The notes under the pieces: generated by a model
Database searches by the model: none
What the model was told of the DNA's origin: nothing
What the model saw: only the letters and a program-made list of their open reading frames with translations
Shown: piece by piece, positions 1-64,000 of the stretch
How the letters are laid out: every line of letters begins with the position of its first letter
Numbering within the stretch: the stretch's first letter is position 1
Assembly (NCBI GenBank): GCA_012517155.1
Contig: JAAYVN010000121.1
Location: forward strand, 1-64,000
DNA: 64,000 nt
Origin: Ignavibacteriales bacterium
GTDB lineage: Bacteria; Bacteroidota; Ignavibacteria; Ignavibacteriales; Ignavibacteriaceae
Direction: 5' to 3'
Position numbers and translations under genes: made by a program

Positions 1-1
1 A

Positions 2-160
2 TTTCATAATAGTCCTCAGGCGAGATGGACTAAGAGATTTCAGCCATGGGTTCTTAGATATTTTGAAGAATTTGAGACAAGGTCAGAAGCCGTAATCAGA
101 GAAAATGAATTAAAAAGGCAAAAAAGTATAAAAAGGTACTTGGAAAGCCAAAACCTCTGA
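2..160 (+). CDS. GIY-YIG nuclease family protein, C-terminal part (5' end outside window)
   Basis: The frame is open from the left edge to TGA at 158-160 and gives about 52 residues. They include the segments RWTKRFQPW and YFEEFETRSEA followed by a Lys/Arg-rich end, as in the C-terminal half of the small (about 80-100 aa) stand-alone GIY-YIG proteins common in Bacteroidota. The catalytic GIY-YIG motif lies outside the window. A tRNA-Gly-like 3' half and a second, N-terminal GIY-YIG fragment follow at once, so this looks like one copy of a repeated unit. The biological role of these small nucleases is not known; a homing-type activity is inference. The family call is fairly firm, but whether the gene is intact cannot be judged. 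Confidence 0.7.
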   Translation, partial: FHNSPQARWTKRFQPWVLRYFEEFETRSEAVIRENELKRQKSIKRYLESQNL

Positions 161-161
161 C

Positions 162-220
162 TTGGCAGAGTCATCCCGACCAGTCGGGATTGGTCGCGGG
201 TTCGAGTCCCGTCTCCCGCT
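162..220 (+). pseudogene. tRNA-Gly-like 3' half (non-functional tRNA remnant)
   Basis: Positions 196-212 form a good T arm: stem GCGGG/CCCGT around the loop TTCGAGT. Positions 213-219 (CTCCCGC) followed by T are the 3' acceptor half expected of a tRNA-Gly whose 5' half is GCGGGAG. A D-arm-like TTGGCAGAG lies at 162-170. No GCGGGAG occurs upstream, where the GIY-YIG gene ends instead. The anticodon arm is replaced by a perfect inverted repeat (173-180 with 183-190, 2-base spacer) that cannot form a 7-base anticodon loop. It is therefore not a working tRNA. The element reads in frame into the GIY-YIG start at 223. Confidence 0.65.
173..190. repeat. Perfect 8-bp inverted repeat in the tRNA-like element
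   Basis: ATCCCGAC and GTCGGGAT are separated by CA. The repeat takes the place of the anticodon arm in the tRNA-Gly-like remnant. It could be a nuclease recognition site, an RNA hairpin or a scar; the sequence alone does not decide. Confidence 0.7.
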
Positions 221-222
221 CA

Positions 223-321
223 ATGAAATACTTTGTGTATATTCTAGAGAGCAAGTCGAGAGACAGATTTTATATTGGATCGACTGAAAATCTTGATAAA
301 AGGGTTCTAGAAAAAGAATAA
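223..321 (+). pseudogene. GIY-YIG nuclease family protein, N-terminal fragment
   Basis: ATG at 223 opens a 32-residue frame ending in TAA at 319-321. The residues YFVYIL and FYIGSTENL match the two strands of the GIY-YIG fold (VYIL...YIGST). The frame then ends about 60 residues short of the usual family length. No C-terminal remnant is visible before tRNA-Thr at 345. It complements the C-terminal part at 2-160, but the order is C-terminus then N-terminus, so these are two copies and not one interrupted gene. The frame is open upstream through the tRNA-like element back to position 109. Confidence 0.65.
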
Positions 322-344
322 GTTCATAGAAATTTTTAATAAAA

Positions 345-417
345 GCTGACGTAGCTCAGTTGGTAGAGCACATCCTTGGTAAGGATGAGGTCACCGGTTC
401 AATCCCGGTCGTCAGCT
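345..417 (+). tRNA. tRNA-Thr (GGT anticodon)
   Basis: Full cloverleaf of 73 nt. Acceptor GCTGACG pairs with CGTCAGC, the D arm is GCTCAGTTGGTAGAGC, the anticodon arm is CATCC-TTGGTAA-GGATG, and the T arm is ACCGG-TTCAATC-CCGGT, with discriminator T. The anticodon GGT reads Thr codons ACC/ACU. It lies just upstream of rpmG, tRNA-Trp and secE, a common bacterial arrangement. Confidence 0.96.
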
Positions 418-435
418 CACACTAAAGGAAAAGTT

Positions 436-585
436 ATGAGAGAAATAATCACATTAGAATGCACGGAGTGTAAAAGAAGAAATTACACAACGACAAAGAA
501 CAAGAGAAACCACCCAAATAGGGTTGAGTTTAAGAAATATTGCCGTTGGGATAAAAAGCACACGATGCATAAGGAAACGAAATAA
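436..585 (+). CDS. rpmG: 50S ribosomal protein L33
   Basis: A 49-residue protein of the large ribosomal subunit. ATG at 436 is preceded by AAAGGAAA; the frame extends further upstream, but that part overlaps tRNA-Thr. Residues [18 protein letters not shown] are typical of L33, as is the closing HKETK. The first zinc-ribbon pair (CTEC) is kept. The second pair, usually YCPRC, reads YCRWD here, so one of the four zinc cysteines is missing. It lies between two tRNA genes and ahead of secE, as in many bacteria. Confidence 0.92.
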
Positions 586-594
586 ATAAGAGAT

Positions 595-667
<73 letters not shown>

Positions 668-692
668 CTCAACTAACTTATAAAACAAAAGT

Positions 693-875
693 ATGAAACA
701 AAAAATAATTGATTTTGTAAACGACATAGTTCGTGAAATGAAAAAGGTTACTTGGCCATCCAAAGATGAGTTAAAAGAATCGACCAATATAGTAATAGTA
801 ACTTGTCTCGTATTTGCCGTTGTTACATATATAGTCGACATGGCCATTACTTTCGTATTTAAGGGCATTTTCTAA
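693..875 (+). CDS. secE: Protein translocase subunit SecE
   Basis: A 60-residue single-span inner-membrane protein that clamps SecY in the SecYEG translocon. It begins with an amphipathic segment holding the family signature EMKKVTWPSKDE (about residues 15-26). One hydrophobic helix follows (about 32-56). The length is typical of the short bacterial form. It is placed between tRNA-Trp and nusG in the standard order, with a 7-base gap to nusG. Confidence 0.95.
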   Translation: MKQKIIDFVNDIVREMKKVTWPSKDELKESTNIVIVTCLVFAVVTYIVDMAITFVFKGIF

Positions 876-882
876 GGTTAAA

Positions 883-1419
883 ATGGAACAGAAATGGTAT
901 GTAATCCGGACTTTTTCGGGTCACGAACAAAAAGTTAAGACGATGATGGAAGCCGAGCTGAAGGATAATGAAAAACTGAGGGCTAAAATCAGTGAGATTC
1001 TCGTTCCTATTGAGAAGGTTTTGGAAGTCAAGGATGGAAAGAAAAGGACAAAGACGAAGAATTTTTTTCCGGGGTATATTCTGATTCAGGCGGATTTAGA
1101 CCTTTTGGTTAAAGATTTTATACTAAATACACCAAGCGTAATGGGGTTTCTGGGCACTAGAACTACTCCCAATCCATTGCAGCCTGAAGAAGTAAAAAGA
1201 ATTGTGGGGAGAATTGCCAAGGATGAAGGGGAAGAAAGAATGGAAACCATCTATCGTATCGGCGATATTGTTAAAATAATTGATGGTCCATTTAATAATT
1301 TCACGGGGACTATTGAAGAAGTTAATGAAGAAAAAATGAAAATTAAAGTACTTGTCTCTATATTTGGAAGGAAAACGCCTGTAGAGATAGATTATGTACA
1401 GGCAGAGTTAGAAAAGTAA
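883..1419 (+). CDS. nusG: Transcription termination/antitermination protein NusG
   Basis: A 178-residue elongation factor that binds RNA polymerase and couples it to ribosomes and Rho. The N-terminal NGN domain starts with KWYVIRTFSGHEQKV and includes the FFPGYI strand (about residues 61-66). The C-terminal KOW domain (about 125-178) has IVKIIDGPFNNFTG. The length is close to the E. coli protein. It is the second gene of the secE-nusG-rplKAJL run. Confidence 0.96.
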   Translation: MEQKWYVIRTFSGHEQKVKTMMEAELKDNEKLRAKISEILVPIEKVLEVKDGKKRTKTKNFFPGYILIQADLDLLVKDFILNTPSVMGFLGTRTTPNPLQPEEVKRIVGRIAKDEGEERMETIYRIGDIVKIIDGPFNNFTGTIEEVNEEKMKIKVLVSIFGRKTPVEIDYVQAELEK

Positions 1420-1437
1420 TATTAAGGATTAAATAAA

Positions 1438-1863
1438 ATGGCAAAGAAAATAAGCGGATATATTAAATTACAAATTCCCGCAGGGAAGGCAAATCCCTCA
1501 CCACCGGTAGGTCCTGCTCTGGGTCAAAAAGGTGTTAATATTATGGAGTTCTGCAAGCAATTCAATGGAAGAACTGCAGACAAAGAAGGTTTAATAATAC
1601 CAGTAGTAATTACGGTATATACGGATAAATCGTTCACATTTATTACGAAAACCCCTCCTGCAGCAGTTTTATTGAAGAGAGCAGCAAATGTTCAGAGAGG
1701 TTCAGCCGAGCCTAATAAAACTAAAGTTGCGAAAGTAACCAAAGCACAGGTTGAGGAAATCGCAAAACTGAAGATGCCGGATCTTAATGCAAACGACATA
1801 CAGCATGCTATGAGCATGGTTGCCGGAACTGCCAGAAGTATGGGAATTACAGTAGAGGATTAA
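1438..1863 (+). CDS. rplK: 50S ribosomal protein L11
   Basis: A 141-residue protein of the GTPase-associated centre that binds 23S rRNA with L10/L12. Residues 22-30 (PPVGPALGQ) are the proline-rich L11 signature, and the C-terminal RNA-binding domain ends in GTARSMGI. It is the substrate of the PrmA methyltransferase encoded at 43457-44302. It follows nusG by 18 bases. Confidence 0.97.
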
Positions 1864-1882
1864 TTAAAAAAGGTATTTGAAT

Positions 1883-2578
1883 ATGAAAATGTCCAAAAGA
1901 ATGAAGGCTTTAAAGGCTATAACCGACAGAAAAAAAGAGCATACTCTTGCGGAAGCCATAGACTTTTTAAAGAATAATTCAAAAGTTAAATTTGTTGAAT
2001 CATTAGACTGCGCAGTAAGACTTGGAGTAGATCCAAGACATGCAGACCAGATGGTCAGGGGTACTGTATCGTTACCTCACGGAACGGGTAAGCAAGTAAA
2101 AGTGCTTGCTATCTGTAAGGGTCCCAAAATTCAGGAAGCACTTGATGCGGGTGCTGATCATGCGGGTTTTGAAGATTATCTTGAAAAGATTAAAGAAGGT
2201 TGGGCAGATGTTGATGTGGTTATAGCTACACCTGATTCAATGGCCGAATTGGGAAAGTTAGGTAAAATTCTTGGACCCAAAGGATTAATGCCTAATCCAA
2301 AGAGCGGTACAGTCACAATGGATGTTGCCAAAGCTGTAAAAGAAGTGAAAGCAGGTAAGATAGAGTTCAGAGTGGATAAAACTGGTATAGTTCATACTTC
2401 TCTTGGCAACCTGTCTTTTGAGACAACCCAATTAGTAGAAAATGCCCAGTCATTTCTAAATACTATTCAAAAACTGAAACCTTCAAGTGCAAAAGGTCAG
2501 TATGTAAAGACAATATATTTATCAAGTACAATGGGTGTTGGTTTAAGTATTAAGAGAGACGAAATATTAGCTCAATAA
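1883..2578 (+). CDS. rplA: 50S ribosomal protein L1
   Basis: A 231-residue L1-stalk protein involved in E-site tRNA release, and in many bacteria a translational repressor of its own operon. The signature [17 protein letters not shown] is in the middle of the protein. ATG at 1883 is chosen because AAAAAGG lies about 9 bases upstream; a TTG two codons earlier and an ATG at 1889 are alternatives. The 75 bases after it, before rplJ, have no gene and are where an L10-type leader would be expected, but no clear structure was recognised. Confidence 0.95.
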
Positions 2579-2653
2579 GTTTATTACGCACAAAATAAAT
2601 AATAAATACGCTTCAAGCCGATATCAGGATTAACGATTCGATACGGGAGTAAA

Positions 2654-3175
2654 ATGAACAAAGCAGAAAAAAACGAAATAGTACAAGAAGTAGCCGAATT
2701 AATAAAAGCTTCATCGGCTGTTTATCTTGTTGATTATGCCGGAATAAATGTGGAGGATATTACAAAACTCCGCAGAGAATTCCGAAAGGAAGAGGTTAGC
2801 TATAGGGTGGTTAAAAACACCTTGTTTAGGCGAGCCTTGGTGGAAGCCGGAAAATATGAGAAGTTAGGAGACAATTTAGTCGGAATGACGGGATATATTT
2901 TTGCGACTTCCAATCCTATTGCCCCTGCAAAAATCATCAAAAAATACAATGATGATAGCAAAAAACTCACATTAAAAGGATGCTATATAGATAAGGCATA
3001 TTATGATGGCAGTAAACTGAATGAATTAGCTTCATTGCCGACAAAGCCTGAAATAGTAGCAGGAATTTTGGGAAGTATAAATGCGCCGGTTTCCGGTATT
3101 GTTGGAGCAATAAACGCGGTTATGAGAGAATTAGTCAGTGTTATTGATGAAATTTCCAAAAAAGAAGCCGCATAA
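2654..3175 (+). CDS. rplJ: 50S ribosomal protein L10
   Basis: A 173-residue stalk base protein. The N-terminal rRNA-binding domain includes [12 protein letters not shown] and [11 protein letters not shown]. The C-terminal helix that carries L7/L12 dimers ends in [12 protein letters not shown]. The length is usual for the family. It is followed by rplL after 32 bases, and the two form the ribosomal stalk. Confidence 0.96.
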
Positions 3176-3207
3176 AGATAATTAATAATTTTATTAAGGA
3201 GAAAAAA

Positions 3208-3588
3208 ATGTCAGAAAAAGTAACAGAACTAGTTGAAAAAATTAAAGCGTTAACATTAGTTGAGGCTGCAGAATTAAAGAAAGCTCTGGAAGATGAATTC
3301 GGAGTAACAGCAGCTGCTCCAATGATGGTAGGTGCAATGGCTCCGGCAGCAGGTGCGGCAGCTCCGGTTGAAGAGAAGACAGAATTTGATGTTGTTCTTG
3401 CAGGTGCAGGCGATAAGAAAATTAACGTTATCAAAGTGGTAAGAGCACATACAGGTTTGGGTCTTAAGGAAGCAAAAGATCTGGTTGACGGTGCTCCTCA
3501 AAAGGTAAAAGAGGGAGTATCAAAAGACGAAGCTCAGAAAATCAAAAAAGAACTGGAAGAAGCAGGCGCAGCTGTAGAGATAAAGTAA
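3208..3588 (+). CDS. rplL: 50S ribosomal protein L7/L12
   Basis: A 126-residue stalk protein that recruits translational GTPases. It has the N-terminal dimer domain (residues 1-30), an Ala/Pro/Met-rich hinge (about 32-52) and the C-terminal domain with [20 protein letters not shown] and [12 protein letters not shown], which bind EF-G and EF-Tu. A clear ribosome binding site AAGGAGAA precedes ATG. A hairpin and T-tract follow before rpoB. Confidence 0.97.
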
Positions 3589-3635
3589 TTTCTGAAATAA
3601 CAGATATTACTCATCCCGGCAGATATCATTTTTAA

Positions 3636-3670
3636 GTGATAAGGCGGATAAGTCCGTCTTATCGCTTTTT
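3636..3670 (+). terminator. Hairpin attenuator between rplL and rpoB
   Basis: A 13-bp stem (3636-3648 with 3653-3665, two G-U wobbles) closes on the 4-base loop TAAG and is followed by TTTTT. It has the form of a Rho-independent terminator, yet rpoB has no clear promoter behind it. Partial read-through that sets the ratio of ribosomal protein to polymerase mRNA is the usual role of an rplL-rpoB attenuator. That role here is inference. Confidence 0.7.
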
Positions 3671-3734
3671 GCATTTTTTAGTGCATTAATTTGTTTTGGT
3701 TAAAGTTTAAGATTTAATTTTTGGAGGACCCAGT

Positions 3735-6700
3735 TTGGATAACACAAGAATTTCCTTCGGCAAGATAGAACCTGTTTTAGCAATTCCGGATTTGCTTGCA
3801 ATACAAAAAGATTCATTTGAAGAGTTTCTTCAGTTACATGTTCACCCGTCACAAAGGGAGAATATAGGGCTGCAAGCAGTATTTACATCGAACTTCCCGA
3901 TTTTTGACAATAAAGAGAATTACCGGCTAGATTTCATTGAGTATTATATAGAGCGGCCACGTTATTCTATGATAGAATGCCTTGAAAAGGGACTAACATA
4001 TGCCGCACCTTTAAAGGCTAAATTACGTTTGTCTACGAAAGATCCGGATACCAATGAATTTGTAAACTCTGTTGAGCAGGAAGTGTATCTTGGGAATTTG
4101 CCGTTTATGACGGATAAAGCCACCTTTATTATTAATGGTGCAGAAAGAGTCATTGTTACTCAGTTGCACAGATCCCCGGGTGTTGCATTTAGCCAAACCG
4201 TTCACCCAAACGGTACCCCTCTTTACACAGCCCGTATTATTCCATTTAAGGGCTCGTGGGTAGAATTTGCTACTGATATTAATCATATATTGTATGTTTA
4301 TATAGACCGCAGAAAAAAGTTTCCCTCAACAACATTATTAAGAGCATTAGGTTTTGTGACGGAAGATGAAATTTTACAACTTTTTGACTTATATGAAGAG
4401 GTAGACGTCACAAAAGAAGATCCGTCCAAGTATATTGGCCGTTACATTGGTAGCGATGTGTTTGATATGTCGACCGGCGAAATTTTCCTTCCCAGAGAGA
4501 GTCAATTGGAGGAAGAACACCTGGAGAAAATTAAAGAAGCAGAAGTAGAGAGTATTAAGTTCATTAAGGAAAAAACGAATGTTGAACAAGATTTAATTCT
4601 TAATACACTAAAGAAAGATGCGTCTCACACAAAGGAAGAAGCACTCTTTGCAATTTACAGGCAATTAAGAACTGGCGAAGCACCTGATCTGGAAACTGCT
4701 CAAGGACTGATTGATAAATTATTCTTTAATGATAAAAGATACGACCTTGGTGAAGTTGGCCGACACAGAATGAACGATAAACTCAATCTCAACATACCTG
4801 AGACCACTACGATTCTGACAACGCAAGACATTATTGAGATAATGAAATATTTGATGCGTTTAAAGGATGGGGAGGAATCCTATGATGATATAGATCATCT
4901 TGGAAACCGAAGAGTCAGAACAGTTGGAGAACAGTTGCAACAGCAGTTCAACGTTGGAATTGCAAGAATGTCCAGAACTATCAAAGAGCGAATGAACATC
5001 AGGGATGCCGAGAACTTTACACCTCAGGATTTGGTAAACGCAAGGACTATAAGTAGCGTAATCAATACATTTTTTGGTACAAATCAGCTTTCGCAATTTA
5101 TGGATCAAACAAATCCATTAGCAGAATTGACACATAAACGAAGAATGTCAGCTCTTGGACCGGGTGGATTGACGCGCGAGAGAGCCGGTTTTGAGGTTCG
5201 AGACGTTCATTATACCCATTATGGAAGACTGTGTCCAATTGAAACACCGGAAGGTCCGAACATCGGATTGATTTCATCTCTTACAATCTATGCGAAGGTT
5301 AACCGTTATGGGTTTCTTGAAACGCCCTATAGAAAAGTTGTAAATGGTGTGGTAACTGATGAAATAGAATATTTAACTGCAGATCAGGAAGATTTTTATA
5401 CAATAGCTCAGGCAAATGCACCACTTGAAAAGAATAAATTTGTGAACGAAAGAGTAAAATCAAGGCTGAAAGGCGAATTCCCGATTGTACCTCCTGCGAA
5501 CGTACAATATATGGATGTTGCACCGGCACAGATTGTGAGTGCGGCTGCTGCTCTGATTCCATTCCTTGAACACGATGACGCCAACAGGGCGCTCATGGGT
5601 TCAAACATGCAGCGTCAGGCAGTTCCTTTGCTTCGACCTGAGGCGCCTATAGTTGGTACTGGTTTCGAGAGAAAAGTAGCACTGGACTCAAGAGCAATGT
5701 TCGTAGCCGAAGGAGATGGAATTGTTGAATATGTGGATGCGAACAAAATAGTTGTCAGATATGATTTGGATCCAAAGTCCCCTGAATTTGCAACAAGTTT
5801 TGAAGATAAAAAAATAGTTACTTATACGTTGACCAAGTTCGCCGGAACTAATCAGGAGACATGTGTAAATCACAAACCGATTGTTGAAATGGGTCAAAAA
5901 GTCAAGAAGGGAGATATCCTTTCTGATGGGTGTTCAACAGATATAGGAGATCTTGCGTTAGGAAGAAATGTTCTGGTTGCATTCATGCCATGGAGAGGTT
6001 ATAACTTCGAAGATGCTATTATTCTTAATGAAAGATTAGTTGCTGATGACAGTTTTACTTCTTTGCATATTGAGGAATTTGAACTGCAGGTAAGGGAAAC
6101 AAAACGTGGTGAGGAAGAGTTAACAAGAGAAATACCTAATGTAAGTGAAGAAACAGTAAAAAATTTGGATGAAAACGGTATTGTACGTGTCGGTGCCGAA
6201 GTTAAGGAAGGTGATATCCTTATTGGGAAAATTACTCCCAAAGGTGAAACGGATCCTTCGCCAGAAGAAAAACTGTTAAGGGCAATATTTGGAGACAAAG
6301 CAGGCGATGTTAAAGATGCATCGCTAAAGGCACCTCCAGGATTGAGGGGTACTGTTATTAAAACAAGACTGTTCACAAGAAAGAAAAAAGAGAGCGAATC
6401 GAAAAAAGCCGAGAAAAAACAGCTGGAATTAATAGAAAAGAATTACAAAAGTAATTTGAGTAGGCTTTATAAGATTTTTGTTGAAAAACTCACAAATATT
6501 TGCGTTGGTAACCAGACAACAGGTATTAGAAACCTTGAGGGAGCCGCAGTCGTGAAAAGCGGAACTACCATAAAGGAAACAACATTTACTGGCATGGAAG
6601 ATATTGCTAAACTTGATTACACCCTAAACTGGTTCGAAAACAAGAAAACGAACAAACTCATCAAAACTCTTTTTAGTAATTATTTTGAAGCGATAACGGA

Positions 6701-7490
6701 TGTAGAAGAAGAGTTTAAAAGAGAAAAAATCAAGCTTCAAATGGGTGATGAATTGCCACCGGGAATTGTTCAACTTGCTAAAGTATATGTGGCCAAGAAA
6801 CGCAAGATTTCCGTTGGTGATAAAATGGCGGGAAGACACGGAAATAAAGGCGTTGTTGCAAAAATTGTTGCGGCAGAAGATATGCCCTTCCTTCCTGATG
6901 GAACGCCGGTTGATATAGTTCTCAATCCTCTTGGAGTGCCTTCGCGAATGAACCTGGGACAGTTATACGAAACAGCTTTAGGCTGGGTAGGACAAAGACT
7001 TGGAGTTAAGTTTGCTACACCAATATTCGATGGTGCTAAGGTAGAGGAAATTGATGATTGGCTTGAAAAAGCAGGTTTGGAAAGGGGAAGTAAAACGGAT
7101 TTATATGACGGAAGGACAGGAGAATCATTTCACCAGAAGGTTACTTGTGGTTACATATATATGCTAAAATTAGGACACCTTGTGGACGATAAAATACACG
7201 CGAGATCTATTGGGCCATATTCTCTTATCACTCAGCAACCTCTCGGAGGTAAGGCACAGTTTGGCGGTCAGAGATTTGGAGAAATGGAAGTATGGGCTCT
7301 TGAAGGCTATGGCAGTTCCTATATTCTCCAGGAAATCCTGACGGTAAAAAGCGATGATGTTATGGGACGATCTAAAGTATATGAGGCTATTGTGAAGGGT
7401 GATAATCTTCCGGAGCCAAATGTTCCCGAAGCGTTTAACGTATTAATTAAAGAGCTTCAAGGCTTAGGTCTTGATGTGAAGATTGATTAA
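3735..7490 (+). CDS. rpoB: DNA-directed RNA polymerase subunit beta
   Basis: A 1251-residue catalytic core subunit of RNA polymerase. The start is TTG at 3735, with GGAGG 8-12 bases upstream. The rifampicin-pocket region (roughly residues 450-490) contains [18 protein letters not shown], followed by [15 protein letters not shown]. The catalytic-region motif [10 protein letters not shown] is near the C-terminal third. It closes with the conserved clamp region holding [18 protein letters not shown]. The next gene, rpoC, is 35 bases downstream. Confidence 0.98.
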
Positions 7491-7525
7491 GTTAAACAAA
7501 CAACAAAGAATTTAGGAGAATATAA

Positions 7526-10500
7526 ATGTCATTTAGAATTCAGGAAAATCAGTTAAAAGAGATTACCAGTATAACGATTACATTAGCAAGTCCGGATGAT
7601 ATAATTTCAAGGTCCAGGGGGGAAGTAACAAAACCGGAAACAATTAATTATAGGACATACCGTCCCGAAAAAGATGGACTTTTCTGTGAGAAAATTTTTG
7701 GTCCCACAAGGGATTGGGAATGTTACTGTGGAAAGTATAAGAGGATCAGGTACAAGGGAATCATATGTGATCGTTGTGGCGTAGAGGTTACTCAGAAGAA
7801 TGTACGTCGTGAAAGAATGGGTCACATTGGGCTTGCTGTTCCAATCGTACATATTTGGTTTTTTAAATCTTTGCCAAGTAAAATCGGTAATCTCTTGGGA
7901 TTCAGTTCTAAGGAACTGGAAAGAATTATTTACTATGAATCTTATGTGGTATTAAACCCGGGTCCAACAGGTCTTTCTAAAAAGGACTTGATTTCGGAAG
8001 ATCAGTATTTTGAAGTACTTAATTCACTTCCTCCGGGAAATGACAAATTGCCTGATACAGATCCAAGCAAATTTTATGCGAAAATAGGTGGTGAGGCTAT
8101 CAAAGAGTTACTCAAGCATCTGAATATTGAGGTGTTATTCGACGAGTTAAGAGAACAGGTAAAAGTTGAGACGTCGCAGCAAAAGAAAGAGGAGTTATTA
8201 AAACGGCTTAAAGTTATCGAAGCATTCAGAGAAAAGGAAGGAAAACCGGCAAATAAACCTGAATGGATGGTCTTAAGCTATATACCGGTAATCCCACCCG
8301 AACTCAGACCTCTTGTTCCTCTTGAAGGTGGTAGATTTGCTACTAGCGATCTTAATGATCTTTACCGTAGAGTGATTATCAGGAATAATAGGTTGAAGAG
8401 ACTGATTGATATCAAAGCACCGGAAGTAATTCTAAGAAATGAAAAAAGAATGCTTCAGGAAGCTGTTGATGCGTTATTTGATAACTCAAGAAGAGGAAGT
8501 GCGGTAAGAAGCGATAACAACAGACCTCTGAAATCCCTGAGCGATATGCTAAAGGGAAAGCAAGGAAGATTCAGACAGAACCTTCTGGGAAAGCGAGTTG
8601 ATTATTCGGGTCGTTCTGTAATTGTTGTAGGACCGGAATTAAAATTACATCAGTGCGGACTGCCTAAGGATATGGCGGTTGAATTGTTCAAACCGTTTGT
8701 TATAAGAAAACTCAAAGAAAGAGGACATAATAAAACCGTAAAAAGTGCGAAAAAAGTTGTAGAGAGAAAAGATCCAATCATTTGGGAGATTCTCGAAAAA
8801 CTAATTGACGGACATCCGGTTTTGCTAAACCGTGCTCCAACATTGCACAGATTAGGTATTCAAGCATTTCAACCGGTACTTATTGATGAAAAGGCAATTA
8901 GATTGCATCCAATGGTTTGTACCGCATTTAATGCGGATTTCGATGGTGATCAGATGGCGGTTCACGTTCCATTATCTTATGAAGCTCAGCTTGAGGCATC
9001 ATTACTGATGTTAAGTAGTCACAATATACTGTCTCCTCAGAACGGTAATCCAATTGTAGTTCCAACACAGGATATAGTTCTGGGATGTCATTATCTGACC
9101 AAAAGAAAAGATGGTGATGTTGGAGAAGGAATGACTTTTTATTCACCCGAAGAAGTGATTATGGCGTATAACGCAAGAGTTGTAGGACTTCATGCAAGAA
9201 TAAAAGTCAGAATAGAGGAGGAAATGATTGAGACAACAACCGGTAGGGTCATTTTCAATCAGATTGTTCCAAAAGAAATGGGATATTTTAACCAGGTTTT
9301 GATTAAGAAAACTTTTGGTGGATTTGTTGGCAAAATGTTCATGAAGATGGGGAATAAAGTTACAGCAAAATTCCTTGATGATCTAAAGGATCTGGGATTC
9401 CGTTATGCTACTGCCGGAGGTTTGTCCATTAGCTATAGTGACATGTTAATTCCAGAGGGTAAAGTGGATAAAATTGATAGCGCTAATCAGAAGGTTATGC
9501 AGATCCTTAATGAACACGAACAAGGCGTTATTACAGATACAGAGAGATATAATAAAATAATTGACGTATGGACACATACAACAAATGATGTGTCGAAAAT
9601 CCTTATGGATAAACTTAGACAATCCGATAATGGGTTTAACTCAATTCACATGATGGTTGATTCCGGAGCTAGAGGATCAAGTGAACAGGTGCGTCAATTA
9701 GCCGGAATGAGAGGGCTTATGATGAAACCACAGAAGTCACTTACCGGGCAGGCAGGTGAAATTATTGAAAACCCAATTGTTGCAAACTTTAAAGAAGGAT
9801 TATCAGTTTTAGAGTACTTCATTTCAACACACGGAGCAAGAAAAGGGCTTGCTGATACGGCATTAAAAACGGCTGATGCCGGATATTTAACCAGGAGATT
9901 GGTTGACGTTTCTCAAGATGTGATTATTACTGAAGTTGACTGCGGAACAATTCTTGGAATTGACATAACAGCGCTTAAAGATGTTGAGGAGGAAAGAGAA
10001 CCACTTTCGGAACGAATTATCGGTCGTGTTGCCAAAGAAGATATTTATGATCCTAGAACAGATGAACTCATTGTTGAAGCCGGTAATATGATCAACGAGG
10101 ATATAGCCAGGATTATTGAAGATGCCAATATAGAGACCGTTGGTATAAGAACTGTGTTGACCTGCGAGAGTAGACACGGAGTTTGTGCAAAGTGTTATGG
10201 AAGAAACCTGACTACAGGAAAGCTTGTTGAAGTCGGAGAAGCAGTTGGAGTGGTGGCTGCTCAGTCAATCGGAGAGCCTGGAACGCAGTTGACTCTGAGA
10301 ACCTTTCACTATGGAGGTGCAGCTAGCAATATAGCTGTCCAGTCACAGGTTGAATCTACAACTGAGGGATATGTTAAGTTCAACAGAATTCAATATGTCG
10401 AGAAACAAACGTATGTTGGATCAGTGAAGGTTATAATCGGCAGAAGGGGCTCAATCGAGATAATTGATGAAAATGAATTCGTGGTTAAGCGTTATGATAT

Positions 10501-11776
10501 ACCATATGCGGCTGAACTTCTGGTTAACGAGGGTGAATATGTACAGAAACACAAAATTCTTTTTAACCATGATCCTTACAATTCAGCTATTCTGTCGGAT
10601 ATTAGCGGTAAGGTTAAGTTTGTTGATCTTATCGACAACAATACAATGCAGCAAATTGTAGATGACCAAACCGGACACGTACAGAAGGTAGTTGTAGAAT
10701 CCAAAGATAAAAATCTTTCACCTAGCATTGTAATTGAAGCAGAGGACGGAACGTCCAAATCATTCAATATTCCCAACAGAGCATTTTTATCAGTGGAAGA
10801 AGGAGAAAGAATACCTGCAGGAACGATTTTAGCAAAGATTGCCAGATTGGCAACAAAGACCAAGGACATTACCGGAGGTCTGCCACGTGTTACAGAGTTA
10901 TTCGAAGCACGAAGTCCACAAGAACCTGCTATCATTTCAGATATTGAAGGAATAGTAAAGTTTGGGGCCAGAAAGAAAGGATCCAGGGAAATTAGGATTC
11001 AATCAATTGATGATTCGACATTTGAGAAAAAATATAATGTTCCTTTATCTAAACATATTCTGGTTCAGGATGGGGATGAGGTCCCTGCAGGTGAAAAAAT
11101 AACCGATGGACCTGTTAATCCGCATGATATTTTGAGGATAAAGGGACCAAATGCAGTACAAGAGTATTTGGTTAATGAGATCCAGGATGTTTATAGGCTC
11201 CAAGGAGTTAAGATAAATGACAAGCATATCGAGGTTATTGTGCGCCAGATGTTGCAGAAATTGAGAATAGTAAATCCGGGAGATACTAGATTTCTCGAAG
11301 AAGATACCGTCGATAAAGGAGAGGTTCTAGAAGAGAATAGAATAGTTGAAGCCTCAGAAGTTGTCGTTCATCCCGGAGACTATTCAAAGTTAAAAGTTGG
11401 TCAGTTGGTATCCAAGACAAAACTCAGGGAAATTAATGCAGAATTGAAGAAAAAGGGGAAAAAACAAATAGAGGTTAGAGACGGAATGCCGGCAACCTTT
11501 GAAAATATTCTGCTCGGCATAACAAGTGCGGCACTATCAACGGAAAGTTTCATATCAGCTGCATCGTTCCAAGAAACGACCAAGGTTTTAGCCAATGCTG
11601 CTATAGCCGCAAAGGTTGATTTGCTGAGGGGATTGAAAGAAAACGTTGTGATGGGGCAACTGATTCCTGCAGGAACCGGTTTGAAAAAGTACAGAAGTCT
11701 TAGGGTTTTAGGACTTCCAAAGGAGGAAATGGCTGAAATCGAACAAGAAAACACCTCCGGAGAGGCGAAAAATTAA
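7526..11776 (+). CDS. rpoC: DNA-directed RNA polymerase subunit beta'
   Basis: A 1416-residue polymerase subunit. The N-terminal zinc ribbon cysteines are C66, C68, C81 and C84. The active-site Mg-binding loop [10 protein letters not shown] is at residues 469-478. The second zinc site is within [15 protein letters not shown]. The start has AGGAG just upstream. It is the last gene of the secE-rpoC run; an AT-rich spacer with a promoter for the str operon follows. Confidence 0.98.
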
Positions 11777-11804
11777 AATATTTTAAAATATTTTAAATGT
11801 TTTC

Positions 11805-11835
11805 TTGACATAAATGTAAGATATAGCTATATTTG
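11805..11835 (+). promoter_or_regulatory. Promoter before the str operon (rpsL-rpsG-fusA-tuf)
   Basis: TTGACA at 11805-11810 is followed, after 17 bases, by TATATTTG at 11828-11835. This fits both the general -35/-10 spacing and the Bacteroidota -33 TTG / -7 TAnnTTTG pattern. It lies 45-75 bases before the GTG start of rpsL in a very AT-rich gap. It is the best promoter candidate seen in the window. Function is inferred. Confidence 0.6.
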
Positions 11836-11880
11836 TAGTCTGAAATTTTTTTAATTATAAGAATCAAACGGAGTGATTTA

Positions 11881-12258
11881 GTGCCGACAATTAATCAGTT
11901 AGTCAGAAAAAGCAGGAAGGTGATTCTGGGAAAGAATAAAGCTCCCGCACTGGACGGTTGCCCTCAGAAGAGAGGAGTGTGCACAAGAGTGTATACAACC
12001 ACTCCGAAGAAACCGAATTCAGCGTTGAGGAAGGTAGCCAGGGTCAGGCTAACGAATAATATTGAGGTGTCTGCATATATACCGGGAGAAGGTCATAATT
12101 TACAAGAGCACTCTATAGTACTAATCAGAGGTGGAAGAGTGAAGGATTTGCCGGGCGTAAGATATCACATTATACGTGGTACTCTTGATACAAGTGGGGT
12201 GGAAGACAGACGCCAGGGAAGGTCCAAGTATGGAGCTAAAAAACCGAAAGCTAAGTAA
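11881..12258 (+). CDS. rpsL: 30S ribosomal protein S12
   Basis: A 125-residue decoding-centre protein. The start is GTG at 11881, with CGGAGTG upstream. The accuracy and streptomycin loop [15 protein letters not shown] and the second loop [13 protein letters not shown] are intact, with lysines at the positions where streptomycin-sensitive strains carry them. It is the first gene of the str operon. Confidence 0.97.
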
Positions 12259-12263
12259 GAGTT

Positions 12264-12731
12264 ATGAGAAAGAAAAGAGCAGAAAAAAGGTATATTAAAC
12301 CAGACCCTAAGTATAACGAAATAATCGTTGCGAAGTTTATTAACTGTCTTATGTATGACGGTAAGAAATCAGTTGCACAGCAGATGGTTTATAAAGCTTT
12401 TGCAGTAATTGAAGAAAGAACGAGTAAACCCGGTTTAGAAGTATTTAAGAAAGCCATAGCGAACACCCAGCCAATAATCGAAGTAAGAAGCCGTAGAGTC
12501 GGTGGAGCAACATATCAGGTTCCTATGGAAGTCAGACCGGAGAGAAGATTAGCACTCGCAATCAGGTGGATCAGGACGAATTCAAGGTCGAGAAACGAGA
12601 AATCGATGTCCGCAAAATTAGCTGCCGAATTAATAGCCGCTTCAAACAATGAAGGCGCCTCGGTAAAGAAGAAAGAAGATACCCACAGAATGGCCGAAGC
12701 CAATAAGGCTTTTGCCCATTTCAAGTGGTGA
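12264..12731 (+). CDS. rpsG: 30S ribosomal protein S7
   Basis: A 155-residue head-assembly protein that binds 16S rRNA near the E site. It begins MRKKRAEKR and has the motifs [16 protein letters not shown]-like ([14 protein letters not shown]) and [10 protein letters not shown]. The family length is about 155-156, so it is full length. It is 5 bases after rpsL and 21 before fusA. Confidence 0.97.
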
Positions 12732-12752
12732 CAGAGTTACATTAAAATATAG

Positions 12753-14837
12753 ATGAATAAATACCCGATAGAGAGAATACGTAATATTGGTATTATGGCT
12801 CATATCGATGCGGGTAAAACAACAACTACCGAAAGGATATTGTTTTATACCGGAAGACTACACCGAGTTGGTGAAGTGCACGATGGAGCCGCTACCATGG
12901 ACTGGATGGAGCAGGAAAAAGAACGAGGGATTACTATAACATCTGCTGCTACTACTTGTTATTGGAAGGATAATAAAATTAATATTATAGATACGCCGGG
13001 TCATGTCGATTTTACAGCTGAAGTTGAGCGTTCTTTGAGAGTATTGGATGGTGCGGTAGCGCTTTTCTGCGCAGTCGGAGGAGTAGAACCGCAATCGGAA
13101 ACTGTATGGAGACAGGCAGATAAGTATAAAGTTCCAAGAATTGCCTTTATTAATAAAATGGATAGAATTGGAGCTGACTACCTAGGTGCTGTCAATATGA
13201 TTAGAGAAAGACTTGGATCCAATGCAATTCCTGTGACTCTTCCGGTTGGCGAAGGTGATATGTTTGCAGGAATCATTGATCTTATCCACTTTAGAGCAAA
13301 AATGTATATTGATGACGCTTCCGGAGTGAAGTTTGAAGATATTCCGGTTCCCCAGGATTTAATTCCTCAGGCGAATAAGTTAAGGACTGAAATGCTCGAG
13401 GCTGTATCTGATATTGATGATACATTATTAGAAAAATACCTTGAGGGAAAAGAAATCGCTGCTGAAGAAATAATACCTGTATTACGAAAGGCTACTTTGG
13501 AAGGTACAATAATACCAGTATTATGCGGATCTTCCTTTAAAAACAAAGGTATTCAGCAATTATTGGACTATATTGTTGATTTCCTCCCTAGTCCAAAAGA
13601 TTTTTCGCATATTTCAGCTCATCATCAGCATATGAACAATGAGGTGGAGAGACGAATTTCTGAGGATGAGAAATTGACAGCGCTTGCTTTTAAGATTATG
13701 AACGATCCTTATGTCGGAAAACTTACATTTTTTAGGGTATATAGTGGAACCATAAAGTCGGGTTCGTATATTTTTAACTCTGTAAGCGGAAAAAAGGAAA
13801 GAATTAGCAGAGTTCTTGAGATGCATGCTAATCACAGATCAGACATTGACGAAGTGACCGCGGGAAATATAGCTGCTGCGGTTGGATTGAAACACACCAG
13901 AACCGGTGATACTTTATGCACTGAAGATGAAAAAGTAGTTCTTGAAAAAATAACCTTTCCTGAACCAGTGATTCAGATAGCTATCGAACCAAAAACAAAA
14001 GCGGATCAGGATAAATTATCGGATGTTCTCTCAAGACTGTCGGATGAAGATCCTACATTCAGGGTTAATGTAGATGAAGAAACAGGCCAAACTCTTATCA
14101 GTGGAATGGGGGAACTTCACCTTGAGATTTTAATAGACAGGATGAAGAGAGAATTCGGTCTCACTGCAAATGTTGGTAAACCGCAGGTAGCTTATAGGGA
14201 AACAATAAGACAGAGTGTTACAGCAGAAGGAAAGTTTGTAAAACAATCCGGTGGACGAGGAAAATTCGGTCATGTATGGATCGAATTAAGTCCAAATGAA
14301 CCCGGTAAAGGTTATGAGTTTGAAAATGCTATAGTTGGTGGAGTTGTTCCTAAAGAGTATATACCATCGGTATCAGTAGGAATACAAGAAGCTATGCGAA
14401 ATGGTGTTATTGCTGGATATCCTGTCGTTGATATAAAAGCAAAGCTCATAGATGGTTCGTACCACGAAGTGGATTCAGACGAAATATCCTTTAAAGTTGC
14501 TGGTTCGATGGCCTTTAAAGAAGCTGCAAAAAAAGCCAAACCCGTACTTCTTGAGCCGATAATGTCAATAGAAGTAATCACTCCAGAAGACTACCTGGGG
14601 GATGTGATGGGAGACATTAACTCCAGAAGAGGAAGAATAGAAGGATTCTCCGCCAGAAAAGATGCTCAAGTTATTAAAGCATTGGTTCCTCTTGCCGAAA
14701 TGTTTGGATATGCGACTGTTCTGCGTTCCATGACTCAGGGAAGAGCAATTTATACAATGCAGTTTTCGCATTATGCTGATACACCCAAGAATATAGCTGA
14801 TGAGTTTGCGGAAAAGATTTCAGGAAAAAAACAATAA
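12753..14837 (+). CDS. fusA: Translation elongation factor G
   Basis: A 694-residue GTPase that drives ribosomal translocation. The P-loop [13 protein letters not shown] is near residues 16-28. The switch-region motif DTPGHVDF and the base-recognition motif NKMD are present. The domain IV region includes the segment [10 protein letters not shown], and the protein continues to a complete C-terminus. It lies between rpsG and tuf in the standard str order. Confidence 0.97.
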
Positions 14838-14874
14838 AGAATTAATAATATATTTATCATAGGAGTAAATAAAA

Positions 14875-16080
14875 ATGGCTAAAGAAAAATTTGATCGTAG
14901 TAAACCGCACGTCAACATCGGTACTATCGGACACGTTGATCATGGAAAAACAACTTTAACGGCTGCTATAACAATGGCGCTTGCTCTTAAAGGATTATCA
15001 GCAATCAGAACATTTGATTCAATTGATAATGCTCCTGAAGAAAGAGAAAGAGGAATTACTATTGCAACGGCACACGTTGAGTATTCAACAGCGAACAGAC
15101 ACTATGCACATGTGGACTGTCCGGGGCACGCAGATTATGTAAAGAACATGATCACAGGTGCAGCTCAGATGGACGGAGCAATCTTAGTTGTGGCAGCAAC
15201 CGATGGACCTATGCCTCAAACACGCGAGCATATTCTTTTAGCCCGTCAGGTAGGTGTACCAAGAATAGTTGTATTCTTAAATAAAGTTGATGCTATGGAT
15301 GACGCAGAGTTGGTTGATCTCGTTGAAATGGAGTTAAGAGAATTATTAACTAAATATGAATTCCCTGGAGATGATATTCCAATAATCAGAGGTTCAGCTT
15401 TAAAAGCATTAGAAGCCGGATCTTCTAACGCACCAACAGACGATCCTAGATATAATTGTATTTGGGAGCTTATGGATGCAGTTGACAGTTATGTCCAGAT
15501 TCCGGAGAGAAGTGTGGATAAGCCCTTCCTTATGCCGGTTGAGGACGTATTTTCTATCACGGGACGAGGTACAGTTGCTACAGGTAGAGTTGAAAGAGGT
15601 CAAGTCAAGGTTCAGGAAGAAGTTGAACTGATCGGTCTTGGAATGCACAAAAAGACAGTCGTAACTGGTGTGGAAATGTTTAGAAAAGAGCTGGATGCAG
15701 CAATGGCTGGTGATAACGCAGGACTTTTATTAAGAGGTGTAGACAAAAAAGAAATCGAGAGAGGTATGGTTCTTGCTAAACCCGGATCAATTACTCCTCA
15801 TAAGAGATTCGAAGGTTCTGTTTACATTCTCTCAAAAGATGAAGGTGGAAGGCATACACCATTTTTTAACGGGTACAGACCACAGTTCTATTTCAGAACA
15901 ACTGACGTTACAGGGGTTGCAACATTACCTGAAGGAACCGAAATGGTTATGCCAGGTGACCGGGTAGAGCTTAAAATCGATCTTATTGCACCTATTGCAA
16001 TGGAAGAAGGATTGAATTTTGCTATCCGTGAAGGTGGTAGAACAGTTGGTGCTGGACTGGTAACAAAAATAATTGAATAG
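14875..16080 (+). CDS. tuf: Translation elongation factor Tu
   Basis: A 401-residue GTPase that brings aminoacyl-tRNA to the ribosome. The P-loop GHVDHGKTT, the effector segment [15 protein letters not shown], the DCPGHADY motif and NKVD are all present. Domains 2 and 3 run to GLVTKIIE. It is the only tuf in this window; many Bacteroidota instead carry a tuf next to tRNA-Trp and secE, which is absent here at 585-693. An AGGAG site precedes ATG. Confidence 0.97.
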
Positions 16081-16095
16081 GAAATAGTACGAAAA

Positions 16096-16136
16096 TTGAG
16101 GGAGTAAAAAACTCCCTCAAAGCCTGAACAAGGCTT
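16096..16136 (+). terminator. Double hairpin between tuf and rpsJ
   Basis: The first stem is TTGAGGGAGT (16096-16105) with ACTCCCTCAA (16111-16120), 10 bp perfect with loop AAAAA. The second is AAGCCT/AGGCTT (16120-16136), followed by GTTTCTT. The first stem lacks a T-tract of its own. The pair may end the str transcript or act as an S10 leader structure; the sequence does not settle which. Confidence 0.55.
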
Positions 16137-16168
16137 GTTTCTTAGAAATAATCAAGGAGTTTAATAAA

Positions 16169-16477
16169 GTGGCTGGTCAAAAGATAAGAATCAGATTAAA
16201 ATCATACGATCATATATTGATAGATAAGTCGACAGAGAAGATAATAAAAACTGTACGAAGTACTGGAGCTGTGGTTTCAGGACCGATACCTCTTCCGACA
16301 AGGAAGACTATTTATACGGTGCTCAGATCACCGCATGTTGATAAAAAATCTCGTGAACAATTTGAGACCAGAGCGCACAAAAGAATCATTGATATTCATA
16401 ATTCTAATACAAAAACAATTGATTCTTTAAGTAAGTTAGACATTCCTGCGGGAGTGGAAATAGAGATTAAGTTATAA
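16169..16477 (+). CDS. rpsJ: 30S ribosomal protein S10
   Basis: A 102-residue protein of the 30S head, also NusE in antitermination complexes. The start is GTG at 16169, with AAGGAG 11 bases upstream; the residues [14 protein letters not shown] are the standard N-terminus. [11 protein letters not shown] and [13 protein letters not shown] are conserved. It opens the S10-spc-alpha run and its stop touches the next gene's leader. Confidence 0.97.
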
Positions 16478-16494
16478 TGAATTTTGGAGTATTT

Positions 16495-17118
16495 ATGCCT
16501 GGTTTAATCGGTAAAAAATTAGGAATGTCAAATATTTTCGACGATGCAGGCAATCGTATCCCTGTGACAATGATACAGGTAGGACCATGTAAGGTCGTGG
16601 GAGTTCGCACTGCAGAAAAAGAAGGTTATAATGCTGTTCAGCTCGGGTTTGGAGAAAAGAAAAAGAAGAATCTTGCCAAACCTCAGGTCACCTTTTATGA
16701 TAAGAATAATCTCCCCTACTCGTCTGTGATTAAAGAATTCAGAACAGATTCAAAAGCAGAATATAAAGTTGGAGATGAACTTAATGCGACATTTTTTAGT
16801 GAAGGTGATACAGTAAAAGTTCGTGGGTTCAGCAAGGGAAAAGGCTTCCAAGGGGTTATGAGACGACACGGTTTTGGCGGAGTTGGAGGAACAACCCATG
16901 GGCAGAGTGATAGGCTTCGTGCACCCGGTTCCATTGGGGCAAGTTCCTATCCCTCAAGAGTATTCAAAGGGCAGAGAATGGCAGGTAGAACTGGAAATGA
17001 AAAAGTTACGGTTGCAAATTTGAAAATAGTAAAAATAATACCGGAAAAGAATGTTGTTTTAGTAAAGGGTGCCGTTCCGGGAGCAATTAATTCGATACTT
17101 GAAATACATAAAAAGTAG
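16495..17118 (+). CDS. rplC: 50S ribosomal protein L3
   Basis: A 207-residue protein that helps nucleate 50S assembly. ATG at 16495 gives MPGLIGKKLGMSNIF, the family N-terminus, and has TTGGAG about 8 bases upstream; an ATG at 16477 in the same frame overlaps the rpsJ stop and lacks this support. The loop that reaches the peptidyl transferase centre, GGVGGTTHGQSDRLR, is intact. Confidence 0.96.
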   Translation: MPGLIGKKLGMSNIFDDAGNRIPVTMIQVGPCKVVGVRTAEKEGYNAVQLGFGEKKKKNLAKPQVTFYDKNNLPYSSVIKEFRTDSKAEYKVGDELNATFFSEGDTVKVRGFSKGKGFQGVMRRHGFGGVGGTTHGQSDRLRAPGSIGASSYPSRVFKGQRMAGRTGNEKVTVANLKIVKIIPEKNVVLVKGAVPGAINSILEIHKK

Positions 17119-17129
17119 TTTGGTAAAAA

Positions 17130-17777
17130 ATGTTATTAGATATTTATAAAATAGATGGTACTGTTGCAGCTGAGAAAGCTGATTTAGCGGATGATGTGTT
17201 TGCAATAAAACCCAATGATCATGTTGTGTATCTATCCGTGAAAGCTTATTTGTCGAATCAGCGACAAGGAACACACAAAAGCAAGGAAAGAAGTGAAGTT
17301 AAGGGCGGTGGTAAAAAGCCTTGGAGACAAAAAGGAAGAGGTGGAGCTCGTGCCGGAACGACAAGATCACCAATTTGGGTTGGTGGAGGAACTATATTTG
17401 GTCCCAAACCGAGAGATTATAGACAAAATCTACCCAAGAAAGTGAAATTATTAGCAAAAAAATCTGCTTTGTCGCTAAAATACAAGAATGATCAGATAAT
17501 AATTATAGAGGATTTCAGTTTTGAAAATCCGCAAACTAAAGAATTCTCAAAAATCCTTAAAGCACTTAAACTAAACGGTAAAAAAGTGCTTTTACTAACA
17601 GGTGATGTTAATGCTAATGTTTGGAAATCTGGTCGAAACATTGAAAAAGTTGACGTGTTAGAAGTGTCAAAAGCCAGCACATACAACCTGCTGAACAATC
17701 AAATTTTGATTATTCAGAAGAGCGCATTAGCCAGCATCAACAACACTTATTCTGCAAAGAAAGAGGAGGTGGCTTAA
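17130..17777 (+). CDS. rplD: 50S ribosomal protein L4
   Basis: A 215-residue protein whose long loop lines the nascent-peptide tunnel. That loop is visible as [19 protein letters not shown], followed by [14 protein letters not shown]. In other bacteria L4 represses the S10 operon; the same here is not shown by the sequence. It is 11 bases after rplC and 1 base before rplW. Confidence 0.96.
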
Positions 17778-17778
17778 A

Positions 17779-18072
17779 ATGAAGAGTATTTTGGTTAAAC
17801 CACTTTACACTGAAAAAATGACGCAAATAAATCCTGAATTAGGGAAGTATGGATTTATAGTAAATATAGATGCGAATAAAATTGAAATTGCAGAAGCGAT
17901 TGAGAAAAAATTCAATGTAAAAGTTGAAGAAGTAAATACTATTCGCTATAAAGGTAAAGAAAAAACCCAGTTCAGAAGGCGCGGAAGATACACTGGCAGA
18001 ACTGCAAAATATAAGAAGGCAATAGTTACTCTTAAAAAGGGTGATAAAATAGAATTATTTGAGCAAGTTTAG
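17779..18072 (+). CDS. rplW: 50S ribosomal protein L23
   Basis: A 97-residue tunnel-exit protein that docks trigger factor and the signal recognition particle. It has the N-terminal [11 protein letters not shown] and the later [17 protein letters not shown]. The length is typical. ATG follows the rplD stop by one base, with GGAGG inside the end of rplD. Confidence 0.95.
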
Positions 18073-18102
18073 GAAAAGTAATCCGATTTGGAGTTTATAT
18101 AA

Positions 18103-18927
18103 ATGGGAATAAAAAAATTAAAACCAGTAACACCCGGTACGAGATTTCGATCAAATTATACTTTTGACGAAATCACAAAATCAACCCCAGAGAAATCTCT
18201 TACCGTTTCGTTAAAGAAATCAGGTGGAAGAAATAATTTGGGAAAAATGACTTCGCGTCACAGAGGCGGAGGACATAAGCGCAAATTCAGAATTATAGAT
18301 TTTGCCAGAGATAAGCATAATGTACCTGCAAAAGTGTATGCGATAGAATATGATCCTAACAGGACCTGTAGAATAGCTTTACTGCACTATTTAGATGGAG
18401 AGAAAAGATATATACTTGCCCCACAAGGTCTGAGGGTTGGTGACATGGTGCAGAGTGGTAGTGGTTCTGAAATTAAGGTTGGAAATTCTTTACCCTTAAA
18501 AGAAATTCCGCTTGGCAGTTTTGTGCACAATGTTGAGTTAAAACCAGGTAAAGGAGGTCAAATTGGAAGAAGTGCCGGAACCGCACTACAGTTGATGGCA
18601 AAAGAAGGAAGCATGGCTACCCTAAAACTTCCATCAGGTGAAATCCGATTGATAAGATTAGAATGTATGGCTACTTACGGATCAGTTGGAAATCCAGAGC
18701 ACATCAATATAATGATTGGTAAAGCCGGAAGAAACAGATGGCTTGGGAAAAGACCGCACAATAGAGGAGTTGCAATGAACCCAGTAGATCACCCAATGGG
18801 TGGCGGCGAAGGTAAGACATCAGGCGGTGGACAACCGGTATCTCCATGGGGACAGAAAGCCAAGGGATTGAAAACCAGGAAAAGAAAAAAAGAATCGAAT
18901 AAATTTATTGTAAAACGCAGAAAATAA
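18103..18927 (+). CDS. rplB: 50S ribosomal protein L2
   Basis: A 274-residue protein needed for peptidyl transferase activity and subunit joining. The motifs [31 protein letters not shown] and the active-site segment [16 protein letters not shown], with the conserved histidine, are present. The length matches the family. Confidence 0.97.
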
Positions 18928-18939
18928 AAGAGAATTAAT

Positions 18940-19227
18940 ATGCCAAGATCAGTAAAAAAAGGACCATTTATTCATTACAAGTTGATGCAAAGAATAACAC
19001 AGTTAAATCAGCAGAACCAGAAAAAGATAATAAAAACCTGGTCAAGAAGTTCAACAATTTTTCCTGAATTTGTGGGTCATACAATAGCAGTGCATAACGG
19101 TAATAAGATGATACCCGTTTACATTACTGAGAATATGGTAGGTCACAAACTGGGTGAATTTGCGCCGACAAGAATATTCAGGGGACATCCAGGTACAAAA
19201 GCTGAGAAAGCTTCAAAATCTAAATAA
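18940..19227 (+). CDS. rpsS: 30S ribosomal protein S19
   Basis: A 95-residue head protein that contacts the A-site tRNA and S13. It begins [15 protein letters not shown] and contains [23 protein letters not shown] and [11 protein letters not shown]. The length is standard. It is 12 bases after rplB. Confidence 0.96.
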
Positions 19228-19251
19228 ATAAGTATAGATTACTGAGGAAAA

Positions 19252-19596
19252 ATGGAAGCAAAAGCAATTTATAGGTATATAGGGTCTTCACCACGTAAAA
19301 TGAGGTTAGTGATTGATCTGATAAGAGGATTATCTGTTGATAAAGCGTTGGAAGTACTACATTTTCAACCAAAGCATGCATCTAAAGATGCCGAGAAAGT
19401 GCTTAGATCAGCTGTTGCCAATTTGATTAACAAAGATGACTCTGTTAGGATTGAACCCGAACAGCTTTATGTGAAAGAAGTTTTTGTAAATGAAGGACCG
19501 ACAGCTAAACGAATACAGCCTGCTCCGCAAGGTAGAGCGTATAGAGTAAGAAAGCGTTCTTGTCATTTAACAGTTGTTGTTGCAACTAAAAATTAA
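19252..19596 (+). CDS. rplV: 50S ribosomal protein L22
   Basis: A 114-residue protein whose beta hairpin reaches into the exit tunnel. It has SPRKMRLVIDLIRG near the start and the hairpin region EGPTAKRIQPAPQGRAYRVRK-like (GPTAKRIQPAPQGRAYR). ATG follows GAGGAAAA. It is full length for the family. Confidence 0.95.
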   Translation: MEAKAIYRYIGSSPRKMRLVIDLIRGLSVDKALEVLHFQPKHASKDAEKVLRSAVANLINKDDSVRIEPEQLYVKEVFVNEGPTAKRIQPAPQGRAYRVRKRSCHLTVVVATKN

Positions 19597-19613
19597 AATT
19601 CTAGGAGGATTTT

Positions 19614-20255
19614 TTGGGACAAAAAACAAATCCAATCGGTTTAAGAGTGGGAATTATAAGAGGTTGGGAATCAAACTGGTATGAAAATAAAGGTTATGCC
19701 TCGAAATTAAAAGAAGATGATAAGTTAAGGACTTACGTAAAAAACCGCTTTAAAAAAGCAGGTATTTCGAGAATCATAATTGATAGAACATCAAAAAACA
19801 TTACTTTGAATATTCATACATCTCGCCCAGGTGTAGTTATAGGTAAAAGTGGTAAGGAAATCACACAACTTGAGCAGGAACTGAAACAGATAACAGATAA
19901 AGAAGTAAAGATTCAGATTACAGAGATTAAAAGACCTGAACTTGATGCTCAATTAGTAGCAGAAAATATTGCGACACAGCTTGAGGGTAGAATTTCATTT
20001 AGAAGGGCAATGAAGTCAGCAATAACATCCTCAATGAGGATGGGGGCTGAGGGTATAAAAGTGATGTGTTCTGGAAGATTAGGGGGAGCTGAAATGGCCA
20101 GGACAGAACAATACAAAGAAGGAAGAATCCCTCTTCACACAATTAGAGCAGATATTGATTATGCTAACGGAAGAGCCGAGACTATATACGGTTCTATTGG
20201 TGTCAAGGTCTGGATATGTCGCGGTGAAATTTTAGGTAAAAGAGTTTCTGAATAA
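19614..20255 (+). CDS. rpsC: 30S ribosomal protein S3
   Basis: A 213-residue protein at the mRNA entry channel. The start is TTG at 19614 with AGGAGG upstream; it gives [13 protein letters not shown], the family N-terminus. The KH domain motif [10 protein letters not shown] and the helicase-face segment [12 protein letters not shown] are present. Confidence 0.96.
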
Positions 20256-20272
20256 AGAGCGGAGTTTGATTT

Positions 20273-20689
20273 ATGTTAATGCCAAAAAGAGTTAAGTTTA
20301 GAAAAGCGCAACGCGGAAGGATGAAAGGAAAAGCAACGCGTGGTAATTTCGTTGCATTCGGTGATTTTGGATTAAAGGCGATGGAACCACATTGGATTAC
20401 CTCAAGGCAAATAGAGGCATGTCGTGTTGCTTTAACCAGAAAAATGAAAAGGGATGGAAAGGTCTGGATCAGAATTTTCCCAGATAAGCCGGTTTCCAAA
20501 AAACCTTTGGAAACAAGAATGGGTAAGGGTAAAGGCGCCCCCGAGTTTTGGGTAGCTGTTGTTAAACCAGGTCTTGTATTATTTGAAGTTTCGGGTGTTA
20601 GTAAAGAATTGGCTCATGAAGCGCTGAAATTGTGTGCTCATAAACTTCCGATCAAAACTAAAGTAGTAACCAGACCAGATTTCGAGTAA
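20273..20689 (+). CDS. rplP: 50S ribosomal protein L16
   Basis: A 138-residue A-site protein of the 50S subunit. It begins [15 protein letters not shown]; the family start is MLxPKR, so ATG at 20273 fits. [19 protein letters not shown] is the conserved functional loop. The length is normal. It is 17 bases after rpsC. Confidence 0.96.
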
Positions 20690-20704
20690 AAACGGAAAGA
20701 CAAT

Positions 20705-20941
20705 ATGAAAATTAGAGAAATAAGAGAAATGTCATCTGACGAATTGCTTAAGCGAATTATAGAGGAGGAAAATAATCTGGTAGATTTAAGATTTTCTCAC
20801 GAACTTAAGCAATTAACAAATACGGCTAAATTAAGAAGCGTAAAGAAAGATATTGCAAAGATGAGGACTATTCTCAGAGAAAGACAGTCAAAAGAAGAGT
20901 CAGAGAAGAAAGAACCTTTGACAAAAGGAGAAAATAAATAA
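20705..20941 (+). CDS. rpmC: 50S ribosomal protein L29
   Basis: A 78-residue helical protein near the tunnel exit. [14 protein letters not shown] and the [16 protein letters not shown] segment are the family pattern. The charged C-terminal tail (about residues 64-78, Lys/Glu-rich) makes it slightly longer than the usual 60-70 residues. Confidence 0.93.
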
Positions 20942-20943
20942 GT

Positions 20944-21201
20944 ATGGAAGCACGTCGTCTCAGAAAAACCAAAATCGGAACAGTTGTAAGCAATAAAATG
21001 GATAAGACAATTACCGTGGCCATTGAACGAAGAGTTGCTCATCCTATATACAGAAAGTACTTCAAAAAAACGACTACACTAATGGCTCACGATGCCAACA
21101 ATGAGTGTGGCATTGGTGACGTGGTGAAAGTTATGGAAACCAGACCGCTGAGTAAGATAAAAAGATGGCGATTACTTGAAATAGTTGAAAAAGCAAGATA
21201 G
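20944..21201 (+). CDS. rpsQ: 30S ribosomal protein S17
   Basis: An 85-residue OB-fold 16S rRNA-binding protein. The motifs [29 protein letters not shown] and [19 protein letters not shown] are typical. It starts 2 bases after the rpmC stop. Confidence 0.95.
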
Positions 21202-21220
21202 GTAAGGAAGGAGATGACAG

Positions 21221-21589
21221 ATGGTTCAGGTAGAGACCAATTTAGTTGTTGCAGATAATTCGGGTGCAAAAAAGATTCGTTGCATTAAGGTTCTTGGTGG
21301 CAGTGGCAGAAAATATGCAAGTGTCGGGGATTTGATTGTTGTTTCGGTTAAAACTGCGATTCCAAATGGACAAGTTAAAAAGGGTGAGGTTTCAAGAGCG
21401 GTTATAGTCCGCACTAAAAAGGAAGTTAGAAGGAAAGACGGTTCTTATATAAGATTTGATGAAAACGCTGCGGTGCTTCTTAATGCCCAGAACGAACCTA
21501 AAGGCACAAGAATATTTGGACCGGTAGCTCGTGAGTTAAGAGATAAACAGTACATGAAAATTGTTTCATTAGCACCAGAAGTTTTATAG
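21221..21589 (+). CDS. rplN: 50S ribosomal protein L14
   Basis: A 122-residue protein at the subunit interface. It begins [19 protein letters not shown] and carries [12 protein letters not shown] and [12 protein letters not shown]. The length is exactly in the family range. Confidence 0.96.
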
Positions 21590-21608
21590 AAAATTTAGAG
21601 TAGGAATT

Positions 21609-21932
21609 ATGAAAATAATAAAAAATGATTTAGTCGTTATCGTTGCAGGGAATGACAATGGAAAAACCGGAAAGGTGTTAAAAGTATTTCCTAAAGAAAG
21701 CAAGGTTATCGTTGAGGGTGTAAATTTAAGAAAAAGGCACACTAAGCCAACGCAAAAAAATCCTCAGGGGGGGATTGTTGAAAAAGAGGCTCCAATTCAT
21801 GTTTCAAACGTAATGATTCTTGATCCTAAGACAAAAGAACCAACAAGAATTGGTTCAAAAATCATTATTGACGAAAAGACCGGAAAAAAGAAGATAGCTC
21901 GAGTAAGCGTCGCTTCCGGTGAGATGTTTTAA
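21609..21932 (+). CDS. rplX: 50S ribosomal protein L24
   Basis: A 107-residue assembly-initiator protein with a KOW domain near the N-terminus ([18 protein letters not shown]). The [20 protein letters not shown] segment is conserved. It follows rplN by 19 bases. Confidence 0.95.
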
Positions 21933-21964
21933 TCAATTATCTTATTATTGAGGTTTTGTAAAAA

Positions 21965-22627
21965 ATGGCAGATAAAAAACAAAAAAGAGAAGCAACTCAA
22001 GCTAAAAAGGAAAAAACCGTTACTAAGGGCAAGGGTAAAGAAGAAGTGATAGAAAAGGGTGTGAAAATCCCTTGTAGGTTGCAGCTAGAGTATAAAAATG
22101 TAATAGTTCCAGCTTTATTGAAAAAATTAAATTACAAATCAATAATGCAAGTACCAAAGCTTGATAAAATTGTTGTAAATATGGGAGTTGGTGATGCAGT
22201 ACAAGATCCTAAGGTACTAGAAGAGGCCATAAAAGATATTGAAACTATAACCGGTCAGAAATCAAGTGTTAGGAAATCACGAAAAGCTATTTCAAATTTC
22301 AAGCTCAGAGAGGGAATGAGTATTGGAGTTATGGTTACTTTAAGAAAAGAAAAAATGTATGAATTCCTTGACCGTTTAGTAAACATAGCATTACCGCGAG
22401 TCAGAGACTTTCGGGGTCTTTCTGACAAGTCATTTGATGGACGAGGTAATTATACTCTCGGGATTAAGGAACAGATAGTTTTTCCGGAAATTAATGTTGA
22501 TAAAGTTGTTAAGGTTCTAGGTATGGACATTACTTTTGTAACCACTGCTAAAACCGACAGCGAAGCGTATGAATTATTAAGTGCATTTGGTTTTCCATTT
22601 AGGAAAAAAGAAATTCAAACAGTTTAA
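21965..22627 (+). CDS. rplE: 50S ribosomal protein L5 with basic N-terminal extension
   Basis: A 220-residue 5S rRNA-binding protein. The core is normal: [20 protein letters not shown], the [15 protein letters not shown] segment and [18 protein letters not shown]. Family members are usually about 180 residues. Here about 38 extra residues, mostly Lys, Glu and Ala, precede the core. ATG at 21965 has TTGAGG 12 bases upstream; a later start would cut into a leader with no obvious ribosome site. The extension's role is unknown. Confidence 0.94.
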
Positions 22628-22635
22628 GAGGATTT

Positions 22636-22905
22636 ATGGCAAGGAAATGTCAGTTCGCTAAAGAAGATAGACGAAAAAAATTAGTAGAGAAATATAAGAA
22701 AATCCGGGAAGAGTTAAAGTCGAAGGGTGATTATGAGGGGTTGCAGAAACTTCCGAAGAATTCTTCTCCAGTAAGACTACATAACAGATGCCAGGTAACC
22801 GGACGTGCAAGGGGTTTTCACAGGAAATTCGGAATTTCGCGTTTGGTATTAAGGGAAAAAGCATTACGCGGAGAGATTCCGGGATTAAAGAAAGCAAGTT
22901 GGTAA
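22636..22905 (+). CDS. rpsN: 30S ribosomal protein S14 (zinc-independent form)
   Basis: An 89-residue protein of the 30S head. The long form lacks CxxC pairs, so it needs no zinc. It contains [23 protein letters not shown] and ends KKASW, both standard. It starts 8 bases after rplE, with GAGG upstream. Confidence 0.96.
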
Positions 22906-22916
22906 AGGAGTAAATT

Positions 22917-23312
22917 ATGGCAGTAACAGATCCTATTGCGGATTTCTTAACACAAATAAGAAACGCTGTAAAAGCTAATAAAAGAAAAGTTGAAATTCCA
23001 TCGAGTAAAATGAAGGTGGAAATTGCCGCTTTACTGAAAGAAAATAAATTTATTAGTGATTTTCAAGTTGTTGAAGATAACAAACAAAACTTAATTAAAA
23101 TTGCCTTGAAGTATACAAATGGAGTGTCCGCAATCACTGGATTGAAGAGGATTAGTTCTCCAGGTCTTAGGATTTATGCTAGACAGGATAAATTACCCCG
23201 AGTATTAAACGGATACGGGATGGCAATAATCTCAACCTCAAAGGGCTTGCGTTCAGACAAAAGAGCAAAAGCTGAAAAAGTAGGTGGTGAAGTAGTTTGT
23301 TATATTTGGTAA
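22917..23312 (+). CDS. rpsH: 30S ribosomal protein S8
   Basis: A 131-residue central-domain 16S rRNA binder, and the spc operon repressor in E. coli. [13 protein letters not shown] at the start and [17 protein letters not shown] plus GGEVVCYIW at the end are the family hallmarks. GGAG precedes ATG. Confidence 0.96.
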
Positions 23313-23333
23313 TATTAAGAACGGAGAAATAAA

Positions 23334-23873
23334 TTGTCAAGAATTGGAAAAAAACCAGTAGTTATACCACCTAAAGTTACGATAGACGTAAAAGGAAATA
23401 AACTGGTGGCAAAAGGACCGAAAGGAAATCTTGAGGCGAATTTTCATCCAAATATGAAAATAGATGTGCAGGATGGAATCATTTTAGTAACCAGACCTGA
23501 TGATTTGAAAGAAAACAAAGCGCTGCACGGACTTTCGAGAGCGCTCATACAGAATATTATAACAGGAGTATCTATCGGATATTCTAAAACGCTAGACATA
23601 GTCGGTGTCGGGTACAGGGTGGAACAAAAGGGTTCGGCTTTATTGATTAATATTGGGTATTCGCACCCAATTTACTTTATACCGCCTGAAGGCATAACTG
23701 TACAAGCAACAACAGCGACACAAATAGTTGTTTCAGGAATTGATAAAGAATTAGTAGGCGCGGTTGCAGCTAAAATCAGATCTTTCAGAAAACCTGAACC
23801 TTATAAAGGCAAGGGAATTAAATATTCAAATGAAGTTATTCGGCGTAAAGCTGGTAAGACTGCAGGCAAGTAA
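23334..23873 (+). CDS. rplF: 50S ribosomal protein L6
   Basis: A 179-residue protein near the sarcin-ricin loop. The start is TTG at 23334 with CGGAG upstream; it gives MSRIGKKPVVIPPKV, the normal N-terminus. The two repeated alpha/beta domains and the C-terminal KPEPYKGKGIKYSNE are complete. Confidence 0.96.
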   Translation: MSRIGKKPVVIPPKVTIDVKGNKLVAKGPKGNLEANFHPNMKIDVQDGIILVTRPDDLKENKALHGLSRALIQNIITGVSIGYSKTLDIVGVGYRVEQKGSALLINIGYSHPIYFIPPEGITVQATTATQIVVSGIDKELVGAVAAKIRSFRKPEPYKGKGIKYSNEVIRRKAGKTAGK

Positions 23874-23892
23874 TTAATTTTAAGAGGAAAAG

Positions 23893-24258
23893 ATGATTAC
23901 AAAAAAAACAAATTCAAGAGATAGGTCTAAAACGAAGATCAGAAAGAAAGTATTTGGTACAAAAGAGAAACCAAGATTATCTGTATACAGAAGTTTAAAT
24001 TATGTATACGGGCAACTGATTGATGATTTAGATGGAAAGACCTTGCTCACAGTATCATCACTGACAGGTGAGCTTAAAGAGGAATTAAAAAATATAAAGG
24101 GTAAAACCGCGAAGAGTAAGCTGGTGGGTAAATATCTGGCGCAAAAAGCAAAAGAGTTGGAAATAGAAGGGTGTATTTTTGATCGCAATGGGTTCAGATA
24201 TCATGGCCGCATAAAGGCTCTAGCAGAAGGTGCAAGAGAAGGCGGTTTAAAATTTTAA
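23893..24258 (+). CDS. rplR: 50S ribosomal protein L18
   Basis: A 121-residue 5S rRNA-binding protein. It has RKKVFGTKEKPRLSVYRSLNY near the start and ends DRNGFRYHGRIKALAEGAREGGLKF. The next 110 bases hold a tRNA-Gln gene instead of the usual direct step to rpsE. Confidence 0.95.
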   Translation: MITKKTNSRDRSKTKIRKKVFGTKEKPRLSVYRSLNYVYGQLIDDLDGKTLLTVSSLTGELKEELKNIKGKTAKSKLVGKYLAQKAKELEIEGCIFDRNGFRYHGRIKALAEGAREGGLKF

Positions 24259-24265
24259 TAATGAG

Positions 24266-24339
24266 TGCCGGATCGTCTAATGGTAGGACAGCGGCCTTTG
24301 GAGCCGTATGTAGAGGTTCAAATCCTCTTCCGGCAGCCA
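24266..24339 (+). tRNA. tRNA-Gln (TTG anticodon) inside the spc operon
   Basis: Acceptor TGCCGGA pairs with TCCGGCA, the D arm is GTCTAATGGTAGGAC, the anticodon arm is GCGGC-CTTTGGA-GCCGT and the T arm is AGAGG-TTCAAAT-CCTCT, with discriminator G at 24336 and an encoded CCA at 24337-24339. The anticodon TTG reads CAA. The gene is 7 bases after the rplR stop and 29 bases before rpsE, on the same strand. It must be cut out of the ribosomal transcript or have its own promoter. Confidence 0.95.
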
Positions 24340-24368
24340 AAGAAAAAATTAGTATAATGGAGTAAAGG

Positions 24369-24875
24369 TTGAAAACAATAAAGTCAACAGAGATTGAAGG
24401 ATTAAAAGAAAAAGTTGTAAGTATTAACCGGGTTGCCAAAGTTGTTAAAGGTGGACGACGATTTGGTTTTAATGCAATCGTTGTAGTGGGTAACGGCGCT
24501 GGTGTTGTCGGAGTTGGGTTGGGGAAGGCTAGCGAAGTGACCAGTGCGATAGCAAAGGGTATTGACGATGCCAAGAAAAATTTAGTTGTCGTCCCGATTC
24601 ATAAAAGCACTGTCCCTCATGAAATTATTGGGAAATTCGGTGCTGGAAAAGTTCTAATCAAACCCGCCACACCAGGAACGGGATTGATTGCAGGTGGCGG
24701 AGTAAGAATGGTATTGGAAGCTGCTGGTGTGCAGGATGTGCTAACGAAATCTCTTGGATCCAGCAATCCCCATAATCAGGTTAAAGCAACATTAAATGCA
24801 TTGATTAATTTAATTGATGCGAAGACAATGGCACATAAGCGAGCCATGACCATTAACGAATTGTTTCAAGGATAG
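24369..24875 (+). CDS. rpsE: 30S ribosomal protein S5
   Basis: A 168-residue decoding-fidelity protein. The start is TTG at 24369 with GGAGTAAAGG just upstream. The double-stranded RNA-binding domain has [18 protein letters not shown], and the C-terminal domain has [19 protein letters not shown] and GSSNPHN. The length is usual. Confidence 0.95.
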
Positions 24876-24888
24876 ATAAGGATTCAGA

Positions 24889-25077
24889 ATGCCTGTAAAA
24901 TTAAAAATAACGCAAATCAGAAGTATTATTGATAGACCAGTCCGACAAAAGAGAACTATTGAAGCATTAGGGCTAGGACGTCCCAATTATACTGTCATGC
25001 ATAATGACACTCCCCAGATTCGAGGGATGATCAAAAAAGTAACTCATTTGTTAAAAGTTGAAGAAATTAAAGAATAG
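24889..25077 (+). CDS. rpmD: 50S ribosomal protein L30
   Basis: A 62-residue small L30. It has KLKITQIRSIIDRPVRQKRTIEALGL and the later MHNDTPQIRGMIKKVTHLL, both typical. It is 13 bases after rpsE. Confidence 0.94.
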   Translation: MPVKLKITQIRSIIDRPVRQKRTIEALGLGRPNYTVMHNDTPQIRGMIKKVTHLLKVEEIKE

Positions 25078-25088
25078 TAAGGTTAAAT

Positions 25089-25547
25089 ATGGATTTTCTT
25101 AGCAAACTAAAATACGCAGAAGGATCACGAAAAAAGAAAAAAAGAGTGGGCCGAGGAGAAGGTTCTGGTCATGGAGGACAAGCTACCAGAGGTATGAATG
25201 GTCAAATGTCCCGCTCGGGTGCTAAGCACAGAGCATGGTTCGAAGGTGGACAGATGCCGCTCCAGAGGCGAGTACCCAAGTATGGATTTACTAGTCCTTT
25301 TAAAATTTATTACCAAGTTATTAATGTGAGTGATCTTCAGAAAGTAATTGAGACAAAAAAAACCAATGAAACGGAATTCAATTCTGAAGTTTTACACAAA
25401 CTTGGTTTAATCAAGTCAAAGAACAAACCCATAAAAGTATTGGGTAATGGCAATTTAAAAATAAAAGTGAATTTAGAAGTAAATGCCTGCAGCAATTCAG
25501 CGAAAGAAAAAGTTGAAGCTCAAGGTGGTACAATAAAATTAGTATAA
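25089..25547 (+). CDS. rplO: 50S ribosomal protein L15
   Basis: A 152-residue protein with the glycine- and arginine-rich N-terminal extension that threads through rRNA (KKRVGRGEGSGHGGQATRG) and GGQMPLQRRVPKYGF. The globular C-terminus ends EAQGGTIKLV. It precedes secY by 7 bases. Confidence 0.95.
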   Translation: MDFLSKLKYAEGSRKKKKRVGRGEGSGHGGQATRGMNGQMSRSGAKHRAWFEGGQMPLQRRVPKYGFTSPFKIYYQVINVSDLQKVIETKKTNETEFNSEVLHKLGLIKSKNKPIKVLGNGNLKIKVNLEVNACSNSAKEKVEAQGGTIKLV

Positions 25548-25554
25548 GGTAGAA

Positions 25555-26889
25555 ATGGCTACAATAACCGAAACATTTCGCAATATTTTCAAGATTCATG
25601 AATTAAGGCAGAGAGTACTTTATACTCTTTTAATTCTTTTTCTTGTTAGAGTTGGAGCACATATCACAATACCAGGCGTGGATGCAGTGCAGCTATCTGC
25701 AGCTATGGAAAATCAAACTTCAGATAATTTATTCGGTCTATATGATCTATTTGTCGGAGGGGCGTTTTCAAATGCCGCAATTTTTGCTCTGGGGATCATG
25801 CCATACATCAGTGCATCGATAATTCTTCAATTATTAGGCGCTGTTGTTCCTTATTTCCAGAAATTGCAACAAGAAGGGGAAGAGGGACGTAAGAAAATAA
25901 CTCAACTTACAAGATACGGTACTGTTGTTATTTCGGCAATGCAGGCTTGGGGAATTACAATCAGACTTAATAACATGGATGTTGCCGGAGTACCTATAAT
26001 TCCGGAAGCGGTTCAAGGTTTTGGATGGGTAATATCAAGCATTATTATTTTGACCGCCGGTACTGTATTCATGATGTGGCTTGGCGAACAAATAACTGAG
26101 AAGGGAATAGGAAATGGAATATCCCTTATAATTTTTATTGGTATAATTGACCGATTCCCATATGCTATTCTTGATGAGTACAGATTGATCTCATCAGAAG
26201 CAAGAAGTTTGATTATTGAAATTGTTATTCTTGTTCTCATGTTTTTTATTATTGCCGGTGTGGTACTGGTTACTCAAGGAACGAGACGAATTCCGGTTCA
26301 ATATGCAAAGAGAGTGGTTGGAAGAAAGGTTTATGGTGGAGTTACTCAATACATACCGTTACGAGTAAATACAGCCGGAGTTATGCCTATAATATTTGCA
26401 CAATCGATCATGTTTATTCCGAACACGATTCTATCATTTTTCCCGGATAATGAATTTTTACAGACAATTGCAACGTATTTTCATTATCAGGCGCCATTAT
26501 ATTCTATCATTTATGCCCTGATGATAATTTTCTTTACTTACTTCTATACTGCTATTGCATTCAATCCAAAGGATGTAGCTGACAATATGAAAAAGCAGGG
26601 AGGATTTATTCCAGGTATAAGACCGGGAAAGCAAACATCAGAGTTCATTGATAATATTTTAACTAAAATCACGCTACCGGGATCCATATTTTTAGCAATC
26701 ATAGCAATACTACCCTCATTTGTTTCGGGTTTTGGAGTTTCTGGACAATTCGCGCAATTCTTCGGAGGCACAAGTCTTCTAATCGTTGTTGGCGTAGCAT
26801 TGGACACACTTCAGCAAATAGAGTCCCATTTACTCATGAGGCATTATGACGGTTTTATGAAGAGCGGTAAAATTAAAGGACGTAGATAG
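25555..26889 (+). CDS. secY: Protein translocase subunit SecY
   Basis: A 444-residue inner-membrane channel with about ten hydrophobic helices. It has ELRQRVLYTLLILFLVRVGAHI at helix 1 (partial: RVLYTLLILFLVRVGAHI), GIMPYISASIILQLL, GNGISLIIFIGI and the cytosolic loop RRIPVQYAKRVVGRK. It pairs with SecE at 693-875. No adk follows, unlike in many bacteria; map comes next after 2 bases. Confidence 0.97.
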   Translation: MATITETFRNIFKIHELRQRVLYTLLILFLVRVGAHITIPGVDAVQLSAAMENQTSDNLFGLYDLFVGGAFSNAAIFALGIMPYISASIILQLLGAVVPYFQKLQQEGEEGRKKITQLTRYGTVVISAMQAWGITIRLNNMDVAGVPIIPEAVQGFGWVISSIIILTAGTVFMMWLGEQITEKGIGNGISLIIFIGIIDRFPYAILDEYRLISSEARSLIIEIVILVLMFFIIAGVVLVTQGTRRIPVQYAKRVVGRKVYGGVTQYIPLRVNTAGVMPIIFAQSIMFIPNTILSFFPDNEFLQTIATYFHYQAPLYSIIYALMIIFFTYFYTAIAFNPKDVADNMKKQGGFIPGIRPGKQTSEFIDNILTKITLPGSIFLAIIAILPSFVSGFGVSGQFAQFFGGTSLLIVVGVALDTLQQIESHLLMRHYDGFMKSGKIKGRR

Positions 26890-26891
26890 AA

Positions 26892-27653
26892 TTGATTCTT
26901 ATAAAAACAATAAAAGAAATTGATTTTATAAGAGAAAGTTGTAAAATTGTAGCACAAACATTAGAGACAGTAAAAAAGAATGCTTATGTGGGTGTTACAA
27001 CTAAAGAGTTGGACATGATAGCAGAAGATTTTATTGAGTCCAAAAGTGGTAAGGCAGCATTCAAGGGATATAGACAAAGAGGAACTCCACCATTCCCTTC
27101 GGCCTTGTGTATTTCGATAAATGAAGAAGTTGTTCATGGAATCCCTTCTTCTAGAAAACTGAAAGACGGAGATATTGTTTCGATCGATGTTGGGGTCTTG
27201 AAAGAAGGTTATTATGGTGACGCAGCTTTATCGTTTATAGTCGGGAGTGTGAAACCGGAATGTGAAAGATTGTTACAAATAACAGAAGAGTCCTTGTACA
27301 AAGGAATCGAAGAAGCTAGATGTGATAACCGTGTTGAGGATATTTCATTTGCTATTCAGGATCATGTTGAAGCTAACGGTTATTCAGTTGTGCGAGAATT
27401 GACCGGGCATGGTGTCGGTAGGTTTTTGCACGAGGACCCGTCAATTCCAAATTTTGGTAAAAAAGGAAGGGGATCGAAACTTAGATCAGGTATGACATTA
27501 GCAATTGAACCAATGGTAAATATGGGGAAAAAAGGAGTTCATGTAAAAGACGATGGTTGGACAATAGCTGCCAGCGACGGACTTCCGTCAGCACATTTTG
27601 AACATACAATATTGGTGGCAAATAAAGAAGCGGAAATTTTAACAGTAACTTAA
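26892..27653 (+). CDS. map: Methionine aminopeptidase, type I
   Basis: A 253-residue metalloenzyme that removes the initiator methionine. The metal-site segments are [16 protein letters not shown] (two Asp), [15 protein letters not shown] (His) and LAIEPM and HFEHTILV (Glu). The start is TTG at 26892, 2 bases after secY; no strong ribosome site is visible, so translation may be coupled to secY. Confidence 0.95.
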
Positions 27654-27654
27654 A

Positions 27655-27873
27655 ATGGCAAAACAAGGACCTATAAAAGTTGATGGAGTGATTATTGAAA
27701 CTTTGCCAAATGCTCATTTTAATGTGAGGTTGGACAATGGTCATGAAATCCTTGCTCATATATCGGGCAAGATGAGGATGCATTTTATCAAGATACTTGT
27801 AGGTGATAAAGTTTCGGTGGAGTTATCACCATATGATTTAACAAAAGGTAGGATTACCTACCGTTACAAATGA
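27655..27873 (+). CDS. infA: Translation initiation factor IF-1
   Basis: A 72-residue OB-fold factor that blocks the A site during initiation. The segments [34 protein letters not shown] and [13 protein letters not shown] match the family. ATG follows the map stop by one base, so the genes are probably translated together. Confidence 0.96.
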
Positions 27874-27883
27874 CGGAGAAAAA

Positions 27884-27997
27884 ATGAAAGTAAGATCTTC
27901 AGTGAAGAAAATTTGTGATAATTGTAAAATAATTAAAAGAAAAGGCGTTGTTAGGGTTATTTGTAAGAATCCTAAACATAAACAGCGTCAAGGATAA
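27884..27997 (+). CDS. rpmJ: 50S ribosomal protein L36
   Basis: A 37-residue protein: ATG at 27884 after GGAGAAAA, TAA at 27995-27997. It reads [17 protein letters not shown], then a basic stretch, then [11 protein letters not shown]. The CxxC...CxxxxH zinc ribbon is intact. It lies between infA and rpsM, as in most bacteria. Confidence 0.95.
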
Positions 27998-28018
27998 AAA
28001 TATAAAGGAGAATAATCA

Positions 28019-28402
28019 TTGGCTCGTATAGCAGGTGTTGATTTACCCAAAAACAAGAAAGTATTTTTCGGACTTCAGTATATATTTGGAGTCGGTCCTC
28101 AAATAGCAAAATCCATTTTAGAAAAAGCTAAAGTCGACCCTGATAAGAAGATCAGCAGTTTGACTGAAGAGGAAGTAGCCGAAATTCGATCTATTATTCA
28201 AGCAGATTATAAAGTTGAAGGAGCGTTGCGAAGTGAAGTCCAGCAGAACATAAAGAGATTAATGGACGTTGGATGTTATCGCGGATTAAGACACAGACGC
28301 GGACTCCCTGCAAACGGACAAAGGACTCGAACCAATTCAAGAACAAGAAAAGGTAAGAGGAAAACAGTTGCGGGCAAGAAGAAAACACCAACTAAGAAAT
28401 AA
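28019..28402 (+). CDS. rpsM: 30S ribosomal protein S13
   Basis: A 127-residue head protein bridging to the 50S subunit. The start is TTG at 28019 with AAGGAG upstream; [14 protein letters not shown] is the family N-terminus. [28 protein letters not shown] is intact in parts ([16 protein letters not shown]). The Lys-rich end contacts P-site tRNA. Confidence 0.96.
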
Positions 28403-28429
28403 AAAGTGAAGATAGCGGAGGAATAAGTT

Positions 28430-28816
28430 TTGGCAAAATCAGTAAAAAAAACAAAAAAGAAAAGTGTTGTTGATGCAAATGGAATTGCAACTATCAAAGC
28501 TACATTTAACAATGTACTTGTAACACTTACGGATATATACGGAAACACGATTTCTTGGTCATCAGCCGGGCGTAATGGATTCAAGGGCTCCAGGAAAAAC
28601 ACTCCATATGCTGCTCAGGTAACGGCTGAAGCTGCTGCGAAAGAGGCATATGATCTTGGACTCAGAAGAGTTGAAGTAAGAGTTAAAGGACCAGGATCAG
28701 GAAGAGAATCAGCTATCAGAGCTATAAACACTGCTGGGATTGAAATATCGGCAATTAAAGATGTGACGCCGATCCCACATAACGGTTGCAGACCACCTAA
28801 AAGAAGAAGAGTTTAA
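28430..28816 (+). CDS. rpsK: 30S ribosomal protein S11
   Basis: A 128-residue platform protein. The start is TTG at 28430 with GGAGG upstream. It has [17 protein letters not shown] and [13 protein letters not shown], and ends [18 protein letters not shown], which is standard. Confidence 0.96.
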
Positions 28817-28835
28817 ATTCGGAGAATTAAAATAA

Positions 28836-29462
28836 ATGGCTAGATATATTGGATCAGTTTGTAAGTTGTGCAGAAGAGAAAAACAAAAGTTATTCTTAAA
28901 AGGACAGAAATGTTTATCAGAAAAATGTCCTGTCGAAAAGAAAAACTATCCTCCAGGACAACATGGACTTTCTAGAAGAAGTAAAATATCAGAGTATGGA
29001 ATTCAGCTCAGAGAGAAGCAGAAAATCAAGAGACAATATGGACTTCTGGAAACGCAGTTTAGGAATTATTTTGAACAAGCGGATAAAGCAAAAGGGAGAA
29101 CAGGCGAAAACCTGGTAAAAATTCTTGAAAAACGCCTAGATAATGTTGTTTATCGTCTTGGATTTGCCCCATCAAGAAAATCTGCTCGTCAGATAATCAA
29201 ACATAGACATATACTGGTAAATAATAAATTGGTAGATGTGCCATCATATTTGCTAATGCCAGGCGACGTTATTAAAATAAAGGAAAAAAGTAAAAAACTG
29301 GATTTAATTCATGATTCTTTAAAGAAAGTTAAGGAGCACATTTATCCATGGTTGAGTGTTGATAAAGCAAATTTATCCGGTACTTTTCTCCAGGTTCCTG
29401 AAAGAAGTGAAGTTCCATTAAATGCGAACGAGCAGTTTGTAGTCGAGCTTTATTCCAAATAA
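28836..29462 (+). CDS. rpsD: 30S ribosomal protein S4
   Basis: A 208-residue primary 16S rRNA binder. The N-terminus carries the four-cysteine zinc form (CKLC, then CLSEKC). The S4 RNA-binding domain has [20 protein letters not shown]. It sits between rpsK and rpoA. Confidence 0.96.
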
Positions 29463-29492
29463 TTTATAATTAAGTAATTATAGGAAATAAAA

Positions 29493-30488
29493 ATGAGCGT
29501 ATTAAATCTTAAGATGCCTGAAAGCGTAGTACTGGAAGAGACTACATTCAGCAGTACATACGGTAAATTTACTGTTCAACCTCTTGAAAGAGGTTTTGGA
29601 GTTACACTGGCAAACTCCTTAAGAAGAGTACTTTTATCGTCCCTTCCCGGTGCTGCAATAATTGCGGTGAAATTTAGTTCGGTGCTCCACGAATTTTCTA
29701 CTATTCCAGGAGTTGTGGAAGATGTGGCAGAGATTATTCTAAATCTTAAACAAGTGAGAATTAAGCTTTTAAATAAAAAACCAAACAAAATTGATATTTC
29801 TTTAAATGGTTCTCATAACTTTACAGCAGCAGATTTACAAAAACATAGTGCTGATATTGAGGTCCTGAATCCAGATTTACACATTGCGACATTAAATGAA
29901 AATGCTAAATTTGAAATTGAATTAAGGATAGGCAGAGGGAAGGGTTATGTCCCATCAGTTGAGAATAAATCACCTGAATTTACAATCGGTGTTATTCCGA
30001 TGGATGCCGTCTATACACCGATAAAGAATGTGAAATATGAAATTGAAAATGTTCGAATTGGTGATAAAAATGATTTTGAAAAGTTAACTCTAGAAATATT
30101 TACTGACGGATCAATATCACCTGATGATGCGCTTTCCCAATCCGCAAAAATTATCAGAGATCATATTCAATTATTTATAAATCTTGACTTAGAGCCGGAA
30201 GAAAAGCAAGCAGAATCCAAAAAAGATACGGAAAAGGAAAGAGTTAAAAGAATACTTTTAACAAATGTTGATGACCTAGAACTAAGTGTAAGAGCTCACA
30301 ATTGTTTAAAGGCGGCTAATATTAAAAACATTGCCGAATTAGTGAAGAGAGAAGAAAGCGAGATGTTAAAGTTTCGTAATTTCGGAAGGAAATCATTATC
30401 GGAATTGTCTGCGATAATTGAAAATCTTGGGCTCGAATTTGGAATGGATGTTGACAAATACTTAATCGATGAAACAGAATCACAATAA
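29493..30488 (+). CDS. rpoA: DNA-directed RNA polymerase subunit alpha
   Basis: A 331-residue assembly subunit of RNA polymerase. The N-terminal dimerization domain (about 1-235) includes RGFGVTLANSLRRVLLSS. A Glu/Lys-rich linker follows, then the C-terminal DNA-contact domain (about 255-325) with LELSVRAHNCLKAANI and FGRKSLSELSAII. It is followed by rplQ, the standard end of the alpha operon. Confidence 0.97.
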   Translation: MSVLNLKMPESVVLEETTFSSTYGKFTVQPLERGFGVTLANSLRRVLLSSLPGAAIIAVKFSSVLHEFSTIPGVVEDVAEIILNLKQVRIKLLNKKPNKIDISLNGSHNFTAADLQKHSADIEVLNPDLHIATLNENAKFEIELRIGRGKGYVPSVENKSPEFTIGVIPMDAVYTPIKNVKYEIENVRIGDKNDFEKLTLEIFTDGSISPDDALSQSAKIIRDHIQLFINLDLEPEEKQAESKKDTEKERVKRILLTNVDDLELSVRAHNCLKAANIKNIAELVKREESEMLKFRNFGRKSLSELSAIIENLGLEFGMDVDKYLIDETESQ

Positions 30489-30504
30489 ATCATAAAGGCT
30501 TTAT

Positions 30505-30993
30505 ATGAGACACAAAGTTAAAGGAGTGAAATTAAACAGAACAGCGAGTCATAGAAAGGCTCTTATGAGGAATCTGGCTACCTCTTTAATAAAACACAAA
30601 AGAATAAAAACCACTTTAGCAAAAGCAAAAGCACTAAAAGTTTATATTGAACCAATCATCACTAAAGCAAAAGAGAATGATCTTAGTGCGAAAAAATATG
30701 TAATGGAACTTATTAAAGAAAAAGATGTTGTAAAAACTCTTTTTAATGAAGTGGTGGAAACTGTTAGTGAAAGAAAAGGCGGCTATACGCGAGTTGTAAA
30801 ACTTGGACAACGATTAGGAGATGCTGCTGAAATGGCGATAATTGAATTGGTTGATTATAATGAAGCTGCAAATTTGAAGGCAGCCGAGTCAAAGGAGAAG
30901 AAAGAAGCCAAAGCTAAAGAGAAAAAGGAAAAGAAGACAGAGGAAACAGAAGAGGCTAACATTGTGGAAGAGAAATCCTCTAAAAAGAAATAA
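30505..30993 (+). CDS. rplQ: 50S ribosomal protein L17 with charged C-terminal tail
   Basis: A 162-residue protein near the tunnel exit. The core begins MRHKVKGVKLNRTASHRKAL and has KRIKTTLAKAKALK and GGYTRVVKLGQRLGDAAEMA. After about residue 125 there is a tail of about 35 Lys and Glu residues, an extension seen in some other bacteria. A strong terminator follows at 31015. Confidence 0.95.
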   Translation: MRHKVKGVKLNRTASHRKALMRNLATSLIKHKRIKTTLAKAKALKVYIEPIITKAKENDLSAKKYVMELIKEKDVVKTLFNEVVETVSERKGGYTRVVKLGQRLGDAAEMAIIELVDYNEAANLKAAESKEKKEAKAKEKKEKKTEETEEANIVEEKSSKKK

Positions 30994-31014
30994 TTTATAA
31001 ATGACCTTAAGTAA

Positions 31015-31051
31015 AGAGTAATCCTGAAGAAACGGATTACTCTTTTTTTTT
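31015..31051 (+). terminator. Rho-independent terminator after rplQ
   Basis: AGAGTAATCC (31015-31024) pairs perfectly with GGATTACTCT (31034-31043) around a 9-base loop and is followed by an uninterrupted T-run to 31051. It is the strongest terminator in the window and ends the S10-spc-alpha run. The engB start codon ATG begins at 31052, directly after the T-run. Confidence 0.9.
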
Positions 31052-31630
31052 ATGGAAAAAGTTAATTTTGTTAAATCGGTATTTGATCTTAATTCACTCC
31101 CCAAATTAATTTTACCAGAAGTTATATTAGCGGGTAGATCCAACGTGGGGAAATCTACTTTCATTAACTCTTTCGTAAAAAAGAAGATTGCTATGACTAG
31201 TTCTACTCCTGGGAAAACGAGATCTATCAATTACTACATCGTTTCGGAAAGATACTACATTGTAGACTTGCCAGGATTTGGATATTCAAAAGCCGGAAAA
31301 GAAATAACCGAGAAATGGAAAGATTTATTAAAGAACTTTTTTACACATGAAAGGGGAAAGAGGTTGATTTTACACATTATTGACAGCCGCCACGAACCTA
31401 CTATACTTGATGAAGTATTCCGTGATTTAGCAGACAATTTTAATTACAAGTATGTAGTAGTCCTGAATAAAACAGATAAACTTCGAAGAGGAGAATACAC
31501 CAATGCACTTCGAAATATTGTGAAATTCAAGGAAGGATTAGAGTTAAATCGCAATTTATTTCCTTATTCCTCGCTCACGTCAGATGGGAAAAGGGGGATA
31601 GCCTCACTTATAAAGGAATTTATAAAATAA
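31052..31630 (+). CDS. engB: Ribosome-biogenesis GTP-binding protein YsxC/EngB
   Basis: A 192-residue GTPase that helps late 50S assembly. G1 is AGRSNVGKS (about residues 27-35), the switch threonine lies in TPGKTRSINYY, G3 is DLPG and G4 is NKTD, followed by a basic segment. The length fits the family. ATG at 31052 directly follows a terminator T-run and has no Shine-Dalgarno site. Its stop abuts the stop of the opposite-strand ATPase gene with no gap. Confidence 0.93.
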   Translation: MEKVNFVKSVFDLNSLPKLILPEVILAGRSNVGKSTFINSFVKKKIAMTSSTPGKTRSINYYIVSERYYIVDLPGFGYSKAGKEITEKWKDLLKNFFTHERGKRLILHIIDSRHEPTILDEVFRDLADNFNYKYVVVLNKTDKLRRGEYTNALRNIVKFKEGLELNRNLFPYSSLTSDGKRGIASLIKEFIK

Positions 31631-33298
31631 TTATTTATTATTAATTCTTTCCCAGAGTTCAAGATATACTTCGGGATGGATATCTTTCTTCTTTTGTGCT
31701 AATAAATCGTTTAAATTATTTTTCTCAGACTGTTCAATTATGCCATCCAACAAGAAATAATCCCTTTTTCGATCAATCTGATCGCGCAAATCATAGGATT
31801 GTTCGAGTTGGTGGATTTTCGAAATCGCATTATTAAAAAGGATCAAGAGAAGAATATAGTCTTCATTTTTAATCCTATTTTTGGCAAAATCTAATTCTAA
31901 ATTGTGCTTAATAATTTGCATCCCCTTTATTACTTCAATATATTCAACCTCACCATCTTTAAATTTATAACTTAAACTATTTATGTGCGCCGAATAATTT
32001 TCAAATTTCTTTTTTCTTTTCCGAATTAAGAACCAACCAAAAGCAAGTGGTATTAGTGTGAGAACAAGTCCACCGCCAATTTCACCTACAATTCCGAGTT
32101 CTTCAGCTTTATTATATAATAAGAGAATTGGACTTGACTCCGGAATAATTCCGTTATTTTCTATAGAAAACAGTATATCAGAAAATTCATCCTTTGTAAT
32201 TGATTGGGTTGAACTAAAATTAGTTATATTAATTACAAATTCGTTAACGAAATCATCAAATTTGTCCTCTCTGATAAGTTTTCTCAGGCCAGACCAATTT
32301 CCAAGAGTAAAGCCAGCATCAAATTTATTAGAAATGTGATCATTTGCTCTTTTAAAGAAATAAACCAATCTCTTAATATGTGTAAAAGACAGAGAATCTT
32401 TTTCTATACGGGTTTTAATAAAAAGCAGGAAAGTTGATGGGTCTGCGTTTAACATAAATATTGAACCTAATCTTCTTCTTATTTCCGCATTTATTTCGAT
32501 TGTATATCCGGGTTCACTATGAGTAGCTGAAATAATATAAAGATTTTGCGGGATTAATCTAACCGGTGAATAACCATCGATCTTTATAGGATCTTCTTCT
32601 CTATCAAGTGAGTTCCAAATCTGAGCGCCAAACACAGGAGATGGGTAAACCTTGTCAACATCATCGAGAATAAACACATAATTTAGATTCGGATTTTCAT
32701 AGCATTTTTCAATAAGCTCAAGAAATTTACCGGGCACAAAGCGATTATTGACATAATTACCTATAAATTCTTTATTATATTCAACTTCCAACTTTTCAAC
32801 ACAATTAAGACGAAGAATACTATTCTCATTTCCGGTGATCAGTAAAGACATCCGGTCAATTAAAGTGGTTTTCCCACTACCGGAAACGCCCTGAAGAATG
32901 ATTTTATTTTGTGAATAAGCAGAAGAGGAGGTTTTTTTTTTCGATAATTTTTTAAGAAAATCAAAATATAAATCTGCACTACCAATGAGAGGATATGGTT
33001 TATCAACCACTTCTTCAAATGGAACAGGATTGGGATTGAATTTTTGAAACTGATTGTAGAAACTTCTCAGGGAATCATAGCGTTCCTGAATAGGGATAAT
33101 TCGAAATTTAAGCGAGTCCTTTTGGGTGACTGAATTTAAACTTGCAGAAGAATCAATGATTCCATTACTTATTAGTATCTTATCGAGATCATTCCAATAT
33201 GGATCGGTCTCATTTAATAAGAGATAGTGTCCAAGATAATAAAGGAGAATAAGGACCGGGATTGAAGAACTAATATATAGAATGATTTTTTTTTGCAT
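31631..33298 (-). CDS. Membrane-anchored AAA+ ATPase of unknown function
   Basis: A 555-residue protein. One hydrophobic helix is at residues 5-28. An AAA+ ATPase domain follows (about 130-300): Walker A GVSGSGKTT (137-145), Walker B VFILDDVDK (208-216), a sensor-1-like ISATHSE (256-262) and an arginine cluster RRR (274-276). A second hydrophobic helix is at 408-425, followed by RKRKKK and a helical, charged C-terminal domain. The ATPase resembles the McrB/MoxR-like AAA_5 type, which is a loose assignment. Positive charges on the outer side of both helices predict the ATPase domain outside the cytoplasm, which is unexpected. No partner gene is nearby. Confidence 0.75.
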   Translation of the reverse strand: MQKKIILYISSSIPVLILLYYLGHYLLLNETDPYWNDLDKILISNGIIDSSASLNSVTQKDSLKFRIIPIQERYDSLRSFYNQFQKFNPNPVPFEEVVDKPYPLIGSADLYFDFLKKLSKKKTSSSAYSQNKIILQGVSGSGKTTLIDRMSLLITGNENSILRLNCVEKLEVEYNKEFIGNYVNNRFVPGKFLELIEKCYENPNLNYVFILDDVDKVYPSPVFGAQIWNSLDREEDPIKIDGYSPVRLIPQNLYIISATHSEPGYTIEINAEIRRRLGSIFMLNADPSTFLLFIKTRIEKDSLSFTHIKRLVYFFKRANDHISNKFDAGFTLGNWSGLRKLIREDKFDDFVNEFVINITNFSSTQSITKDEFSDILFSIENNGIIPESSPILLLYNKAEELGIVGEIGGGLVLTLIPLAFGWFLIRKRKKKFENYSAHINSLSYKFKDGEVEYIEVIKGMQIIKHNLELDFAKNRIKNEDYILLLILFNNAISKIHQLEQSYDLRDQIDRKRDYFLLDGIIEQSEKNNLNDLLAQKKKDIHPEVYLELWERINNK

Positions 33299-33308
33299 AT
33301 CTATATAT

Positions 33309-33335
33309 AAAAAAAGCGGTTTAAGTTAACCGCTT
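33309..33335 (-). terminator. Terminator of the 54-residue gene, minus strand
   Basis: On the minus strand AAGCGGTT pairs with AACCGCTT around a 6-base loop and is followed by seven T residues. It overlaps the last bases of the small gene and lies between it and the AAA+ ATPase gene, so the two are probably separate transcripts or only weakly linked. Confidence 0.75.
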
Positions 33336-33498
33336 AATTAATCTCTGATACTTTACTTATATCGTCAAGTTTTACAAATTTTTCAGAGAATTTATAAGAA
33401 CCTTTACCAGTTTTTATCGTCTTTATAACTTTAACATTAATGGACGAGTCCTTCTTTTTGGCTTTTGCTTTTTCGGCGAAGGTTTGTTGTTTTGCCAT
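33334..33498 (-). CDS. Small basic protein, DUF4295-like
   Basis: A 54-residue protein: ATG at 33498-33496 with TAGGAG upstream and TAA at 33336-33334. It begins MAKQQTFAEKAKAKKK and continues VKVIKTIKTGKGSYKFSEKF (about 21-41). The pattern of KVIK, then K-G-Y-x-F-x-E, recalls the small DUF4295 proteins that Bacteroidota encode beside rpmG/rpmB and that are ribosome-linked. The resemblance is from memory and partial. A good ribosome site and a proper terminator argue for a real, expressed gene. Confidence 0.7.
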   Translation of the reverse strand: MAKQQTFAEKAKAKKKDSSINVKVIKTIKTGKGSYKFSEKFVKLDDISKVSEIN

Positions 33499-33684
33499 TG
33501 CATACTCCTATTAATTTTATTTTTAAAAATACGAAAAATACCTGGGAAAATAAAGATAAAAATAGAGTAATAATAGATAATTAAGAAACACACTGTAAAA
33601 ATAATATCTGGAAAACAAGGCGGGTTATCACATAATCAAATATTGGAGAGGAAGCGAAAAACCACCACAAATCTAATCATAAAT

Positions 33685-33715
33685 TTGTTTACATAAGAAT
33701 GATTCTATATATTTA
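33685..33715 (+). promoter_or_regulatory. Possible promoter of the M16-nuo-comM group
   Basis: TTG at 33685-33687 is followed after 20 bases by TATATTTA at 33708-33715, one base off the Bacteroidota TAnnTTTG pattern. It ends 19 bases before ATG at 33735. The gap from 33499 to 33734 holds no other recognisable feature. Confidence 0.35.
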
Positions 33716-33734
33716 CAAGTTAAATTAAGGATAA

Positions 33735-34988
33735 ATGTTGCAGAATATTAACATAACGAATACTGAGAACGGCGTTAGGGTGATAAGTGAATATCTGCCT
33801 TACGTAAAATCTTTTTCCCTTGGGTTTTGGTTTAGGAATGGAAGCCGGGTGGAGAACAAAAGTAATAATGGTATTTCTCATTTCCTCGAACATATGGTTT
33901 TTAAGGGAACACATAAAAGGAGTTCAAGGCGAATTGCAGAGGAGATTGAATCAGTGGGGGGCTATCTCAATGCCTTTACTTCAAAAGAAAACACTTGTTT
34001 CTATGGCCGGGGATTAGCACAACACTTCGGCAGGACATTCAGCGTACTGGCTGATATTCTGCAAGATCCTCTTTTCCGAGAGAATGACATAAAAAAAGAA
34101 GCTGGTGTTGTAATTGATGAGTTGTATGATATTCGTGATAATCCTGACGACTTGATTTTTGATGTTTTTGAAGAGAAATTGTTCAAAGGGAGGGGGTTGG
34201 GGAATTCTATTATAGGAAAAGAGGAAAACATCAGAAATTTTAATAGTGAAAGACTGCACAATTATTTTAATAATAATTATAAAAATGGAGATCTTGTTAT
34301 TGTAGCATCGGGGTTAGTGGAGCATGATAAATTAGTGTCTCTAACAGAAAGATATTTTAATAAGAGAAAAATAACAACTATATCAAATAAATCTTACAAG
34401 AATTATATAGCCAAGACGGAATTCATGCTTAATAAAGAAATACAACAAGTACATTGTATTCTGGGAAAACAAGGATATGGTTATAAGTCTGAAAAACGAA
34501 TTCCGCAGTTATTATTAAGTAATTTATTAGGTGAAGGGAGCAGTTCAAGATTATTTCAAGCGGTAAGAGAAAAAAGTGGAATAACATATCAAATACATAC
34601 ATTTGTTAATACGTTTTCAGATATCTCAAGTCTGGGTATATATTTTTCCACAAGTGAATCTTATTTCGACAAAGTACTGGAAGTAATTAAAAGAGAGACT
34701 GACAAACTTATCTGTAAAGAAATAAAGGAAAAGGAGTTAAACAGGGTTAAAGAGTTCGCCAAGGGGACATTGGTTATGAGTTTGGAGGGAACGACCAATA
34801 GGATGATAAGAATGGGAAGTTCGATACTTAACCACAGAAGGATTATTCCACCAGAAGAGGTAATAAAAAGGATTGACTCCGTAAGAATACAAGATATAAA
34901 AGAGTTAGCAGAAGAGCATTTAGAGTATTCGAAACTAAGTAAGATAGTAATCAGTTCAAATAAGAGATCAAATAAAAAGGTTGCATAA
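33735..34988 (+). CDS. M16-family zinc peptidase (single-unit form, MPP-beta-like)
   Basis: A 417-residue protein. The inverted zinc motif HFLEH is at residues 49-53, and the third ligand is probably the Glu of VVIDEL (about 129). The second half is the inactive M16 domain with the substrate-binding RLFQAVREKSGITYQIHT. No signal peptide is seen, so it is probably cytoplasmic, unlike the second M16 protein at 55505-58357. It is placed 14 bases ahead of nuoG, so the two may be co-transcribed. Function is not settled. Confidence 0.88.
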   Translation: MLQNINITNTENGVRVISEYLPYVKSFSLGFWFRNGSRVENKSNNGISHFLEHMVFKGTHKRSSRRIAEEIESVGGYLNAFTSKENTCFYGRGLAQHFGRTFSVLADILQDPLFRENDIKKEAGVVIDELYDIRDNPDDLIFDVFEEKLFKGRGLGNSIIGKEENIRNFNSERLHNYFNNNYKNGDLVIVASGLVEHDKLVSLTERYFNKRKITTISNKSYKNYIAKTEFMLNKEIQQVHCILGKQGYGYKSEKRIPQLLLSNLLGEGSSSRLFQAVREKSGITYQIHTFVNTFSDISSLGIYFSTSESYFDKVLEVIKRETDKLICKEIKEKELNRVKEFAKGTLVMSLEGTTNRMIRMGSSILNHRRIIPPEEVIKRIDSVRIQDIKELAEEHLEYSKLSKIVISSNKRSNKKVA

Positions 34989-35002
34989 GCAAAGGATAAG
35001 AA

Positions 35003-36676
35003 ATGCCTAAATTTCAAATAGACGGAAAAGAGTTCGAGTTTAAAAATGGTCAGACGGTTTTAGAGGTTGCACTAGAAAACGGGATAGATATTCCGCATTT
35101 TTGCTATCATCCTTTACTGTCAATATCGGGAAATTGTAGGATGTGTTTAGTAGAAATTGAAAAGATGCCAAAGTTAATGATATCTTGTTCTACTTTAGCA
35201 GCTGAAGGAATGGTCGTTCATACTCAGTCTGAAAGAGCCATTAATGCGCGAAAAGCAGTAATGGAATTTTTTCTTATAAACCATCCGCTCGATTGTCCTA
35301 TTTGTGATGAGGCGGGTGAATGCAAACTTCAAGATTATACTTATCAGCACAGTATAGGTGAAAGCCGGTTTACCGAGACAAAGAATTTAAAAGAAAAGAG
35401 GGTGCCTCTTGGACCCTATGTGATGTTTGATGGAGATAGATGTATAGCTTGTTCAAGGTGCATAAGATTCTGCGATGAAATTGCGAAGTCGAGTCAATTA
35501 ACATTTGTGAAAAGAGGTGACAGAGTAACAATAGAAACATTCCCGGGAATGCAACTAGACAATTCTTATTCGCTAAATGTAACCGATATATGCCCTGTGG
35601 GAGCCTTAACAAACAGAGATTTCCGATTTAAAGCAAGAGTGTGGGATATGTCGGCTACTAAATCTGTATGTATTGGATGTTCAAGAGGATGTAATATAGA
35701 AGTGTGGGTAAGGAGCAATGAGATCATGAGATTGACGCCCAGGTTTAATCCGGATGTAAATCAATACTGGATGTGCGATGAGGGAAGATTAAAAACGTGG
35801 AAGCATGTAAATTCCGATACCAGGATTAACGGGCCCCAACTTCGAAAAAACGGAACATTAGCAGAAGTGGGATGGGACGAAGCCTACGCATTTGCCATAA
35901 GTGAACTAAAAAATTTTAATAAAGATGAAATTGGAATAATCTTGTCGTCATCAGCCTCGATGGAAGATAATTACATGGGAATAAAGTTCGGCAAATCAGT
36001 TTTAGGCGCAAAATATTTTGGATATAAAAGCAAAGTTTTGAAAGGGAGCGGGGATGATATTCTGATAACTGATGATAAAGCGCCAAACACATTTGGGTTA
36101 GAATTGTTACTAAAAAGTTTTAGTGTAAGGATAGAAAATTCGTTTGAACAGGTGATGAGTTTGATAAATGAAGGGAAAATAAAAGCTTTGTTGGTAATTG
36201 AAGATGACATACTAAGCGGGTCGGAAGAATTAAACAAAACGTTAGATCGACTTGATTTGCTTATTGTTACGGCTTCCAATATGAATAAGACTGCAGAGAA
36301 AGCCCACATAATATTTGCAGCATCGACATATGCGGAAAAAAACGGGACATTTGTTAATGTAAGCGGAAGAATTCAAAGGACAAAGCCCGCGGTTGTTACA
36401 TCTGAAAGAGAACGAAGCCTGGACGGATTTGAAATGAGCAGACTTGACAAGTTCGGAACAGAGTGGGACAAATGGGGGAAGGTCAATAAGATAGAGGCCA
36501 GGGCATCGTGGAAAATACTAAACGGGTTGGGGGTGGTTATGGGGCAGAAATTAAAGTACAACATGGCAGAGGAGGTCTTTGTTGATCTGAGCAAAACAAT
36601 TGATAAACTGTCCGGTTTAGATTACAGAGCAATAGGGGAAACCGGTGTTCAATTAAAGTTAACAAATACAAACTAG
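35003..36676 (+). CDS. nuoG: NADH-quinone oxidoreductase subunit G (short form)
   Basis: A 557-residue complex I electron-transfer subunit. The 2Fe-2S ligands are C34, C45, C48 and C62. The His-Cys cluster is H94, C98, C101 and C107. A 4Fe-4S cluster is C147, C150, C153 and C197, with C157 nearby. The off-path N7 cluster is C223, C226, C230 and C258, with the same spacing as E. coli. The molybdopterin-oxidoreductase-like remainder is much shorter than in E. coli (908 residues). It is followed by nuoH after 17 bases. Confidence 0.93.
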   Translation: MPKFQIDGKEFEFKNGQTVLEVALENGIDIPHFCYHPLLSISGNCRMCLVEIEKMPKLMISCSTLAAEGMVVHTQSERAINARKAVMEFFLINHPLDCPICDEAGECKLQDYTYQHSIGESRFTETKNLKEKRVPLGPYVMFDGDRCIACSRCIRFCDEIAKSSQLTFVKRGDRVTIETFPGMQLDNSYSLNVTDICPVGALTNRDFRFKARVWDMSATKSVCIGCSRGCNIEVWVRSNEIMRLTPRFNPDVNQYWMCDEGRLKTWKHVNSDTRINGPQLRKNGTLAEVGWDEAYAFAISELKNFNKDEIGIILSSSASMEDNYMGIKFGKSVLGAKYFGYKSKVLKGSGDDILITDDKAPNTFGLELLLKSFSVRIENSFEQVMSLINEGKIKALLVIEDDILSGSEELNKTLDRLDLLIVTASNMNKTAEKAHIIFAASTYAEKNGTFVNVSGRIQRTKPAVVTSERERSLDGFEMSRLDKFGTEWDKWGKVNKIEARASWKILNGLGVVMGQKLKYNMAEEVFVDLSKTIDKLSGLDYRAIGETGVQLKLTNTN

Positions 36677-36693
36677 GATTATCGGAGCAGATA

Positions 36694-37722
36694 ATGGATT
36701 TATGGACAATAATAATAATCAGTATAATCAAGATACTGTTTGTTGTTACAATAACACTTTTGACAGTTTCATATTTGGTTTATTTTGAAAGAAAAATAAG
36801 CGCATGGGTTCAGGATAGAATCGGACCCAACAGAGTGGGATGGTATGGGCTTTTACAACCATTCGCGGATGTTTTCAAGTTGTTTTTAAAAGAGGATATT
36901 GTTCCCGATGCTTCTATTAAGTCAATTCATACTTTAGCTCCCATCATAACATTGTTTGTAGCATTTAGTACTTATGCGGTATTACCGTGGGGTCCTCCTG
37001 TTAATATATTTGGTTATGAGATACCTTTGGTATTGGCAGATGTCAACTCAGGAATATTAATAGTATTAGCTCTGACTTCATTGGGTGTGTATGGTATAAC
37101 ATTTAGTGGTTGGGCATCCGGGAGTAAGTATTCTCTACTTGGTGGAGTAAGATCATCAGCACAAATGATTTCGTATGAAATATCGATGGGATTTTCAGTA
37201 GCCGGGGTATTATTAATTTCGGAATCACTAAGACCTGCAGCAATTATTGAATCGCAGAGTGGATGGATGTGGAATGCCTTTATTCAGCCAATAGGTTTTA
37301 TAACATTTCTTGTGTCGGCATTTGCTGAAACGAACCGACTCCCATTTGATTTACCAGAAGCAGAGCCTGAATTAGTGGGAGGATACCATACGGAATACAG
37401 TAGTATGAAGTTCGCAGCTTTTTTTCTTGCTGAGTATGCTAACATGATAATTTCGAGTGGATTAATAGTGACATTATATTTGGGTGGCTGGCAGGTTCCA
37501 TATATTGAAACTTTTGGTTTGAGCAGCGGATGGGTCACAATGATGCAAATAGGAGCGTTTTTTTTCAAAGTGGGGGCTGTGTTATTCTTCTTCATATGGG
37601 TCAGGTGGTCAATACCGAGATTCAAATATAACCAGTTAATGAATTTGGGTTGGAAAGTAATGTTTCCACTAGCTTTAGTGAACCTTGTATGGGTCGCAAT
37701 ATTAGTAATGTTATTAAACTAA
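36694..37722 (+). CDS. nuoH: NADH-quinone oxidoreductase subunit H
   Basis: A 342-residue inner-membrane subunit at the quinone-binding junction of complex I, with about eight hydrophobic helices. Conserved segments are ERKISAWVQDRIGPNRVG near the start, SYEISMGFSVAGVLL and the charged loop AETNRLPFDLPEAEPELVGG. It lies between nuoG and nuoI. Confidence 0.96.
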   Translation: MDLWTIIIISIIKILFVVTITLLTVSYLVYFERKISAWVQDRIGPNRVGWYGLLQPFADVFKLFLKEDIVPDASIKSIHTLAPIITLFVAFSTYAVLPWGPPVNIFGYEIPLVLADVNSGILIVLALTSLGVYGITFSGWASGSKYSLLGGVRSSAQMISYEISMGFSVAGVLLISESLRPAAIIESQSGWMWNAFIQPIGFITFLVSAFAETNRLPFDLPEAEPELVGGYHTEYSSMKFAAFFLAEYANMIISSGLIVTLYLGGWQVPYIETFGLSSGWVTMMQIGAFFFKVGAVLFFFIWVRWSIPRFKYNQLMNLGWKVMFPLALVNLVWVAILVMLLN

Positions 37723-37737
37723 ATTAGTGAGCAAGCG

Positions 37738-38232
37738 ATGGCGAAGAAAAAGAGATTAAAAGACTTAAATTTTCTTGAGAAAATATACTTGCCCGAGATA
37801 TCTAAAGGACTGGTACAAACATTCAAAAAGATGTTTCAGCCCAGATTCACAATGGAATATCCGGAAGTGAAATTTGAACCCCCAGATTCATACAGAGGAA
37901 GACCAGTGCTGGTACAAGAAGAAAATGGGGAGGAGAGGTGTGTTGCCTGCGGTTTATGTTCACGAGTATGTCCAGCGCTTGCAATTGAAATACAGGCGGG
38001 TGAAACAGAGAGGGAGAAGGAAAGATATCCTGAAAGATTTGAGATTAACATGATAAGATGCATATTCTGTGGATTATGTGAAGAAGTATGTCCAGAAGAA
38101 GCAATTATTATGAGTAAAGATTATGAGTTGGTTTTTAGTAACAGGGAGGATGCACTATATGGGAAGGACAAGTTACTAGTACCTATTAATGAGTTACAGG
38201 ATAGAATTAACTTTTTAAGGAAGCATAAATAA
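37738..38232 (+). CDS. nuoI: NADH-quinone oxidoreductase subunit I
   Basis: A 164-residue ferredoxin-like subunit with two 4Fe-4S clusters (N6a and N6b): C68, C71, C74, C78 and C108, C111, C114, C118. It hands electrons from NuoG/NuoF to the quinone site. The remaining nuo genes are not in this window; the following gene is an unrelated ComM-type ATPase. Confidence 0.95.
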
Positions 38233-38298
38233 GCAGGATAAAATCGAGGGTAGGGGGAGAAACTATTTGGGGTTGTATTAACTTAATGGGAGCAGCTG

Positions 38299-39837
38299 AT
38301 GATATCAAGAATATTAACAAGTTCCACTATTGGGATTGATGCTTTTTTTGTAGAGATCGAGACTCATGCCGAGAGAGCATTGCCCGCAGTGACAATGGTA
38401 GGTCTACCAGACAATGCAGTAAAGGAAAGCAAGGAGAGAGTACTTTCGGCAATAAAGAATACCGGTTTTGAAAAGCCCAGATTAAGGTTGACAATAAATT
38501 TAGCACCCGCAGATGTGAAGAAGGAGGGGAGTGCTTTTGATTTACCGATAGCAATTGGTATTTTGGCTGCTGATGAGAAAGTGAAGGGGGATTTATTAGG
38601 ATCTACATTAATATTAGGAGAGTTATCATTAGATGGACGACTTCGTCATATAAAGGGAGCCCTGCCAATTACAGTTCATGCACGAAATAATGAAATTAAG
38701 AGAATAATAGTGCCTACAGAATCAGTAAAGGAAGCTTCGATAGTTGATGGGATTGAAGTTTATGGAATGGATACATTACGAGAAGTTGCAGATTTTCTTA
38801 ATGGGGAAGAAGGAAAATTGCCAACTAAAACCAGTATTGAAGAAATTTTTTCTGATGTTAATAAATATCATCTTGATTTTTCGGATGTGAAGGGGCAGGA
38901 AAACGTAAAAAGAGCTTTGGAGGTAGCAGCTGCGGGGGCTCATAATATAATAATGATTGGATCCCCGGGGAGTGGGAAGACAATGTTAGCCAAAAGAATT
39001 CCCACAATTTTGCCACCGATGACATTTGAGGAAGCTTTAGAGACTACTAAGATTCATTCTGTAGCAGGGATTTTGGGGAAGGGGCAAGCTTTAATAACAG
39101 AACGACCATTCCGATCGCCGCATCACACGGTAAGTGATGCTGCACTTGTTGGAGGGGGATCATATCCAAGGCCAGGAGAAGTTTCATTTGCACATCACGG
39201 GGTTCTTTTTCTTGATGAGCTTCCTGAATTCAAAAAAAATGTGCTGGAAGTAATGAGACAACCACTGGAGGATGGGAAAGTGACGGTTAGCCGGTCAAAG
39301 ATGACCTTGGAGTTCCCAGCTAATTTTATGCTTGCAGCAGCAATGAACCCTTGTCCATGCGGGTTTTATTCAGATCCTGTAAAAAAGTGTACTTGTGTAG
39401 AAAATCAGATTCAAAAATATATGGCAAGGATATCAGGCCCGTTGCTGGACAGAATTGATATTCATATACAGGTGCCATCAGTAAAGTACAAAGATTTGTC
39501 ATCCGAATCAAAGGGAGAACCTTCTGATACAATCAGGGAAAGGGTAATGAAAGCCAGACATGTGCAAATAAGGAGGTTTGAGGGTTTGAAACATATATTC
39601 ACGAATGCCGACATGGGGGCAAGGGAAGTAAGAACATATTGTAAACTTGACCAGAGTGGTTCGGATTTGATAAAGATGGCAATGAACAAGCTTGGATTAT
39701 CAGCAAGAGCTTATGACAGAATTCTAAAGGTGGGAAGGACAATTGCCGATCTTGAGGGAGAAGAAAGGATATTACCACAGCATATCAGCGAGGCGATCCA
39801 ATACAGAAGTCTTGACAGAGAATTATGGAAACATTAG
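38299..39837 (+). CDS. comM: YifB/ComM family Mg-chelatase-like AAA+ ATPase
   Basis: A 512-residue protein. It has the N-terminal Lon-like domain (LPAVTMVGLPDNAVKESKER), Walker A GSPGSGKT at residues 221-228, LFLDELPEF as Walker B, the cysteine motif CPCGFYSD...CTC and the C-terminal SARAYDRILKVGRTIADL. ComM is a hexameric branch-migration helicase for natural transformation in Vibrio and Haemophilus; the same role here is inference. It shares the direction of nuoI, 66 bases away. Confidence 0.92.
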   Translation: MISRILTSSTIGIDAFFVEIETHAERALPAVTMVGLPDNAVKESKERVLSAIKNTGFEKPRLRLTINLAPADVKKEGSAFDLPIAIGILAADEKVKGDLLGSTLILGELSLDGRLRHIKGALPITVHARNNEIKRIIVPTESVKEASIVDGIEVYGMDTLREVADFLNGEEGKLPTKTSIEEIFSDVNKYHLDFSDVKGQENVKRALEVAAAGAHNIIMIGSPGSGKTMLAKRIPTILPPMTFEEALETTKIHSVAGILGKGQALITERPFRSPHHTVSDAALVGGGSYPRPGEVSFAHHGVLFLDELPEFKKNVLEVMRQPLEDGKVTVSRSKMTLEFPANFMLAAAMNPCPCGFYSDPVKKCTCVENQIQKYMARISGPLLDRIDIHIQVPSVKYKDLSSESKGEPSDTIRERVMKARHVQIRRFEGLKHIFTNADMGAREVRTYCKLDQSGSDLIKMAMNKLGLSARAYDRILKVGRTIADLEGEERILPQHISEAIQYRSLDRELWKH

Positions 39838-39839
39838 AC

Positions 39840-40373
39840 TCAGAGGTTTGAGATTTCATCAAACCAGAAAGGAGGGGATGGTGATTTTGAAATTTCTTCA
39901 AATTTGAGTTTTTCTTTTAAAAGTGCAATTTCCGAAGTATCAAGGAAGGGGACAATGGTTGTTGGGAGGGAAAGGATGCGCTTTGAAGAAACAATTCCTT
40001 CCAAAACCACAGAATTTAAGAGTTTATAATTTTTCAATTCCTTAAAAACGAAGAGCAAATCATAGATGTTTGTTGCTCCATTGTCGAACTCAGAAACGAT
40101 TTTTTCAATAAATGCCGGTTGCAAATCAATGGGAGTATCTTTAATTGAGTACCAGAGTTTATCAACCTTCCTTTTGTTATCCTGACGCAGTTTAGATGTG
40201 AAGTAAAGAAAGAACTGACCTCGTTTCATTTCATTCAATTTTTCAGAGAACTCCTCGTTTTTTATCTGAGAAAAGTGAAAAAAGATATCATTCGGATAGT
40301 GGAGACTTTTGAGGAAACCAAAACCCTTGGGGTCTATTTTTTTTACTCGGCAAAAATCAAGAGGTTCAATCAT
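39840..40373 (-). CDS. Cold-shock-domain-like protein with C-terminal helical region
   Basis: A 177-residue protein. The first 70 residues look like a cold shock domain: V10-KK-x-DPKGFGFL resembles RNP-1 (KGFGFI) and DIFFHFSQI (29-37) resembles RNP-2. The remaining 100 residues are helical and charged with no family recognised. Nucleic-acid binding is the likely role. It is convergent with comM and divergent from the DEAD-box helicase, which also works on RNA. Confidence 0.7.
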   Translation of the reverse strand: MIEPLDFCRVKKIDPKGFGFLKSLHYPNDIFFHFSQIKNEEFSEKLNEMKRGQFFLYFTSKLRQDNKRKVDKLWYSIKDTPIDLQPAFIEKIVSEFDNGATNIYDLLFVFKELKNYKLLNSVVLEGIVSSKRILSLPTTIVPFLDTSEIALLKEKLKFEEISKSPSPPFWFDEISNL

Positions 40374-40539
40374 AAAAACTCACAATTTATTAATAGTAAA
40401 GATAGGGAAATAACCGAAACCAGGGAAACGTTGCGGTATGGAAATGGGTTGTTATTGAGGGTTTTTAAGGTTACTTTAAATGTTGAAATAAAATAATTTA
40501 AGCGGTTAACGCAGCTTGATAGAAAGAAGAAGAAATCAG

Positions 40540-42327
40540 ATGACATTCAAAGAACTTGGAATAGATGAGAGAATATTAGAAGGCATTTCAGAGCTTGGGT
40601 TTGAAAATCCAATGCCTATTCAGGAAAAAGTGCTTCCTTGGTTATTAAATGAAAATTCACGAGACATTATTGCTTTAGCGCAAACGGGGACCGGGAAAAC
40701 CGCAGTATTCGGGATACCAATCATTCAGAAAACAAAAGTTAGAAGCAACAAGGTTCAGGCATTAATCTTATGTCCGACACGTGAGCTATGTGTCCAGATT
40801 GAGAAGGATTTAAGAAAATATGCGAAATATGTACAGGGAATAAAAACCGTGGCTATATATGGGGGGGCGAGTATTGAAAAACAAATTAAAGAAATTAAGG
40901 GGGGAGTACAGATAATTTCCGCTACTCCAGGAAGACTAAAAGATTTGATTAGCCGAGATATAATTGATTTATCACATGTCAGCACGGTAGTATTGGATGA
41001 GGCGGATGAAATGCTGGACATGGGATTTCAAGAAGATCTTGAAGAGATTCTGGCATATATTCCAACTGAAAGGAACACACTTCTTTTTTCTGCAACAATG
41101 CCACAAGAACTTATGGGGATTGCAAAGAAATATATGAATGATCCTATGGAATTATCGGTGGGAAAGAGGAATGCAGGATCAGAAGATGTTGAACATATTG
41201 CGTACTTTGTTCATAGCAGAGAAAGATATTTGGCATTGAAAAGGATAGTGGATTACAATCCAGATATTTATGGAATTATTTTTTGCCGGACACGTAAGGA
41301 AACACAGGAAGTTGCGGATAAGCTTATTTTAGACGGGTATAATGCAGATGCGTTGCATGGGGATTTGAGTCAGATACAAAGAGATATTGTAATGGATAAG
41401 TTCAGGATCAAACATCTTCAGCTTTTGGTGGCAACAGATGTGGCGGCAAGAGGGCTGGATGTGTATAACCTGACACATATTATTAACTACAATTTGCCTG
41501 AAGAACTTGAAATATATACTCACAGGAGCGGAAGGACAGGAAGAGCCGGAAAAAAGGGGGTTTCCATTCTTATAGCAAATTTGAAGGAGAAGGGGAAGAT
41601 ACATCAGATTGAGAAAACGCTAGGGAAAAAGTTCACCTTTCAGAATGTGCCTTTAGGAAAAGATATTTGCGAAAAGCAGATGTTGTTTTTAATTGACAAA
41701 GTAAAGTCGGTTGAGGTGGATTACTCAAAGATCGAAACGTATTTATCTGATGCAGTTCATAAACTGGAGGGATTTGAGAGAGATGAACTTATTGCCAGAT
41801 TTCTTTCGGTGGAATTCAACAGATTTCTTGATTATTATAAAAACACACCGGATTTAAACATTCCAGTTGATGAGAAGAAAAAGCGAAGAAGTAATTTTGA
41901 GGGGTATACAAGATTCTTTATTAATCTCGGAAAGACTGATGATCTAAGTGCGAGTAAATTAATGGGGTTGATAAATGAAGTGACGGGGATGAATAATATT
42001 GAAATTGGAGAAATCAATATTCAAAGGAACTTCTCTTTTTTTGAGGTTGATTCGGGTTTTGCCGATTTAATACTTTTATCGTTCGAGGACAAGGTATATA
42101 AGGGGCGAAGGGTAGGGGTGGAAGCAGCAGTGGAAAAGAAGGGGGACAAATCTGCAAATTCGAAAAAGAGAGATAAAAGAAGAGGTGGAAGAGACAGAGG
42201 AAGAAATGAGAGGGATGGGAAGAGAAGGAGAGTTTTTTCAGTAAGCGATAAAAAAGAGGATAGAAGAAAGGGAAGAACAGAGGAGAGCCAAAGTAAAAGA
42301 AAACCGAGATGGAAAAAGAGAAAGTAG
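40540..42327 (+). CDS. DEAD-box ATP-dependent RNA helicase, CshA/DeaD-like
   Basis: A 595-residue protein. It has the Q motif (ENPMPIQ), Walker A AQTGTGKT (47-54), PTREL, TPGR, DEAD at 153-156, SAT and the C-terminal motifs ARGLD and HRSGRTGRAG. After the two RecA domains comes a DbpA-type RNA-binding domain (about 450-530), then an Arg/Lys/Gly-rich tail. ATG at 40540 is chosen because AGAAAGAAGA lies upstream; TTG at 40516 would add 8 residues. It probably acts in ribosome assembly or mRNA turnover. Confidence 0.94.
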   Translation: MTFKELGIDERILEGISELGFENPMPIQEKVLPWLLNENSRDIIALAQTGTGKTAVFGIPIIQKTKVRSNKVQALILCPTRELCVQIEKDLRKYAKYVQGIKTVAIYGGASIEKQIKEIKGGVQIISATPGRLKDLISRDIIDLSHVSTVVLDEADEMLDMGFQEDLEEILAYIPTERNTLLFSATMPQELMGIAKKYMNDPMELSVGKRNAGSEDVEHIAYFVHSRERYLALKRIVDYNPDIYGIIFCRTRKETQEVADKLILDGYNADALHGDLSQIQRDIVMDKFRIKHLQLLVATDVAARGLDVYNLTHIINYNLPEELEIYTHRSGRTGRAGKKGVSILIANLKEKGKIHQIEKTLGKKFTFQNVPLGKDICEKQMLFLIDKVKSVEVDYSKIETYLSDAVHKLEGFERDELIARFLSVEFNRFLDYYKNTPDLNIPVDEKKKRRSNFEGYTRFFINLGKTDDLSASKLMGLINEVTGMNNIEIGEINIQRNFSFFEVDSGFADLILLSFEDKVYKGRRVGVEAAVEKKGDKSANSKKRDKRRGGRDRGRNERDGKRRRVFSVSDKKEDRRKGRTEESQSKRKPRWKKRK

Positions 42328-42328
42328 G

Positions 42329-43444
42329 ATGAAGGATTTTAAGAAAAAACACCTGTTATTGGTAGTTTTAGCAAGTTTATTGTTTATGGGCTGGGGAAAA
42401 GATGCGCATCTAATAATTAACGGGAGGACAGGACTTTCATTCAATGGAGAGATGAGTTATTTTTTGGGATGGGTGGATTCGTTAGCGGCTCATGCTTCTG
42501 ATGCCGATTACCGGAAAAGTTGGGATCCGACCGAAGATATTAAACATTACATAGATATTGACAATTACCCATCTTTTGTGGCGAATGGATACATAATACA
42601 GGATATTGATTCGTTGAAAATGATACATGGGGCATGGTTTGTTGAGAACCAGGGGATATTGCCCTGGGCAATTCTATGGACGATGGATTCTATCAAAGCG
42701 GCTCTCGGAAGAGGGGATTTTCACAGGGCGATGCTGCATGCAGCGGATTTGGGGCATTATGTCGGAGATGCGAGTATGCCATTGCATATTACGAGAAATT
42801 ACAACGGACAGTACACAGGTCAGAGCGGTGTGCATTCGAGATTTGAATCGAGCATGATAAGCAGATTCAAAAACGAGATTTTATTTGAAGGGGATAGTAT
42901 TGAATATATTGAGAATAAACGTGACTATGTATTTAGTTTGTTATATGAGAACTACAAATATGTTGACTCAGTATTAAAATCGGACAGTTTGGCAAAGGCA
43001 ATAACAGGAAGTACGAGTAACAGCGCATATTATGCGGCAATGTGGAGTTATGCAAAGCCATTTACTGTAAGGTTGATGAAGAGAGCTTCGAATTCATTAG
43101 CGGAACTTCTGTACACGGTTTGGGTCGATGCCGGAAGACCATTGCCTCTGACCGCAATTTCGAGTGAACTTGCTGAAGTTAAGGGATTCGGTTTGAGACA
43201 AAATTATCCTAATCCATTTAATCCGACGACAGTGATTAAGTATATTATTGAAATGAGGGGACTTGTTTCGCTGAAGATTTATGATTTATCGGGGAGGGAA
43301 GTAAGCGAGTTGATAAATAAAGAGATGGAAGAGGGAGAATATACAGAGAAATTTAACGGCAGTGGGTTGCCGAGCGGAGTGTATTTTTATCAGCTTGAGA
43401 CTGCGGGCAAACGGGAAGTCCGGAAGATGGTTTTGATTAAATAA
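42329..43444 (+). CDS. Secreted zinc phospholipase C / S1-P1 nuclease-like protein with type IX sorting domain
   Basis: A 371-residue protein with a signal peptide ending about residue 21. The mature protein would begin WGKDAH, with Trp22 and His27 in the place of the N-terminal zinc ligands of this fold. Other likely ligands are His73, His137, His143, Asp147, His153, His169 and Glu173 (GHYVGDASMPLH, then GVHSRFE). The last 85 residues (from LRQNYPNPFNPTTV) are the type IX secretion sorting domain. The Glu173 ligand leans to phospholipase C over nuclease. It begins 1 base after the helicase stop. Confidence 0.82.
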   Translation: MKDFKKKHLLLVVLASLLFMGWGKDAHLIINGRTGLSFNGEMSYFLGWVDSLAAHASDADYRKSWDPTEDIKHYIDIDNYPSFVANGYIIQDIDSLKMIHGAWFVENQGILPWAILWTMDSIKAALGRGDFHRAMLHAADLGHYVGDASMPLHITRNYNGQYTGQSGVHSRFESSMISRFKNEILFEGDSIEYIENKRDYVFSLLYENYKYVDSVLKSDSLAKAITGSTSNSAYYAAMWSYAKPFTVRLMKRASNSLAELLYTVWVDAGRPLPLTAISSELAEVKGFGLRQNYPNPFNPTTVIKYIIEMRGLVSLKIYDLSGREVSELINKEMEEGEYTEKFNGSGLPSGVYFYQLETAGKREVRKMVLIK

Positions 43445-43456
43445 GTAAAGGGGATT

Positions 43457-44302
43457 TCAGAGCTTCAGGACCAGCGCAATCCATTCATCCATATCCATTC
43501 TTTCAATTAAATGAAAACCGATAGAGGAATATTTTTCAATAATAGCATCAAAATCTGTGGTAAGAAGTCCTGAGAGGATAAGTTTACCGGAGGGTCTGAG
43601 ACGTTTTTTCAATTCGTGAGCTATGGGGAGAAGAATATTTTTCTGAATGTTAGCGAGGATAAGATCAAAGTTATCTTCCGGAATCGAGGAAATTTCGCAG
43701 AGGCGAATTTCTATTTTTTCAGTGAGTTTATTAGTTTCGACATTTTCCTGAGCGTTGAGGAGGCACCATTCATCATTATCGAAACCGATTGCAGATGTGG
43801 CACCCAGAAGTATGGATGCTATAGCCAAAACACCAGTACCCGTGCCTGCATCCAAGACAAATCCATTTTTCGGGGTATGTTTCTCGAGTAACCGTATAAC
43901 AAGACGGGTGGTTTGATGTTCACCTGTTCCGAAAGACATTTTGGGGTCAATGGTTATGATTATTTCCTCATGGGAGGGGGAATAATGCTTAAAAGAGGGG
44001 CATATGACGATTTTATCGGAAACTTTTATAACTCCAACCGATTTTTCCCATTCTTCATTCCAATTTTTATCTTCAAAAGTGTCAGATTCCGTTCGAAAAT
44101 CCAAAAATAATCCCTCTTCTTGTTTTTGTTTAAGGAGAGAAATAACTTGTGGAAGGGGATCGATGGAGTTTTCTTTAAAATAGAGGGTCAAGGAATAGTC
44201 GTTTTCTTCAATACCTTCAGGGGATAGCTCCCAGAGGAAGCCACTGAGGGTCTCGGGGTCAAATGGGTTAGTCGTAATGCTGATTTTTGTATATTTCTTC
44301 AT
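43457..44302 (-). CDS. prmA: Ribosomal protein L11 methyltransferase
   Basis: A 281-residue SAM-dependent methyltransferase that trimethylates L11, encoded here at 1438. The segment DPKMSFGTGEHQTT (119-132) and SAM-binding motif I VLDAGTGTGVLA (149-160) are diagnostic, followed by ILANIQKN (motif IV). The N-terminal substrate domain is complete. It is convergent with the phospholipase-like gene and divergent from fecR. Confidence 0.93.
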   Translation of the reverse strand: MKKYTKISITTNPFDPETLSGFLWELSPEGIEENDYSLTLYFKENSIDPLPQVISLLKQKQEEGLFLDFRTESDTFEDKNWNEEWEKSVGVIKVSDKIVICPSFKHYSPSHEEIIITIDPKMSFGTGEHQTTRLVIRLLEKHTPKNGFVLDAGTGTGVLAIASILLGATSAIGFDNDEWCLLNAQENVETNKLTEKIEIRLCEISSIPEDNFDLILANIQKNILLPIAHELKKRLRPSGKLILSGLLTTDFDAIIEKYSSIGFHLIERMDMDEWIALVLKL

Positions 44303-44652
44303 TTTAATAGCGAATTTTAGATGCTATGTAAAGATAGTAAGAGGAAAGAAAATAACGAAATATAATTTTTGTGGTTTAAAAGTGGCTTAGGGATATTACA
44401 GGTGGTAAGATGAGGGAAATATCAGGGGTGAGGGGGAATCGAAGTCAGCACGACTTTACTACGGCTTTTGTACGGCTTTACCACGGCTTTACTACGACTT
44501 TACTACGGGTTTACTACGGGTTTACCACGGTTTTCAATAAATGGAAGGTGGTTTTCTGATAAAATTGGATTAAGTATTAGGGAAAAATTTGGGGGGTAAA
44601 AAAATTTTTGGCGGGGGATAGTACTTTTTGTTACAAACGGGGTATTAGGTGT
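44303..44652. other. 350-base intergenic region between prmA and fecR
   Basis: No gene is seen here. It holds a G-rich stretch at about 44399-44440, the 11-bp tandem repeat at 44454-44530, and an AT-rich then G-rich stretch (about 44580-44620) just before the fecR start. A TACTTTTTG at about 44625-44633 is close to TAnnTTTG but has one extra T, so a promoter is possible but not secure. Confidence 0.7.
44454..44530. repeat. Seven tandem copies of an 11-bp repeat
   Basis: The unit CTTTACTACGG is repeated seven times end to end, 77 bases in all, with small changes (CTTTTGTACGG, CTTTACCACGG, CTTTACTACGA, GTTTACTACGG, GTTTACCACGG). The period of 11 bp is close to one helical turn and not a multiple of three. 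It is non-coding and lies about 120 bases before the FecR-type gene. Confidence 0.95.
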
Positions 44653-45765
44653 ATGGAAAATAATACAAATATGAGAGAAAGAAGAGCGGATACGCAATTT
44701 TTGGTACGTGTGCTCAGGAATGAGATCACGACAGAGGAGAAGGAATTTTTTGACAAATGGCTTGCGGATTCCGATGAGAACAAAGAAGAATTCAGCACAA
44801 TATCACTGCTATGGGATAAATTTGTTGATGTACCAAAGGAATTTCTTCCTAATGCAGAGTTGCAATGGGAAAGAATTGAGAGAGGGATTGAAACTGTAAA
44901 AAGTGAAAAATCGGGATCACAAGAGAAATACGAGATAACGGGGAAAACAGTCCCTGCGATAAATACTAAAAAACCGCATACCGGATACTTTGGTCATCAT
45001 CATTCAAGAATATCAGTTGTAATACGAGTTGCCGCGATGTTTTTAATTGCGGTTGGATTATATTATATTTCGTTACAGGGAAATTTCCAAGTAGAAAAGC
45101 CAACGATTAACCCGAAAGAGAATATTACAAATACAATTTATGAACTGGTATCGCAAAAGGGGGAGAAAAAAACATTTCTATTGGCTGACGGGAGTACAGT
45201 CTATCTTAATTCGGAAAGTAAATTAAAGTATCCAAAGAATTTTTCAGGGGGATACAGGGACGTGGAGATTTCGGGCGAAGCATATTTCTCGGTTAAATCT
45301 GACAAAGAAATGCCTTTCAGGGTCAGATCGGGGAATACGACGATACTTGTAACTGGTACAGAGTTCAACGTAAAAAACCGGGGGAGTAATATATCAGTAG
45401 TTGTAACTAAAGGGACAATAATAGCCTACTCAAACAAGACGACGAGGTCCTACAATCTTTCGGGCGGGCAAATGATTTCGTATGATGAGAGGCAGGGTTT
45501 TTCAAGTCCGAAATCGGTTGAAGTGGAGAAATATTTGGGCTGGAGAAACAACAAGTTCTTTTTTGAAAGGACATCCCTGAACGAGGTGATGGCAGAGATT
45601 GAGAGATTTTATAACGTTAAAGTTGTTTTTGCGAGCGATTCATTGAAGAAGAAGACAATCACGGGAACATTCAACGGGAATTCGCTTGAGAATATATTCT
45701 CGATAATTTGCCTTACTTTAGACGTAAAAATTGATTATAATGGTAAGAGTGTTTTGGTTTTTTGA
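44653..45765 (+). CDS. FecR-family anti-sigma regulator
   Basis: A 370-residue protein. An N-terminal DUF4880-like cytoplasmic domain (about 13-60) precedes one membrane helix (118-139). The FecR domain follows (about 160-265, LADGSTVYLNSESKLKYP), then a DUF4974-like end (about 300-368). FecR proteins carry a signal from a TonB-dependent receptor to an ECF sigma factor. The receptor is the next gene, but no sigma gene is visible next to it. ATG at 44653 is chosen for the domain start; ATG at 44671 is an alternative and the ribosome site is weak. Confidence 0.88.
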   Translation: MENNTNMRERRADTQFLVRVLRNEITTEEKEFFDKWLADSDENKEEFSTISLLWDKFVDVPKEFLPNAELQWERIERGIETVKSEKSGSQEKYEITGKTVPAINTKKPHTGYFGHHHSRISVVIRVAAMFLIAVGLYYISLQGNFQVEKPTINPKENITNTIYELVSQKGEKKTFLLADGSTVYLNSESKLKYPKNFSGGYRDVEISGEAYFSVKSDKEMPFRVRSGNTTILVTGTEFNVKNRGSNISVVVTKGTIIAYSNKTTRSYNLSGGQMISYDERQGFSSPKSVEVEKYLGWRNNKFFFERTSLNEVMAEIERFYNVKVVFASDSLKKKTITGTFNGNSLENIFSIICLTLDVKIDYNGKSVLVF

Positions 45766-45813
45766 TTACGACAAAGAAAGTTATGAGATAAATTTATTTA
45801 ACAAATAACAAAT

Positions 45814-48807
45814 ATGAAAAATATCAATACAATTTGTTTAATTTTAATTATTTCAATTCTCTCATTTCCACTTACAGGACAGAATGAAATAAAAAATGTA
45901 GATGAGCAAACGGGTAGTAATGTTACGGAAGTCAGTATTGATTTTGAGGGATTAACTCCACTACCACAGGAAAAACACAGAACGGAAATGAAGACGGTAC
46001 TTTCGCAACCGGTTACACTTCGTTTTCTCGATGCGCATCTAACAGATGTAATAAAGGAAATCAGCAAGCAACAGAGGGTATCATTCACGTATGATGACAA
46101 CTTATTAAATATTAAGAAAATACAACTTCAGGCGGAGGAGGAACCTCTTTACAGGGTGTTAGATGAGCTATTGGGGACTTACGGAATAAGTTACTATGAA
46201 TACGAAGCGGGGAAAATTGTTCTTGCCAAGCAGACAAAAATCAATGAAAAGACGGGTGCAATAAAGGGAGTGGTCAAGGATGACAAAGGGGAAAAACTGC
46301 TGGGGGTAAATGTAATGATCAAGGAGCTACATATTGGATGTGCAACCGACATAGGAGGTAATTACTCAATTAAGAACATCAGACCAGGAGAATATACTTT
46401 AGAAACATCGTCTGTTGGGTATGAGAAGGACGTTAGAAAAATAAAGGTATCAGAGGGGAAGATGCTGGAGATTAATATTGTATTAAAATCATCAGCATTT
46501 CAGATCGGAGAGATTGAGGTGGTGGGGACGAGTGAACTATTACCAAGAGATGTAAATACAAAGACAACAATTTCTTCGGCAGAGATAGAACATTTCCAGG
46601 CATCAAGTATCGGGGATGTACTTGATCTGGTGCCGGGAATACAGAGAACCAGCAATCCGGGATTAGGGAAATTATCTCAGGTGGGGGTTAGGGGAGATGA
46701 ATCTGATAATTTAACAGCGTTTGGGACACTTATACTTGTAGACGGCATTCCACAGTCAAACAATGCGAATATGCAGTTTGAGAGGTTGACCGGATCAAAC
46801 TCAGGGAATTCGAACTTAGGGAGAGGAGTTGATTTAAGGACGATTCCGGCGGACAATATTAACAACATTGAGGTTATAACGGGATTGCCTTCTGTGCGGT
46901 ATGGAGATGTGACGGCGGGAATTATCAATGTACAGACAAAGATAGGGAAAGCCCCCAACCGATTAAAAATAAAGAATAATCCGGATACGAGGGAAGGGAA
47001 TTTCGGAGGTGGAATATTAGTGGGGGAGGGAGCCTTTAGTTATAACCTTAACGTAGCCCAAAGTGAGAGAGATATAAGAATAACCGGGGATGAGTACTTA
47101 AGGCTGACGGGACAGGTAGTGTATTCGATGAATATGTTTGACAATGCTTTAGCGAGCAATTACAAGGTAAACTATCAGCGAATTCTGGATGAGGAAGAAC
47201 CGAAAGGGGATATGCAAAAGACAAGAAATTATAACAGGAGTTATACTATAGGCTTGTCCACCTGGGGGAAATATAAGCCTGAGGACGGGGTTTCGATGTG
47301 GGAGTACAATATTTTCACGAATATGCGAACAGAGAACTCAATGAAGTCCAAATTAAATTCAGAATATGTAGTATTATGGAGCGGGGATACGGTTTCGACA
47401 TATATAGGGAAAGTAGAAACGAGAGGGATTGAGTGGACAATAGGGGGAAGGCTTGAGTGGAATAAAGTTTTTTATACGGGGGATATAATACACAGAGTGC
47501 TAGTGGGGATAGATCCGCAGTACAATGCGAACACAGGGGAAGGAGTAGTTTTTGATACTTTGCTGAGTTATTATGGAGTTGGTTCGGGAAGAAGGCCATA
47601 CTCTTTTGACGAGATTCCGGGGCAGTTATTAGCGAGTGTTTATGTAGAGGATAAGATTACGGGACATTTATTTTTTGATTACAATCTAATGCTTGGATTC
47701 CGATATGAGATGTACAGACCTTATGAGTTCAACCTGAGCGGGTTATGGGGAGACGGGGACATAGTGAAGTCGCATCAGGGAACATTTTTCAATCCACGAA
47801 TGAATCTGATGATATATTTAACCGAGGTCAATCAATTAAGGATAAGCGCGGGAGTATCAACAAAGTCTCCACCGATGTCGACAATATATCCACCGGAGGA
47901 TGTAATGAAGTGGAGGAATCCGGATTTAGGTACAATCAGTTATTTCAGATACAATTTGCAAGTTCCCGAGTTGAAGGGTTACAGAGAAACGATGTTTGAG
48001 GCGGCTTATGATCATAAGTTCATGAACCTGTTTGGGATCACATTATCCGGGTATTATAAGCAGAGGAATGCAGAACCTATAGGCATGCCCAATCCAGTTT
48101 TTTCGATAACGAATTTAGGTTCGGCATACAGTATATATTATGTAGATTATTATTCTCTGCCAGTAAACATAGGGCAATCATACAGCCGAGGTCTGGAGTT
48201 AAATTTCAAGACTGCCAAGGTACAAGCGCTGAATATGGATTTTCAAATAACTGCAGCGTATAATCATATAAACAACCCTGGTGAAGGGATAGTATATAGT
48301 AATACGCCAAATGCATTAAAGGGACAATATCCAAATTACACAGTACCAGATTCACCTATCGACACATTAATCGGATGGATATATCCGAGCGGGGGGAGAT
48401 GGGCGGACAGATTGCAGTTAAATTATTATGTTAAGTATACATTAGCAGATTTAGGTTTATGGATTACATTGAGAGCAGAGCAGTTAGTTTTTGAGAGAAA
48501 TCAGAATTACAATTTAATTCCTGTCGATTATAACCTATTGACGGAGACGCAGAAACTGGACAGGGTTTTTGATGGAGATATTAAGGTGAAGCCGAACAAA
48601 TGGTTATTTAATATAAGTATGAGCAAGTCATTATTCCCGGGGGGAGAAGTATCTTTTTATGTAAACAACCTTTTCGATGATCCTGCAGTAAGAAGGTACT
48701 TTAACACGAGAACGACAGAGATGGAAGATTCAAGAAATCCATCGTTATTTTACGGCATAGAATTCAGTATGTCCGTTGACAGATTATTTGGAGGCGGAGA
48801 TGATTAA
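45814..48807 (+). CDS. TonB-dependent outer-membrane receptor with STN and carboxypeptidase-like domains
   Basis: A 997-residue outer-membrane protein. A signal peptide (1-22) is followed by an STN domain (about 65-138), used to touch the FecR regulator, then a CarboxypepD_reg-like domain (about 149-231) and a plug domain (about 240-380, with SSIGDVLDLVPGIQR). The rest is a beta-barrel. The order signal, STN, regulatory domain, plug, barrel fits a transducer receptor controlled by the FecR gene upstream. The imported substrate cannot be told from the sequence. Confidence 0.9.
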   Translation: MKNINTICLILIISILSFPLTGQNEIKNVDEQTGSNVTEVSIDFEGLTPLPQEKHRTEMKTVLSQPVTLRFLDAHLTDVIKEISKQQRVSFTYDDNLLNIKKIQLQAEEEPLYRVLDELLGTYGISYYEYEAGKIVLAKQTKINEKTGAIKGVVKDDKGEKLLGVNVMIKELHIGCATDIGGNYSIKNIRPGEYTLETSSVGYEKDVRKIKVSEGKMLEINIVLKSSAFQIGEIEVVGTSELLPRDVNTKTTISSAEIEHFQASSIGDVLDLVPGIQRTSNPGLGKLSQVGVRGDESDNLTAFGTLILVDGIPQSNNANMQFERLTGSNSGNSNLGRGVDLRTIPADNINNIEVITGLPSVRYGDVTAGIINVQTKIGKAPNRLKIKNNPDTREGNFGGGILVGEGAFSYNLNVAQSERDIRITGDEYLRLTGQVVYSMNMFDNALASNYKVNYQRILDEEEPKGDMQKTRNYNRSYTIGLSTWGKYKPEDGVSMWEYNIFTNMRTENSMKSKLNSEYVVLWSGDTVSTYIGKVETRGIEWTIGGRLEWNKVFYTGDIIHRVLVGIDPQYNANTGEGVVFDTLLSYYGVGSGRRPYSFDEIPGQLLASVYVEDKITGHLFFDYNLMLGFRYEMYRPYEFNLSGLWGDGDIVKSHQGTFFNPRMNLMIYLTEVNQLRISAGVSTKSPPMSTIYPPEDVMKWRNPDLGTISYFRYNLQVPELKGYRETMFEAAYDHKFMNLFGITLSGYYKQRNAEPIGMPNPVFSITNLGSAYSIYYVDYYSLPVNIGQSYSRGLELNFKTAKVQALNMDFQITAAYNHINNPGEGIVYSNTPNALKGQYPNYTVPDSPIDTLIGWIYPSGGRWADRLQLNYYVKYTLADLGLWITLRAEQLVFERNQNYNLIPVDYNLLTETQKLDRVFDGDIKVKPNKWLFNISMSKSLFPGGEVSFYVNNLFDDPAVRRYFNTRTTEMEDSRNPSLFYGIEFSMSVDRLFGGGDD

Positions 48808-48865
48808 CCGAAGAATTGACACGGACGTAAGAGAGTGCGAGGTTAGATTAACCGGAGGAAAAAGA

Positions 48866-49981
48866 ATGAGAAGAAAGAGTATAAAATATCTTCTAATTCC
48901 AGCAATAATAATGCTATTTATGAGCATAGGATGCAATGAGGATGCCCCATTGTTTTATGATGGGCAAGGGAGTTTGTCAATACTTGCATTAGGAGATACG
49001 GCGTATGTGGATACTATTCCACACTTTATACCGTTAAAAAACGCGACAGTAGTATTAGCTTCAGAGTATGGTTTAAGGATAGAGAACACAAATGAAAACG
49101 GAATATTGAATTTAACGCATTTGCCTGCCGCGGTCTATCAGATAACAGTGAGACAGCCACATCCGGAGATTCCAGGGATAATGATAGTAGGAGATTTAAA
49201 GAATATAGAAATCGGGGCTAACGGAAAGACATTTGTTGATACAATCCGAGGGGAGCAAGTACAAAGTGCAGGAATATCAATAAACGAAATATATGCAGGT
49301 GGACCTGTAAACAATGTATATTTCTTTTATGATCAGTTCATAGAGTTATACAATTACAGTGACAGTGTAAAATACCTGGACGGCATGATAATAATGAGAG
49401 TGTCCGGGAACAACGAAGCGGGGCAACTAGGACCAGGGGCTGATCAGGATGAAGACGGGGATATGGACGGAGTAACATATATATTCAAGTTTCCGGGAAA
49501 TCCAGGGGAACATAATCACCCATTCCCACCGAAAACATTTCTGACATGTGCAGGGACAGCGGTGAATCATAAAAATACAGTTGCAACCAGTATAGATTTG
49601 TCCACAGCCGATTGGGAGTTTTATAATCAATATTCGGCGACAGATTTTGACAATCCTAATGTAAAAAATCTAATTAACACGAGATCAGACAGGACAGTAG
49701 ATTTCCTAATAAACTTAGTATCGGATATAATAGTAATTGCCTCCGGAGCAGATTCCACATGGGAAGACGGAATTGATTTTTCGACGATTATTGACGGAGT
49801 AAAATACCAGTCAACACATACGGCAAAGAAAACGCTAGACAAGAGAATAGACAAGAGTTACACATTAAGTCCGGCAAAATACGGGGGACAATCAATGAGA
49901 AGGAGGCAGCCGGGGATAGATACAAATGATGCTCTGCTTGATTGGGAAATAATTCCCGCGCCAACACCAGGTTATCATTAA
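48866..49981 (+). CDS. Lipoprotein, DUF4876-like
   Basis: A 371-residue lipoprotein. The lipobox MSIGC puts the lipidated cysteine at residue 23. A segment SINEIYAGGPVNNVYFFYDQ, then FIELYNYSDSVKYLDGMII, matches my memory of DUF4876, a family found next to TonB-dependent receptors in Bacteroidota. An early part (about 30-130) looks like a carboxypeptidase-regulatory beta-sandwich. ATG at 48866 has GGAGG upstream; an earlier in-frame ATG overlaps the receptor gene. A substrate-capture role at the cell surface is inference. Confidence 0.75.
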   Translation: MRRKSIKYLLIPAIIMLFMSIGCNEDAPLFYDGQGSLSILALGDTAYVDTIPHFIPLKNATVVLASEYGLRIENTNENGILNLTHLPAAVYQITVRQPHPEIPGIMIVGDLKNIEIGANGKTFVDTIRGEQVQSAGISINEIYAGGPVNNVYFFYDQFIELYNYSDSVKYLDGMIIMRVSGNNEAGQLGPGADQDEDGDMDGVTYIFKFPGNPGEHNHPFPPKTFLTCAGTAVNHKNTVATSIDLSTADWEFYNQYSATDFDNPNVKNLINTRSDRTVDFLINLVSDIIVIASGADSTWEDGIDFSTIIDGVKYQSTHTAKKTLDKRIDKSYTLSPAKYGGQSMRRRQPGIDTNDALLDWEIIPAPTPGYH

Positions 49982-49995
49982 GCGGAGGCGAAGAG

Positions 49996-51471
49996 ATGAA
50001 AATAAGCATTACATTTTTTATTTTAGCAGCGATAAGCATAAGTGTTCTATACGGACAACAGCAAAGAGTAAGAGGACTTGGGGGAATGACTCTGATATCA
50101 AACGATAAAGACTACGAATTAAATCCATTTGATTTTGGAGATAATCCGGGATATCTTATGTTAGATGAGAAAGAGACTCATCTGAGGATAAATCCATCAT
50201 TAGGATTTTCATGGGGAGATATGAGAAGGGCTTATGACAGCGAAGGAAAAGATATATACGGGATAAATTTCAGGGGAATAAAAGCATTAGGTGAGAAAGG
50301 GACGTTTTTAGGATACACATCATATAATCATGAAATAAGAAAGGACTATAACAGGACATTGACATACGATCCATACGGAGGTGAATCCTTTTTCGTACGC
50401 GACACTACATCGGGGGATTACAGGTACAGCGGGCCAAGAATTAATATACAGTACAGCTTCCCATTCACAAATGAACTATATCTTGGAGTTTCGACGACAT
50501 ATCAACTTCTTGACGGATTAAAAAGTGTTTATACGAATGCACAGACCATCTACAGAGAAGTAGATGTGACTTTTGGCATGGTATATATGCCTTTGGAGAC
50601 ATTCATTGCGGGAGCAAAAGCAGGATATGCTGATTTCCAAGAAACGATAGAGGCAAAAGACGTAAATCTTTTAGAAGTAGAAATATTCAATTACAGAGGG
50701 GACACATACTTTATAAAGCAAAGAGGGAGTTCGGAAACACAAAAAATCCGTAAGCGAAGGTTAATTTTTGGGGGACAAATGTTTTATCAATATGGAAATA
50801 TTATAAACGTTGGATTACAGGGCAATTATTATCCTTCGAACTCAAAGATTTTAATTCCTCAAAGTGGATTTATAGATGTTGAAGAAGGGTATGCGTCCTT
50901 TGATAGTTACGATTTGCAGGGGGTAGTAAGGATGATTCCATTTAAGAATACAACAGCTGGGGTAAGTTTCGGATATTATAGCCGGGACAGCTGGTCAAGG
51001 AACTCGAAATTGAATTTAACCTTGTGGGAATGGAACACAAATGAGATTACAGGAGGAGGGGGCATTGCGTATAAGGTGGAATCTATAGATCTTTTATTAG
51101 GGGGAGAAATTGAATTCAGGCAGACAAAAACAGATTCCTTGAAACATATAGATAACAGATATGTAAATGATTCATTTAGTGATGTGCTGATAAAAACAGG
51201 GGGAGAGATAGAAGTACTCAAGGATACATACATAAGAGGAGGTTTCAATTACGGAACAAAGGGATTCGATTTGGTTACCGGAGGAAAGGATGTTACACAG
51301 ATGCTGGTGACCTTTGGTGTAGGGTATCCATTACTCGAGTCATTATATATAGATGCGTATTTTGAATATGGGAAGCAGGAAGCAAAAGAGAGTTCTTATA
51401 AGGTTTATAATGATAAAGTAAGCAGGAGTATTTTAAACGGAATGATATCGTTAAGATTAAACAGTTTTTAA
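49996..51471 (+). CDS. Outer-membrane beta-barrel protein, DUF6850-like
   Basis: A 491-residue protein with a signal peptide ending about residue 21 (SISVLYGQ). It has alternating short hydrophobic strands and a polar C-terminal strand, the pattern of an outer-membrane barrel. DUF6850 barrels commonly follow DUF4876 lipoproteins; this link is from memory. ATG at 49996 has GGCGAAG upstream and starts a good signal peptide; an earlier in-frame start at 49942 would overlap the lipoprotein gene. It ends the receptor cluster. Confidence 0.7.
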   Translation: MKISITFFILAAISISVLYGQQQRVRGLGGMTLISNDKDYELNPFDFGDNPGYLMLDEKETHLRINPSLGFSWGDMRRAYDSEGKDIYGINFRGIKALGEKGTFLGYTSYNHEIRKDYNRTLTYDPYGGESFFVRDTTSGDYRYSGPRINIQYSFPFTNELYLGVSTTYQLLDGLKSVYTNAQTIYREVDVTFGMVYMPLETFIAGAKAGYADFQETIEAKDVNLLEVEIFNYRGDTYFIKQRGSSETQKIRKRRLIFGGQMFYQYGNIINVGLQGNYYPSNSKILIPQSGFIDVEEGYASFDSYDLQGVVRMIPFKNTTAGVSFGYYSRDSWSRNSKLNLTLWEWNTNEITGGGGIAYKVESIDLLLGGEIEFRQTKTDSLKHIDNRYVNDSFSDVLIKTGGEIEVLKDTYIRGGFNYGTKGFDLVTGGKDVTQMLVTFGVGYPLLESLYIDAYFEYGKQEAKESSYKVYNDKVSRSILNGMISLRLNSF

Positions 51472-51494
51472 TTAATTTTTCCCGGAGATAAAAA

Positions 51495-53705
51495 ATGAAT
51501 AAATTCTTTGCATTTTTTTTGATAGCAATAATAACAATGACCGGACTCAATGGTCAGGTATGGAGACGGGTAACAAGTCCGTCACATCCCAGTATATCAG
51601 ACTTATTTTTTGTAAATAACACAACGGGCTGGTTCTGTTCCAGCGGAGGAGTAGTTAAAAAAACAACAAATGCAGGAGTTACCTGGAGTGAAATAAGTTT
51701 TCCGAGCACAGATGACCTGGCGACTATATTTTTTGTAGATGTAAATACTGGATATACAGGGGGAGAAAATCAAAAAATATTCAAGACAACAAACGGTGGA
51801 GAAAGTTGGACGGAGATTCCTGTTCCGCAAATGTCAGGAAATATTGTGGCTATTCATTTTGCCGATGCAAATACAGGATGGATGGCAACGACATTATCGC
51901 CGAATAGTCAAATACTCAGGACAACAGACGGTGGAACGAGTTGGACAGTTAGTATAACAATAGCTAAAATAATACTTGATTTAACGTTTAAGGGGACAAG
52001 GGGTATAGCGAGCACAAGCAAACTTGACATGTATTATACGCACGATGGTATTAACTGGACACAGAGCACGAATGCAACATTACCGGCAGGTTACACGAGG
52101 TCTGATATAAGAGGCATATACTTTTATGATGAGAATACGGCTTATGCAACAGGATGGGGTTCTTTGATAGGTTTACAACCGAGCATACACATTAAGAGTA
52201 CTGATGGGGGAGTTACCTGGCAGTATATGGGACAGGCGGTTGAAAACAGGACTTATGACAATCTTTACTGCATTTATTTTAAGGATGCAAATAATGGAGT
52301 GATAATAGGTGGAGCCAGCAAAGGAACTGTTGCTGTAAGGACGACAGACGGAGGAGTTAACTGGGTACCGATTAATATACCATGCGGGGTTACAATACAA
52401 TGTATTTCAGGATTCGGTGATCAACTATTTATAGGGGGAAACAGTGGAGTTCTGATGTCTTCTACGGATTTCGGAAACAATTGGCAATTATTAACGCAAA
52501 TCCCGTCAACGAATCTAAATTCCATAGATGCCGTAACAGATAACATAATATACACAGCAGGTTTCAATGCTTTATTTATTAAAACAACAGACGGAGGGGC
52601 GACAGGACATGCCTCGTTTGTAAGAGCAAACAATGTATCGCCGACAATTAATGATATATATTTCACCAGTGAGAATACGGGTTATGCAGCTCACTCATAC
52701 TCTATGGTATCAAAAACCACAGATGGAGGAGTTACATGGACAGCAGTAATGAAGGATACGAATGCGGTTACTGTTTCGAATGCAGGAGTTTATTTTCTGA
52801 ATGAAAATCTTGGATGGGTAACAGGAAAGATTGCAAATAATGTAGATGTTATTCACAAGACTACAGACGGAGGAACGACATGGACGAGTCAGTCAAATAT
52901 TCTTCAATCAAACGGCAGAGCAGTTACATTCTTTGACAGCAATAAAGGAATTATGGTTGGTGAGAAACTCAAAGCAGCATATACAACTGACGGGGGAACA
53001 ACGTGGATTGCATCAGTATTTAATTCGCTTCCACCGGGAACAACAACACCAGCGTTAAAGAATGTTACATTCAGAGATGCAAACAATGCAATTGCAGTAG
53101 GTGATAATTTAATATTATTAAGCTCGGACGGAGGGGCGACGTGGAATTATTCTCCAGTAAACAATTTATTTGAATCATTGTCCGGGGTTGAATTCAAGGA
53201 TGCATTAAATGGCTGGGCAGTGGGTTCGAAGAATTCAGCTATACGAAGTACCGGTTTATACCAGACAACAGACGGTGGATCAAACTGGACTAACAGAGCC
53301 AATTATGCAGTATTTGATACGATGGTTACATTATATGAAGTGTCATATACTCCATCCGGAGATCTTTGGGTTTCAGCATCAAGCGGTATAGTATATACAA
53401 CAGCAGTATTTAACGGAACAGATGATGAATTAACGGGTATAAAGGATTTTAGTTTAAGGCAAAACTATCCAAATCCATTCAATCCGACTACAACAATTGT
53501 ATATAATCTTGATAAGAGATCAAGAGTTACATTAAAAGTATTTGATGTACTTGGAAGAGAAATAAGGACGCTAATTGAGGGAGAAAATGAAGCCGGAAAG
53601 CACGAAGTAAAGTTTGATGGACGAGATCTATCGAGCGGAGTTTACATATACAAATTATCAACCGCCAACGGAGTGATATCGAAGAAGATGTCACTTATAA
53701 AATAA
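51495..53705 (+). CDS. Secreted YCF48/BNR-type beta-propeller protein with type IX sorting domain
   Basis: A 736-residue protein with a signal peptide (about 1-20). About twelve repeats of the form TTDGGxxW are spread at about 50-residue spacing, the pattern of the YCF48/BNR propellers. The last about 85 residues, from LRQNYPNPFNPTTTIVY, are the type IX sorting domain. It is probably a surface or released protein; ligand and role are unknown. A paralogue of similar design starts at 62524. Confidence 0.85.
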   Translation: MNKFFAFFLIAIITMTGLNGQVWRRVTSPSHPSISDLFFVNNTTGWFCSSGGVVKKTTNAGVTWSEISFPSTDDLATIFFVDVNTGYTGGENQKIFKTTNGGESWTEIPVPQMSGNIVAIHFADANTGWMATTLSPNSQILRTTDGGTSWTVSITIAKIILDLTFKGTRGIASTSKLDMYYTHDGINWTQSTNATLPAGYTRSDIRGIYFYDENTAYATGWGSLIGLQPSIHIKSTDGGVTWQYMGQAVENRTYDNLYCIYFKDANNGVIIGGASKGTVAVRTTDGGVNWVPINIPCGVTIQCISGFGDQLFIGGNSGVLMSSTDFGNNWQLLTQIPSTNLNSIDAVTDNIIYTAGFNALFIKTTDGGATGHASFVRANNVSPTINDIYFTSENTGYAAHSYSMVSKTTDGGVTWTAVMKDTNAVTVSNAGVYFLNENLGWVTGKIANNVDVIHKTTDGGTTWTSQSNILQSNGRAVTFFDSNKGIMVGEKLKAAYTTDGGTTWIASVFNSLPPGTTTPALKNVTFRDANNAIAVGDNLILLSSDGGATWNYSPVNNLFESLSGVEFKDALNGWAVGSKNSAIRSTGLYQTTDGGSNWTNRANYAVFDTMVTLYEVSYTPSGDLWVSASSGIVYTTAVFNGTDDELTGIKDFSLRQNYPNPFNPTTTIVYNLDKRSRVTLKVFDVLGREIRTLIEGENEAGKHEVKFDGRDLSSGVYIYKLSTANGVISKKMSLIK

Positions 53706-53712
53706 AAAAAAT

Positions 53713-55473
53713 ATGAAAAAAATTACTGCAGTTTTAGTATTATTAATTGTAAAATTTTCAGTATTTGCCCAAATTCCCGCCGGGTATGATGACGGACTGA
53801 AATATATAGATAAAGATGATATAAGCAAGTACATATCGGTACTGGCTGATGATACGATGAAAGGACGCCCGGCGGGTTCTTTGGAGAACTATGTGGCATG
53901 CAAGTTTATCGCCGAAAAATTCAGTCAATTCGGACTGAAACCTTTTATAGAACCAAGAGTAACAAAGACCAAGACAAATGAACCTCCCGATGAAGAAGGG
54001 GAAGATGTAAAGCCTCCTTTGTTTCAACAGCCCAAAGAGGAGGCAACCCCTTTCGACAAATATTTTCAGAAGTTTTTCATTCTTGAAAGCAAGTTGGATT
54101 ATTCGAATACTCGGCTTGGAATAAAAACCAAATCAAATAATTATTCAAAAGAAATAACTTACAGTCTGAAAAAAGATTATCTGGTTGACTATAAAGACAT
54201 GCAGAATCTTCACCTTGAAGCAGAATCAGTATTTTTAGGATATGGTATTGAGAAAGGGGAAGGTGGTTATTCAGACTATACAGATGAGAATGGGAAAGAG
54301 ATAGATGTTAAGGATAAGATAGTAATTTTTATTGAAGGTTATCCTCAGGAGACAGATACGGCAAGTATATTCAACAAAGTAAAAAACAATCAATACAAGA
54401 GTACCAAGAAAAAAGTTGAATATGCAATAATGAAGGGAGCATTAGCGGTTTTAGTTGCAGCAAATCCACTAAAGAACACACCACCATTTCCGGTTCTTTA
54501 TGAGGGATATGCAAAAGCATTTGAAAAAAGTGATTTTACGATTCCAGGATTAAGGAAGAAAAAGAGCATACCTTTAGTATATATAGATTTAAAGATCGCG
54601 GAGGATGTTCTAAGCGGTAGCGGGAAAAGTTTAGTTAAAGTGCTTGAGGGGATAGATAAGAACCTTAAACCCGCTTCTTTCATAGTAAATGAGAAAATGA
54701 TATCAGTAAACTTAGCATTTGAAAATAATTTGATTCCAACCCAGAATGTTGTGGGATATATTGAAGGGAATGATCCAAAACTCAAAGATGAGTATATTGT
54801 TATTGGAGGGCACATGGATCATGTGGGATTAGGATATTTCGGTGCAATGGACAGAAAAAATGCAGGATTTGTTCATAACGGAGCAGATGATAATGCTTCA
54901 GGGACAGCAGGTGTGATCGAGTTAGCCGAAGCATTTTCGAAAGTGAAACCGAGGAGATCAATAATCTTTATTGCTTTCAACGGAGAAGAACACGGGATGC
55001 TGGGCTCGAGATATTATGCATATCAGAATCCTTTCAGAGAAATGCGCAAGACAGTAACAATGCTAAATTTAGATATGATAGGAAGAAATGATACAAAACA
55101 AGTATGGTTAGGGGGGATCTTTTATGGAGACGACATGAAGAAAGTTATAGAGGGGGTAAATACGGAAGTGGGGATGGAGTTATTGTATAATGTGGGATTA
55201 CTTACATTTGGTAGTGATCAAGGACCATTTATAAGAATGAAGATACCATCTGTTTTCTTTTTTGCCGGCATGCATGATGAATACCATACACCAGCTGATG
55301 ATATTGAGCTAATAAATTTTGACAAGGCATATAATATTGTAAAATTAGCATATCTAACAGCGTGGTCAGTGGCAAACACCGAAACAAAGCCCGCATACAG
55401 AGAACTAAACATGGATGAGAAGATAAAACTTGTAAATGAATCTTTAGCCAAGCAAAAAAAGAACAAAAAATAA
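53713..55473 (+). CDS. Secreted M28-family zinc peptidase
   Basis: A 586-residue protein with a signal peptide ending about residue 19. A protease-associated-type insert (about 140-330) precedes the M28 catalytic domain. Likely zinc ligands are H367 (GGHMDH), D392 (GADDNASG), the Glu pair E425/E426 (GEEHG), the Asp of NLDMIGR and H525 (EYHTPADD). No sorting domain is seen at the end. It lies 7 bases after the propeller gene and 31 bases before a second peptidase, suggesting a peptide-degrading unit. Confidence 0.9.
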   Translation: MKKITAVLVLLIVKFSVFAQIPAGYDDGLKYIDKDDISKYISVLADDTMKGRPAGSLENYVACKFIAEKFSQFGLKPFIEPRVTKTKTNEPPDEEGEDVKPPLFQQPKEEATPFDKYFQKFFILESKLDYSNTRLGIKTKSNNYSKEITYSLKKDYLVDYKDMQNLHLEAESVFLGYGIEKGEGGYSDYTDENGKEIDVKDKIVIFIEGYPQETDTASIFNKVKNNQYKSTKKKVEYAIMKGALAVLVAANPLKNTPPFPVLYEGYAKAFEKSDFTIPGLRKKKSIPLVYIDLKIAEDVLSGSGKSLVKVLEGIDKNLKPASFIVNEKMISVNLAFENNLIPTQNVVGYIEGNDPKLKDEYIVIGGHMDHVGLGYFGAMDRKNAGFVHNGADDNASGTAGVIELAEAFSKVKPRRSIIFIAFNGEEHGMLGSRYYAYQNPFREMRKTVTMLNLDMIGRNDTKQVWLGGIFYGDDMKKVIEGVNTEVGMELLYNVGLLTFGSDQGPFIRMKIPSVFFFAGMHDEYHTPADDIELINFDKAYNIVKLAYLTAWSVANTETKPAYRELNMDEKIKLVNESLAKQKKNKK

Positions 55474-55504
55474 CATAAGATATTAAATAAAAAACGGAAT
55501 ACAT

Positions 55505-58357
55505 ATGAATACAAACAGACTAGCGTATATAATAAAGAGTGTTATTATACTTTTATTAATTATTGCGAATACGAATGCTCAGAACAAATCCAAATATGAA
55601 GAGGGGAAAGTATACAGGCATCAGTTAAAAAACGGGCTAACGATTTTAACAATGGAGCGACACATTGCACCATTGATATACCAGCAATTAACATACAATG
55701 TGGGTTCGAGGAATGAAAGACTCGGGATTACCGGCATTTCGCATGTAGTTGAGCATTTGATGTTTAAAGGAACGGAGAAATACGGAAAGGGAGAAGCGAG
55801 CAAGACCATATCGCAGAACAGCGGAATATTTAATGCCTTTACAGCAAATGACATGACCAGCTATTATGAGTACATGCCGAAGAACAAGATAGAAATAGCT
55901 ATGGATATTGAGTCGGACAGGATGCAAAACGCGGTATTTAACCCTGAGGAATTTAAAAGTGAAATTGAAGTGATAATTCAAGAAAGAAGGATGAGATCCG
56001 AGAGTGGCAGTCAGGGAGTGCTTAGAGAAGCAATGAATTCATTAATGTACACATCGCATCCGAACAGAGATCCGATAATAGGGTGGCCGAATGATCTAAG
56101 GAATATGACGAGAGACGATGCATACGAATATTACAAAACTTACTATACACCAAATAATGCTTTTTTAGTGTTAGTTGGGGACTTTGAAACTGATGAAATT
56201 GTAAAACTTGCTGATAAGTATTACGGTAAAATTCCAAAAGGTCCCAATGTAAAGGACTTTACGGTAGTTCAAGAACCACAGAGAGTAAAGAAGACCCTTA
56301 CATTTTACCACAGTGATTATACAACACCAGCCATAAGGATGGCTTTTCATGTTCCGATATATACGGATCCGGATGCAGCAGCTTTAAGAGTTGCGGGAAT
56401 GATCCTATGTGAGAAGAGCCGAGATGCGAGGTTATATAAGAGGATGGTAGAACAAGGACAGATATCCACATCGGTTGCCGGGGGTTTTTCAATGGCAAAA
56501 GATCCGACTGTATTTCAAATCTCAGCAGGAGTTAAACAAGACAGTTCGGTAGAGAGAGTAGAGAGAATAATTTGGGAAGAAATCAAGAAGATGCAGACGG
56601 AACCCGTGACTGATCATGAATTACAGAAGGTGAAGAACAGGTATAAGTACACACAAGTAACAAGTTACCTAAAGAATGCAGATATTGGGGGGAGAATAAG
56701 CAGATACGAATCTTTCTTTGGTTATGATTTTTTCGGAACATTTGATAAGAAAGTTAATGAAGTGTCGAAGGAAGATATTATTAAAGTGATGAACAAGTAT
56801 TTTGCTGAAGACAAGGTAAATATAGCTTATATGTATCCAAAAGAAGGGGGAGATAAGAAGAAAAAGGGAGTTAATAACGAAGAAGAGGAGACAGAAGATT
56901 TCAACTACAATGATGGAGAAAGATTCTACTTCAAGTTGCCAGAGAATGAGACGTTGCCAATCGGAATAAACCGAGAGGATATTGAAGAAGTGGTTGAAAT
57001 AGGAGAAGGAATAATCAGGAACTCTTATGATGATACAGATGAAATAATAAAACCACAAGCAATAGCTCCTTTAATAAAGACCTTCAAGCTAAAAAACGGA
57101 ATAACCATTCATACCATAGAAAATCATCTAACCCCGACAATAAGCGTTGTGGGAATAATAGAGACCGGATACATACCTGAGAATCTTGAGGGACAGCAAC
57201 CGGGAATTGCTCCTTTTCTAGCGGATGTAATGAGCAGAGGAACTAAGGAATTAAGCTATAAGGAACTCTCGGAACGGCTTGCATTTGTTCCTTTTTCATT
57301 CAACGTAAGCGGTAGTTACAGAGGATTTTATTTTCAGGGCAGTTCTTTAACTGAAAATGCAGATGAGATGATGAAGACGGGACGAGACATGGTAATGTTT
57401 CCACCGTTAAGGAGTGAGGATATTGAAAAACTCAGGACACCGCATTTGATGAGTGCAAAAAACAGGTTCAAGAAAACCGGAATAAAAGCATTTTATACAA
57501 TGTTCAACACATTAATGGGGGATCACCCAATAACGAAATACAATTCTACCGAAGAGGCAATAAAAAGTATAAAAAGGGAAGATCTGGAAAAACTATATAA
57601 AAAATACTTTACACCAAATAACCTTGCCATTTTAATGATCGGGGATATGACCGCGGAGGGAATGAAGGAATTGGCGAACAAGTATTTCGGGGATTGGGAA
57701 AACGATGAAGGATTAAAGGAGATTCCCACAGCACCTAAAATCGGAGATTATAATGAAAAGATTGTAAAAATATTCCCGGATAAGGATTATAAAGAAAGCA
57801 CGATTAATATAGGGTTTAGAGTACTTAACGATATTGATCAATCAGATGCAGAAATTATTAATGTATTAAATTATATTCTTGCTTCGAGCGCACTGACATC
57901 AAGGATAGGGGTTGAACTTCGAGACAAGCAGGGATTAATATACGGAATAAAGAGTGAAGTGTGGTCAACGAGCGATAATTTCGGGTACTGGAAGTTTAAT
58001 ACAAAGACCGGACCAGACAATACAGCAAAAGTAATAAAAGGAATATTTTCAGAAATCAGAAAATTGCTAAAAGACGGAATAACTGATGAAGAACTAAAAG
58101 CAGCGAAGAACAGGCAAATAGGCTTATTGCCATTTTATATTGAGACACCTGACGATGTTGCGCAAGTTATCTTTGATTTGATAAAAGACAAAAAACCATT
58201 TAACTACTTTGATAATAAGGGAGACAGGATAGTAAAAGTAACAAAAGAAGATGTTATGCGGATAGCAAAGAAATACTTTACTCTTGATGCGTTCTATATA
58301 GTAGTAGACGGACCACTTGAAGAGAACGCGCTGGATGGTATACTTGATGAGTTATAG
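55505..58357 (+). CDS. Exported M16-family zinc peptidase (two-unit form)
   Basis: A 950-residue protein with a signal peptide (about 1-26). The zinc motif HVVEH is at residues 80-84. The protein has two M16 pairs: the N-terminal unit is active, and the C-terminal one lacks HxxEH but keeps the fold. This layout is like the Bacteroidota pitrilysin-type periplasmic proteases. The neighbouring M28 peptidase gene lies directly upstream. It is not closely like the single-unit M16 protein at 33735. Confidence 0.9.
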   Translation: MNTNRLAYIIKSVIILLLIIANTNAQNKSKYEEGKVYRHQLKNGLTILTMERHIAPLIYQQLTYNVGSRNERLGITGISHVVEHLMFKGTEKYGKGEASKTISQNSGIFNAFTANDMTSYYEYMPKNKIEIAMDIESDRMQNAVFNPEEFKSEIEVIIQERRMRSESGSQGVLREAMNSLMYTSHPNRDPIIGWPNDLRNMTRDDAYEYYKTYYTPNNAFLVLVGDFETDEIVKLADKYYGKIPKGPNVKDFTVVQEPQRVKKTLTFYHSDYTTPAIRMAFHVPIYTDPDAAALRVAGMILCEKSRDARLYKRMVEQGQISTSVAGGFSMAKDPTVFQISAGVKQDSSVERVERIIWEEIKKMQTEPVTDHELQKVKNRYKYTQVTSYLKNADIGGRISRYESFFGYDFFGTFDKKVNEVSKEDIIKVMNKYFAEDKVNIAYMYPKEGGDKKKKGVNNEEEETEDFNYNDGERFYFKLPENETLPIGINREDIEEVVEIGEGIIRNSYDDTDEIIKPQAIAPLIKTFKLKNGITIHTIENHLTPTISVVGIIETGYIPENLEGQQPGIAPFLADVMSRGTKELSYKELSERLAFVPFSFNVSGSYRGFYFQGSSLTENADEMMKTGRDMVMFPPLRSEDIEKLRTPHLMSAKNRFKKTGIKAFYTMFNTLMGDHPITKYNSTEEAIKSIKREDLEKLYKKYFTPNNLAILMIGDMTAEGMKELANKYFGDWENDEGLKEIPTAPKIGDYNEKIVKIFPDKDYKESTINIGFRVLNDIDQSDAEIINVLNYILASSALTSRIGVELRDKQGLIYGIKSEVWSTSDNFGYWKFNTKTGPDNTAKVIKGIFSEIRKLLKDGITDEELKAAKNRQIGLLPFYIETPDDVAQVIFDLIKDKKPFNYFDNKGDRIVKVTKEDVMRIAKKYFTLDAFYIVVDGPLEENALDGILDEL

Positions 58358-58430
58358 AAATAGTGATGAGGAATTAGTATTTAGTAAAAGTAACACTAAT
58401 TTAATGAATAAATATATAATGGAGGTCATT

Positions 58431-60398
58431 ATGAAAAAAACTACATTATTTGCAATAATGTTAACTGTGTTTGTTTTCTGTTTTGAAAGCACAATATTAG
58501 CACAGGTTCCAAATTTTGGATGGGCGAAGAAAGGGAGCGGAACTTTAAGAGATAACGGGTTAGCGATTGCCGTTGATCAAGCGGGCAACTCATATGTTAC
58601 CGGTGAGTTCTTTTCAACGGCTTTAAATTTTGCTCCGTCATTAACATTAACGATGGCGGGAGGATCCGGGAATTGTGATTTTTTCCTGGCGAAATTTGAT
58701 CCATTAGGAAACGCTATATGGGGTTTTAGCGGAGGAGGAACATTAACAGACAGAGGATACGGGGTTGCGATAGATAATCAAGGAAAAGTAATTGTAACGG
58801 GGCATTATTTTGGAACAGCCACATTTGGAACATACACTCTTACGAGTGCAGGAAATTTGGATTGTTTCACAGCGAAATTTGATACATCAGGAAACATACT
58901 GTGGTTAAAAGAAGGTAAAAACGGAGCACAGTTATCTACACGAGGAGTTGGGACAGATAATGCTGGTAATTCAGTAATAGTGGGGTATTACGGTTCTGCA
59001 ACAGCACCTACTGCAACATTTGACGGAGTAACAGTGACCACTAACGGAATCCGAGATGCATTCGTAGTTAAGTATAATAGCGAAGGAGTTGCACAATGGG
59101 GAAAGAGCATAGGAGGATTAAAGACGGGAGAGCAAGCCAATAGTGTAGCAATAGACAATCAAGGCAATGTTTATGTGACCGGGATATACACAGACACAGC
59201 TTCATTTGACGGAGTAACATTAAATGGTAACGGAGGGGCTGAAATATTCATAGTAAAATATAGTGCAAGCGGAAGTTTAATCTGGGCAAAAACAGCCGGA
59301 GGAGCAAAGGCAGATGAAGGAGCTTCAATTGCACTTGACGGGTTAGGGGGATTATATATAAGCGGAAAATTTGACAGTGCAGCAACATTTGGCACAACAA
59401 ATATAGTGGGATTTGGAACCGGAGATGCATATTTAGCGAAATATGATGTTAACGGAAATTTTCAATGGGTAAGATATGGTGGAGGAACCGGGAATGATTA
59501 TATGAACGCAATAGCAATAGATCGAAATAACAATATAATGGGGTTTGGACAATTTACCGGAACAGCTACATTTGGTCCAAATGTTCTAACAAGTTTAGGT
59601 CTTGACGATCTTTATTTTATCAAGTGTGATCCAAATGGAAATCTGATCTGGATAAAACAAGCAGGTGGGTCGGATGCTGATAAGGGGAATTGTATGGCAC
59701 TTGATCCAGCAGGAAATGCATACAGTACCGGATCATTTAAAGTATATGCAAAATTTGAAGCTGATTCATTAGTATCCGCGGGAGTTGAGGATGTATATGT
59801 AGCAAAACTGGGTAACAGTATAATTCCAGTTGAGCTAGGATTATTTACAGCAGAGAATTCGGACGGATTTGTGACACTTAGATGGAGCACCATAACTGAG
59901 ACGAATAATTACGGATTTGATATTGAGAGAAGCAATGATGGAGTACAATTTGAAAAAATAGTATTCATTAACGGAAACGGAACTAAAACAAGTAAGACAG
60001 ATTATCTTTATACAGATAAAAATATCTCAGCATCTAAATATTATTACAGACTAAAACAAATTGATTTTGACGGAAGCATAAGCTATTCAAAGACAATAGA
60101 AATAGACGGATTAATAGAAAAACGATATAATTTGAATCAGAATTATCCTAATCCTTTTAATCCAAGTACATCAATCAGTTTTGATTTGGGCAAGAAATCA
60201 AATATTTCATTGAGTGTTTTCAACAGTTTGGGAGAATTAGTATATGAGTTGAATCAGAATGAATTAGAAACCGGAAGACACACGATAAGTTTTAACGGGA
60301 CAGATCTCACAAGCGGAATATACATGTATCAACTCAAAGTTTACGGTGAAAACGGGACACTATATAGTGATTCCAAGAAAATGATGTTAATAAAATAA
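58431..60398 (+). CDS. Secreted SBBP-type beta-propeller protein with type IX sorting domain
   Basis: A 655-residue protein. ATG at 58431 is chosen because GGAGG lies 5-9 bases upstream and a signal peptide (about 1-24) follows; an earlier frame overlaps the M16 gene. About eight repeats of AIDNQGNVYVTGxF...FxAKYDxxGNxxW cover residues about 35-460. The C-terminal end has ENSDGFVTLRW and the NYPNPFNPSTSISF sorting domain. The role is unknown. Confidence 0.85.
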   Translation: MKKTTLFAIMLTVFVFCFESTILAQVPNFGWAKKGSGTLRDNGLAIAVDQAGNSYVTGEFFSTALNFAPSLTLTMAGGSGNCDFFLAKFDPLGNAIWGFSGGGTLTDRGYGVAIDNQGKVIVTGHYFGTATFGTYTLTSAGNLDCFTAKFDTSGNILWLKEGKNGAQLSTRGVGTDNAGNSVIVGYYGSATAPTATFDGVTVTTNGIRDAFVVKYNSEGVAQWGKSIGGLKTGEQANSVAIDNQGNVYVTGIYTDTASFDGVTLNGNGGAEIFIVKYSASGSLIWAKTAGGAKADEGASIALDGLGGLYISGKFDSAATFGTTNIVGFGTGDAYLAKYDVNGNFQWVRYGGGTGNDYMNAIAIDRNNNIMGFGQFTGTATFGPNVLTSLGLDDLYFIKCDPNGNLIWIKQAGGSDADKGNCMALDPAGNAYSTGSFKVYAKFEADSLVSAGVEDVYVAKLGNSIIPVELGLFTAENSDGFVTLRWSTITETNNYGFDIERSNDGVQFEKIVFINGNGTKTSKTDYLYTDKNISASKYYYRLKQIDFDGSISYSKTIEIDGLIEKRYNLNQNYPNPFNPSTSISFDLGKKSNISLSVFNSLGELVYELNQNELETGRHTISFNGTDLTSGIYMYQLKVYGENGTLYSDSKKMMLIK

Positions 60399-60411
60399 AC
60401 TTATAAATTAT

Positions 60412-60441
60412 TGAGCCGGTAAATACCACAATACCGGCTCA
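60412..60441 (+). terminator. Hairpin between the SBBP protein and the polyferredoxin
   Basis: TGAGCCGGTA (60412-60421) pairs perfectly with TACCGGCTCA (60432-60441) around a 10-base loop. There is no T-run after it, so it may be a weak terminator or a mRNA 3'-end stabiliser. Confidence 0.5.
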
Positions 60442-60464
60442 GTAAGGAATTTACAGGAGCAAGG

Positions 60465-62423
60465 ATGAAAAATAAGATACGTTTCATATTTCAATTAATA
60501 ATACTAGCATTAATAGGTTACGTTGCGGCAAAACCATTATTTATAGCCGGATACACATCAGATTTTGAAGCATATTGTCCATTTGGAGGTATTTCTTCAT
60601 TGGCAAGTAAGCTGAATCAGGGTACAATGTCATGCAACATGAGTGAAGTTCAACTTTTATTGGGAGTTGGACTACTAATAGGAGTGATAGTAATTGGGAA
60701 ATTATTCTGTAGTTACCTTTGTCCAATAGGTTCGGTAACTGAGTGGATAGGTAAACTCGGTGAGAAACTAAAAATAAGGAGAGAAATCCCCAAAGTATTG
60801 GACAGGCCATTAAGGTTGTTAAAATACGTTCTACTTTTTATTACAATCTATTTAACGATGACAACCAGCGAACTCTTCTGTAAAGAGTATGATCCGTATT
60901 TTGCAGCTGTAAATTTATTTGACAACAGTGATATTTATTTATTATATGCCATAATAGCGTTTGCAATAACAATAATAGGCACGCTAGTATTCAGACTTTT
61001 CTGGTGTAAGTATTTATGTCCATTAGGGGCACTGAGTAACATATTTTTAAATGCAGCCGGGGCAGGCATAGTGATTGTACTGTTTATTATTTTAAATCTG
61101 CTTGGCGCCGGACTAGGTTACATTTATTTGCTTGCAGGGATTGTAATTGTGGGAATAATAACAGAATTAGGGTTTATGAGAAGTTTCTTATTACCTTTAC
61201 CAAAGATAACAAGAAATGTATTAACGTGTACAGATTGCGGACATTGTGATACACATTGTCCTCAAGGAATACATATATCGGAGTACGAAAAAGTAAATCA
61301 CATTGATTGTAATCTTTGTACTGATTGCGTATATGCTTGCCCACATAAGAACACTTTGTCAGTGGGTGGAAAGAAGGATTTAAAATTTCTTGCACCTATT
61401 GCTACAGTGGTGTTGATTATTTTGAGTCTTGCAGCATCTGCTAACTTTGAGCTTACAACTATTTCAGAAAGGTGGGGAAAGTTTGATCAAATCGAGGATG
61501 TTGCAATGTATGAACAGACCGGATTGAAGAATGTGAAGTGTTATGGCAGTGCAATGTCTTTGAAAAACAGTTTGGAAAATGTAGAGGGAATATACGGGCT
61601 GGATGCATATGCAAAGTCGCACACAGTAAAGATTTATTATGATTCTAAAGAGATCTCAGAGAAAAAAGTAAAAAAAGCGATATTCACTCCAATAAAAATG
61701 GAAGTTAAATTGCTCAAAGGGAAAAAAATCGATTCTCTTGCAATTGTTATTGCTCCAGTAATGGGATTGTTTGATTTAATTGATTTCAATAATATGTTTT
61801 ACGCGTTAAGGGAATTAGAAGGAGTATATGGCTTTGAAACCGAATTCGGCGAACCGGTAAGAGCGTCCATATTTTATGATCCGGCATCTGTGACTCCCGA
61901 AAAAATCAGAAAACAGATTGAGCTCGAGAGTATATCCGTTGAGAAAGTCAAAGGTAATGGAAAAGAAGAAATTGACTTGAACTTCAAGATAGAAGGCGAT
62001 CTTGAAAAAAGCGGATTCATTACGATTCCGGATTACCGAGCCAGAATTTTCAGAATCTATGACAGAAAATTCAACAATTATGTTACCTATGAAGAGGATA
62101 AATTATCAGTATTTATCTTTGCGATGCCAGAAGCCGGAATAGCAAAGTTCAGAAGATATTTCGGTCAGTTAACGAGTCATCTATCTGCGGATGACGGGAT
62201 AGTGCGATTTTCAACCAGATATAATAAAGAGCCTATGGGATATGTATTTTTTGACCCTAGCCAAACAAATGTTGAAAGAATAAAAGAAGCATTAGTTAAG
62301 GAAAAACTAACAATATTTTTAAGTGATACAGAGACTAAAGATGTTGAGAATCCATTTCACATAAAAGCTGTCGGAGAAGTTAAACCGGCGTCGGATATTG
62401 ATATAGATGAGGATGAAGAGTAA
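60465..62423 (+). CDS. Membrane polyferredoxin with C-terminal HMA-like modules
   Basis: A 652-residue protein. The N-terminal half has about six membrane helices and the NapH/YccM-type cysteine motifs CSYLCP (C82, C86) and CKYLCP. It then has two 4Fe-4S ferredoxin motifs: C255, C258, C261, C265 and C282, C285, C288, C292. After another helix (about 305-325) come three ferredoxin-fold, HMA-like modules at about 353-415, 420-490 and 545-630; the first keeps one cysteine, C(359)YGSA. It may move electrons across the inner membrane; metal binding by the modules is uncertain. Confidence 0.8.
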   Translation: MKNKIRFIFQLIILALIGYVAAKPLFIAGYTSDFEAYCPFGGISSLASKLNQGTMSCNMSEVQLLLGVGLLIGVIVIGKLFCSYLCPIGSVTEWIGKLGEKLKIRREIPKVLDRPLRLLKYVLLFITIYLTMTTSELFCKEYDPYFAAVNLFDNSDIYLLYAIIAFAITIIGTLVFRLFWCKYLCPLGALSNIFLNAAGAGIVIVLFIILNLLGAGLGYIYLLAGIVIVGIITELGFMRSFLLPLPKITRNVLTCTDCGHCDTHCPQGIHISEYEKVNHIDCNLCTDCVYACPHKNTLSVGGKKDLKFLAPIATVVLIILSLAASANFELTTISERWGKFDQIEDVAMYEQTGLKNVKCYGSAMSLKNSLENVEGIYGLDAYAKSHTVKIYYDSKEISEKKVKKAIFTPIKMEVKLLKGKKIDSLAIVIAPVMGLFDLIDFNNMFYALRELEGVYGFETEFGEPVRASIFYDPASVTPEKIRKQIELESISVEKVKGNGKEEIDLNFKIEGDLEKSGFITIPDYRARIFRIYDRKFNNYVTYEEDKLSVFIFAMPEAGIAKFRRYFGQLTSHLSADDGIVRFSTRYNKEPMGYVFFDPSQTNVERIKEALVKEKLTIFLSDTETKDVENPFHIKAVGEVKPASDIDIDEDEE

Positions 62424-62431
62424 AAACAATT

Positions 62432-62460
62432 TCGAAAAAGGAAGGCAACAACCTTTTTGA
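62432..62460 (+). terminator. Weak terminator after the polyferredoxin gene
   Basis: AAAAAGG pairs with CCTTTTT across a 10-base loop and ends in T residues. The stem is short and AT-rich. It lies just after the stop and before the next gene's start. Confidence 0.4.
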
Positions 62461-62523
62461 GATTCTTTATTTTTTGATTATAAGGTTTATTAATTCAACT
62501 AATATAATAGAAGTGAGGTAAAT

Positions 62524-64000
62524 ATGAAAAGAATGATGACAGTGATAGTTTTATTAGCCGCAATGGTTACCTATGGACAGACGTTCAATTGGGTATGGCA
62601 AAATCCAATGCCGCAAGGGAACACATTAACGGCAATTAATGTAATAAGTCCAACGAAAGCAATTGTTTTTGGTGCACGAAGTGTTGTGCTGCGAACAGAA
62701 GACGGTGGTGTTAACTGGGCAGTTTCTTATGCTGATCCAGCGTACAGGAATATAGAATCTTCCTGTTTTCTCTCTGCGACCACAGGTTACGTCTGCGGAG
62801 ATGATGGCTTAATTCTTAAGACTACTGATGGAGGCTCTACATTTACAGTACTGACAAGCGGAACCACTGAAGATTTGTCCGATATAGATTTTATAGATGC
62901 TGACAGTGGTTATGCGGTCGGGAGTGTTGGAACTGTTCTAAAAACAACTAACGGCGGGTTAACCTGGAACGCAATCACAACACCCATTACGGTTACTATC
63001 AACACAGTTGAAGTAGTGAGTGCCGACAATGTTTATTTTGGCGCAGCAACTGCAAGTGCGCCGCAGCTTGTCAGCCGATCAACTGATTATGGGGTTACCT
63101 GGACTAATGCAACCCCAACCGGTGCGACAAAAAACATTACAGACATATTTTTCCTTGATGCAGCACACGGCTGGTGTTCGTCACAGGATGTAGGGAAAGT
63201 ATTTTATACAACTGACGGAGGAACGACATGGGCTAACGGTGTTTCGGCAAATTTAGTTGTTCCAAATTATGTTCACTTTATTGATGCAAACACAGGTTTT
63301 GTGACCAATAACAATAACGGAAATGTATACAGGACTGCTGACGGCGGAGCAACATATACAGGGATAGCCACCGGAACCGAACCTTTGTACTGCGTTGCTA
63401 ATTCAGGGACCTCAATATTTGCGGTTGGAAGGTACGGCTCAATATATAAGAGTCTTGATAACGGTTTGACCTGGAATCCAATGTTCTTATCAGTCACACA
63501 AAAACCAATGAGATCAATAAAGTTTACAAGCAGCCTTGTTGGATATTCCGGCGGGGGATCTACATCTGCAGCTGATTCACTCGGATTTATCCTAAAAACG
63601 AATGATGGCGGAGAAACCTGGGAGAATGTTGGATATAATTTCAAAGCTCAGGTCTATTCATTTGCGATAGCTTCATCAAACGTCTGGTATGTAGGAAATT
63701 CAATTAATCAGATATATAAAACAACAGACGGCGGAGCAACATTTACACTTCAGACACACCCAATTGTAAGCACGACAACAGATTTTAATGATATGTCATT
63801 TGTAGATGTAAATACAGGATATGCCGTTAGTTCGGGAGGAAAGATAATAAAAACAACTAATGGTGGCACGACCTGGACAGATGCGAACACGCCTTTTGGA
63901 ACGTCTGGTGTCTGGAGCATTTACACTCCAAATGCAAACAAAGTAATAGCAGTTGGTGCAAGCGCAAAGGCTTATATGACCACTGATGGCGGAACATCAT
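62524..64000 (+). CDS. Secreted YCF48/BNR-type propeller protein (3' end outside window)
   Basis: ATG at 62524, with GAGGT upstream, opens a frame that runs without a stop to the end of the window (492 codons). A signal peptide is seen at the start (MTVIVLLAAMVTYGQ). It has at least eight repeats of the form TTDGGxTF or TTNGGxTW. The design matches the protein at 51495-53705; a type IX sorting domain is expected beyond the window but is not seen. Confidence 0.85.
   Translation, partial: MKRMMTVIVLLAAMVTYGQTFNWVWQNPMPQGNTLTAINVISPTKAIVFGARSVVLRTEDGGVNWAVSYADPAYRNIESSCFLSATTGYVCGDDGLILKTTDGGSTFTVLTSGTTEDLSDIDFIDADSGYAVGSVGTVLKTTNGGLTWNAITTPITVTINTVEVVSADNVYFGAATASAPQLVSRSTDYGVTWTNATPTGATKNITDIFFLDAAHGWCSSQDVGKVFYTTDGGTTWANGVSANLVVPNYVHFIDANTGFVTNNNNGNVYRTADGGATYTGIATGTEPLYCVANSGTSIFAVGRYGSIYKSLDNGLTWNPMFLSVTQKPMRSIKFTSSLVGYSGGGSTSAADSLGFILKTNDGGETWENVGYNFKAQVYSFAIASSNVWYVGNSINQIYKTTDGGATFTLQTHPIVSTTTDFNDMSFVDVNTGYAVSSGGKIIKTTNGGTTWTDANTPFGTSGVWSIYTPNANKVIAVGASAKAYMTTDGGTS

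What the first reader, a model, noticed from the sequence alone, without database searches (positions are those of the whole stretch)
1..321. tRNA-Gly-like half joined to GIY-YIG genes: a possible repeated homing unit
The order is GIY-YIG C-terminus, tRNA-Gly-like 3' half, GIY-YIG N-terminus, then tRNA-Thr. The tRNA-like half has a good T arm and acceptor half, but its anticodon arm is replaced by a perfect 8-bp inverted repeat, and its frame is open into the GIY-YIG start at 223. I recall, without being able to check, Bacteroidota GIY-YIG proteins annotated with N-terminal residues read from this same DNA (SHPDQSGLVAGSSPV). If true, tRNA-Gly half plus GIY-YIG is a recurrent mobile unit that targets or copies a tRNA-Gly locus.
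Basis: partly seen in the sequence, partly recalled or inferred. Interest (0 to 1): 0.62.

Follow-up and report, generated by a model that had tools for sequence, protein, structure and literature searches.

The report
tRNA-targeting GIY-YIG units with palindromes
A tiny nuclease gene of the GIY-YIG kind sits between a working tRNA gene and a broken copy of the same tRNA in which one arm has been swapped for a perfect palindrome; the arrangement recurs across many bacterial phyla and at most tRNA types, which points to an overlooked, minimal selfish element that lives in tRNA genes.

Summary
Window 1-321 is the right-hand part of a locus cut by a contig edge; the other contig supplies an intact tRNA-Gly(TCC) and the 5' end of the GIY-YIG gene. 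The whole reads tRNA-Tyr, degenerate tRNA-Gly copy, intact tRNA-Gly, GIY-YIG (81 aa), tRNA-Gly' (anticodon arm replaced by ATCCCGAC-CA-GTCGGGAT), truncated second GIY-YIG, tRNA-Thr. The same unit occupies the same site in two other families; a same-genus genome has the clean empty site. The pattern is general: in 15 genomes not chosen for it, 42 of 53 genes of this subfamily (37 of 47 distinct) lie beside a same-strand tRNA or fragment, against 0 of 25 of the sister subfamily. Of 76 testable loci 61 carry a fragment of the same tRNA on the far side (control 1). Of 72 distinct fragments 67 are broken by a perfect inverted repeat, usually at the anticodon arm, T loop or D loop. Catalytic residues are fully conserved and selection is purifying. 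Best reading: a minimal chromosomal tRNA-homing element, working like phage SegB but with a self-restored tRNA and a palindrome-scarred copy. Mobility is inferred from distribution; cleavage and the palindrome's role are untested.

The parts
1..160 (+). C-terminal 52 codons and stop of the first GIY-YIG gene; the 5' part is on contig C41 (joined protein 81 aa, PF01541)
155..172 (+). degenerate D-arm remnant of the tRNA-Gly copy (GACTTGGCAGAGTC against CTCAGTTGGTAGAGTC)
173..190 (+). perfect inverted repeat ATCCCGAC-CA-GTCGGGAT in place of the tRNA-Gly anticodon arm
190..221 (+). 3' part of tRNA-Gly (variable region, T arm, acceptor 3' strand; canonical about 43-74), identical to the intact tRNA-Gly(TCC) of contig C41
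223..321 (+). truncated second GIY-YIG gene (pseudogene): 190-306 is 98% identical to the tRNA-Gly 3' part plus GIY-YIG 5' end on C41, then the frame runs to a stop
345..418 (+). tRNA-Thr(GGT), the native right neighbour of tRNA-Gly; flank, not part of the unit

Best explanation
This is one copy of a widespread minimal mobile unit (about 320-500 bp) made of a GIY-YIG nuclease gene of about 80 codons plus a partial copy of the tRNA gene it sits beside. Proposed working: the nuclease cuts an unoccupied tRNA gene at or near one of its hairpin arms; repair from an occupied copy, using the two tRNA halves as homology arms, copies in the GIY-YIG gene. The result restores a complete tRNA on one side (before the gene: type A; after it: type B) and leaves the displaced tRNA part on the other side, with the cut arm replaced by a palindrome so that the remnant is neither a working tRNA nor a cuttable site. 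The gene lies on the tRNA's strand and is probably expressed from the tRNA promoter. Units then multiply in tandem by recombination between the tRNA copies. Shown: anatomy, recurrence, same-tRNA fragments, palindromes at arms, empty site in a same-genus genome, conserved active site, purifying selection. Inferred: DNA cleavage, homing, expression, the protective role of the palindrome.
For: Same unit at the same tRNA-Gly site in the window genome, G084/Melioribacter and G081, in three families, while most relatives have tRNA-Gly and tRNA-Thr next to each other with no insert; G084 and G097 of one genus have colinear flanks and differ by the 414-bp unit. Subfamily-specific link with tRNA genes: 50/78 in a set found by protein similarity alone, all same strand; 42/53 (37/47 distinct) against 0/25 for the sister subfamily in 15 genomes not chosen for it. 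Fragment of the same tRNA across the gene in 61/76 against 1/76 with reversed tRNAs. Inverted repeat at the break in 67/72 distinct units; 28/33 two-sided gaps are perfect hairpins, each with shuffle fraction 0.02 or less. Tandem arrays of 317-494 bp units, 96-100% alike. Y, G, R, H, E of the active site 100/100, dN/dS 0.02-0.37 for close pairs. Pairs of nucleases 60% or more identical share the isotype in 20/20, falling to 14% at 50-60% identity, as expected if lineages are tied to a target and sometimes switch. Precedent: the GIY-YIG homing endonuclease SegB sits in the T4 tRNA region (PMC2988022), cuts inside tRNA genes, and drives tandem amplification of tRNA plus segB (PMC13096335); its motif RAWTSGAAC is, read on the other strand, the tRNA T-loop sequence GTTCSAWTY (my reading).
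Against: No cleavage data. The protein is only the catalytic domain, without the DNA-binding region of I-TevI or Seg enzymes. The intact tRNA next to the gene is identical to that of the empty allele (G084 against G097), so it is unclear why the donor is not cut. Shared isotype among close nucleases could also come from vertical inheritance at one site. No carrier found in phages, plasmids or viral contigs with the queries used. 15 of 76 linked genes show no fragment.
Confidence: 0.66

Rival explanations
1. RNA-level conflict module: the GIY-YIG protein is an isotype-specific tRNA-cutting toxin and the palindrome-armed tRNA copies are RNA decoys or antitoxins, like type III toxin-antitoxin systems.
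For: Nuclease lineages are tied to isotypes; tRNA' copies without the gene form tandem arrays (L053, L052, L190); some tRNA' are full cloverleafs with only one arm changed (L098; the copies in L067 and L128 reach the Rfam tRNA threshold).
Against: In type B the remnant is often only the first 14-26 nt of the tRNA plus a hairpin, which is no decoy. Many tRNA' lack the 5' acceptor strand. Nearest solved relatives are UPF0213 and the DNA nuclease SLX1.
Confidence: 0.12
2. Hairpin exchange: the structure-specific GIY-YIG nuclease acts on hairpins or cruciforms, and the mobile thing is the short palindrome, which replaces tRNA arms; tRNA duplication and the gene follow from that.
For: Palindromes sit at D-loop, anticodon-arm or T-loop positions, sometimes at two or three arms of one copy (L094, L241, L257); the anticodon arm may be exchanged base for base (tRNA-Thr' in L190, 17 nt for 17); palindromes of this kind are over-represented genome-wide (25 against 0 reversed in the window genome) and pair beyond the searched core (68 of 93 against 30 expected); nearest characterised relative is SLX1.
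Against: About half of the genomic palindromes lie away from tRNAs, in terminators and other repeats; no direct evidence of palindrome movement; palindrome sequence differs between orthologous units.
Confidence: 0.1
3. Integrase-type insertion: the duplicated tRNA parts are att sites of a site-specific recombinase acting in trans, and GIY-YIG is cargo.
For: tRNA 3' ends are classic attachment sites (general knowledge), and type A units duplicate the 3' end.
Against: The repeat unit has no room for another gene; type B units duplicate the 5' end; the recurrent cargo is always the same GIY-YIG subfamily; the duplicated part carries a palindrome that the att model does not need.
Confidence: 0.05
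4. Ordinary duplication debris: tRNA loci duplicate often, GIY-YIG genes are passive neighbours and palindromes are unrelated insertions in dead tRNA copies.
For: tRNA arrays and palindromic repeats are common in these genomes; some tRNA' arrays lack the gene (L190).
Against: Same-strand linkage limited to one GIY-YIG subfamily (42/53 against 0/25), the same order at many isotypes in many phyla, purifying selection and full active-site conservation.
Confidence: 0.06

Closest known systems
Free-standing GIY-YIG homing endonuclease SegB of T-even phages
   Same: GIY-YIG nuclease gene next to tRNA genes; cuts inside tRNA genes; linked with preferential inheritance and tandem amplification of the tRNA region (PMC2988022, PMC13096335)
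   Different: Phage-borne and larger, with a DNA-binding part; one tRNA cluster; no palindrome-armed tRNA copy reported. Here: bacterial chromosomes, catalytic domain only, one unit per tRNA with a restored and a broken copy.
UPF0213/YhbQ-type and SLX1 GIY-YIG domains
   Same: Best profile matches among solved structures (1zg2 E 2e-14, 1ywl 2e-12, SLX1 7cq2 9e-9); similar size to UPF0213
   Different: Genes of the sister, UPF0213-like clade in the same genomes are not beside tRNAs (0/25; 45 of 49 without tRNA in the tree).
Group I introns in tRNA anticodon loops with GIY-YIG endonucleases
   Same: tRNA target, GIY-YIG gene, weak match to the group I intron endonuclease model
   Different: No intron: no Rfam intron match in 13 loci; the tRNA is restored as DNA, not by splicing.
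Integrative elements that use tRNA genes as attB
   Same: tRNA part duplicated, tRNA function restored
   Different: No recombinase in the unit, unit of about 0.4 kb, both 5' and 3' duplications, palindrome at the break.
REP/RAYT and other palindromic mobile repeats
   Same: Short palindromes over-represented in the genome; nuclease gene flanked by them; gene-less copies exist
   Different: GIY-YIG instead of a Y1 transposase; palindromes sit inside tRNA copies.

Membership tests
Free-standing GIY-YIG homing endonuclease | Conserved GIY-YIG active site (Tyr, Tyr, Arg, Glu) | tested here: met
   Y, G, R, H, E conserved 100/100; PF01541 well over cut-off
Free-standing GIY-YIG homing endonuclease | Presence/absence at a conserved insertion site between relatives | tested here: met
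   G084 filled, G097 (same genus) empty, colinear flanks; most relatives empty
Free-standing GIY-YIG homing endonuclease | DNA-binding region beyond the catalytic domain, as in I-TevI and Seg proteins | tested here: not met
   Window-type proteins are about 80-100 aa; the Pfam match spans residues 2-71 of 81-84; alignment A1 shows no further domain
Free-standing GIY-YIG homing endonuclease | Cleavage of the empty allele and super-Mendelian inheritance | not testable with these tools
   Needs enzyme and donor-recipient assays
UPF0213/YhbQ family | Falls in the UPF0213-like clade | tested here: not met
   Window-type genes fall outside the free-standing clade (SH-aLRT 99); short alignment, so moderate weight
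Group I intron endonuclease | Encoded in a self-splicing group I intron | tested here: not met
   No intron model hit in the window start or in 13 loci
tRNA-integrating element with tyrosine recombinase | Own recombinase gene | tested here: not met
   Only the GIY-YIG ORF fits in the unit
Type III toxin-antitoxin | RNA repeats that neutralise a ribonuclease toxin | not testable with these tools
   tRNA' arrays exist, but there are no expression or toxicity data
REP/RAYT | Y1 (TnpA_REP) transposase | not tested
   No Y1 gene lies in the unit; genome-wide presence not searched

The most novel reading that the evidence does not exclude
A class of mobile DNA not described before: a structure-specific GIY-YIG nuclease that recognises hairpins extruded by tRNA genes and exchanges a tRNA arm for a mobile DNA palindrome, so that tRNA-like folds in DNA are the address and the short palindrome is the cargo, with the nuclease gene carried along between a restored tRNA and its scarred copy.
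Probability: 0.13. Interest if true: 0.92.

Novelty: new variant of a known kind. Interest (0 to 1): 0.74.

Why it matters
It would be one of the smallest autonomous selfish elements known (one gene of about 80 codons plus borrowed tRNA sequence), common in Bacteroidota-group bacteria and present in Patescibacteria, Planctomycetota and others, and a chromosomal counterpart of phage SegB. It explains a recurrent annotation oddity (tRNA-like repeats, pseudo-tRNAs and GIY-YIG proteins with odd N-termini), creates tRNA duplication, and offers a direct test of how a nuclease can parasitise essential tRNA genes without killing the host.

Tried and rejected
Searches with the whole diverse protein set (A1) failed for lack of a conserved stretch, so the closest pair was used (A2). 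The strict tRNA-Gly pattern found only G084 among 146 relatives and suggested a rare element; loosening it to any tRNA showed the scale. Part of the hits is false: TCCCGACTGTCTCTCGGGA in one genus is the long variable arm of a normal tRNA-Ser. Terminators account for other palindromes (e.g. L207). Group I intron: no match. Phage, plasmid and viral carriers: none found. Whether T-loop-broken units switch isotype more often than anticodon-broken ones is suggestive (same isotype in 2/20 against 25/76 pairs) but pairs are not independent, so it is not claimed. Single-strand folding of the window copy is unremarkable overall (z -1.2). No structure prediction was run; the profile match to solved domains was enough. 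Literature: ten full-text searches found nothing on chromosomal GIY-YIG units in tRNA genes; the library holds only open-licence papers, so prior description cannot be excluded.

Full report
WHAT IS IN THE WINDOW. Window 1-321 holds the end of one GIY-YIG gene (1-160), a tRNA-Gly copy whose anticodon arm is replaced by the perfect inverted repeat ATCCCGAC-CA-GTCGGGAT (173-190) and whose 3' part (190-221) is intact, and the start of a second, truncated GIY-YIG gene (223-321). It is followed by tRNA-Thr, an rpmG-like gene, tRNA-Trp and what read as secE, nusG, rplK and rplA (the protein-gene names are from reading, not tested). Base 1 is the contig edge. Contig C41, read on its minus strand, ends with tRNA-Tyr, a degenerate tRNA-Gly copy with its own arm palindrome ATCCCGAT-CA-ATCGGGAT, an intact tRNA-Gly(TCC) and the 5' part of the GIY-YIG gene, and overlaps window 1-22. 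Joined, the first gene codes for 81 residues with a good PF01541 match. The join is an inference. The two palindromes differ by a paired change (C-G to T-A) in the innermost pair.

SAME LOCUS ELSEWHERE. G084 (same order, another family; the same arrangement and sequence as a Melioribacter MAG, L090) has tRNA-Tyr, tRNA-Gly, GIY-YIG (84 aa), tRNA-Gly' with ATCCCGAC-TT-GTCGGGAT, tRNA-Thr. G081, a third family, has the same with ATCCCGC-AATTCA-GCGGGAT. Nearly all other relatives whose site could be read have tRNA-Gly close to tRNA-Thr without a GIY-YIG insert. G097, same genus as G084, is colinear on both sides, has an identical tRNA-Gly, and lacks exactly the 414-bp unit. That is a clean empty site.

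THE GENERAL PATTERN. A palindrome-plus-T-arm pattern hits 55 of 392 genomes of the phylum, against zero for the reversed pattern; one group of hits (variable arm of a tRNA-Ser) is false. The hits are broken tRNAs of many isotypes, often in tandem, and many have a GIY-YIG gene beside them. Going the other way, 80 loci found by protein similarity alone (Bacteroidota, Ignavibacteriota, Chlorobiota, several Patescibacteria lineages, Planctomycetota, Fidelibacterota, Elusimicrobiota, Pelagibacterales and others) give 50 of 78 full domains with a tRNA within 300 bp, all on the same strand. In 15 genomes not chosen for having the pattern, the window-type subfamily is beside a same-strand tRNA or tRNA fragment in 42 of 53 cases (37 of 47 after removing loci fetched twice), the sister subfamily in 0 of 25. 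This within-genome control is the strongest single result.

ANATOMY. Two layouts occur. Type A: intact tRNA, GIY-YIG, fragment of the same tRNA. Type B: 5' fragment, GIY-YIG, intact tRNA. A same-tRNA fragment is found across the gene in 61 of 76 testable loci, against 1 with reversed tRNAs. Among 72 distinct fragments 67 have an inverted repeat at the break. In canonical numbering the breaks fall mostly at the D loop (about 15-21), around or inside the anticodon arm (26|44 and 34-37|48) or at the T loop (about 53-62). Where both sides of the break survive, 28 of 33 inserted stretches are perfect hairpins with stems of 6 or more, each with a shuffle fraction of 0.02 or less. Often the whole arm is exchanged: tRNA-Lys TCTGCCTTTTAAGCAGA to CTCCGATTTATAATCGGAG; tRNA-Thr anticodon arm, 17 nt for 17; a complete tRNA-Asp with essentially only that arm changed in L098. 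Some copies carry palindromes in two or three arms (L094, L241, L257). The palindrome sequence differs by lineage (TCCCGA, CTCCGA, TCCGCC, ATGCTGAC, TCTCGTC, CCTGCC families), pairs beyond the searched core (68 of 93 inner pairs against 30 expected), and the TCCCGA kind is over-represented genome-wide (25 against 0 in the window genome). By my reading of contexts 13 of those 25 lie in tRNA remnants or units.

IS THE GENE FUNCTIONAL AND MOBILE? Active-site residues are invariant in 100 tRNA-linked domains, and dN/dS for close pairs is 0.02-0.37 where it could be computed. Tandem copies 96-100% alike occur with units of 317, 323, 358, 365 and 494 bp, and arrays of tRNA' alone occur with 68-bp units (L053). 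Patchy presence and the empty site argue for gain and loss. Nucleases 60% or more identical share the isotype in 20 of 20 pairs, those 50-60% identical in 15 of 107, the rest about 6-7%. On the tree isotype is clustered (69 changes against 91 shuffled, 0 of 200 as low), with supported same-isotype groups across host families (e.g. Asn). The alignment is short, many forks are open, and near-copies contribute to the clustering.

MECHANISM. The most economical reading is homing: cut an empty tRNA gene, repair from an occupied one with the two tRNA halves as the only homology needed, restore one tRNA, leave a scarred copy. The palindrome would remove the cut site and tRNA function from the copy that keeps the native flank; this is inference. 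The phage enzyme SegB gives the precedent: a GIY-YIG endonuclease in the T4 tRNA region (PMC2988022) that cuts within tRNA genes and drives tandem amplification of tRNA-Tyr with segB (PMC13096335). Its reported motif RAWTSGAAC is the reverse complement of the tRNA T-loop consensus GTTCSAWTY (my observation), the position of one class of palindromes here. The same paper notes that donor alleles of free-standing GIY-YIG enzymes are usually poorly cut, which matters because here the intact tRNA in the donor is unchanged. A weak point is the missing DNA-binding region; the closest solved domains are UPF0213 and the structure-specific nuclease SLX1, which keeps hairpin recognition open as an alternative.

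VERDICT. Observation confirmed; interpretation supported and extended. It works like a free-standing homing endonuclease, but is not filed as a member of the Seg/I-Tev group because the DNA-binding region is absent. I found no description of it in the literature available here.

Noticed in passing
L066 (G393:C12) 2130-3087, minus strand: Array of tRNA-Asp genes near a GIY-YIG unit in which three copies carry anticodon GCC on an otherwise tRNA-Asp body (called tRNA-Gly by ARAGORN), mixed with palindrome-armed fragments.
   Followed up: partly
L098 2285-2359: Complete tRNA-Asp-like cloverleaf in a Mcinerneyibacteriota MAG whose anticodon arm is TCCCGATGTCTATCGGGA; ARAGORN calls it a tRNA with a four-base anticodon (gtct).
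   Followed up: partly
G000 contig C13, 94-468 (L201): Five palindromes in tandem units of about 72 bp: a tRNA 3' end with TCCCGATRCTCGGGA in the T loop, each followed by a terminator-like hairpin, without a GIY-YIG gene in the part read.
   Followed up: no
L147 and L156 (Pelagibacteraceae): GIY-YIG gene of this subfamily starting 0-4 bp after tRNA-Glu, without a recognisable tRNA fragment on the other side.
   Followed up: no
L092 193-777: tRNA-Asn followed by four 62-bp units (palindrome AATTCCGAAGGATTTCGGAATT plus tRNA 3' end) without the gene and then one after the gene; looks like gene-less and gene-bearing versions of one unit.
   Followed up: partly
G000 contigs C6:9129, C28:12581, C97:25242: The same TCCCGAC..GTCGGGA palindrome inside a longer dispersed repeat (..CGCCGTTTA-palindrome-CGKTTAAGA..), not in tRNA remnants; unrelated repeat family or palindrome source.
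   Followed up: no
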